Shown here piece after piece: positions 1-32,211 of a DNA stretch of 32,211 nt; position 1 is the first letter of the stretch, and each line of letters opens with the position of its first letter. Origin of the DNA: Candidatus Methylomirabilota bacterium (GTDB lineage Bacteria; Methylomirabilota; Methylomirabilia; Methylomirabilales; Methylomirabilaceae); contig JAHFDH010000006.1 in assembly GCA_023249055.1 (NCBI GenBank), forward strand, positions 1 through 32,211, in the 5' to 3' direction. Under the pieces are notes generated by a model. That model saw nothing but the letters and a program-made list of their open reading frames with translations. It had not been told where the DNA came from and made no database searches. Position numbers and translations under genes: made by a program.

Positions 1-291
1 AGCCACCGCATGCTCCAGACTGTCCATGACAGGCAGCAGTTCCAGGATCAGCCCTTCGTTCGCAAATTTCACGAACTCGCTCCGCTCTCGGGATGCCCGT
101 TTCTTGTAGTTCTCAAACTCCGCATGAAGGCGAAGCAGTCGGTCGTTGAGGGAGTCTACCTCAGCGGTCCGTTCCTTGAGGTCGGCCTGTAACTTGCCGA
201 TCATCGACTCCAACTCGGTCGCAGGGGTAACAGGACTCTCTTGAACAGTGTCGCTGGTCGATGCGCTGACGTCTTCGCTTTCTTGATTCAT
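1..291 (-). CDS. grpE: GrpE nucleotide exchange factor (partial, N-terminal part)
   Basis: GrpE releases ADP from DnaK in the cytoplasmic Hsp70 cycle. The gene runs off the left edge, so only the first 97 codons are visible. An acidic, low-complexity N-terminus (about residues 1-25) is followed by a long charged helix, then the family signature LHAEFENYKKRASRE and a stretch ending LLPVMDSLEHAVA that is typical of the GrpE dimer helix. The ATG at 289-291 was chosen because it is the first start after the hrcA stop, 57 bases away, with a GGGAG motif about 11 bases upstream. It lies downstream of hrcA in the same direction and should be co-transcribed from the CIRCE-controlled promoter. dnaK would be expected next, outside the window. 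Confidence 0.95.
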   Translation of the reverse strand, partial: MNQESEDVSASTSDTVQESPVTPATELESMIGKLQADLKERTAEVDSLNDRLLRLHAEFENYKKRASRERSEFVKFANEGLILELLPVMDSLEHAVA

Positions 292-348
292 GATCCGGTC
301 GACTCCCGTCTATGTATCGGCACACTCGGCAGATCAGGCCGCCGCGCT

Positions 349-1389
349 CTACACATCCGCCTCTGTCAACAGCTTACTGACAAGCCTGGCCGTACAATCG
401 ACCAAGGCGATCATCCGGTCGTAGGCGATCCGTTTCGGACCAACGATTCCGAGCACGCCGACAACATGATCCCCACTCTTATACGGCGCGGCAATCAGAC
501 TCAGCTCGCGCATCTCTCTCATCTCGCTCTCGCGGCCGATGATGACCCGCAACCCCTCCCGAGTCAGGCATTGATCAAGGATCTTTACCAGCTTCGACTT
601 TTCCTCGAAGGCCGCGAAGATATGCTTCATCTTATTGATGTCGGCAAACTCCGGCTGATGGGCGATATTCGCTGTTCCCCCGATCCAGACATGCTCCTCC
701 TCACCCTCCAGCGTCTTATTGCTGAGTTCCAACGCGCGCAGCATCAGGCGGTTGAACTCATCGCGCTCCTCGGCCATCCGCGCAATGATCATGTTTCTGA
801 TCTCGTGAAGGGTCACCCCGCCCAGCACGCTGTTCAGGTAGTTCGAGATTCGATCCAGTTCCGGCTGCTCGATCAGCTCATCGATCGCGATCACCTTTTG
901 CTGTACGAGCCCGGAATCGGCCATGAGCACCACCAGGATCCGCTCTCGATTGAGGTGGACGAAGTTGATGCGCCGCCACGTGTTCTGCGCAAACTTCGGC
1001 GCAAGAACGACGGACGCATATCGTGACAGATCGGAGAGGATTCGGCTGACTCCCTGCACCAATTCCTCGGCCTCACCACGGCTGGGACGGATCCCCTGCT
1101 CGATTCGGCTTTCCTCTACCCTCGACAATTTGGGGCGCTGCATGAGGCTATCGACATAGAAACGGTACCCGGAATCGGTTGGAATCCTGCCGGCCGACGC
1201 GTGCGGTTGAGAGAGATAGCCCACCTCCTCCAGGTCCGCCATCACATTGCGGATGGTGGCAGGGCTGAGGTGGTCCAGGTGGCGTCTGGCGATACTTCTC
1301 GATCCTACAGGCTCCCCGGAGGTGATATAGTCATGGATAATCACCTTCAGGATCTGACGCTCCCTTGGGCTCAGTTCATGCGCTCGCAC
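349..1389 (-). CDS. hrcA: Heat-inducible transcription repressor HrcA
   Basis: HrcA represses class I heat-shock genes by binding the CIRCE operator and is kept active by GroEL. The 346-residue product has the usual family length. The N-terminal winged-helix region (about 1-80) contains LSPRERQILKVIIHDYI and the recognition region SPATIRNVMADLEEVGYL. It is followed by the linker SAGRIPTDSGYRFYVDSLM, which is characteristic of HrcA, and by a GAF-like C-terminal domain. The start is GTG at 1387-1389, with an AGAAGGGGG ribosome site about 11 bases upstream. A nearby ATG is out of frame. A CIRCE copy and a promoter lie just upstream, so hrcA is very probably autoregulated together with grpE. Confidence 0.97.
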   Translation of the reverse strand: MRAHELSPRERQILKVIIHDYITSGEPVGSRSIARRHLDHLSPATIRNVMADLEEVGYLSQPHASAGRIPTDSGYRFYVDSLMQRPKLSRVEESRIEQGIRPSRGEAEELVQGVSRILSDLSRYASVVLAPKFAQNTWRRINFVHLNRERILVVLMADSGLVQQKVIAIDELIEQPELDRISNYLNSVLGGVTLHEIRNMIIARMAEERDEFNRLMLRALELSNKTLEGEEEHVWIGGTANIAHQPEFADINKMKHIFAAFEEKSKLVKILDQCLTREGLRVIIGRESEMREMRELSLIAAPYKSGDHVVGVLGIVGPKRIAYDRMIALVDCTARLVSKLLTEADV

Positions 1390-1428
1390 AGGTCAATGAA
1401 CCCCCTTCTCTCATCTTTCTCTGCACAC

Positions 1429-1455
1429 TTGGCACTCCCGTGGTGAGAGTGCCAA
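1429..1455. promoter_or_regulatory. CIRCE operator (HrcA binding site)
   Basis: A perfect 9-bp inverted repeat, TTGGCACTC and GAGTGCCAA, is separated by exactly nine bases. The CIRCE consensus is TTAGCACTC-N9-GAGTGCTAA, so each arm differs by one compensating change. It lies about 40 bases upstream of the hrcA start and just downstream of the predicted -10 box, inside the 5' leader. There, bound HrcA would block transcription, and the hairpin could also affect mRNA stability. Confidence 0.96.
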
Positions 1456-1466
1456 GCACTGAAAAA

Positions 1467-1495
1467 ATCCTAAGAAAAATAGCCACTATTGTCAA
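1467..1495 (-). promoter_or_regulatory. Sigma-70 type promoter of hrcA-grpE
   Basis: On the minus strand a perfect -35 box TTGACA (1490-1495) is followed after 17 bases by TAGGAT (1467-1472) as the -10 box. The start site would fall near 1460, five bases before the CIRCE element. This fits vegetative-sigma transcription repressed by HrcA. Confidence 0.85.
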
Positions 1496-1538
1496 GCGGA
1501 TTTGCCGCCGGTCGCGCGCTATAGACCATGCGCTCACA

Positions 1539-2753
1539 TCACAGGAGCTGGACAATCAGTTCGTTAGCCACGAGGAGCCCCCGCTCTGCGATCTGCACGC
1601 GCCCGTCCTGCAGGCGAAGAAACCCGTCATCGAGGAGACGGGTCGCCCGATCGGACGCAGCGAGATCGTCAACGCCAAGCGCATTCTTGAATGTCTGCAG
1701 TTCCAGTCCGTCCAGAAGGCGAAGCCCCAACATCAGACGCTCGGCTCGCAGCATCTCATCGGACAGCTCTTCGCCGCAGGCTACGGCTGTTCCGCGCCCG
1801 GCAATGGCGGATACATAGCGGGCCGGCAGCAACTCATTAGAAAACCGGCGTCCGGCAAGGAATGAGTGGGCTCCCGCCCCAATACCGAGGTATTCCTGGT
1901 GTTGCCAATAGACCAGATTGTGCCGACAACGAAAGCCCGGACGCGCAAAGTTTGAGATCTCGTAATGCTCGAAGCCGGCCTCACGCAGTCGGTCTTTAGC
2001 CATTCGGTACATAGCTGCCTCTGTTTCCTCGTCGGGTAACCCGATGTCGCCGTTACGACGTTCCCGGTCAAGAGGCGTCCCCTCCTCGAGGATCAGCCCG
2101 TAGACAGAGAGGTGTTCCGGACCGACGCGAATGGCCCAATCAAGGGTCTCCGCCCAGTCGTCTACGCTCTGACCGGGCAGACCAAACATCAAGTCCAGAT
2201 TGATATTGCTGAAGCCGGCCTCACGCATCAATCGAAAGGCTCGTTCGGCTTCGTGGGCAGTATGGGCGCGGCCAATCCGTTGGAGGAGTCGGTCCTGAAC
2301 AGCCTGAACCCCTACACTCAGACGGGTCACCCCGCCCTCCATCAGTGCTTGAAGCTTTGGCAGGTCGACCGTCCCCGGGTTGACTTCAAGGGTGACCTCT
2401 GCGCCGGTCTCGAAGGTGAACGCAGCCCGGCAGCGATCAAGGACGCCGTTGAGTTGCGGCGCCAGAAGTATTGAGGGCGTCCCTCCGCCGAAGAAGACAG
2501 AGCAAACCCGCCGGTGTCGAATCGCGTCTGAGGAGGCGCGGACCGTGATCTCTCGCGCCAGCGCCTGAAGATACTGCTCTGCTTGATCAGAATCCAATCG
2601 ATAGCTGTTGAAGTCGCAGTAATGACAGCGCGACAGGCAGTAGGGGATATGGATGTACAGGCCGAATGATTGCGGATTGTGGATTGCGGATTGCGGATCA
2701 AAAGAAAGGTTCCAATTCGACATTCGACATTCGACATTCGACATGGTGTTCAT
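1539..2753 (-). CDS. hemW: Radical SAM protein HemW (HemN-like, heme chaperone)
   Basis: This belongs to the coproporphyrinogen III oxidase-like radical SAM family. HemW proteins bind heme and are thought to deliver it; they are often misannotated as HemN. From the chosen start the product has 404 residues. The 4Fe-4S motif C39-x3-C43-x2-C46 lies in IHIPYCLSRCHYCDFNSY, and the CxxxCxxC form without the extra HemN cysteine supports HemW. FFGGGTPS and the GLPGQS region follow, with the HemN C-terminal domain at the end. The start ATG (2751-2753) overlaps the lepB stop as ATGA. The first 30 or so residues are encoded by two heptamer repeat arrays and are not conserved family sequence, so the true start may be a later ATG inside the repeat (residue 4 or 11). 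The order lepA-lepB-hemW-hrcA-grpE resembles the lepA-hemW-hrcA-grpE order of Bacillus. Confidence 0.93.
   Translation of the reverse strand: MNTMSNVECRMSNWNLSFDPQSAIHNPQSFGLYIHIPYCLSRCHYCDFNSYRLDSDQAEQYLQALAREITVRASSDAIRHRRVCSVFFGGGTPSILLAPQLNGVLDRCRAAFTFETGAEVTLEVNPGTVDLPKLQALMEGGVTRLSVGVQAVQDRLLQRIGRAHTAHEAERAFRLMREAGFSNINLDLMFGLPGQSVDDWAETLDWAIRVGPEHLSVYGLILEEGTPLDRERRNGDIGLPDEETEAAMYRMAKDRLREAGFEHYEISNFARPGFRCRHNLVYWQHQEYLGIGAGAHSFLAGRRFSNELLPARYVSAIAGRGTAVACGEELSDEMLRAERLMLGLRLLDGLELQTFKNALGVDDLAASDRATRLLDDGFLRLQDGRVQIAERGLLVANELIVQLL
2669..2696. repeat. Heptamer tandem repeat, 4 x ATTGCGG
   Basis: Four consecutive 7-bp units (ATTGCGG, ATTGTGG, ATTGCGG, ATTGCGG) lie inside the predicted 5' coding part of hemW, just before the codons for the conserved GLYIHIP segment. 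A unit of seven means that gain or loss of one copy shifts the reading frame. Confidence 0.9.
2715..2742. repeat. Heptamer tandem repeat, 4 x ATTCGAC
   Basis: Four perfect 7-bp units, ATTCGAC on the plus strand, lie 18 bases from the ATTGCGG array. Read on the hemW strand, together with the flanking base, the unit is ATGTCGA. Each copy therefore contains an ATG, and successive copies fall in successive frames. Confidence 0.92.
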
Positions 2754-3388
2754 CGCACCAACATCCCGAGCCGCTCCCAGCGGGGCCTGAAGCGCTCGCG
2801 GTCCCACGACCAGTAGATGATGAACGCCTTCCCCCTGATCTTCTTTACGTCAAGAAAACCCCAGAACCGGCTATCCATGCTGTAGTCCCGGTTGTCGCCC
2901 ATCATGAAGAGTTGGCCCGGCGCAACCACGACCGGGCCGAAACCGTCCCGTGGCGAGCTCGAACTCTCGAGGGTGGCAGGATCCAGATGAATCGCGTACG
3001 GCTCAGTCAGCGGCTTGTCATTGATATAGACCTGTTTTCCCCGAATCTCCACCTTGTCGCCAGGAAGCCCGATCACTCGTTTGATAAAGTCCCGCCCCTC
3101 ATCCTGGGGATACTTGAATACAATAATGTCGCCCTGCTGAGGATCCGTGAACCAATAGAGGAATTTATTGACCAGGATGTGATCGCCGACCTGCAGCGTC
3201 TGAAGCATCGATCCGGAGGGAATTTTAAAGGCCTGAACGACAAAGGTTCTGACCACCAGGGCCAGGATGACGGCAATAACGATCGCCTCGGCATACTGGC
3301 GAAAAACCGACTTCTCCGACTTTGCGCCTGGCCGCGAAGCCGGATTCTGGCCCTCCTTTATCGTCTCATCCATCGTCTGCCGCGTCAT
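2750..3388 (-). CDS. lepB: Signal peptidase I
   Basis: This membrane serine protease removes signal peptides at the outer face of the cytoplasmic membrane. The product has 212 residues. A charged cytoplasmic N-terminus (1-30) is followed by one membrane segment (about 33-52). The box B motif IPSGSM has its catalytic serine at about residue 60. [11 protein letters not shown] has the general-base lysine at about 103, and box E is [15 protein letters not shown]. The ATG at 3386-3388 overlaps the lepA stop as ATGA. A longer open frame upstream runs inside lepA and has no signal-peptidase features. The lepA-lepB pairing is common in bacteria. Confidence 0.97.
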
Positions 3389-5193
3389 GGGGTTCTGACT
3401 TTCAACACAGCCATAAAGGCCTCCTGCGGGATCTCGACCCTGCCGACCTGCTTCATCCTGCGCTTCCCCTCTTTCTGGCGCTCCAACAGCTTTCGCTTGC
3501 GGGTGATATCCCCACCGTAGCATTTAGCCGTTACGTTCTTGCGCAGGGGGCGTACGCTGTCTCGCGCGATGACCTTGCCGCCAAGCGCGGCCTGAATGAC
3601 CACCTCGAAGAGCTGTCTCGGAATCAGTTCGCGCATCCGCTCCACCAGCATCCGGCCCCTCAGATACGACTGCTCCTTAGGCACGATACAGGAGAGCGCA
3701 TCCACCTGTTCGTTGTTAACCAGGATATCCAGCTTGACCAGGTGACCCTCCCGATAATCGACAAATTCATAGTCCAGGGAGGCGTAGCCGCGGGTTGCCG
3801 ACTTCAGCCGGTCGTAGAAATCCATGACGATCTCGTTAAGTGGGAGGTCGTAGGTAATGACGATTCGACCACCTTCCATATACTCGACGCCGCGCTGAAT
3901 CCCGCGCTTCTCCTGACACAGCGCGAAGATCGGGCCGACGTATTCACCCGGCGCCATTATAGACGCCTTGATATACGGCTCCTCAATCCGTTCGATAGCC
4001 TGCGAGGTCGGCAGGTCGCTGGGATTATCCACCTCAACGACAGTTCCGTCCCTCTTGACCACCCGGTATACCACGGTCGGCGCAGTGGTAATCAGCGTCA
4101 GGTCAAACTCGCGCTCCAGCCGCTCCTGGATAATCTCCATATGGAGCAGGCCGAGGAAACCGCACCGAAAGCCGAAACCCAAGGCGACCGATGTCTCCGG
4201 CTCAAAGCTGAAGGAAAAATCGTTAAGCTGGAGCTTCTCCAGCGCCTCTTTAAACTCCAGGTACTGTTCGCTCTCGATCGGGTACAGGCCGGCAAACACC
4301 ATAGGCCGGACCTCTTTAAAACCGGGCAGAGGCTCGGCTGTCGGCCTGTCTTCGGCCGTCATGGTATCCCCGACCCTGGTATAACGCACGTCCTTGATCC
4401 CGGCAATGATGTATCCGACCTCTCCGGCCGACAGGAGATCTGCGGGACGCATCTGAGGGACGAACACGCCGACCTGCAACACCTCGAACGCCGCGCCGGT
4501 ACCCATCAGGAGTATCCGCATCCCCGGCCGCACCTGTCCTTCATACAGCCGGACATAGACGATCACGCCCTGGTACGGGTCGAACGACGAGTCGAAGATC
4601 AGCGCTTTCAGGGGAGCGTGCGCGGACCCTTTGGGGGGCGGAATCCGCTTGACGACAGCCTCGATCACCTCCTCAGTTCCGATCCCTTGCTTGGCGCTGC
4701 ACAGGATCGCCTCGGAGGCATCGATGGCCAGGGTCTCTTCTATCTGCGCCTTCACCCGGGCGATATCGGCGTTCGGCAGATCAATCTTGTTGATGACCGG
4801 GATGATGGCCAGGTCGTGCTCCATGGCGAGATGCACATTGGCGAGCGTCTGCGCCTCTACCCCCTGGACGGCATCGACCACAAGCAACGCGCCTTCGCAC
4901 GCGGAGAGACTTCGTGACACCTCGTAGCTGAAGTCCACATGGCCGGGCGTATCGATCAGGTTCAGGATATATTCTTGCGCGCCCTGCCGCTTATAGTGAA
5001 GGCGTACGGCCTTCGCTTTGATGGTAATACCCCGTTCCCGCTCAAGGTCCATGCGGTCCAGAACCTGAGCCTCCATCTCGCGGGGCGCGAGCGCTCCCGT
5101 GGCCTCCAGGATCCGATCGGCCAGCGTAGACTTTCCGTGATCGATGTGCGCAATAATAGAAAAGTTCCGGATCTGTTGCAGATTGATCGCCAT
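3385..5193 (-). CDS. lepA: Elongation factor 4 (LepA), back-translocating GTPase
   Basis: LepA is a ribosome-binding GTPase related to EF-G. The 602-residue product matches the family length of about 600. G1 is AHIDHGKST (residues 15-23), the G2 region has the RERGITIK pattern, G3 is [12 protein letters not shown] and G4 is NKIDLPNAD. The C-terminal LepA-specific domain includes [28 protein letters not shown]. The ATG at 5191-5193 is preferred because the family begins a few residues before [19 protein letters not shown] at 5221-5223, directly after the stop of the preceding gene, would add ten residues and cannot be excluded. The gene is followed by overlapping lepB. Confidence 0.98.
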
Positions 5194-5223
5194 GGCACTA
5201 CGGGCAGGAAAGCAGACCGGCAC

Positions 5224-6201
5224 TCACCAGTCTCGATCCCCGACAAAATCGACCATTAAGACAAGGGAGCGTTTGGCGGCCGAATCCGGAAAGATATTGA
5301 GCGATGCCTTGGCATTCTTGAGGTAGGTACGAACGAGGTCCATCGTCGCCGGAACGGCCCGGTACCGCTCCACTATCGCCTTCACCTCTGCCAGATCGGA
5401 CTCTCCGATACTCTCCTGCGCGGCCAGCTCTCTGATCCTGCCCTGATCGGCCTCTGAACCCGCCCGCATCACATGGAGTACCGGAAACGTCACCTTCCCC
5501 TCCTTAAAATCGTTTCCTACCGGCTTGCCCAGCCGGTCCTCCTCGGCGACAAAGTCCAACGCGTCATCGACCAACTGGAACCCGATCCCCACATTCAGGC
5601 CGAACTCGGTCAACGCAGCGACCTCTTCCGGTTGCCTGCCGGCGATCAGGGCGCCGGTCCTGCACGCGACTGAGATCAGGGCGGCGGTCTTTGAGGAGAT
5701 GATGTCCAGATACTCGTGATACGTCAGGTCGAGGTTTCCGGCATTCTGGACCTCGCGCACCTGGCCTTCAATCATTCGGACCGTCGCATCGGCAAAGGCC
5801 CGCATGACCGCCAGGTCACCATCGATCACCAGCATCTGAAGCGATCTGGCATACAGGAAATCGCCGGCCAGCACAGAGATCTGAGAACCCCAGGTGCTGT
5901 TCGCCGACGGCAGTCCGCGGCGCTTGTCGGCGCGATCGATAATATCATCATGGATCAGTGTGGCGGCGTGCATATACTCGGCTACTACTGCCAGATCGAT
6001 GTTGCGCGAACCCCCGCCATAGCCGCAGAGCTTGGCCGAGAGCAGCAGCAGCGCAGGCCGGACCCGTTTCCCGCCGCTCTTGAGCACATATCGGATGATC
6101 TCGGAGATCAACTCCACATCGCCGCTGATATCTTGGAGCAGCCGCTCCTCGACCAGGGCGAGTTCAGGAGCAACAGGGGAGAGAATTGTCTCGGCAATCA
6201 C
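5224..6201 (-). CDS. Trans-polyprenyl diphosphate synthase (octaprenyl/heptaprenyl-type)
   Basis: This enzyme elongates farnesyl or geranyl diphosphate with isopentenyl diphosphate, usually to make the quinone side chain. The product has 325 residues. GGKRVRP binds isopentenyl diphosphate (about 43-49). The first aspartate-rich motif is DDIID (85-89) in HAATLIHDDIIDRA, and the second lies in FQLVDDALDF. The GNDFKEGKVTFPVLH segment is typical of the IspB/HepT group. Chain length cannot be read from the sequence. The start is GTG (6199-6201) with a good AGAGAGG ribosome site seven bases upstream. The gene lies 30 bases after the ArnT-like gene and 30 before the lepA start, so one transcript is likely. 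Confidence 0.93.
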   Translation of the reverse strand: MIAETILSPVAPELALVEERLLQDISGDVELISEIIRYVLKSGGKRVRPALLLLSAKLCGYGGGSRNIDLAVVAEYMHAATLIHDDIIDRADKRRGLPSANSTWGSQISVLAGDFLYARSLQMLVIDGDLAVMRAFADATVRMIEGQVREVQNAGNLDLTYHEYLDIISSKTAALISVACRTGALIAGRQPEEVAALTEFGLNVGIGFQLVDDALDFVAEEDRLGKPVGNDFKEGKVTFPVLHVMRAGSEADQGRIRELAAQESIGESDLAEVKAIVERYRAVPATMDLVRTYLKNAKASLNIFPDSAAKRSLVLMVDFVGDRDW

Positions 6202-6231
6202 GCGCGCGCCTCTCTGTCAACCGGACCCGTT

Positions 6232-7932
6232 TCACGGAGCAGAACGAGTAGAGTATAGGACATACCCCCCTCGCCTGTCCAAGGGGAAAATATCCGACAT
6301 CTCGCGTAAGCGAGTTTCTGCGGCAGCCTTGGCGACGATGAAGAGCCGCCCATGCGCGGCAGCAAGACGCCCAAACTCCGCCTCCTCCCCCTTCCTGATG
6401 ACCGCAATCGACCGTTCCGAGTAAAATACAAGGCTCGGCACGTTCAGGTCATAGGTCGCCAGGAGGTCCGCCGGGCCAAGCTCCTGCCTGGCGAGGAGGG
6501 CAAAGTCGCGAAGAGAGCTCTGCAGACGCTCATGGACAGCCGGAGCGATCCGATGTACGACCAGCATGATGCTCAGGACCATGGTGACCGCCATCCCAGC
6601 CGCCGCCGTATTCTCCTGCCCCCTTCGCCTGGCTGTGATTGCGAAGGCAAGCCCAACCAGGAGCAGAACGGCTAGTACGTATGGCGCAAACCCGAAGTCA
6701 AATGGGGGGATATCCGGCGCCGCGCGAACGCGGATGCGATCAGCAATCGAGGGCATGAAGAGGAGGACCGCAGCGAGTGCACAGGCCGTCCCCCCCACAA
6801 ACCAGTCGCATACCCCCGCCCACCTCTTATCCCGCTGTCGTACGTCGTAGACGGCATCGCCCGTGGTCCCAGCCAGCAGGGCAAGCGCAGGAACAGCGGG
6901 GAAGATATAGGAGGGAAGTTTCGTGCGGGACAACGAGAAAAAAACAATGACAACGCCGCACCACAGCCACAAAAAGAGCACCAGCTCCTGCCGTCCGGTC
7001 AGTTCAGCGCGCAACCGGCCACGAATCGCCCAGAGTCGGCTGAAGGCATTGGCCAGCGTACCGCTCCACGGGAAAAATCCAAGAACGATGACCGGCAGGA
7101 AATACAGGAGCCCCCCGACATGACCTGATATCACGCCCAGATAGCGGTTCAGATGGTGCTGCACAAAGAACCCTTGGATGAACGCCCCTCCATGCTCGCG
7201 CAGGACCAAGACGTACCAGGGGAGCGCGATCACGCCGAACAGGACCAACCCAGGAAGTAAACGGAGCCTGGAAAGAGTCGCCAGACCCTTTCCGCGAATA
7301 GCCAGAAACAGGCCGACAATCAGCCCGGGAAGCACCAGACCGATGGGGCCCTTCGTGAGAACGGCACACGCGAGGGCAACATATCCGGCAAATGGGAGAC
7401 GCGCATGCGTTTTGTCGGCGGCCAGATAGACGTCGAAAAAGCAAAAGAGCGTCCAGGTCATGCAAAAGGCAAGCGTCATATCGGTGACCGCCGCCCGCGC
7501 CAGGACGACGGTCCCGACGTTCGTCGCAAAGGCGAGCGCCGCAATCGTTGCGGCTCGCCGACCGAGCTGTTGCCGTCCGAACAGGTAGATTGACAGCGTC
7601 AGGCCGGTCGCGAAGACGGCGGACCAGAAACGGGCGGCGTACTCGCCGATCCCGAACCATGTGTAGGCCAGCGCAATCAGCCAGTAAAACAGGATCGGTT
7701 TGTCGAAGCGGGGCTGGAAATTGAAGTGGGGTGTGATCCAGTCGCCCGAGAGCAGCATCTCCCGCGCCGCCTCAGCGTAGGCCGGCTCGTCTGCATCGAA
7801 CAGCGAGAGCGAATCCAGGCGATAAAAAAAGAGGAGGAAGCTCGTACCGAGGAGGAGGGCCGTTACAGCAACTTCTCGAATCCATCGGCGGGAACCGGTT
7901 ACCGCAGGTGTCGCCTTCTCAGGTGCGCCCAT
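6232..7932 (-). CDS. ArnT-like glycosyltransferase (GT83/PMT family), multi-pass membrane protein
   Basis: Members of this family move a sugar from a polyprenyl-phosphate donor to a lipid or protein on the outer face of the inner membrane; ArnT adds L-Ara4N to lipid A. The 566-residue product is close to ArnT length. A first membrane helix (about 20-38) is followed by the family signature loop LFDADEPAYAEAAREML, then GDWITPHFNFQP and FDKPILFYWL, then about ten further membrane helices and a soluble C-terminal tail. The acceptor and sugar are unknown, and no arnA, arnB or arnC homologue is nearby. The ATG (7930-7932) overlaps the PAP2 gene by 14 bases. The open frame extends upstream inside that gene but without family-like sequence. 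The neighbouring PAP2 gene suggests a shared polyprenyl-phosphate theme (inference). Confidence 0.88.
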   Translation of the reverse strand: MGAPEKATPAVTGSRRWIREVAVTALLLGTSFLLFFYRLDSLSLFDADEPAYAEAAREMLLSGDWITPHFNFQPRFDKPILFYWLIALAYTWFGIGEYAARFWSAVFATGLTLSIYLFGRQQLGRRAATIAALAFATNVGTVVLARAAVTDMTLAFCMTWTLFCFFDVYLAADKTHARLPFAGYVALACAVLTKGPIGLVLPGLIVGLFLAIRGKGLATLSRLRLLPGLVLFGVIALPWYVLVLREHGGAFIQGFFVQHHLNRYLGVISGHVGGLLYFLPVIVLGFFPWSGTLANAFSRLWAIRGRLRAELTGRQELVLFLWLWCGVVIVFFSLSRTKLPSYIFPAVPALALLAGTTGDAVYDVRQRDKRWAGVCDWFVGGTACALAAVLLFMPSIADRIRVRAAPDIPPFDFGFAPYVLAVLLLVGLAFAITARRRGQENTAAAGMAVTMVLSIMLVVHRIAPAVHERLQSSLRDFALLARQELGPADLLATYDLNVPSLVFYSERSIAVIRKGEEAEFGRLAAAHGRLFIVAKAAAETRLREMSDIFPLDRRGGYVLYSTRSAP

Positions 7933-8584
7933 GCACAAGGGAAAAGGCCGCAAACCGGCACACGATCCAACCCGCCATGATCCCAACAGCAGCTCCAGCC
8001 ACAACATCCGAGGGGAAATGCTTGGCAAGATAGACCCTGGAGAGGGCAACCAGGACGGCCAGTCCATAGAAGAGCACCGCGTACCTGGGGTAGGCGCGAG
8101 CGAGCACAAACGCCAGAGCGAAGGCGGTGACAGTATGGCCGGAGGGGAAGGAAATAAACCCGGCTCCTTTACCAAGACATGGAAACTCGGAAAAAAATTC
8201 GCCGGATTTTTCAGTCAGTGGTCGAGATCGGCAAAATAGATTTTTTAAGATCTGGCCGGAAAGGCTGCTGACAATCACCGCAAACAAGCCGAGTCTCCCC
8301 GCGAGCGCTTCTCGGGGCTTTCCAGCCTTCAGGCCGATCACTAACAGGATACCGGCAATCGCGGCATCCGCCAGGCCGTATCCCATGGCGGTGATCGCAT
8401 TCGCCACCCGCAGGCCCCAATCGCTTTGCACCGACAGGATAAAATTACTCGCCGGACCGTCTATATACAACACAAGGAAAGGCAGTACGACAAGTAACGC
8501 GGCGGCATAACCCGCCACCTTACCGTCAAACGACCGGGCCGACACGCTGGAAGGTTTTGGGTGATCTCGCAACCGTAGCATCAT
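7919..8584 (-). CDS. PAP2-superfamily membrane phosphatase
   Basis: PAP2 enzymes dephosphorylate lipid phosphates such as undecaprenyl diphosphate or phosphatidylglycerol phosphate at the membrane. The 221-residue product has about six hydrophobic segments and all three catalytic signatures: KNLFCRSRP (KX6RP), FPSGHTV with the catalytic histidine, and SRVYLAKHFPSD (SRX5HX3D). Two ATG codons lie in tandem. The second (8579-8581) is better spaced from the GGGGGAGA ribosome site, so the true protein may be one residue shorter. Whether it recycles undecaprenyl diphosphate or strips lipid A phosphates cannot be told from sequence. Confidence 0.92.
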   Translation of the reverse strand: MMLRLRDHPKPSSVSARSFDGKVAGYAAALLVVLPFLVLYIDGPASNFILSVQSDWGLRVANAITAMGYGLADAAIAGILLVIGLKAGKPREALAGRLGLFAVIVSSLSGQILKNLFCRSRPLTEKSGEFFSEFPCLGKGAGFISFPSGHTVTAFALAFVLARAYPRYAVLFYGLAVLVALSRVYLAKHFPSDVVAGAAVGIMAGWIVCRFAAFSLVHGRT

Positions 8585-8597
8585 TCTCCCCCACCTC

Positions 8598-8852
8598 TCA
8601 CAGCAGATCGCGCTTCATGGTCTCGAACTCTTCCTTCCCGATCTCGCCCTTGGCGTACCGCTTCTTGAGGATCTCCATGGCCGACTCCTCCGGCAGCCGG
8701 ACGGATCGGGTCGCAGAACCGGCCTGCCAGAGCCACCGAACCGCCAGCACCAGTACCAGCAAGATGAGAAGCCAGAAGGCCGTCAGCATCACCATCCAGA
8801 GGATCCCCCATCCCCAGAACCAGGAATCATGCGCCATCTCCTCCATCATCAT
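8598..8852 (-). CDS. Small SHOCT-domain membrane protein
   Basis: The product has 84 residues. A short tryptophan-rich N-terminus is followed by one strongly hydrophobic segment (about residues 18-43). The C-terminal SHOCT motif, MEILKKRYAKGEIGKEEFETMKRDLL (about 59-84), is read here as its two halves, LKKRYAKGEI and EEFETMKRDLL. SHOCT domains are short oligomerisation modules that often end small membrane or secreted proteins; no enzyme activity is expected. Its ATG overlaps the stop of the upstream channel gene as ATGA, which implies translational coupling and possibly a partnership with that channel (inference). The PAP2 gene starts 13 bases downstream. Confidence 0.85.
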   Translation of the reverse strand: MMMEEMAHDSWFWGWGILWMVMLTAFWLLILLVLVLAVRWLWQAGSATRSVRLPEESAMEILKKRYAKGEIGKEEFETMKRDLL

Positions 8853-9850
8853 TGTGGCGGGCTCGCTTCCAGCCGCCGCTCTAGCCCCCTCAGGCGGGCA
8901 ATCTCTCCCAAGGCGACAAGATGATCCCCAGCCGCAAGCTTTTCATCTATAGAGGGATCAAAGATCATACTGCCCGACGCCCGCTTGATCGCCACCACAA
9001 TCACCCCTCGCTCCTGGAACAGCCCGGAGTCGCGCAACGTGACTCCCTCGCATGGAGATTCCGGGGGTACTACAATCTCCTCAAGCTGCAACTCCAGGCT
9101 GCGATAGTGCGTGGCCAGTTCAATGATATCTACCACGGCAGGGCGAAGGGCCGCTTGAGCCATTCGGTGCCCCCCCATTGCGTAGGGCGAGATGATCTTG
9201 TCGGCCCCCGCGTGGGCGAGTGTCCTTTCGCTCCGCTCCGTCGTGGCCCTGGCCACCACAAAGATGGAGGAGTTGAGATCCTTGGCCGTAAGAATCATAA
9301 AGACATTGTCCGCATCGACCGGCAGAGTAGCAAAGAGACCTTTGGCCTTCATCACCCCAGCAGCCAGGAGGACCTTCTCATCGGTGGCATCCCCCTTGAG
9401 CAAAAGGTAGCCCGCCTCCTCCATCTTGCGAACCCGTTCTTCATCCAGCTCAATGACCACAAATGGGACGGGCTTTGAAGCCAACTCACGGCAGATCACC
9501 TCTCCGATGCGACCATAGCCGCACACGAGATAGTGGTTTGCCATGGCGGCGATTCTCTTTTCCATTCTCTTCCTCCCGAAGAATTGCTGAAACTCCCCCT
9601 CCACGATTTTTTCGGTGATGGTTCCCACTGTATAGAGCACGACTCCCAGTCCGCTAAACAGGAGCCCGATCGTGAAGACCATGCCGGCCGGGCTCAAGGG
9701 TCTGACCTCTTGAAACCCCGCTGTAGAAATGGTAATGATCGTCATAAAGAGGGCTTCGAGCCATGTATAGTCCTCAAGGAAGCGATACCCTACGGTCCCT
9801 ATTATTATTACGACCGCGAGAAACAGTGCGGAAAACCCTAGCCGTGCCAA
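8849..9850 (-). CDS. Two-transmembrane ion channel with RCK/TrkA domains (potassium channel family)
   Basis: The 333-residue product has the MthK/Kch layout. TM1 spans about 5-24, a pore helix with filter loop about 33-48, and TM2 about 57-80. The RCK-N (TrkA-N) domain starts at YLVCGYGRIGE with its GxGxxG nucleotide-binding turn and an acidic residue after VVIELDEE. A TrkA-C domain fills the last 90 residues. The filter region reads TISTAGFQE (about 41-48) instead of the usual TVGYGD or TVGFGE, so ion selectivity may differ. The start is TTG (9848-9850) with a GAGGGG ribosome site eight bases upstream. The gene lies 30 bases after a DJ-1 gene and overlaps the SHOCT gene. Confidence 0.88.
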   Translation of the reverse strand: MARLGFSALFLAVVIIIGTVGYRFLEDYTWLEALFMTIITISTAGFQEVRPLSPAGMVFTIGLLFSGLGVVLYTVGTITEKIVEGEFQQFFGRKRMEKRIAAMANHYLVCGYGRIGEVICRELASKPVPFVVIELDEERVRKMEEAGYLLLKGDATDEKVLLAAGVMKAKGLFATLPVDADNVFMILTAKDLNSSIFVVARATTERSERTLAHAGADKIISPYAMGGHRMAQAALRPAVVDIIELATHYRSLELQLEEIVVPPESPCEGVTLRDSGLFQERGVIVVAIKRASGSMIFDPSIDEKLAAGDHLVALGEIARLRGLERRLEASPPQ

Positions 9851-9880
9851 AGAAGATACCCCTCTATCGCAAGATGATAG

Positions 9881-10468
9881 TTACGGCTGGATCGTGGAGC
9901 CTAAAATTTCCAGGAATTTGCGCATCCATTCGGGATGGCCGGGCCAGGCGGCGGCTGTAACCAGGTTGCCATCCACGTAGGCGTTGGAAAAGGTCGCGTT
10001 TACCTCTTCCCACTTGGCGCCGGCTCGGATCAGCTCTGGCTTCACGGCTGGGTAGGAGGTACAGCGTTTGCCTTCCACGACGCCGGCCGCCGTCAAGAGT
10101 TGCTGTCCATGACAAATCGAGGCAATCGGCTTGTTCTCCTTGGCAAAGTGGCGGACGATGTCAAGCACCTTCTCGTCCAGGCGAAGGTACTCCGGCGAGC
10201 GTCCTCCTGGAATCACCAGGGCGTCGTAATTCTTAGGTCTGATCTTAGCGAAGGTAGCGTTAAGGGCGAAGTTATGACCCCGCTTCTCGCTGTAGGTTTG
10301 GTCGCCCTCGAAGTCGTGGACGGCTGTACGGATGGTTTCTCCGGCCTTCTTGCCGGGACAGACTGCGTGGACCGTATGCCCGACCATAGTCAATATCTGA
10401 AAGGGGACCATCGCCTCGTAGTCCTCCACAAAATCCCCTACCAGCATCAGTATTTTTTTGGCCGCCAT
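9881..10468 (-). CDS. DJ-1/PfpI family protein, possible glyoxalase III/deglycase
   Basis: The 195-residue cytosolic protein has a flavodoxin-like DJ-1/PfpI fold. The nucleophile elbow is [14 protein letters not shown] with Cys119-His120, and acidic residues near 15-18 (DFVEDYE) could supply the partner glutamate. Several segments, VPFQ near residue 22, [27 protein letters not shown] and [11 protein letters not shown], closely resemble what I recall of plant DJ-1D (glyoxalase III), where the domain is duplicated; here it is single. The role is probably detoxification of methylglyoxal or related stress protection (inference). The ATG (10466-10468) has an AAGGAG ribosome site seven bases upstream. 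The ORF continues further upstream, but without conserved sequence. Confidence 0.9.
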
Positions 10469-10539
10469 CCTGTGTCTCCTTTCAGAAAAGAGCACTCCCT
10501 TTCGAAAAGCAGTCGTGTCGTTCGCACGAACCCATGGCG

Positions 10540-10568
10540 AGGCTATCAAAAGGTAGGTATCGGCGCAA
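10540..10568 (-). promoter_or_regulatory. Possible sigma-70 promoter upstream of the DJ-1 gene
   Basis: TTGCGC (10563-10568) and TAGCCT (10540-10545) are separated by 17 bases on the minus strand, about 70 bases upstream of the DJ-1 start. The match is only moderate. It is the best candidate in the divergent region for driving the long downstream gene run. Confidence 0.35.
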
Positions 10569-10592
10569 GCGGATTCCAGGCACGTTGACTTC

Positions 10593-10613
10593 GCCTACCG
10601 GCTTCTGGTAGGC
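10593..10613. promoter_or_regulatory. Inverted repeat in the divergent intergenic region
   Basis: A perfect 7-bp stem, GCCTACC and GGTAGGC, has a 7-base spacer. It sits between the divergent DJ-1 gene and the plus-strand TusA-like gene, about 78 bases before the latter. It overlaps a weak TTGACT/TAGGCT promoter-like pair for the plus strand. It could be an operator or a small hairpin. The rest of the 222-base region shows nothing else clear. Confidence 0.4.
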
Positions 10614-10690
10614 TCTCACGCAGATGAAAATTCAAACGATTGTCCACCGCGCCGTCACAACGGCGCTCTTCACGGAGGATACTGACCGCG

Positions 10691-11092
10691 ATGAAGCGAT
10701 TCTTACAGTTGCTGGGAGAGATGCGTCACTACCGATTGCCACAGGCCAAGCTTGCGCTGCATGAGTTGGCAGCAGACGACGAGTTGGTGATTGTCGTGCC
10801 CGAGCAATCGCTGGTAGCGGAGATACAGCAGTGGGCCACCAGCCAGGGCTTTACCGTCGCCGCCCCGAAGAAGATGCTGGACGGCTTAGCCCGGTGGCAA
10901 CTGTCGGTCAAAAAAGCTGTACCCGCGCCTGCAGTGGAAGACAAGCCGGCTGCTGCAGCACCGGCACCTGCTGCTGCAGCAGCTCCCGCAGCAGCGCCAA
11001 CGTCTCCCGCAACGCCAGGACCTGCCGCAGCGTCAACGCCTCCTGCAGGGCCAACGCCTGCCGCAGCCCCAACCCCTGCTGGCGGAGCATGA
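10691..11092 (+). CDS. TusA-like protein without the catalytic cysteine, with Ala/Pro-rich tail
   Basis: This is the only plus-strand gene. The 133-residue product has two parts. Residues 1-75 have the rhythm of a TusA/SirA sulfur-carrier fold: LPQAKLALHELAADDELVIVV, then a short helix and QQWATSQGFTVAA. At the place where TusA has CPxP this protein has Y14-R15-L16-P17, so the cysteine needed for sulfur transfer is missing. Residues 78-133 are a low-complexity tail of alanine and proline with some threonine and glycine, probably disordered. The ATG at 10691 lies 12 bases after a GGAGG motif; an upstream in-frame start at 10640 is possible. The TusA link is my reading of weak similarity, and the function is unknown. 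Confidence 0.65.
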   Translation: MKRFLQLLGEMRHYRLPQAKLALHELAADDELVIVVPEQSLVAEIQQWATSQGFTVAAPKKMLDGLARWQLSVKKAVPAPAVEDKPAAAAPAPAAAAAPAAAPTSPATPGPAAASTPPAGPTPAAAPTPAGGA

Positions 11093-11149
11093 TATCGGTC
11101 GAACAATCTCTTTCTCAGCCACGAGGCCGGCGTCATCTTGTGGAATGGG

Positions 11150-11548
11150 CTACATCACTCGTGATTCAAGGCGCGCGCCATGCTCTTCGAGCAGCGCCTT
11201 GAGGATCGAGCGGTGACAGCGGGTCTCGTCTGCGCAATAGCACCCCACCGAAAAGGCTGTGTGCTGCGAAAAGGCAGCCAGGAGACTGAGGAGCCGCCTG
11301 GCGGCAGGACGCTTCATCTCGGCTCGATACCGCTTGACGAACGTCTGCCACTCACGCTCATCCTGAGCGCCGAGCGCGAGCTTGACAAGATCTTCTGACG
11401 GCGCCAGCTCCGGCAGCCAGACGTCATAGAAGTCGCGTGACGCGTATTCGTCCTTAGGCACTCCCCGCGGCGGACGCCGAACTGTACCCAGGCGCAGCCC
11501 CTCGCCGGGAGTCCGCGGGGTGCCGAGTCGAACAACCCGAATCGCCAT
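11150..11548 (-). CDS. DUF488 family protein
   Basis: The 132-residue product matches the small DUF488 (YeaO-like) family in outline. It begins with a beta-strand IRVVRLG. An arginine-rich segment RRPPRGVPKDEY and WLPELAPSEDLVKLAL follow, then a helix rich in charged residues. Near the end is the signature FSVGCYCADETRCHRSIL, where cysteines and histidine may form a redox or metal site. The family function is not established. The ATG (11546-11548) has GGGGAG ten bases upstream. It follows the P-type ATPase gene by 28 bases and converges on the plus-strand gene; no clear hairpin terminator is visible in the 57-base gap between them. Confidence 0.82.
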   Translation of the reverse strand: MAIRVVRLGTPRTPGEGLRLGTVRRPPRGVPKDEYASRDFYDVWLPELAPSEDLVKLALGAQDEREWQTFVKRYRAEMKRPAARRLLSLLAAFSQHTAFSVGCYCADETRCHRSILKALLEEHGARLESRVM

Positions 11549-11576
11549 GGCTCTGATTCTCCCCTTTTACTCACCC

Positions 11577-14279
11577 CTAACTCATCTCCCCGAACCAGCC
11601 GCGACGCGCCATCCACTTGGCCGATTCTAACACAGGGGAAATCGTAGAAGCCACCACGACGACGATCGCCCAATCCACGAGTGTGAGGCTCACCGTGCTA
11701 AACGGCTCATGCAGGAAAGGTGCATAGACAATGATGGCCAACAGCACTATCCCCCATACAATCGCCAGATTCAACCACCTATTGGCAAAGGGCTTATTCA
11801 ACACTGAATGGCGGTCGGAGCGGAAGTTGTAGGCCTTGAAGCACTCAATCAGGATCAGTGAGACGAACGTCATGGTCATGGCGTGTTCGATGCTCCGGCT
11901 GGAGTGGAGCGCCCATGCAAACAGGCCCACGTTGACGGCCGCCGACCAGAATCCTCCCACCACCATCACAGTGACTACCGGCCGAGTGAAGATGCCGGTA
12001 CGCGGGTTTCGCGGTCTGCGGCGCATCAAGTCGGGTTCGTGGGGGTCTACGGCCAACGCCAATGCGGGCAGGCCATCGGTGGCGAGATTGACGTACAAGA
12101 TTTGCACGGCAGTCAACGGCATGGGCAGGGCCAGCAGTACGGCTCCGGCCATCAGGATAATTTCACCGATGTTGCACGACAGCAGGTACATCAGATATTT
12201 TTTGATGTTGCCAAAGATGCCCCGCCCCTCTTCCACCGCCGCGACAATAGACGCGAAGTTGTCATCGGTGAGCGTCATGGCGGCGGCCTCTTTGGTCACG
12301 TCCGTTCCGGTGATGCCCATCGCGATGCCGATGTCGGCCTTCTTGAGCGCGGGCGCGTCATTGACCCCGTCGCCCGTCATCGCGGCTATGTGACCTTTCT
12401 TTTGCAACGCCGTGACCACACGCAACTTATGCGCCGGGGAGACGCGAGCGTACACGTCGATCTGCTCGACCTCACGCTCAAACTCAGCCTCGCTCATGGC
12501 CTCCAGTTCCGCGCCGGTCACGACGCGGCCTGTCTTGAGCAATCCCAACTCGCGCGCGACTGCTTGCGCGGTCAGCGGGTGATCGCCGGTAATCATGACC
12601 GGCTTAATCCCGGCTTGTTCGCACGTTTCAATCGCGGCCTTCGCCTCAGGGCGCGGCGGGTCGATCATCCCCACCAAACCAAGAAATGTCATGTCGTATT
12701 CAGCGTGTTCCGGTGTTGCGCCCGGCTTGAAAGCCACTGCCAGAACCCGCAACGCCTCGCCTGCCATCCCGCGAGCAGTTTCCAGAATCATCGCCCGACT
12801 CTCGATATCAAGGGCTGTTGCTCCATCCGCCGTCATCTGCCGGACGCATGAATCGAGGACCATTTCCGGCGCGCCTTTGCTGTACGCCACAACGTCCTCC
12901 GGCTCGCTGTGCAGCGTGGTCATGCGTTTGGTCTCGGAAGTGAAGGGGATTTCGTGCACGCGGGGGCATTGCAACTCAAGGTCGGCCTTGTTCAACCCGG
13001 CCTTAGCAGCAACGACGACCAATGCACCCTCCGTTGGGTCGCCTTTGACGTGCCAGCGGCCATCAGCCTCACTGTGAACGATATGCGCATCGGAGGCCAG
13101 CGCGGCAGCGCGTAACAGCAGTGTCAGCGGGTCGGACGGTTCAATCGTGAGGCCATCATGCGAGAACCGGCCGCGCGGCTCATACCCTGCCCCCGAAACG
13201 TCCAGCATCTGCCCGGCTACAAAAATCTTTCGAACCGTCATCTCGTCTTTCGTCAGTGTGCCGGTCTTGTCGGAGCAGATGACCGAAACGCTGCCGAGCG
13301 TTTCGACCGCCGGAAGGCGGCGCATTAGCGCATGGCGCTTGACCATCCTCTGTACGCCAATAGCGAGTGAGATCGTGACTACGGCAGGCAACGCCTCCGG
13401 GACAACGGCAACCGCCAGCGCAATCCCGAGCAGCAACATCTCAATGAAGGATTGCCCACGCAACAGACCGACAGCAACAATAGCCGTCACCACTGCCAAG
13501 GCGGCCCACGCCAGCGCGTGACCGACCTTATCCAGGTTTTCCTGCAACGGAGTCTTACCGGTTTCAACCGTTTGGAGCATTTCGGCAATCTTGCCACACT
13601 CAGTATGCATACCCGTCGTCACAACCACCGCGCGGCCCCGGCCATAGGTCGCAGCGGTGCCGGCGTAGGCCATATTCTTGCGGTCACCTAAGGCTAATTC
13701 ACCGTTCGTAAGGGGCGCGGCATCCTTTGCCACCGGAACCGATTCGCCTGTCAGCGCGGCCTCTTCGATTTGCAAATTAACGGCTTCGATCAATCTGACG
13801 TCGGCGGGAATTTTGTCGCCTGCCCGCAACAGGACGACATCACCCGGCACGAGGTTGCGCGCCGGGATCTCAACCTCCCCCCGATCGCGGAGGGCGGTTG
13901 CGGTCGGCGCGGCCATCTCACGCAATACTTCAGTGGCGCGTTCGGCCCGGTATTCCTGCACAAATCCTAACAACGCAGCACACAGTACGATGACGGCAAT
14001 AGAGATAGCCTCAATCCCGTGTCCAAGAAAGGCGGAGAGTGCTGTCGCCACGAGCAGCATGAGAATCAACACGTTCTTGAACTGCTCTAAGAGGATGGTC
14101 CACGGCGAGATGCGGCGGGCGGCTTGCAGCTCGTTCGGCCCATACTCCACCAACCGTCGGGAAGCCTCAACCTCCGTCAGACCGGTGGGCGTAGATTTCA
14201 GGTGGGCAAAAACGGTTTCGCTGGAGAGGGTATGCCAGAGGACAGGGTCGAACCCCCGTCGGGATTCAGGAGGGCCCAT
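11577..14279 (-). CDS. P2-type cation-transporting ATPase (Ca2+/Mn2+-type site residues)
   Basis: The 900-residue inner-membrane pump carries a cation ATPase N-terminal domain (about 13-80), the TGES motif of the actuator domain (177-180), and phosphorylation motif CSDKTGTLT with Asp337. The hinge motif MTGDGVNDAPALKKADIGIAM and a six-helix C-terminal region follow. Ion-site residues resemble SERCA: PEALP in M4, SCNIGE in M5 and NLATDGLPA in M6. This favours Ca2+ or Mn2+ over Na+ or H+. It has no heavy-metal binding domain. The ATG (14277-14279) overlaps the FNT gene end by 14 bases. The start is not backed by a close ribosome site, and the frame is open further upstream. Confidence 0.92.
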   Translation of the reverse strand: MGPPESRRGFDPVLWHTLSSETVFAHLKSTPTGLTEVEASRRLVEYGPNELQAARRISPWTILLEQFKNVLILMLLVATALSAFLGHGIEAISIAVIVLCAALLGFVQEYRAERATEVLREMAAPTATALRDRGEVEIPARNLVPGDVVLLRAGDKIPADVRLIEAVNLQIEEAALTGESVPVAKDAAPLTNGELALGDRKNMAYAGTAATYGRGRAVVVTTGMHTECGKIAEMLQTVETGKTPLQENLDKVGHALAWAALAVVTAIVAVGLLRGQSFIEMLLLGIALAVAVVPEALPAVVTISLAIGVQRMVKRHALMRRLPAVETLGSVSVICSDKTGTLTKDEMTVRKIFVAGQMLDVSGAGYEPRGRFSHDGLTIEPSDPLTLLLRAAALASDAHIVHSEADGRWHVKGDPTEGALVVVAAKAGLNKADLELQCPRVHEIPFTSETKRMTTLHSEPEDVVAYSKGAPEMVLDSCVRQMTADGATALDIESRAMILETARGMAGEALRVLAVAFKPGATPEHAEYDMTFLGLVGMIDPPRPEAKAAIETCEQAGIKPVMITGDHPLTAQAVARELGLLKTGRVVTGAELEAMSEAEFEREVEQIDVYARVSPAHKLRVVTALQKKGHIAAMTGDGVNDAPALKKADIGIAMGITGTDVTKEAAAMTLTDDNFASIVAAVEEGRGIFGNIKKYLMYLLSCNIGEIILMAGAVLLALPMPLTAVQILYVNLATDGLPALALAVDPHEPDLMRRRPRNPRTGIFTRPVVTVMVVGGFWSAAVNVGLFAWALHSSRSIEHAMTMTFVSLILIECFKAYNFRSDRHSVLNKPFANRWLNLAIVWGIVLLAIIVYAPFLHEPFSTVSLTLVDWAIVVVVASTISPVLESAKWMARRGWFGEMS

Positions 14280-15087
14280 CGTTCGGCCGACGCTCGCCTC
14301 GCAAGTAGGCCACCCAGTACACGCCGGCGACCAGCAGGGTTCCGCCGACCACATTGCCGGCGGTTACGGCAACGATATTTCTTGTAGCCTTAACGACCGA
14401 CACCGTACCTTCCGCATCCAACGCGAACCCGAAGGGCAGGAAGAACCAGTTGGCGATCGAGTGTTCGAGGCCCATGGCCACAAACGCGGTAATGGGAAAG
14501 AGAATTGCCAGAATCTTATCCGTCACGCTACGCCCGCCCATGGCGAGCCACACCGCCAGACAGACCAGCGCGTTGCACAGCACGCCGCGCGCGAAGGCCT
14601 CGATGATTGAGAGATCAGCCTTCGTGCGAGCGATATTGACGGCCGTCTCGCCGACAGCGCCCCCGCCCAGGCTCGCAACGTTGGCCCAGACGACGAGCAG
14701 TACCGTAGCCAGGCAGCCGCCCACATTGCCCAGGTAGGCCAGGAACCAGTTGCGCATGACCTCTCGGGTACTGATCAGCCCGCTCGCCCAGGCCATAGCA
14801 ATGAGGTTGTTCCCGGTGAACAGCTCGGCGCCCGCAACAACCACGAGGATCAGGCCGAGGCAAAAGCTCAAGCCGCCGAACAACCGCGTCAGACCGAAGC
14901 CAAGAGTGGATTTGGTCACCACGACGATGAAAAAGAACGCCCCCAGCGAGATGAAGGCGCCGGCCAGCACGCCCAGCACGAGCAGCGTGAGTGGATCGGT
15001 GCGCGCCTTCGCCACACCGAGGCCCTCGACTTTCCGCGCAATTTCGAGCGGCGAATACGCGTCACTGAAGCGCAGATCTTTATCCAT
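14266..15087 (-). CDS. Formate/nitrite transporter (FNT) family channel
   Basis: FNT proteins are pentameric channels for formate, nitrite or hydrosulfide in the inner membrane. The 273-residue product has about six membrane helices. It carries the family signatures VVAGAELFTGNNLIAM in the second helix-loop and GLEHSIANWFF, whose histidine corresponds to the gating/protonation histidine. The substrate cannot be assigned from sequence. The ATG (15085-15087) follows a GGGGG motif at about ten bases. The open frame extends to 15474, but the extra part reads through unrelated sequence, including the end of the IclR gene. The gene overlaps the P-type ATPase gene by 14 bases, so both are probably co-transcribed. 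Confidence 0.93.
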   Translation of the reverse strand: MDKDLRFSDAYSPLEIARKVEGLGVAKARTDPLTLLVLGVLAGAFISLGAFFFIVVVTKSTLGFGLTRLFGGLSFCLGLILVVVAGAELFTGNNLIAMAWASGLISTREVMRNWFLAYLGNVGGCLATVLLVVWANVASLGGGAVGETAVNIARTKADLSIIEAFARGVLCNALVCLAVWLAMGGRSVTDKILAILFPITAFVAMGLEHSIANWFFLPFGFALDAEGTVSVVKATRNIVAVTAGNVVGGTLLVAGVYWVAYLRGERRPNDGPS

Positions 15088-15101
15088 CCGCTTGGCCCCC
15101 G

Positions 15102-15203
15102 CTAACGGAGCGGCGTCGCCGCATCGTGGAACGTGAGCAGGTCGGGAAAGGCGTACGCGTAGGACGAAGGCTTCGCGATGATCCCGTCCTTGTAGAGGCG
15201 CGC
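15102..15203 (-). pseudogene. C-terminal remnant of an unknown gene
   Basis: In a frame different from both neighbours, the minus strand encodes an open stretch ending in TAG at 15102-15104, 14 bases before the FNT start. The convincing part reads ARLYKDGIIAKPSSY followed by AYAFPDLLTFHDAATPLR (33 residues). Composition, GC-rich third positions and the spacing to the next gene look like a real gene end. Upstream the frame runs into the 3' end of the IclR gene, so no full gene fits. I do not recognise the family. It could be what is left of a gene that once preceded the FNT gene, or chance coding-like sequence. Confidence 0.4.
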
Positions 15204-15232
15204 TGATAGTCTGACAATCAAACTCTGTTTTA

Positions 15233-16039
15233 TCAGTCGGCTGGAACTGTTGCCGTCTCGTAGCCGAGCCGTTCGGAGAGTTTGACCGCTGCCGTCTTGA
15301 CAAGCGGGGCGAGTTCATGCTCGATCCGCTCAAGGGAGAACCGGGTGACAGGGCCGGACAGGCCGATGCTGGCCACCACCTTTCGAGAATAATCTCTGAC
15401 GGGAGCGGCAATACACCGTACCCCCGGCTCGTACTCTTCATTATCAACGGCGAACCCGACTCTGGCCACCTCACGAAGATGGTCCCGGAATGCCTGGGGA
15501 TCGGTAATCGTATGCTCAGTCAGAGCGCGCATCGGCTGCTGTTGAAGGATGCTGTCCAACCGGTCGGCCGACTCATAGGCCAGTTGCGCCTTGCCTGCGG
15601 CGGTACAGTAGACCGGGAGACGCCGTCCGGGAAACGATGCGACCCGAACCATCAGGCTGGAGTCCTCAACCAGAACATAGATGACCTCCGATCCATCCAG
15701 TACAGCTAGATAGGCGGTTTCATTGCACTGGTTGACCAACTCCTCAATGATCGGCCTGGCCTGGCGACGAAAGCCGAGATGATGGAGGAAGACGTTGGCG
15801 ACCTCAAACGGCTTCATCCCCAAGCGGTAGTTGGCGGTCTTTTTGTCCTGCTCGATATAGCCCCGGACCTCAAGGGTAGCCAGTAGTCGAAAGACATTGT
15901 TTTTGGGTAGGTGAAGCTTCTCCGCGAGCTCTGTGACGCCCAACTCCCCCGTCTGATAATCGAACGACTCCAGGATGTCAAGCGCTCGATCGACAGACTG
16001 GACAAGGTAATCGGCCTTTTCCTTTTTTCGATGATCCAT
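15233..16039 (-). CDS. IclR-family transcriptional regulator
   Basis: The 268-residue product has the IclR layout. An N-terminal winged helix-turn-helix (about 10-75) includes YLVQSVDRALDILESF and VTELAEKLHLPKNNVFRLL. The C-terminal effector domain (about 85-260) has SFPGRRLPVYCTAAGKAQLA, YEPGVRCIAAPVRDYSRKVV and SIGLSGP. The ligand is unknown; family members sense small organic acids and aromatic compounds. The ATG (16037-16039) is preceded by GAGGGG. The gene has its own promoter and precedes the gene remnant and the FNT-ATPase-DUF488 genes in the same direction, which are candidate targets (inference). Confidence 0.94.
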   Translation of the reverse strand: MDHRKKEKADYLVQSVDRALDILESFDYQTGELGVTELAEKLHLPKNNVFRLLATLEVRGYIEQDKKTANYRLGMKPFEVANVFLHHLGFRRQARPIIEELVNQCNETAYLAVLDGSEVIYVLVEDSSLMVRVASFPGRRLPVYCTAAGKAQLAYESADRLDSILQQQPMRALTEHTITDPQAFRDHLREVARVGFAVDNEEYEPGVRCIAAPVRDYSRKVVASIGLSGPVTRFSLERIEHELAPLVKTAAVKLSERLGYETATVPAD

Positions 16040-16143
16040 ACACCCCTCGCACACCAGTCGGCAAAACAAGACAATGGGTTCTCAGTGTACATTGCCGTCG
16101 TGTCGCCGGAGATTCGTTGTCGGACGGAAGAAAAAACGGTGTG

Positions 16144-16172
16144 ATAATAAAAGGGCGTTCTATTACTGTCAA
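16144..16172 (-). promoter_or_regulatory. Near-consensus sigma-70 promoter of the IclR-type gene
   Basis: On the minus strand TTGACA (16167-16172) and TATTAT (16144-16149) are 17 bases apart, a five-of-six match at -10 and a perfect -35. Predicted transcription starts near 16137, giving a leader of about 100 bases before the IclR-type start. The local sequence is AT-rich compared with its surroundings. No regulator palindrome was clear. Confidence 0.82.
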
Positions 16173-16187
16173 CGAAAAATTGCAGGA

Positions 16188-16886
16188 TTAAACGGCTGAT
16201 CTGGCCTCGAAGATCGCCGTGCCGACACGAACCAGCGTGGCTCCTTCTTCGATGGCGATCTCGTAATCGTGGCTCATCCCCATGGAGAGGTGGCGGAGCG
16301 GATAGTCGGGACAGGCCTTGGCCGCCTCATCTCGCAGCAATCGGAGCCTTCGAAAAAAAGGACGAACGTCCTCAGGATTCCGGCGATATGGCGGGATGGC
16401 CATCAGGCCTTCGATAGCCAGATGTGTAAACTGACGACAGGATTCGAGCAGCGGTACGAGATCAGGTTCAAGGAGACCGGTCTTGCTCGGTTCGCCTCCC
16501 AGGTTGATCTCGACAAGAACTCGGACCTGCTTCTGTAAGGCGGCTCCATGCCGGTCCAGCGCGGCAGCCAGCTTCACAGAGTCGAGCGAATGGATCAGTT
16601 CAAACAGCTCAGCGGCGGGCCGGCTCTTGTTTGTCTGTAAGTGACCGATCAGATGCCAGGTGACCGGGAATGATCTGAGGAGAGCGATCTTATCTGACGC
16701 CTCCTGGACCCGATTCTCGCCCAGCAGCGTCACGCCGGCATCGATCACCTCCCGGATGCGGGCGACCGGTACGGTCTTGGTGACGGCAACCAGTTCGACA
16801 TCCTCAGGGTTTCGACCAACGCGACCGGCCGCCTCGGCCATCCGTTGCCGCACCCGTTCAATCCGATCCTTGACCCGCTCCGTCAA
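16188..16886 (-). CDS. yggS: YggS/PROSC family pyridoxal phosphate homeostasis protein
   Basis: This is a fold-type III PLP-binding protein that buffers free PLP and affects amino-acid pools; no catalytic activity is established for the family. The 232-residue length is typical. The PLP lysine is Lys37 in LVAVTKTVP. Other signatures are LLGENRVQEASDK, WHLIGHLQTNKSR, HSLDS and LSMGMSHDYEIAIEEGATLVRVGTAIF. The TTG start (16884-16886) overlaps the stop of the zinc-ribbon gene as TTGA, with AGAAGG about six bases upstream. Its place downstream of ftsZ is common in Gram-positive bacteria and cyanobacteria, where sepF usually follows; here an IclR-type gene follows instead. Confidence 0.96.
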   Translation of the reverse strand: MTERVKDRIERVRQRMAEAAGRVGRNPEDVELVAVTKTVPVARIREVIDAGVTLLGENRVQEASDKIALLRSFPVTWHLIGHLQTNKSRPAAELFELIHSLDSVKLAAALDRHGAALQKQVRVLVEINLGGEPSKTGLLEPDLVPLLESCRQFTHLAIEGLMAIPPYRRNPEDVRPFFRRLRLLRDEAAKACPDYPLRHLSMGMSHDYEIAIEEGATLVRVGTAIFEARSAV

Positions 16887-17110
16887 GCTCGCCCTTCTCG
16901 ACCTCCCGCGCCCGCATGCGCTGCCGCAAGGCGCGATCCGTCCGGACGGTTCGTCGCCCTGAGCTCCGCGATCCCCTCAAACCGCAACAGCCGACGGCAG
17001 TTCGGACAGACATTTTCCGATCCGCCGATCGGCAACAAGCAGTGCGGGCAGGTCGCTGCCGATCTGCTCGAAGACAGGAACATCTGAAACAGTTCGCTGA
17101 GTCGCATCAT
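16883..17110 (-). CDS. Small zinc-ribbon protein of unknown function
   Basis: The 75-residue product has a hydrophobic or amphipathic N-terminus (MRLSELFQMFLSSS), then two zinc knuckles, CPHC (Cys21, Cys24) and CPNC (Cys35, Cys38), spaced like a rubredoxin-type zinc ribbon. A charged, Ala/Gly-rich tail follows. Two tandem ATG codons are present; the GGGGG motif seven bases upstream favours the first (17108-17110). It lies 50 bases after ftsZ and overlaps yggS by four bases. I do not know a named family; the location suggests a link to division or the yggS operon, without direct evidence. Confidence 0.75.
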   Translation of the reverse strand: MMRLSELFQMFLSSSRSAATCPHCLLPIGGSENVCPNCRRLLRFEGIAELRATNRPDGSRLAAAHAGAGGREGRA

Positions 17111-17160
17111 TATCGCACCCCCTTCCCTGGCACGCCTCAAGAAGGAGCTGTCCGAGTTTG

Positions 17161-18339
17161 CTAATCGGCCTGGCGCCGCAAAAAGGTCGGGATATCCAAC
17201 TCGTCCCCGTCAAGGTCCGCCGCTCTCAGTTCCATCTCGCGAAGATTGAACTGCTCATCGGCAGCCTCGCGCCCGGGCGCCCCGCGCTTCCTGAGGAAGC
17301 CCCCGCGCTCCGCTGCTTTGGCTGCGTACGCCTTCATTTCGACCATATTTTTTGAAGACCCGTCCTCTATTACTGAGGCAGCAGCCTCGAACCCGGTGGC
17401 AATCACCGTCACGCAGACACTATCTTCCAACGACTCGTCGATCACCGCCCCAAAGATGATATTGGCATCTTGATGGGCCGACTTACAGATCGTGGAACTG
17501 GCCTCATTCACCTCGTAGAGCGACAGCGCCGAGCCGCCGGTGATGTTGATGAGGACGCCCCTGGCGCCGTCGATGGAGACGTTTTCCAAAAGCGGGCTGT
17601 TGATCGCTTTAACGGCCGCTTCGGAGGCTGCGTTCTCCCCCGACGCCACGCCGATTCCCATCATGGCAATCCCGCGCTCCGACATGATGGTCTTGACATC
17701 GGCAAAGTCCAGATTGATCAGACCCGGCACCACAATGAGATCCGCAATCCCCTGCACCGCCTGGCGCAACACGTCGTCGGCAACCTTGAAGGCGTCGGTC
17801 AGCGAGGTCTGTCGCTCCACGACCTGCAGCAGCCGCTGGTTTGGGATGGTAATCAAGGTATCGACGCTCTCGCACAGCGCGGCAAGTCCTCGGGTTGCGT
17901 GAGTCTCTCGGACCTTGCCCTCAAACGCAAACGGCCTGGTCACGACTCCGACCGTCAGAATACCCAACTCCTTGGCAAGGTTCGCGATGACAGGCGCGGC
18001 GCCGGTTCCCGTCCCTCCCCCAAGCCCTACGGTAATAAACACCATATCCGCGCCTTCCAGGAGAGACAGGATCTTGTCGCTGTCCTCAAGCGCCGCTTGT
18101 CGCCCGATCTCCGGATTCGCCCCCGCTCCCAGACCCCTCGTCACGTTCGCACCGATCTGAAGCCTGGTGTCCACCGGAGACATTCTGAGCGCCTGAGTGT
18201 CCGTATTCACCACAAAAAACTCAACCCCGGTGAAATCCGATGACGACATCCGATTGACCGCATTGGACCCCCCGCCTCCAATTCCGATCACCTTGATCTT
18301 GGCCGCGTGCTCACCGTCGATCTCCAGCGCAAATGGCAT
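17161..18339 (-). CDS. ftsZ: Cell division protein FtsZ
   Basis: FtsZ is the tubulin-like GTPase that polymerises into the division ring. The product has 392 residues. The N-terminal nucleotide-binding region includes [17 protein letters not shown], the tubulin signature is [14 protein letters not shown], and the T7-loop region [13 protein letters not shown] supplies catalytic acidic residues in the polymer. A short variable linker precedes the conserved C-terminal peptide [12 protein letters not shown], which binds FtsA and other partners. The ATG (18337-18339) was chosen because GGGGAGG lies about five bases upstream; a GTG six bases earlier would leave no spacing. It follows ftsA after 39 bases, which contain two GTTGGAT heptamers. 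Confidence 0.98.
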
Positions 18340-18363
18340 CTCCACCTCCCCTCGAACGTCGTT

Positions 18364-18377
18364 GTTGGATGTTGGAT
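18364..18377. repeat. Two heptamer units GTTGGAT between ftsA and ftsZ
   Basis: Two adjacent GTTGGAT copies are followed immediately by the ftsA stop codon. Two copies could be chance. They are listed because longer heptamer arrays occupy other gene junctions in this window. Confidence 0.5.
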
Positions 18378-18378
18378 C

Positions 18379-19614
18379 TTACAGGAAATCGCTAAACCAC
18401 TGCCGCATCCGATTGATAATCTTATCTACCAGGCTTCGCTCCGATGCTCTAGTGAATCGATGCTGGTCCAGATGCGCCGCGCCGTACAGCACCAGACCTA
18501 CGCCGGTTGCGTGCATCGGCGAGCTGACCACCTCCTTCAGGCCGCCAACGCCGGATGGGATCCCAAGCCGTACCGGCAGATCGAAGAGCTGCTCAGCCAG
18601 CTCCGGCACACCCGCCATCGCCGAGGATCCGCCGGTTACCACAATCCCTGCGGCCACCTGCTGCATCAATCCGGCCCTCCGCACCTCCAGTCCCGCATGC
18701 GTGAAGATCTCCTCCATCCTTGGCTGAACGATCTCGCACAACATCTGCCGCGACAGCAGGCGAGGCTTGCGGCCACCGACGCTCGGGACCTCCACCACCT
18801 CCTCGCTCCCCGCGAGGGAAGCCAGCGCGCAACCATACCGGCGCTTGATCTCTTCGGCGCTCTGCGGCGGCGTTCTGAGTCCGATAGCGATGTCATGGGT
18901 CAGATAGTCACCACCCAGCGGCAGCACCGCCGTGTGGCGGATGCTCCCATCAATAAAGACGGCGATGTCCGAGGTGCCTCCGCCGATATCGATCAGGATG
19001 ACCCCAAGATCCTTCTCGTCGGCGGTCAGCGTCGCTTCACTGGAGGCCAATGGCTGCAGCACGATATCCCGCACCTCCAACCCTGCCCCATTCGCGCACT
19101 TGACGATGTTTTCTGCCGAGGCAACGGCGCCGGTCACGATATGGACCTCGGCCTCAAGCCGACACCCGCTCATGCCGACCGGTTCTTTCACCCCCCCCTG
19201 GTCGTCGATGATGAACTCCTGGGGAATCGTGTGAATCACTCGACGATCCGCGGGCAGCGTAATGGCCTTGGCGGCTTCCATGACGCGATCGACATCGCTC
19301 TGGGTAACTTCCTGGTTTTTACCGGAGATGGCGATCACCCCCCTGCTGTTGATCCCCTTAATATGACTTCCGGCAATCCCCACAAATGCGGAGTCCAGGG
19401 TCACGCCTGCCATCGCCTCTGCCGCCTCGATCGCTTGTTTGATCGACTCAATGGTCACATCGATGTTGACGACGATACCCTTCTTCAGACCATGCGATGG
19501 GCTGATTCCACATCCGACGATTTCAACCTCATTCCCCGTCACCTCAGCAACAATGACGCAGATCTTGGTCGTCCCGATGTCGAGCCCCGTCACGATCTCG
19601 CCCTTCCGGCTCAT
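18379..19614 (-). CDS. ftsA: Cell division protein FtsA
   Basis: FtsA is the actin-like ATPase that anchors FtsZ to the membrane and recruits later division proteins. The 411-residue product has the phosphate-1 motif VTGLDIGTTKICVIV, a 1C domain after residue 80, phosphate-2 motif LIDIGGGTSDIAVF, and the adenosine motif IVVTGGSSAMAGV. The C-terminal membrane-targeting amphipathic helix is KIINRMRQWFSDFL. Its ATG overlaps the ftsQ stop as ATGA. Confidence 0.98.
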   Translation of the reverse strand: MSRKGEIVTGLDIGTTKICVIVAEVTGNEVEIVGCGISPSHGLKKGIVVNIDVTIESIKQAIEAAEAMAGVTLDSAFVGIAGSHIKGINSRGVIAISGKNQEVTQSDVDRVMEAAKAITLPADRRVIHTIPQEFIIDDQGGVKEPVGMSGCRLEAEVHIVTGAVASAENIVKCANGAGLEVRDIVLQPLASSEATLTADEKDLGVILIDIGGGTSDIAVFIDGSIRHTAVLPLGGDYLTHDIAIGLRTPPQSAEEIKRRYGCALASLAGSEEVVEVPSVGGRKPRLLSRQMLCEIVQPRMEEIFTHAGLEVRRAGLMQQVAAGIVVTGGSSAMAGVPELAEQLFDLPVRLGIPSGVGGLKEVVSSPMHATGVGLVLYGAAHLDQHRFTRASERSLVDKIINRMRQWFSDFL

Positions 19615-20513
19615 GCGCCACCCTTCGCACGCGGCTTGACGATCACCTTATCGGCAAACCGGAAATCGGCATATTCCAACTCGCGCAGGGCAGTCCCGCG
19701 TATCTCAAGTACCCGCGTCAATCGATCCAACTGCCGCTGCACGTCTTCTTCCCCTCCAAAATGCAGGGAGGGCAACCCCTGATCCAGTAGCACCGTGTAG
19801 CTTCCGTCGCCTTTCAGTTGGATCTCCCTCGCCTGTACATCCGGTCCCAAGGCGCCCTGATGAAACCGCTGCCATAGATGCGTCCCCTGTTCAACGCGGG
19901 CGGAATCGATCCGCGCACCCGTCTCAAGGGGGCGCTCGGCGTGGAATCTGAGGAGCGGAAGATCGGACATCTCTGCCGATGACGCTTCCTGCAGGATCAA
20001 CCCATCCTCGCTGACAAGGTAGGCGCGGTCGGCTACCACTACGGCGCGCGGCGCGCGCTCCGTCACGTGAATCTGCAAGGTTGCCGGAAGGCGCCTGCTC
20101 ACCCGAACTGTGTTGATCCAGGGGTTACGCGCAACGATCGCCGCACATGCCCCCAGATCGACATCCAGAATGCTCGCATCGGGCGCCAGATCCAAGCTCC
20201 CGATAATCGCCGCAGCAGGCACGCGGTGGTTGCCTTCAACGAGAAGGTTGCTGATCTGGAAATAGCGCATAAGCCCGGCGCGTGGAATCTGCTGCCAGAC
20301 CAGCCATCCCAGACCGACCAGCAACACAGGAAGAATGGCCGCCCGCACGCCGCGTCTCAGACGCGAACTCACCCGCGAGCCCCTGCGAGTCACGCTCTGC
20401 CGCTGCCACCCTGATCCCCCCGATATCAACCTCAGGAAGCGGCGATTCGGGCGAAACCCGGCGTTATCCTCAACCCGCGCTGGGCGATCCGACGATCTGA
20501 ATCTCCAGTTCAA
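19611..20513 (-). CDS. ftsQ: Cell division protein FtsQ
   Basis: FtsQ is a bitopic inner-membrane protein that bridges early and late divisome proteins. The 300-residue product has a long, arginine-rich cytoplasmic N-terminus (about 1-57), one membrane segment (about 58-74), a POTRA domain beginning YFQISNLLVEGNHRV, and the FtsQ beta domain with WINTVRVSRRLPATLQIHVTERAP. The proposed start is TTG at 20511-20513 because AGGAG lies six bases upstream. It makes ftsQ overlap murB by 44 bases. The long basic N-terminus has no ATG, so the start carries some doubt. Confidence 0.93.
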   Translation of the reverse strand: MNWRFRSSDRPARVEDNAGFRPNRRFLRLISGGSGWQRQSVTRRGSRVSSRLRRGVRAAILPVLLVGLGWLVWQQIPRAGLMRYFQISNLLVEGNHRVPAAAIIGSLDLAPDASILDVDLGACAAIVARNPWINTVRVSRRLPATLQIHVTERAPRAVVVADRAYLVSEDGLILQEASSAEMSDLPLLRFHAERPLETGARIDSARVEQGTHLWQRFHQGALGPDVQAREIQLKGDGSYTVLLDQGLPSLHFGGEEDVQRQLDRLTRVLEIRGTALRELEYADFRFADKVIVKPRAKGGA

Positions 20514-21390
20514 GCGCGACTCCTGTCTTCGCCATCACCTCGGCTCTGGCTCGCTCGATCAGCCAGAAGACCTCTGCGGCCGTGGCCCCGCCGAGGTTCA
20601 CGATGAAGTTACCATGTTTCTCAGAGATCTGCGCCCCACCTCGCCGCAAACCCTTCAGTCCCGCATGTTCCACCAGACGTCCCGCGAAATCACCGGGAGG
20701 GTTCTTGAAGATGCACCCTGCTGATCTGACCTCCACAGGCTGCGTCAGATTGCGACGCACCAGCAACGTCGAGATCGTCTCCCTGATCTCTGCCGCCTCT
20801 GCGCGCCGGAGGGTGAAGCAGGCTTCGACGATCACTGAGCCCATCGGAAGCCTGCAGGTTCTGTAACCCGCGCTGAGTTCCTTCCGCGCGAGGCACCGCT
20901 CCTCGCCCAGTCGATCCACAAGGCGAACCCAGTCAAGATGATCAATGATAGCGCCCAGAGACGTCCCGGCATTTCCCTTGATCGCCCCTCCAATGGTTCC
21001 CGGCACGCCCGTCAGCCCCTCGAGACCCGTCAGACTTCTCATCGCGGAAAGGGCCAGCAAACGGCTTGTCCGTACTCCCGCCCCGCACCTGATCTGTTCG
21101 CCGGAGACCTCAAGCCCCAGGAAGGTTTCCGAGAGGTTCATGACCAGACCCCTGACGCCGCCGTCCAACACCAGCATGTTGCTGCCGCTGCCGAGGATCA
21201 GGACGGGGATCGCCTCATCCTGTGCGACCTTCAGCGCGGCCTTTACATCTTCAAGATCGGCTGGATAGACCATCACCTCGGCCGGGCCGCCGATCCGGAA
21301 ATAGGTGTGCGACGCAAGCGACTCCTCAGTGAGGACCCGCCCCTTCAGAAGTCCGTGGAGTCTTTCCTGCAGACTGAGCGTTTCTATCAT
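20470..21390 (-). CDS. murB: UDP-N-acetylenolpyruvoylglucosamine reductase MurB
   Basis: MurB is the FAD enzyme that reduces UDP-GlcNAc-enolpyruvate to UDP-MurNAc with NADPH. The 306-residue length and lack of the extra E. coli loop indicate type II. The FAD-binding part includes TYFRIGGPAEVMVYP, LILGSGSNMLVLDGG and GVPGTIGGAIKGNAG. The proton-donor position in RSAGCIFKNP holds a cysteine (Cys226), as in many type II enzymes, instead of serine. A late catalytic glutamate lies in LELEIQIVG. Its ATG overlaps the murC stop as ATGA. Confidence 0.97.
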   Translation of the reverse strand: MIETLSLQERLHGLLKGRVLTEESLASHTYFRIGGPAEVMVYPADLEDVKAALKVAQDEAIPVLILGSGSNMLVLDGGVRGLVMNLSETFLGLEVSGEQIRCGAGVRTSRLLALSAMRSLTGLEGLTGVPGTIGGAIKGNAGTSLGAIIDHLDWVRLVDRLGEERCLARKELSAGYRTCRLPMGSVIVEACFTLRRAEAAEIRETISTLLVRRNLTQPVEVRSAGCIFKNPPGDFAGRLVEHAGLKGLRRGGAQISEKHGNFIVNLGGATAAEVFWLIERARAEVMAKTGVALELEIQIVGSPSAG

Positions 21391-22823
21391 TGGCTTTCAG
21401 GCGTGAAAGCGATCGGCTTTTCGCTGATGCCTGGCGGCTGTTTGCCGGCTGCCGGCCCTTGCAGCCGGCTGATAATCTGCTCGCCAGCCTTCCAGATGTC
21501 GCCCGCACCCATGGTAATGACCAGGTCCCCGGGACGGGCCAGATCGACGACTCGATCCGGGATCTCTTCCTTACGTTCCACGTACACAACCTGTGGTCTG
21601 TTCCGGCCGATCACGCCGTCCGCCATCTGCCGACCGGAGACACCGGCAATCGGCGCCTCGCCTGCCGGATAGATCTCGGTGATGATCACCTGATCGGCGA
21701 GGTCAAAGGCCGAGGTGAACTCGTGGAGGAGTCGCTGTGTCCTGCTGTACCGATGCGGCTGAAACACAACGATCAGTCGGCGCCCGAATCCATCCTTGGC
21801 CGCTTTAAGCGTCGCCTGGATCTCCGCGGGGTGATGGGCGTAGTCGTCCACCACCATGATATCCTGAGGACTCCCCTTCACCTGGAAACGTCGAGCGACG
21901 CCGGAGAACTCCTCGAGCGCCGTCCGGATCGCAGCAAATTCGATCTCCAGTTCGAGGCCTACGGCTATGGCCGCCAATGCATTGGATACATTATGCAGTC
22001 CGGGAACCCTCAGTTGGATCTCCCCAAGCGGCTTCCCCATGAACCTCGCCTTGAAGGTGGAACAAAGCCCTGTCAGCGAGACCCCCTCAGCCGTCAAATC
22101 GGCCGGCGTGTGACAGCCATACGAGACAATGCGTTTCTGTACCCGGGGCAACAGGTCCCGGATCTGTTCTTGATCGAGGCACAGAATCGCAGAGCCGTAG
22201 AAGGGGACTTTATTGATAAACTCCAGAAACGTCTCCTTGATCTGCTGCAGATCGCGGTAGTAATCCAGGTGCTCGGCATCGATGGTCGTGACGACGGCAA
22301 TGGTGGGCGCCAGTTTCAGGAACGAACCGTCGCTCTCGTCGGCCTCCGCAACCATAAACTCGCCGCGCCCCAGCTTCGCATTGCTGCCAAGCGCATCCAA
22401 CCTGCCCCCGATGACGACCGTAGGGTCCAGGCCCGCCCCGGCCAGCACCGTCGCCACCATGGAGGTAGTGGTGGTCTTCCCGTGCGTGCCGGCAACGGCC
22501 ACGCCATACTTCATCCGCATCAGCTCGGCCAGCATCTCCGCTCGCTGAATGACCGGAATGGCATGCGCCTTCGCTGCAACAATCTCAGGATTCTCCGGAG
22601 AGACCGCCGAGGACCGGACCACGACATCGGCATCCTGTACGTGAGCGGGATCGTGGCCGATCTGTACGGTAATCCCGAGCGACTGGAGACGGAGGGCAAG
22701 CTCCGACACCTTCAGATCGGAGCCGCTGACGTGATAGCCAAGATTATGGAGGACCTCGGCAATCCCGCTCATCCCGACCCCACCGATCCCAACGAAGTGG
22801 ATGTGCCGGATCTTCTTAAACAT
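21387..22823 (-). CDS. murC: UDP-N-acetylmuramate--L-alanine ligase MurC
   Basis: MurC adds the first L-alanine to UDP-MurNAc. The 478-residue product has the Rossmann-like N-terminal domain HFVGIGGVGMSGIAEVL, the ATP-binding loop AGTHGKTTTT (111-120), and the central-domain signatures EADESDGSFL and NIDAEHLD-type sequence (here TTIDAEHLDYY). The C-terminal domain contains VVDDYAHHPAEIQATL and VFQPHRYSRT. The ATG (22821-22823) precedes the conserved start FKKIRHIHFVGIGG; it overlaps the murG end by eight bases. An upstream extension of the frame has no family features. Confidence 0.98.
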   Translation of the reverse strand: MFKKIRHIHFVGIGGVGMSGIAEVLHNLGYHVSGSDLKVSELALRLQSLGITVQIGHDPAHVQDADVVVRSSAVSPENPEIVAAKAHAIPVIQRAEMLAELMRMKYGVAVAGTHGKTTTTSMVATVLAGAGLDPTVVIGGRLDALGSNAKLGRGEFMVAEADESDGSFLKLAPTIAVVTTIDAEHLDYYRDLQQIKETFLEFINKVPFYGSAILCLDQEQIRDLLPRVQKRIVSYGCHTPADLTAEGVSLTGLCSTFKARFMGKPLGEIQLRVPGLHNVSNALAAIAVGLELEIEFAAIRTALEEFSGVARRFQVKGSPQDIMVVDDYAHHPAEIQATLKAAKDGFGRRLIVVFQPHRYSRTQRLLHEFTSAFDLADQVIITEIYPAGEAPIAGVSGRQMADGVIGRNRPQVVYVERKEEIPDRVVDLARPGDLVITMGAGDIWKAGEQIISRLQGPAAGKQPPGISEKPIAFTPESQ

Positions 22824-23979
22824 GGCGACAGCCCCCCGCCTCGCGTCGCAGGTCCCGATTGAACAGGGAGAACCTGACGCCTGGAGCCCGGCGCGCAGTC
22901 TGTATGACGAGATCGGCCAAACGAATCGCCGCATCCGGTTTCGCCAAGGCCTTCGCCCTGCGCGCCATGGCTTCAAGTCCCTCTCGGTCGCGGAGAAACG
23001 TTCGTATGATCTCGGCCATCGCGGCGCCGCTCAGCTCGCGGTCCGGCACCATTCGGGCGCCGCCTGAGGCGACCACCGCTTCCGCGTTGTAGCGCTGGTG
23101 ATCGTTGGCGGCAAATGGGAACGGCACGAGTACGGACGGTTTGCCCAGCGCGCAGAGTTCGACCACGGTGCCGGCTCCCGCCCGACAGACACAGAAATCG
23201 GCGGCGGCATACACGGCAGCCATCGCCTGGAAGAACGGCTCCACCACTGCCCGATACCCCCCTGTATCATATCCTTGTCGGACGGCAGCACAGTCGCGCG
23301 GACCGGTGGCATGGATGAACTGGATCTGCTCCCGCTCGTCCGCAAGCATCGGAAGCGCCTCCATGACCGCCTCGTTCAGCCGGTGAGCCCCCTGGCTGCC
23401 GCCGAAGATCAGAATCGTCAGTCGATCCGGATCGAGATCCAGGCGGGTCACTGCCTCCGCCCGGCTTACGCCGAACAGCTCCGTTCGCACCGGATTGCCG
23501 GTCACCCGCACCTTACTTTCCGGGAAAAAATCGGATGCCCCTTCGAAGGCAACCGCAACACGATCGACAATCTTCCCCAGCCATCGGTTGGCAAGCCCAG
23601 GCACGGCGTTCTGCTCGTGGATCACGGTCGGAACCCTCGCAAGCACCGCCGACAGCACGACGGCGGCCGAGGCGTAGCCGCCAAACCCGACCACGACATC
23701 GGGGCGGAACCCGCGAAGGATTGACAGCGACCGGATGAGACCCGAGGGGATCAGCATCAGGCTCCGAAGCCGCGACAGCAACCGCTTGCCCTGCAAACCG
23801 GAGGCCCTGATCCCTTCGAATTCAAACCCTCTCGCCGCCAGCAACGATGCCTCAACCCCGCCCTCAACGCCAACAAACAGCAGCGGCAGATCGGTCGTTC
23901 GCGACCTGAGTTCCTCGGCTAAGGCAACGGCAGGAAAGAGGTGGCCGCCTGTCCCGCCCCCTGCAATAATGGCCTTCAT
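22816..23979 (-). CDS. murG: Lipid II synthase MurG (GlcNAc transferase)
   Basis: MurG is a GT28 enzyme at the inner face of the membrane that transfers GlcNAc to lipid I, making lipid II. The 387-residue product is slightly longer than usual through its C-terminus. The glycine-rich loop GGGTGGHLFPAVALAEEL starts at residue 7. GFGGYASAAVVLSA, HEQNAVPGLANRWL, FGGSQGAHRLNE and CRAGAGTVVELCALGKPSVLVPFPFAANDHQ are family signatures. The ATG (23977-23979) overlaps the ftsW stop as ATGA. The frame stays open for another 268 codons upstream inside ftsW, which is not coding. Confidence 0.98.
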   Translation of the reverse strand: MKAIIAGGGTGGHLFPAVALAEELRSRTTDLPLLFVGVEGGVEASLLAARGFEFEGIRASGLQGKRLLSRLRSLMLIPSGLIRSLSILRGFRPDVVVGFGGYASAAVVLSAVLARVPTVIHEQNAVPGLANRWLGKIVDRVAVAFEGASDFFPESKVRVTGNPVRTELFGVSRAEAVTRLDLDPDRLTILIFGGSQGAHRLNEAVMEALPMLADEREQIQFIHATGPRDCAAVRQGYDTGGYRAVVEPFFQAMAAVYAAADFCVCRAGAGTVVELCALGKPSVLVPFPFAANDHQRYNAEAVVASGGARMVPDRELSGAAMAEIIRTFLRDREGLEAMARRAKALAKPDAAIRLADLVIQTARRAPGVRFSLFNRDLRREAGGCRHV

Positions 23980-25094
23980 GCGATCCGCCCTCTCGCCGTC
24001 TGGTAACGCGAGATGCTGAGCAGGATGCCGATACAGAACAAGGTAATGACCAGCGATGTGCCGCCAAAGCTGACCAACGGCAACGGCAAGCCCGTAATAG
24101 GCAGCAGTCCGACAACCACTCCAAAATTGATCACGGCTTGAACGACAATGATAAAGGTGATGCCTATCGCCGTATAGGTACCGAACAGATCGGGCGCCCG
24201 GAGTGCAATCCGGGTCCCCCGCCACAAGAACATACCGAAAAGAGAGACGATCAGCAGCGACCCCACAAGTCCCGTCTCCTCCCCGACGACGGCAAAGATG
24301 AACTCGGTATGGGATTCGGGCAGATAACCCAGTTTCCCGTAGCTGTCGCCGAGCCCTCGGCCAAGCAACCCCCCCGGCCCTAATGCGTAGATCGACTGAT
24401 TGGTCTGGTGTACGGCCTTGGAGGAGGCGTGAGTACGATCCAGCACCGTCGTCACCCGCTCGAGCGCATACGGATGGGTGAGGACAAATACGACGGCAAC
24501 CGCCGCGACCACGAGACCGATGATGCCCAGGTGGCTGAGACGGACACCGGCCACGAAACAGAGCGCCAGGACAGCACACAGCAGGATCCCCACCATCCCG
24601 AAATGGGGCTGCAAGACAATCAGGCCGCACGCGAGTCCGGAGAGGACGAGCGGCAAGAAAAAGCGTTTGACAAACTGTTCCTCCTGATCGGCTCTTTTGG
24701 CGAGAACCCTGGCCATGAGGAGGACAACAGAGAGTTTGGCCAGTTCGGACGGTTGAAACGAGATCCCAAACAGCCGAATCCACCGCCTGGCATTGTTGAC
24801 CTTGACCCCGATGGACGGGACCAGCACCAGAATAAGGAGCAACAGCGAGAGTAGAAATAGTGGGAGCGCATAGCTCTGGAATGTGCGGTAGTCGCGGTTC
24901 ATCGCCCAGATCATCACCGCCACTCCGATCAAGGCCCAGAGGAGTTGCTTCTTCAGGAAAAAGAACGGGTCGTCGTATTTCTCCCCGGCCTTGATCGCGC
25001 CCGCGCTATAGACCATGATGATACCAAGCCCGACCAGCACCAACGAGATGCCGCACAGCAGCTTGTCATAGGGGAGGCGCTTAGCAGCGATCAT
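23976..25094 (-). CDS. ftsW: Lipid II polymerase FtsW (SEDS family)
   Basis: FtsW is the SEDS glycosyltransferase of septal peptidoglycan synthesis, working with a class B penicillin-binding protein. The 372-residue product has about ten membrane segments. FQPSELAKL, LGPGGLLGRGLGDSYGKLGYLPESH, FIFAVVGEETG and LLPITGLPLPLVSFGGTSL are family signatures. Two variations stand out: the loop usually written HTDF reads HTEF (Glu264 for the proposed catalytic Asp), and the QPDFG-like segment reads QPHFG (His164). Its ATG overlaps the murD stop as ATGA. The position between murD and murG is canonical and favours FtsW over RodA. Confidence 0.95.
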   Translation of the reverse strand: MIAAKRLPYDKLLCGISLVLVGLGIIMVYSAGAIKAGEKYDDPFFFLKKQLLWALIGVAVMIWAMNRDYRTFQSYALPLFLLSLLLLILVLVPSIGVKVNNARRWIRLFGISFQPSELAKLSVVLLMARVLAKRADQEEQFVKRFFLPLVLSGLACGLIVLQPHFGMVGILLCAVLALCFVAGVRLSHLGIIGLVVAAVAVVFVLTHPYALERVTTVLDRTHASSKAVHQTNQSIYALGPGGLLGRGLGDSYGKLGYLPESHTEFIFAVVGEETGLVGSLLIVSLFGMFLWRGTRIALRAPDLFGTYTAIGITFIIVVQAVINFGVVVGLLPITGLPLPLVSFGGTSLVITLFCIGILLSISRYQTARGRIA

Positions 25095-26485
25095 GCTTGC
25101 CCCCGTATGCTGGAAGCGGGAGGCAGAAGCCTCCGTACAGCCGCCTTGAAGACGCGCCCGCGCTCCTCGAAATCGGCAAACATATCGAAGCTGGCGCAGG
25201 CCGGCGACAGCAAGACGACCTCTCCCGGCGATGCGGCATCGGCAGCGCGCCGTACCGCCTCCTCAAGACTCGACGCCCCCTCTGTCGGACAGACAGAAGC
25301 GAGTACGCGCCGCAGTGTGTCAGCAGCCTCACCGATCAGGATCAGCCTCTTGACCCGCTCGCGGACCAGGGGGATGAGCGGCGCGAAATCGCCATGTTTG
25401 TCCCTGCCGCCGGCAATCAGCACAACGGGGTCCGCAAAGCTCTCCAGCGACCGGACGACCGCCCCAACATTGGTCCCCTTGGAGTCGTTGACATAGCGAA
25501 CGCCGTCGATCTCCGCGACAAACTCCAGGCGATGTTCAAGCCCCTCGAAACTGGTGACCGCCGTTCGGATCACTGTCGTGGGTGCGCCGGCTACCGCCGC
25601 CGCCAGGCTGGCGGCCAGCGCGTTCTCCAGATTATGCACCCCCTGGATCTTCAGTTCGGACACCCGGCATATGACCCCTCGCCTGCCATCAAGGGCCAGA
25701 ATAAGCTGATCGCCTTCGACGCACGCCCCAACGTCCAGCAGTCTGGTTCGGCTGAATGCGATCCTCCGCCCCTTGGCCTGTGCTGACGCCTGAAGTACCA
25801 GCGGATCGTCCGCATTGACAATGGCAAAGTCGGACGGTCGTTGGTTCTCAAAGATGCGAGCCTTGGCCCGGTAATAGTCCTCGACCTGATCGTAGCGATC
25901 GAGATGATCGGGCGCAAGATTCAAGAGCAACGCCACATGCGGCCTGAACTCCTCAATCGTTTCCAATTGAAAGCTCGACAACTCCGTGACCACGCACTCG
26001 CCAGCAGCAAGGGACGGCGCCACCCTGCAGAGGGGGGTACCGATGTTGCCGGCCACATGCGCAGGCAGACCGGCTTGCTGCAGCATTGCGCCGAGAAGGG
26101 TCGTCGTGGTGCTCTTGCCGTTGGTCCCGGTGATCCCGATAAACGTGGCGTCACTGTGCCGATAGGCCAGTTCGACCTCGCCGATAAGCGGGATGTCCGC
26201 CTCACGAACCCGTTGAAACAACGGTTCGCGCAGATCGATCCCGGGACTGACCACGATAAGATCGGCCGAGAGCAAAGAGCGAAGATAACGCTCGCCAAGC
26301 TCAAGTCTGACCCCGTCCTGTTCCAGACGACAGAGGTCGGCGCCGATCTCGCGCTCACCCCTTCGGTCGGTACCGACGACCGCGGCGCCCTGTTTGAGCA
26401 ACAGACGACAGGCCGCCTCCCCGGATCGCGCCAATCCGATGACCACCACATGCTTGCCGGCCAGATCGATCATCGCACGCTGCAT
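25091..26485 (-). CDS. murD: UDP-N-acetylmuramoyl-L-alanine--D-glutamate ligase MurD
   Basis: MurD adds D-glutamate to UDP-MurNAc-L-Ala. The 464-residue product has an N-terminal UDP-binding Rossmann domain (HVVVIGLARSGEAAC, VVSPGID), the ATP loop GITGTNGKSTTTTLL, ELSSFQLETI, LNLAPDHLDRY, and the C-terminal domain with EHRLEFVAEIDGVRYVNDSKGTN, IAGGRDKHGDF and LLSPACASFDMFADFEERG. The ATG (26483-26485) lies one base after the mraY stop; a second ATG four codons later is an alternative. Confidence 0.98.
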   Translation of the reverse strand: MQRAMIDLAGKHVVVIGLARSGEAACRLLLKQGAAVVGTDRRGEREIGADLCRLEQDGVRLELGERYLRSLLSADLIVVSPGIDLREPLFQRVREADIPLIGEVELAYRHSDATFIGITGTNGKSTTTTLLGAMLQQAGLPAHVAGNIGTPLCRVAPSLAAGECVVTELSSFQLETIEEFRPHVALLLNLAPDHLDRYDQVEDYYRAKARIFENQRPSDFAIVNADDPLVLQASAQAKGRRIAFSRTRLLDVGACVEGDQLILALDGRRGVICRVSELKIQGVHNLENALAASLAAAVAGAPTTVIRTAVTSFEGLEHRLEFVAEIDGVRYVNDSKGTNVGAVVRSLESFADPVVLIAGGRDKHGDFAPLIPLVRERVKRLILIGEAADTLRRVLASVCPTEGASSLEEAVRRAADAASPGEVVLLSPACASFDMFADFEERGRVFKAAVRRLLPPASSIRGQA

Positions 26486-26486
26486 G

Positions 26487-27569
26487 TCATCTCAATTTCA
26501 ATGTCGTGAGCGAGAGCAGAGCCAGGATAAACGAGATGATCCAGAACCGGACAATGATCTTCGGCTCCGCCATCCCATTCAACTCGTAGTGGTGATGGAT
26601 CGGCGCCATCCGGAAGACCCGTCGGCCGGTCGTTCGGTAGGAGAAAACCTGCAGGATCACCGAGATCGCCTCCGCCACGAACACCCCTCCGACAATGAGT
26701 AAGAGCAGTTCGCTCTTGACCAGAACCGCAAGCGTCGCCACAGCGGCCCCAAGCGCCAACGAGCCGGTGTCGCCCATAAAGAGCTGCGCGGGGTAGGTGT
26801 TGTACCAGAGAAATCCCAGGCTCGCCCCGACGATGGCGCCGCCAAAGATCGTCAGCTCCGAACTCTCCCTTACAAAGACAACCTGCAGATAGTGAGCGAT
26901 GCTGGCGTGTCCCGCAATGTATGCCAGGACCGTGTACGCCGCAGCGGAGATCAGGACCGGGCCGATAGCCAATCCATCCAAGCCGTCGGTCAGGTTCACC
27001 GCGTTTGACGCGCCGACGATCACCAGCGCCACGAACAGGACATAGCCCCAGCCCAGATCGGGTATCCAGTGCTTGAAGAAAGGAATAGCCAGCTTCGTGG
27101 TGTACGCATCGATAGGGTTGATGTACAGGAAGAGCCCGATAAACACGCTGGGAATCACCTGCCACAACAGTTTGGTCCTGGCTGACAGCCCCTTGCTGTT
27201 CTTGGCCACGACCTTCCGGTAGTCGTCGACGAACCCCACTGCTCCCATCCAGACCGTGCTGAACAGCGCAAGCCAGACGAACCGGTTGGTCAGATTCGCC
27301 CAGAGCAACGTCCCGATGCACACAGAGGCCAGGATCAGGAGACCGCCCATCGTGGGCGTTCCGGCCTTCTGCAGATGACCCGCCGGCCCGTCGTCTCTGA
27401 TGCTCTGGCCGATCTGCAACGTCTGAAGTCGGCGGATCAATGCCGGCCCCATCAGCAGACTGATCAGCAGCGCGGTGAGGATGGCCCCGGCCGTGCGGAA
27501 GGTCACGTACCGGAAAACGTTCAAAATAGTGTAGCTCTCGTGCCATGGGAACAATAGATGATATAGCAT
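26487..27569 (-). CDS. mraY: Phospho-N-acetylmuramoyl-pentapeptide transferase MraY
   Basis: MraY makes lipid I by transferring phospho-MurNAc-pentapeptide to undecaprenyl phosphate in the membrane. The 360-residue product has about ten helices with the family motifs [53 protein letters not shown] and the HHHYE loop ([10 protein letters not shown]). The ATG (27567-27569) lies 40 bases after ddl, in a gap holding degenerate CACCCTA heptamers. In the usual gene order mraY follows murF directly; here ddl intervenes. Confidence 0.98.
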
Positions 27570-27577
27570 TCAACTTC

Positions 27578-27598
27578 TACCCAACACCCTCCACCCTA
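27578..27598. repeat. Degenerate heptamer array (TACCCAA CACCCTC CACCCTA)
   Basis: Three 7-bp units in phase lie in the 40-base gap between ddl and mraY. They belong to the same CACCCTA family and the same orientation as the five-copy array at 31452-31486. Confidence 0.7.
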
Positions 27599-27609
27599 TA
27601 TCCGGCCTT

Positions 27610-28920
27610 TCACTTGCCGGGCGTCACCAGATGCCGCCGATCGACCAACGCCTTACCCTCTGTCGATTTGAACTGGGTTGACCGCTTGTCCCGATGAGTC
27701 TCAAGCGCTAATTCTACCAGGCGAACGATGAGCTCCGCCGGCTTTACCCCGCTCCGCTCCCAGAGGGTGAAGGACAGCGACCCCGGCATAGTATTGATCT
27801 CGTTGACGTACGGCCTCATGGCGGCTGAGTCGACCAGGAAATCAACCCGCGAGATCCCGCGCGAATCGATCGATTTGAAGGCCGCGGCCGCCATCGACCG
27901 TATCTCATCAGAAAGCGCCTGAGGAATCCTGGCGGGGATAATGCTCGGCGCCAGGTCTGCGCGCCCCGGCTTCTTATCCTCGGGGTATTTGTCACGGTAG
28001 CCCACCACCTCACCCGAGCTGATGAGCTCCTCACATTCCGAGACGGTCAACGCGTGATTGCCGAGGACGCCGCATTGCACCTCGATCCGCTGCTGTACGG
28101 CTCGCTCAACCAACACGCGGCAACTGAAGCGCATCGCGCGCTTTGCCAGGCTCACCGCTTCACCCGCATCATGAGCGACACCGATACCGACGCTGGAACC
28201 CGCCACCGCCGGCTTGACCACCACCGGATAGCACAGTGTGCGCTCAATCGCCTGCACGACGGCCGCCTCATCTTCCAGCAGTTCGCGCCGGGTAATGCCA
28301 ATCCCCTCGACAACGGGCAGGCCTGCGCCTTGAAATACGAGCTTGGACATAATCTTGTCCATGCCTACCGCCGAGGCGGCGACTCCAGCCCCGACATAGG
28401 GCAGATTGGCCAGTTCACACAGACCCTGAATCGTTCCATCCTCGCCATGCGTCCCATGAATGACCGGAAAGGCCACGTCGATGGCAGGATGAACCTGTTT
28501 GCGAAGCCAGCCTTTCCGTTCCTGCTGCGGCATCAACCCGCCGACCGACGGATCCGGCGCCAGAAAGAGCGGCTCCGCCCCCATTGCGCTCACGCCCCGG
28601 TCCAGGTTCTCAAGCTGCGGCGCGTATCGCTCGCGATTCAACCGCAGCTTTTCGGCGTCGAGCTTCGCTCGCTCAGCCGGTTCCGCTATGATGTCGCGTT
28701 CCGCCAGCTTTCGTATCTCGGCATCGACCGTCAACAATTCCCGAACCGCCTCGCCGGTAAGCCACGTACCCTCCGCCGTCAGAAAGATCGGCAGCGTCTC
28801 GAACCGGTCCTGTAACGACAGCAAGACCTCATAGACCTTGCTGGCGGTCAGGATCGAAATTTCACGCTCCACCGAGCGGCTTCCGAAGATCAGCCCTATG
28901 CGTGTCAGACTGCTGTTCAT
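27610..28920 (-). CDS. ddl: D-alanine--D-alanine ligase-like ATP-grasp enzyme (long form)
   Basis: The expected role is making D-Ala-D-Ala, the dipeptide that MurF adds. The product has 436 residues, well above the usual 300-370. The N-terminal FGSRSVEREIS (12-22) keeps the catalytic Glu18. An unusual charged helical insertion lies at about 55-140. Then follow FPVIHGTHGEDGTIQG (151-166), YVGAGVAASAVGMDKIMSK, KPAVAGSSVGIG, GYRDKYPEDKK with the ligase-type Lys-Tyr pair, and NEINTMPGSLSFTLWE (373-388), which differs from the NTMPGFT form of common Ddl. A polar tail ends the protein. Its ATG overlaps the murF-like stop as ATGA, so the two are translated together. It sits between murF and mraY instead of between murB and ftsQ. 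D-Ala-D-Lac activity is less likely given the Lys-Tyr pair, but not excluded. Confidence 0.9.
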   Translation of the reverse strand: MNSSLTRIGLIFGSRSVEREISILTASKVYEVLLSLQDRFETLPIFLTAEGTWLTGEAVRELLTVDAEIRKLAERDIIAEPAERAKLDAEKLRLNRERYAPQLENLDRGVSAMGAEPLFLAPDPSVGGLMPQQERKGWLRKQVHPAIDVAFPVIHGTHGEDGTIQGLCELANLPYVGAGVAASAVGMDKIMSKLVFQGAGLPVVEGIGITRRELLEDEAAVVQAIERTLCYPVVVKPAVAGSSVGIGVAHDAGEAVSLAKRAMRFSCRVLVERAVQQRIEVQCGVLGNHALTVSECEELISSGEVVGYRDKYPEDKKPGRADLAPSIIPARIPQALSDEIRSMAAAAFKSIDSRGISRVDFLVDSAAMRPYVNEINTMPGSLSFTLWERSGVKPAELIVRLVELALETHRDKRSTQFKSTEGKALVDRRHLVTPGK

Positions 28921-30638
28921 GCAAATTCCAAGTAGCTGTCCGGCAGCCGATTCTCATACAGCAGCACGTCGCCTTCGCAGACGATCGCATTGAGACAGTC
29001 GGCGACGTCATCGGCATGCCTGGCGGTCAGGACTCGACTTCCGGCAAAACCGGCCTCGCGAAGCCCTTCCCGCAGCGGTTGTGTCTGCTGCGGCCCGACC
29101 AATACCACATAATCGCATACTGCGGCCGCCGCCCGGCCCAACCGCCGGTTCTCCTCCGCCTCGATCTGGCCCAGTTCTACCAGTCCCGGCGTGATAAGGA
29201 TCTTCGAACCCCCCTCAAACTGGCTGAGAACCTCCAGGGCCATCTGCGCCCCGCGCGGGTTGGCGTTGGCGACATCGATCAGCTTGATAACCCCGCCTTC
29301 TTCGCGAATCTCCAGGCGTTTTGGGGCCGGCGCGAGCGTCCTCACGCTATCGGCAATCTCCTCCAGAGGCACGCCACACTCCAACGCGGCAGCCGTTGCC
29401 CCAAGGATATTGCCGATATTCCAACCGCCCAGCAACCTGGTCTCGAACATGGCGGCGCCATACTCGGTCTCCACGCGAAAGGCCGAACCCTTACTGGAGA
29501 GCTTGACATCTTTCCCGCGAACGCTCAGCGCTCTCTCATCCTCGCCGATCCCATATAAGCGCACGCGCCGACCTTCTCGTCCGGCGCGTTCGGCCAGCCG
29601 CAGACAGTTCGGATCGTCGGCGTTCACGATCGCCAAACCATCCGGCGGAAGCGACGCAATCAACTCATACTTTGCTTCGGCGATCCGCTCCGGCGTGCCG
29701 AACCGCTCGAGGTGCTGGACACCGACCGCCGTGAGGATGCCGAACCGGGGGCGCAGGATCTCACACACCTCCCTGATCTCGCCGGGGCCGTATGCCGCTA
29801 CCTCGACAACGAAAAAGCGATGATCATCCCGCAAGGCCTCACGGACGATCCGCACAATGCCCATCGTGGTGTTGACCCCATCAGGCGTCTTGAAGACCGA
29901 ATAGCGCCTCTGAAGCAACGCGGCAGTAATAAACTTGGTCGTAGTTTTTCCGTAGCTCCCCGTAATCCCGACCACCTCTCCGGGATACCGGCGCATGCGC
30001 GTCGCCGCCTGCGCGTAGAAGCGTCGATTGACCGTCCGCTCCCACGGCGCGAGACTCAGATTTGCAACGAGGATGGTGCCCGCTGCCGCTTCGGACATGA
30101 CGCACAGGCCGGCGGCCAGGCCGATGCCGACCAGCAGGACGCGAGGAGCCGCCGTCAGCTGAGACAGCACAGCCGCAGTCAGCCATGCGGCGGCCAGCAT
30201 AGCCGCCACTGCCAGGACGCACGTGACCGCCGCCAGGCGCACCGTACGGGGCGTCCATTGCAGCCGCTGGCTGACCTGGAGCGAGGCGTACCGGGCGCTC
30301 AACCATCGCCCGGCGGCCAGCCACGCGATGTACAAGATACCTGTTCCGGCGTACCCGAAGCCGGGGATGGAAGAGAGCGGCGACCACGCAAGGACGATTC
30401 CGGCCCCAAGGACCGCTACCTGGGCGAGGGCTCCTCGGCCGTCCAGGATGATGCGCCAGTGTCTGGCGACCCAGCTCCGCAGGCGCGCACTGCTGTACCG
30501 CTCCAACTGGGTGAGGTAGATCAGATCCAGATGACGCGCCACCACAACCGCCGCATACGGCAGCAGACCGGTGACGACCCGGCCTGCGAATGAAGGTCCG
30601 AGCACCGTATCCGCCCGTATCACCGGCTGTCCTGCCAC
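28917..30638 (-). CDS. murF: Membrane-anchored MurF-like Mur ligase
   Basis: By position and ligase domains this should add D-Ala-D-Ala to UDP-MurNAc-tripeptide. The 573-residue product departs from normal MurF. Residues 1-200 carry about four or five hydrophobic segments (near 21-35, 70-85, 97-112, 133-160, 166-190) in place of the soluble N-terminal domain that binds the UDP-sugar. The Mur ligase central domain follows, with ATP loop GITGSYGKTTTK (224-235), and the C-terminal domain has LEIREEGGVIKLID, VANANPRGAQMALEVL, ITPGLVELG and YENRLPDSYLEF. MurF usually shows DxYNANP; here the tyrosine is missing (DVANANP). The start is GTG (30636-30638) with GAGGGGG five bases upstream; it overlaps the hydrolase gene by 19 bases. 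It may be the cell's only MurF or a ligase acting on a lipid-linked or other substrate. Confidence 0.85.
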   Translation of the reverse strand: MAGQPVIRADTVLGPSFAGRVVTGLLPYAAVVVARHLDLIYLTQLERYSSARLRSWVARHWRIILDGRGALAQVAVLGAGIVLAWSPLSSIPGFGYAGTGILYIAWLAAGRWLSARYASLQVSQRLQWTPRTVRLAAVTCVLAVAAMLAAAWLTAAVLSQLTAAPRVLLVGIGLAAGLCVMSEAAAGTILVANLSLAPWERTVNRRFYAQAATRMRRYPGEVVGITGSYGKTTTKFITAALLQRRYSVFKTPDGVNTTMGIVRIVREALRDDHRFFVVEVAAYGPGEIREVCEILRPRFGILTAVGVQHLERFGTPERIAEAKYELIASLPPDGLAIVNADDPNCLRLAERAGREGRRVRLYGIGEDERALSVRGKDVKLSSKGSAFRVETEYGAAMFETRLLGGWNIGNILGATAAALECGVPLEEIADSVRTLAPAPKRLEIREEGGVIKLIDVANANPRGAQMALEVLSQFEGGSKILITPGLVELGQIEAEENRRLGRAAAAVCDYVVLVGPQQTQPLREGLREAGFAGSRVLTARHADDVADCLNAIVCEGDVLLYENRLPDSYLEFA

Positions 30639-31387
30639 AAGAACCCCCTCACTACCCGGCTAAAACGGTCCGGACTGTCAATAAACGGGAAATGGCCGGC
30701 TCCCTCAAACACCTCCAACTGCGAGCCCTGTATGCCGCGCGCCATGATCTGCATCGAAGACAAAGGCACCTCCTGATCACGATCGCCCCAGATGATCAGA
30801 GTGGGCGCACGAATAGCCGCTAAGATCCCTCGAAGATCTTCGGCTACGACCTTCACCAGCGTGGCGCGCATCGATCCCGCATTCCGATAGTCTCGAGATC
30901 CTATGCGCCCATAGAGTTCGGCAATAATCCGCTCGCCCGCCCTGCCCCACCCAGGCAGCGAAAAGAGCCGCTTTGCCAGCTTCACGGCGCCGACCTTGAC
31001 ACGATGCAGAAGTCCTCGTCTCGGGCGGATCCCCGCGCTAGCTACCAGCACGAGGCGTCGAACCCTGTCGGACCTTTGAGCGGCCAGGACAAGCGCGATT
31101 CGGCCTCCGAATGAATGACCGATCAGATCGGCTGCCGGGATACCGACGCGATCCATAAATGCCTCGACATAGGACGCATACTCCCATGTCCCCCACGTCG
31201 TGGCAGCAGATGGGGTCCAGCCAAAACCGGGCAGGTCAAGGGCGTACACTCGGAATCGATCCTCTAAGGCCTTGGCAACCGGGCTTAGAGATTCGGCTGA
31301 ACTGCCCCATCCATGCAGGAGAACCACCGGCCTTCCTTCTCCCCACACCATAAAATGGGTGTCCAGGTCACCGACACGAATCAGCAC
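30620..31387 (-). CDS. Alpha/beta-fold hydrolase embedded in the mur cluster
   Basis: The 255-residue cytosolic protein has a complete alpha/beta-hydrolase core. The oxyanion-side motif is LLHGWGSS (23-30), the nucleophile elbow GHSFGG has Ser92, the acid is Asp204 in IIWGDRDQEVP, and the histidine is His232 in GAGHFPF. A lid region of about 60 residues (about 120-185) is basic. Its substrate cannot be predicted. The gene lies between murE and the murF-like gene, with a 19-base overlap to the latter, so it is very likely made with it. The GTG start (31385-31387) has AGGG about five bases upstream. An esterase acting on a cell wall or lipid-linked intermediate is one possibility (inference). 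Confidence 0.85.
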   Translation of the reverse strand: MLIRVGDLDTHFMVWGEGRPVVLLHGWGSSAESLSPVAKALEDRFRVYALDLPGFGWTPSAATTWGTWEYASYVEAFMDRVGIPAADLIGHSFGGRIALVLAAQRSDRVRRLVLVASAGIRPRRGLLHRVKVGAVKLAKRLFSLPGWGRAGERIIAELYGRIGSRDYRNAGSMRATLVKVVAEDLRGILAAIRAPTLIIWGDRDQEVPLSSMQIMARGIQGSQLEVFEGAGHFPFIDSPDRFSRVVRGFLWQDSR

Positions 31388-31402
31388 GCCAGCCCTAAAT
31401 AC

Positions 31403-31423
31403 TAGGGTGTAGGGGGTAGGGTA
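31403..31423. repeat. Heptamer array, TAGGGTG family (inverted relative to 31452-31486)
   Basis: Three 7-bp units, TAGGGTG, TAGGGGG and TAGGGTA, form the left arm of an inverted repeat. Bases 31405-31424 pair with 31465-31484 at 18 of 20 positions around a 40-base loop. Confidence 0.85.
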
Positions 31424-31451
31424 TCGGGGCTAAAACTGCCCCTCTCTTCTC

Positions 31452-31486
31452 CACCCTACACCCTATACCCTGCACCCTACACCCTG
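31452..31486. repeat. Heptamer array, 5 x CACCCTA family
   Basis: Five in-phase units (CACCCTA, CACCCTA, TACCCTG, CACCCTA, CACCCTG) overlap the 3' end of murE and supply its TAG stop codon on the minus strand. Together with the opposite array at 31403-31423 it could form a long hairpin in the transcript between murE and the hydrolase gene. Confidence 0.9.
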
Positions 31487-32211
31487 TCTTCGCAGCAGAA
31501 CCCCAACTCGTGAAGCGCCTCTCGAGCCACCAGCCGGTCGTCAAAAGCAATCGTACGATCGCGGAGAATCTGGTAGGTCTCGTGCCCCTTCCCCGCGATC
31601 ACCACCATATCGCCTCTCCCCGCCAACGAAAGGGCCTCTCGAATTGCCATCCCTCGATCTAAAATTGTAACATAGCCCTTTCCCTGACCCCACACCTTTT
31701 TCGCCCCGGTTTCGACCTCCTCGATGATCTGATGAGGGTCTTCGCCGCGAGGATTGTCGGAGGTGATGATCGTAAAGTCGGCCAACTGCAAAGCCGCTTC
31801 TCCCATAAGCGGGCGCTTCCCCCGATCGCGCTCTCCCCCGCATCCGAACAGAACGATCAGACGTCCCGGACAGCACTGCCGCGCCATGCGGAGGACACGC
31901 CGCAGCGCGTCAGGGGTATGCGCATAATCGACCATCACACTGAACGCCTGCCCCTCATTCACCCGCTCGCACCGACCAGGAACGTGGCGGAGCGCGGCGA
32001 TCCCGTCTGCCACCACAGACAGATCCGCGCCCAGATGCAAGCCGGTGGCCGCCGCCGCCAGGATGTTGGACAGGTTGTAGCGCCCCAACAGCGGGGAGTG
32101 AATCGCCGTTGTCCCCCACGGGGTCTGCAGCCGGCACCGGATTCCATCCGGCCCCATATCGACATCGGTGACCGACAGATCCGCCGGCCCTTCTGCGCTG
32201 TAGGTGTAGCG
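31477..32211 (-). CDS. murE: UDP-N-acetylmuramoyl-tripeptide synthetase MurE (partial, C-terminal part)
   Basis: MurE adds the third peptide residue to UDP-MurNAc-L-Ala-D-Glu. The gene enters from the right edge; 244 residues of the C-terminal half are visible. Signatures are GRYNLSNILAAAA, VMVDYAHTPDALRRVL, LIVLFGCGGERDRGKRPLMG, TSDNPRGEDP and VVIAGKGHETYQ. The DNPR motif marks enzymes that add meso-diaminopimelate instead of lysine. The stop codon TAG lies inside a heptamer repeat array, so the last residues (about EDRV) may be repeat-derived. 89 bases separate it from the hydrolase gene. Confidence 0.97.
   Translation of the reverse strand, partial: RYTYSAEGPADLSVTDVDMGPDGIRCRLQTPWGTTAIHSPLLGRYNLSNILAAAATGLHLGADLSVVADGIAALRHVPGRCERVNEGQAFSVMVDYAHTPDALRRVLRMARQCCPGRLIVLFGCGGERDRGKRPLMGEAALQLADFTIITSDNPRGEDPHQIIEEVETGAKKVWGQGKGYVTILDRGMAIREALSLAGRGDMVVIAGKGHETYQILRDRTIAFDDRLVAREALHELGFCCEDRV

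Follow-up and report, generated by a model that had tools for sequence, protein, structure and literature searches.

The cell wall locus of this Candidatus Methylomirabilota bacterium carries, between murE and mraY, three genes that very probably take over the roles of murF and ddl in this lineage: a MurF-like ligase predicted to be embedded in the membrane (hereafter MurFm), its own Ddl and an alpha/beta hydrolase that would be an obligate partner. In the sister families of the order, the same slot is occupied by an ordinary murF. Sequence comparisons support well the view that MurFm substitutes for MurF and pairs with a distinct form of Ddl and a single hydrolase family. The window, that is, the whole stretch of 32,211 nucleotides that was analysed, is an entire contig (C67 of assembly G000), and the genes concerned are the following:

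31477-32211, minus strand: murE, 3' part, truncated by the contig end (DNPR motif of mDAP-type MurE)
30620-31387, minus strand: alpha/beta hydrolase gene (255 aa; Pfam Abhydrolase_1, 6e-37)
28917-30638, minus strand: MurF-like ligase gene, MurFm (573 aa; PF08245 and PF02875)
27610-28920, minus strand: module Ddl gene (436 aa; PF07478 and PF01820)
26487-27569, minus strand: mraY (TIGR00445, 417 bits)

The order murE–hydrolase–ligase–Ddl–mraY and the overlaps of 19 bases (hydrolase/ligase) and 4 bases (ligase/Ddl) bear out the preliminary description, which had reported three tightly overlapping genes in this position. The 19-base overlap hinges on the choice of a GTG start for the ligase, the residues 1-13 of which have low confidence in the AlphaFold model; the hydrolase and ligase genes of other lineages mostly overlap by 4 bases. 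Fixed-ratio production through these overlaps, assembly of the three proteins into one machine and editing of an intermediate by the hydrolase, all raised in that description, are hypothetical. The window's own assembly is a fragmented bin, 83.5% complete, in which the 5' part of murE lies on a separate contig (C107; L008:1-900) alongside pbp, ftsL and mraW; an apparent second MurF on that contig turned out to be this 5' half of murE. Such fragmentation and the splitting of murE could point to an artefact, whether contaminating DNA, an assembly error or a spurious gene confined to a single metagenome bin. Nevertheless, contig-end cuts aside, the arrangement is kept in every neighbourhood read, in the genus as well as in family f5, so it does not stem from the assembly. 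Isolates, Actinotalea lenta and Arsenicicoccus bolidensis among them, also have this order, and its conservation in a single-contig genome among the genus neighbourhoods (L040) rules out contamination, which leaves an artefact with a negligible probability.

MurFm is closest to MurF both by sequence and by fold. As in MurF (TIGR01143; 4qf5, 3zl8, 4cvk), the middle and C-terminal domains are intact (PF08245 and PF02875 in Pfam), and both enzymes share the ATP loop, the catalytic Lys/His/Glu (K323, H309 and E279 in MurFm, invariant in 46/46 sequences), the NxNP and ELG motifs and a position in the dcw cluster. Unlike MurF, MurFm has no UDP-binding N-domain and is predicted to have about five membrane helices instead, rather than being soluble; it also carries a C-terminal LYEN(D/R)LPD motif. 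Its score against TIGR01143 (218 bits) is below the curated cut-off of 288.6, and the match starts at profile position 64 in the window and around positions 58-65 in most members, which indicates that the UDP-binding domain is absent from every member of the family. The approximately 210 residues of membrane helices that form the N-domain matched no Pfam family above cut-off. The main features of MurFm are:

29988-30638, minus strand: N-terminal helical membrane domain (residues 1-217), in place of the UDP-MurNAc-binding domain (AlphaFold helices and charge pattern)
30495-30509, minus strand: Q44-x-E46-x-Y48 motif, which follows the first helix (invariant in 46/46 sequences)
29940-29963, minus strand: ATP-binding loop TGSYGKTT, residues 226-233 (T226, G227, G230, K231 and T232 invariant in 46/46)
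28938-28961, minus strand: C-terminal LYENRLPD (elsewhere LYENDLPDHYP), a mark of the family in the alignments

In the AlphaFold model (pLDDT 88.7, pTM 0.86), helices are predicted at residues 17-45, 67-85, 95-116, 130-161 and 166-183, within a helical region extending from 17 to 217, and residues T129 and R131 are also invariant in 46/46 sequences. The charges follow a positive-inside pattern: two cytoplasmic segments have K+R values of 5.0 and 6.4, and the outer loops 0.04 and 0.3. Hydropathy, predicted helices and charges agree on the membrane N-terminus that had initially been proposed for this ligase, and it is well supported that MurFm is a membrane protein, with about five predicted helices and ligase domains that would lie in the cytoplasm.

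The genus includes a complete genome, G005; profile searches of it detected no canonical murF, nor any additional Ddl scoring close to the cut-off of the family. Since this complete relative lacks both, the unit appears to stand in for murF and ddl, as had been suggested; for the window's own incomplete assembly, the claim that there is no other murF or ddl relies on its relatives. In an actinobacterial sample, a canonical MurF over the cut-off was found in none of the 30 genomes with MurFm and in 22 of the 23 genomes without it (Fisher p 5e-14, with genomes counted as independent of kinship), the 23rd having its canonical MurF in two pieces. A second MurFm set, with named species among its 16 genomes, likewise had no canonical MurF (0/16), and MurFm is the only MurF-type enzyme in the MurFm genomes examined (G005 and the actinobacterial sets). 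This mutual exclusion in the Actinomycetota suggests that both enzymes do the same job. As for Ddl, that of the triad is the sole one in the Acidimicrobiia genomes tested, whereas Actinotalea, Arsenicicoccus and Salinibacterium have retained a second, ordinary Ddl.

The MurFm sequences form a single clade across three phyla (SH-aLRT 97.6), and the module may be either mobile or ancient, the two options first put forward. Besides the Methylomirabilota, the module is present in Actinomycetota (Acidimicrobiia, Actinotalea, Arsenicicoccus, Salinibacterium) and in a third phylum. Similar hydrolase/Mur ligase/Ddl groupings had been expected in other phyla, and the same three families were indeed found there as a unit. 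Neither a canonical murF and ddl elsewhere in the genome (in G005) nor a lack of co-occurrence (in the loci of other phyla), both named at the outset as evidence against the unit, was observed. Full same-strand triads occur in 31 of the 37 non-NC10 loci, three more being cut by contig ends; a further 14 genomes gave 13 such triads, with the remaining one interrupted by a contig end. The location inside the dcw cluster was seen only in Methylomirabilota; elsewhere the module lies outside dcw where checked, and none of the loci read has the triad genes close to mraY. In L083, L092 and the third phylum the triad is unlinked and, since linkage is not universal, a fixed complex produced from one operon is not required. 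Transfer by plasmids or viruses was considered and rejected: plasmid matches cover the ligase core only, never more than 60% of the query, with the annotated ones being murF, and a viral scan returned no matches. Similar ligases are suspected in Patescibacteria.

The module Ddl has the fold, the ATP-grasp core and the KY and R/D/E/N catalytic positions of ordinary Ddl (TIGR01205), and its best fold match is the S. aureus Ddl 7u9k. The sequence in the window scores 248.8 bits, over the cut-off of 245.65, and that of G005 scores 242.5 bits; the protein is predicted to make D-Ala-D-Ala. It differs from ordinary Ddls in two regions:

27760-27795, minus strand: NTMPG-SLSFTLW, which lacks four residues relative to ordinary Ddl (NTIPGFTATSVYPKLW) at the second D-Ala site
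28501-28752, minus strand: extra helical segment in the N-domain, bounds approximate (model helices 57-77 and 81-106)

The short form PG[SA]-x4-L[WF] is present in all the triad Ddls read through the second D-Ala site, in three phyla, whereas the ordinary Ddls keep the loop after PG (8/8 compared). The long N-domain insert belongs to the Methylomirabilota: it is mostly missing from the actinobacterial triad Ddls, the main group of which has about 355-398 aa versus 436 aa in the window. The unusual length that had drawn attention to this protein is due, according to the structural model, to this lineage-specific helical insertion. Despite their common four-residue deletion, the triad Ddls did not come out as a single clade, although one clade was not rejected (AU p 0.52). 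The shortening of the acceptor-site loop in all triad members could also mean that the unit builds another polymer or a modified stem (with another D-amino acid, an ester or an amide) and that the wall has no ordinary D-Ala-D-Ala. A hydrolase would be an odd partner for MurF, and a membrane-bound Mur ligase beside an ATP-grasp enzyme resembles peptide-polymer synthases. Yet this option seems improbable: the window Ddl passes its family cut-off, the ligase is nearest to MurF, its exclusion with canonical MurF indicates the same job, and Methylomirabilis lanthanidiphila has peptidoglycan sacculi, which were digested with lysozyme in a study that did not analyse the stems (PMC8671808).

The module hydrolase shares its fold and catalytic triad (Ser92 in GHSFGG, Asp204 and His232) with BioH, esterases and meta-cleavage alpha/beta hydrolases, from which it differs by its own conserved cap and by a distribution that tracks MurFm. 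Across 18 homologues taken from two phyla, there is no variation in the catalytic residues S92, D204 and H232 or in the cap residues G163, S164, D166, G171, R174 and E183. The NCBIfam models shown all stayed below their cut-offs, and the closest solved relatives, mostly generic esterases, depolymerases and meta-cleavage hydrolases, point to no particular substrate. The orthologue scores 200-280 bits in MurFm genomes versus at most 116 bits for the best hits in genomes with canonical murF, and it is present, though unlinked, in all eight MurFm genomes of the third phylum and in G096, which also has a stand-alone triad-type Ddl (453 bits). Against a strict pairing, G511 has the orthologue and no MurFm above threshold. 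Tentatively, this protein may act as a serine peptidase or esterase to remove incorrect or excess dipeptide or precursor.

In the proposed pathway, the Ddl would produce D-Ala-D-Ala, and MurFm, held in the membrane by its approximately five helices, would use ATP to couple this dipeptide onto the tripeptide stem in the cytoplasm, with the hydrolase as its obligate partner. Given that the UDP-binding domain is gone and that the conserved QxExY and TxR motifs lie at the cytoplasmic face of the membrane, there is about an even chance that the acceptor is a lipid-linked tripeptide (lipid I or II) and not UDP-MurNAc-tripeptide, by analogy with MurT. This Mur ligase (part of MurT/GatD, the lipid II isoglutaminyl synthase) is the known example acting on lipid II and also has no UDP-binding domain, which its authors regarded as unnecessary and liable to clash with the membrane (PMC6113224). 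In contrast to MurFm, MurT lacks a membrane domain and its N-terminus is short; MurFm reaches 22-29 bits with the MurT models (NF045635, NF052464), the cut-offs of which are 800, and the module in the window has no gene for a GatD partner. Later steps can process tripeptide, since S. aureus low in MurF incorporates it into the wall (PMC9603463). It is a real possibility, just short of probable, that the last peptide step follows MraY in several lineages, with MurFm and a dedicated Ddl acting on the lipid-linked tripeptide and the hydrolase being required.

Alternatively, MurFm could be chemically an ordinary MurF acting on UDP-MurNAc-tripeptide, its membrane domain merely tethering it beside MraY for product handover. 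This scenario is plausible without being the expected one: the ligase core retains all catalytic residues, the later enzymes in the window (MraY, FtsW and MurG) look ordinary and the module adjoins mraY in Methylomirabilota. Nevertheless, a tether alone would not require the loss, in all members, of the UDP-binding domain of MurC-F, and outside Methylomirabilota the genes are away from mraY in the loci read. MurFm might also bind UDP-MurNAc in a manner that is invisible from sequence.

The usual teaching is that MurF, an antibiotic target, is soluble and acts ahead of the membrane steps. Bacteria of at least three phyla, among them Methylomirabilis and the culturable Actinotalea and Arsenicicoccus, seem to have replaced it by a membrane-embedded enzyme, the membrane domain of which is undescribed and the hydrolase partner unexplained. 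No prior description of the module was found in the open-access library searched, which covers few subscription journals, and an essential step targeted by antibiotics may run at the membrane in a way not yet described. If the last peptide addition does follow MraY, the textbook order of the pathway would differ in these bacteria. The module raises two directly testable questions, namely whether peptidoglycan precursors are always assembled in one order and what role the hydrolase plays; it would account for missing murF annotations in the groups concerned and represents a separate form of the antibiotic target.

The window spans an entire contig (G000:C67), and the nearest named relatives of its genome are Candidatus Methylomirabilis. 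Three overlapping genes occupy the murF position between murE and mraY in the window, as the preliminary description had proposed and the gene coordinates confirm; the overlaps are 19 and 4 bases. The genes of this triad are:

30620-31387, minus strand, alpha/beta hydrolase
28917-30638, minus strand, MurF-type ligase with N-terminal membrane helices (MurFm)
27610-28920, minus strand, Ddl

The murE gene leaves the contig end and resumes on contig C107, where an apparent second MurF match was rejected because it is this MurE continuation. The window's MurE bears the DNPR motif, which we take to be the mark of mDAP enzymes. Wherever no contig end intervenes, the loci read from the window's genus and from family f5 of the same order have the arrangement murE-hydrolase-MurFm-Ddl-mraY, while families f2, f3 and f4 have murE-murF-mraY instead. 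Across the phylum (95 genomes), MurFm is restricted to the window's family and f5; the three weak matches listed in f4 were discarded as ordinary MurF. One f3 genome has, besides its native cell-wall (dcw) cluster on contig C14, another full dcw cluster (L047, G026:C19:30000-47000) that includes an ordinary murF and ddl; the proteins of this additional cluster are 31-61% identical to those of Methylomirabilis.

MurFm contains both the middle and C-terminal Mur ligase domains, and its ATP loop, Lys323, His309, Glu279, NxNP and ELG, presumably the Mur ligase core, are invariant across 46 homologues. Its match to the MurF model reaches 218 bits (curated cut-off 288.6) and begins only at position 64; about 210 residues of helices, for which no Pfam family scored above cut-off, stand where the UDP-MurNAc-binding domain would be. 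The AlphaFold model is confident (pLDDT 88.7, pTM 0.86), places helices at 17-45, 67-85, 95-116, 130-161 and 166-183, and aligns in a fold search with MurF structures (best 4qf5, 368 columns, 26% identity). Mean K+R is 5.0, 6.4 and, in the third, 0.8 for the cytoplasmic segments, while the outer loops average 0.04 and 0.3, a distribution that fits an N-out, C-in topology with a cytoplasmic ligase; with this topology, the invariant QxExY and TxR residues would lie at the cytoplasmic membrane face. Because MurFm departs from the MurF family in three defining respects (N-domain, score and solubility), it is set apart here as a MurF variant rather than a family member. No description of the system was found in the open-access library searched, and one may exist elsewhere.

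The preliminary description had also pointed to similar groupings in some other phyla, and MurFm relatives are indeed present in Acidimicrobiia, Actinotalea, Arsenicicoccus and Salinibacterium, as well as in 8 of 39 genomes of a third phylum. An Acidobacteriota record (L106) carries MurFm and one neighbour gene like those of Acidimicrobiia loci (L088); its contig may be mis-binned. Gene absence was read from model searches, and many genomes are incomplete. On this basis, no MurF over the cut-off was found in 16 MurFm-bearing genomes from outside Methylomirabilota (in the third phylum the check covered one genome), and neither another MurF nor another Ddl near the cut-off in G005, a single-contig genome of the window's genus. 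Across the 53 genomes checked from a sample of Actinomycetota, canonical MurF is present in 0/30 genomes with MurFm versus 22/23 others, the 23rd having it split across two contigs; as the genomes are related, the Fisher's test value of 5e-14 describes the pattern and should not be read as an exact probability. The exclusion holds independently in Methylomirabilota. We infer from these sequence patterns that MurFm replaces MurF and works like it.

The hydrolase, MurFm and Ddl belong together, and the partners are kept even when unlinked. Outside Methylomirabilota the triad lies on one strand in 31 of 37 loci (the others comprise three cut by contig ends, two with MurFm alone and one with MurFm and Ddl), and it appears in 14/14 further actinobacterial genomes, the Ddl side being cut off in one. 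Since these loci have no murE or mraY neighbours and thus sit outside the dcw cluster, the association is not due to shared position. Where the genes are apart, a hydrolase orthologue (200-280 bits) was recovered in all eight third-phylum MurFm genomes and in the actinobacterial G096, where a triad-type Ddl (453 bits) likewise stands by itself; the best hydrolase in the tested canonical-murF genomes reaches 116 bits. The exception is G511, with a hydrolase orthologue and no MurFm over threshold. L083, L092, L180 and L186 represent one actinobacterial lineage with the three genes at scattered genome sites (shown for G096). In the third phylum (L182, L185, L188), the unlinked hydrolase adjoins a helicase-like gene of ~800 aa and, in most loci, pilin-like genes as well.

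In all triad Ddls read through the region (three phyla), four residues are missing right after the PG of N-x-x-P-G (PGSLSFTLW versus PGFTATSVYPKLW in ordinary Ddls). Every ordinary Ddl used for comparison retains this stretch, those from a sister family of the same order included. We take the deletion to adjoin the second-D-Ala site of solved Ddls. The Ddl tree is compatible with one triad clade but does not demand it. An additional helical stretch in the N-domain accounts for the unusual length of the window's Ddl. Actinotalea and one relative (L101, L099, L104, L109, L110, L112) have an ordinary ddl shortly downstream of the triad Ddl and on the opposite strand, the two kinds standing end to end at about 10.5-13 kb in the loci. 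Alanine replaces the serine after PG in the triad Ddls of L096, L099, L101, L104, L109-L113, L116, L117, L144 and L147; this PGA group includes every Actinotalea, Arsenicicoccus and Salinibacterium triad Ddl, genera in which a second, ordinary Ddl is kept where tested. It also includes L096, L144 and L147, and the genome of L096 shows one Ddl.

In 18 hydrolase homologues from two phyla, the catalytic Ser92, Asp204 and His232 are invariant, as are several charged cap residues (D166, R174 and E183). The conserved cap suggests one substrate common to the family, perhaps zwitterionic and peptide-like; relatives of known structure are too generic to identify it.

Methylomirabilis has a real sacculus (PMC8671808). 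S. aureus short of MurF incorporates tripeptide into its wall, so later enzymes can take the tripeptide (PMC9603463). MurT, which like MurFm is without a UDP-binding domain, has lipid II as its substrate; the authors of the MurT study noted that such a domain would not be needed and would collide with the membrane (PMC6113224). In the mechanism proposed here, Ddl would make the D-Ala-D-Ala dipeptide and MurFm, working at the membrane, would join this dipeptide to the tripeptide stem; the loss of the UDP-binding domain favours a lipid-linked acceptor over the UDP form, and the odds for the lipid-linked acceptor are about even.
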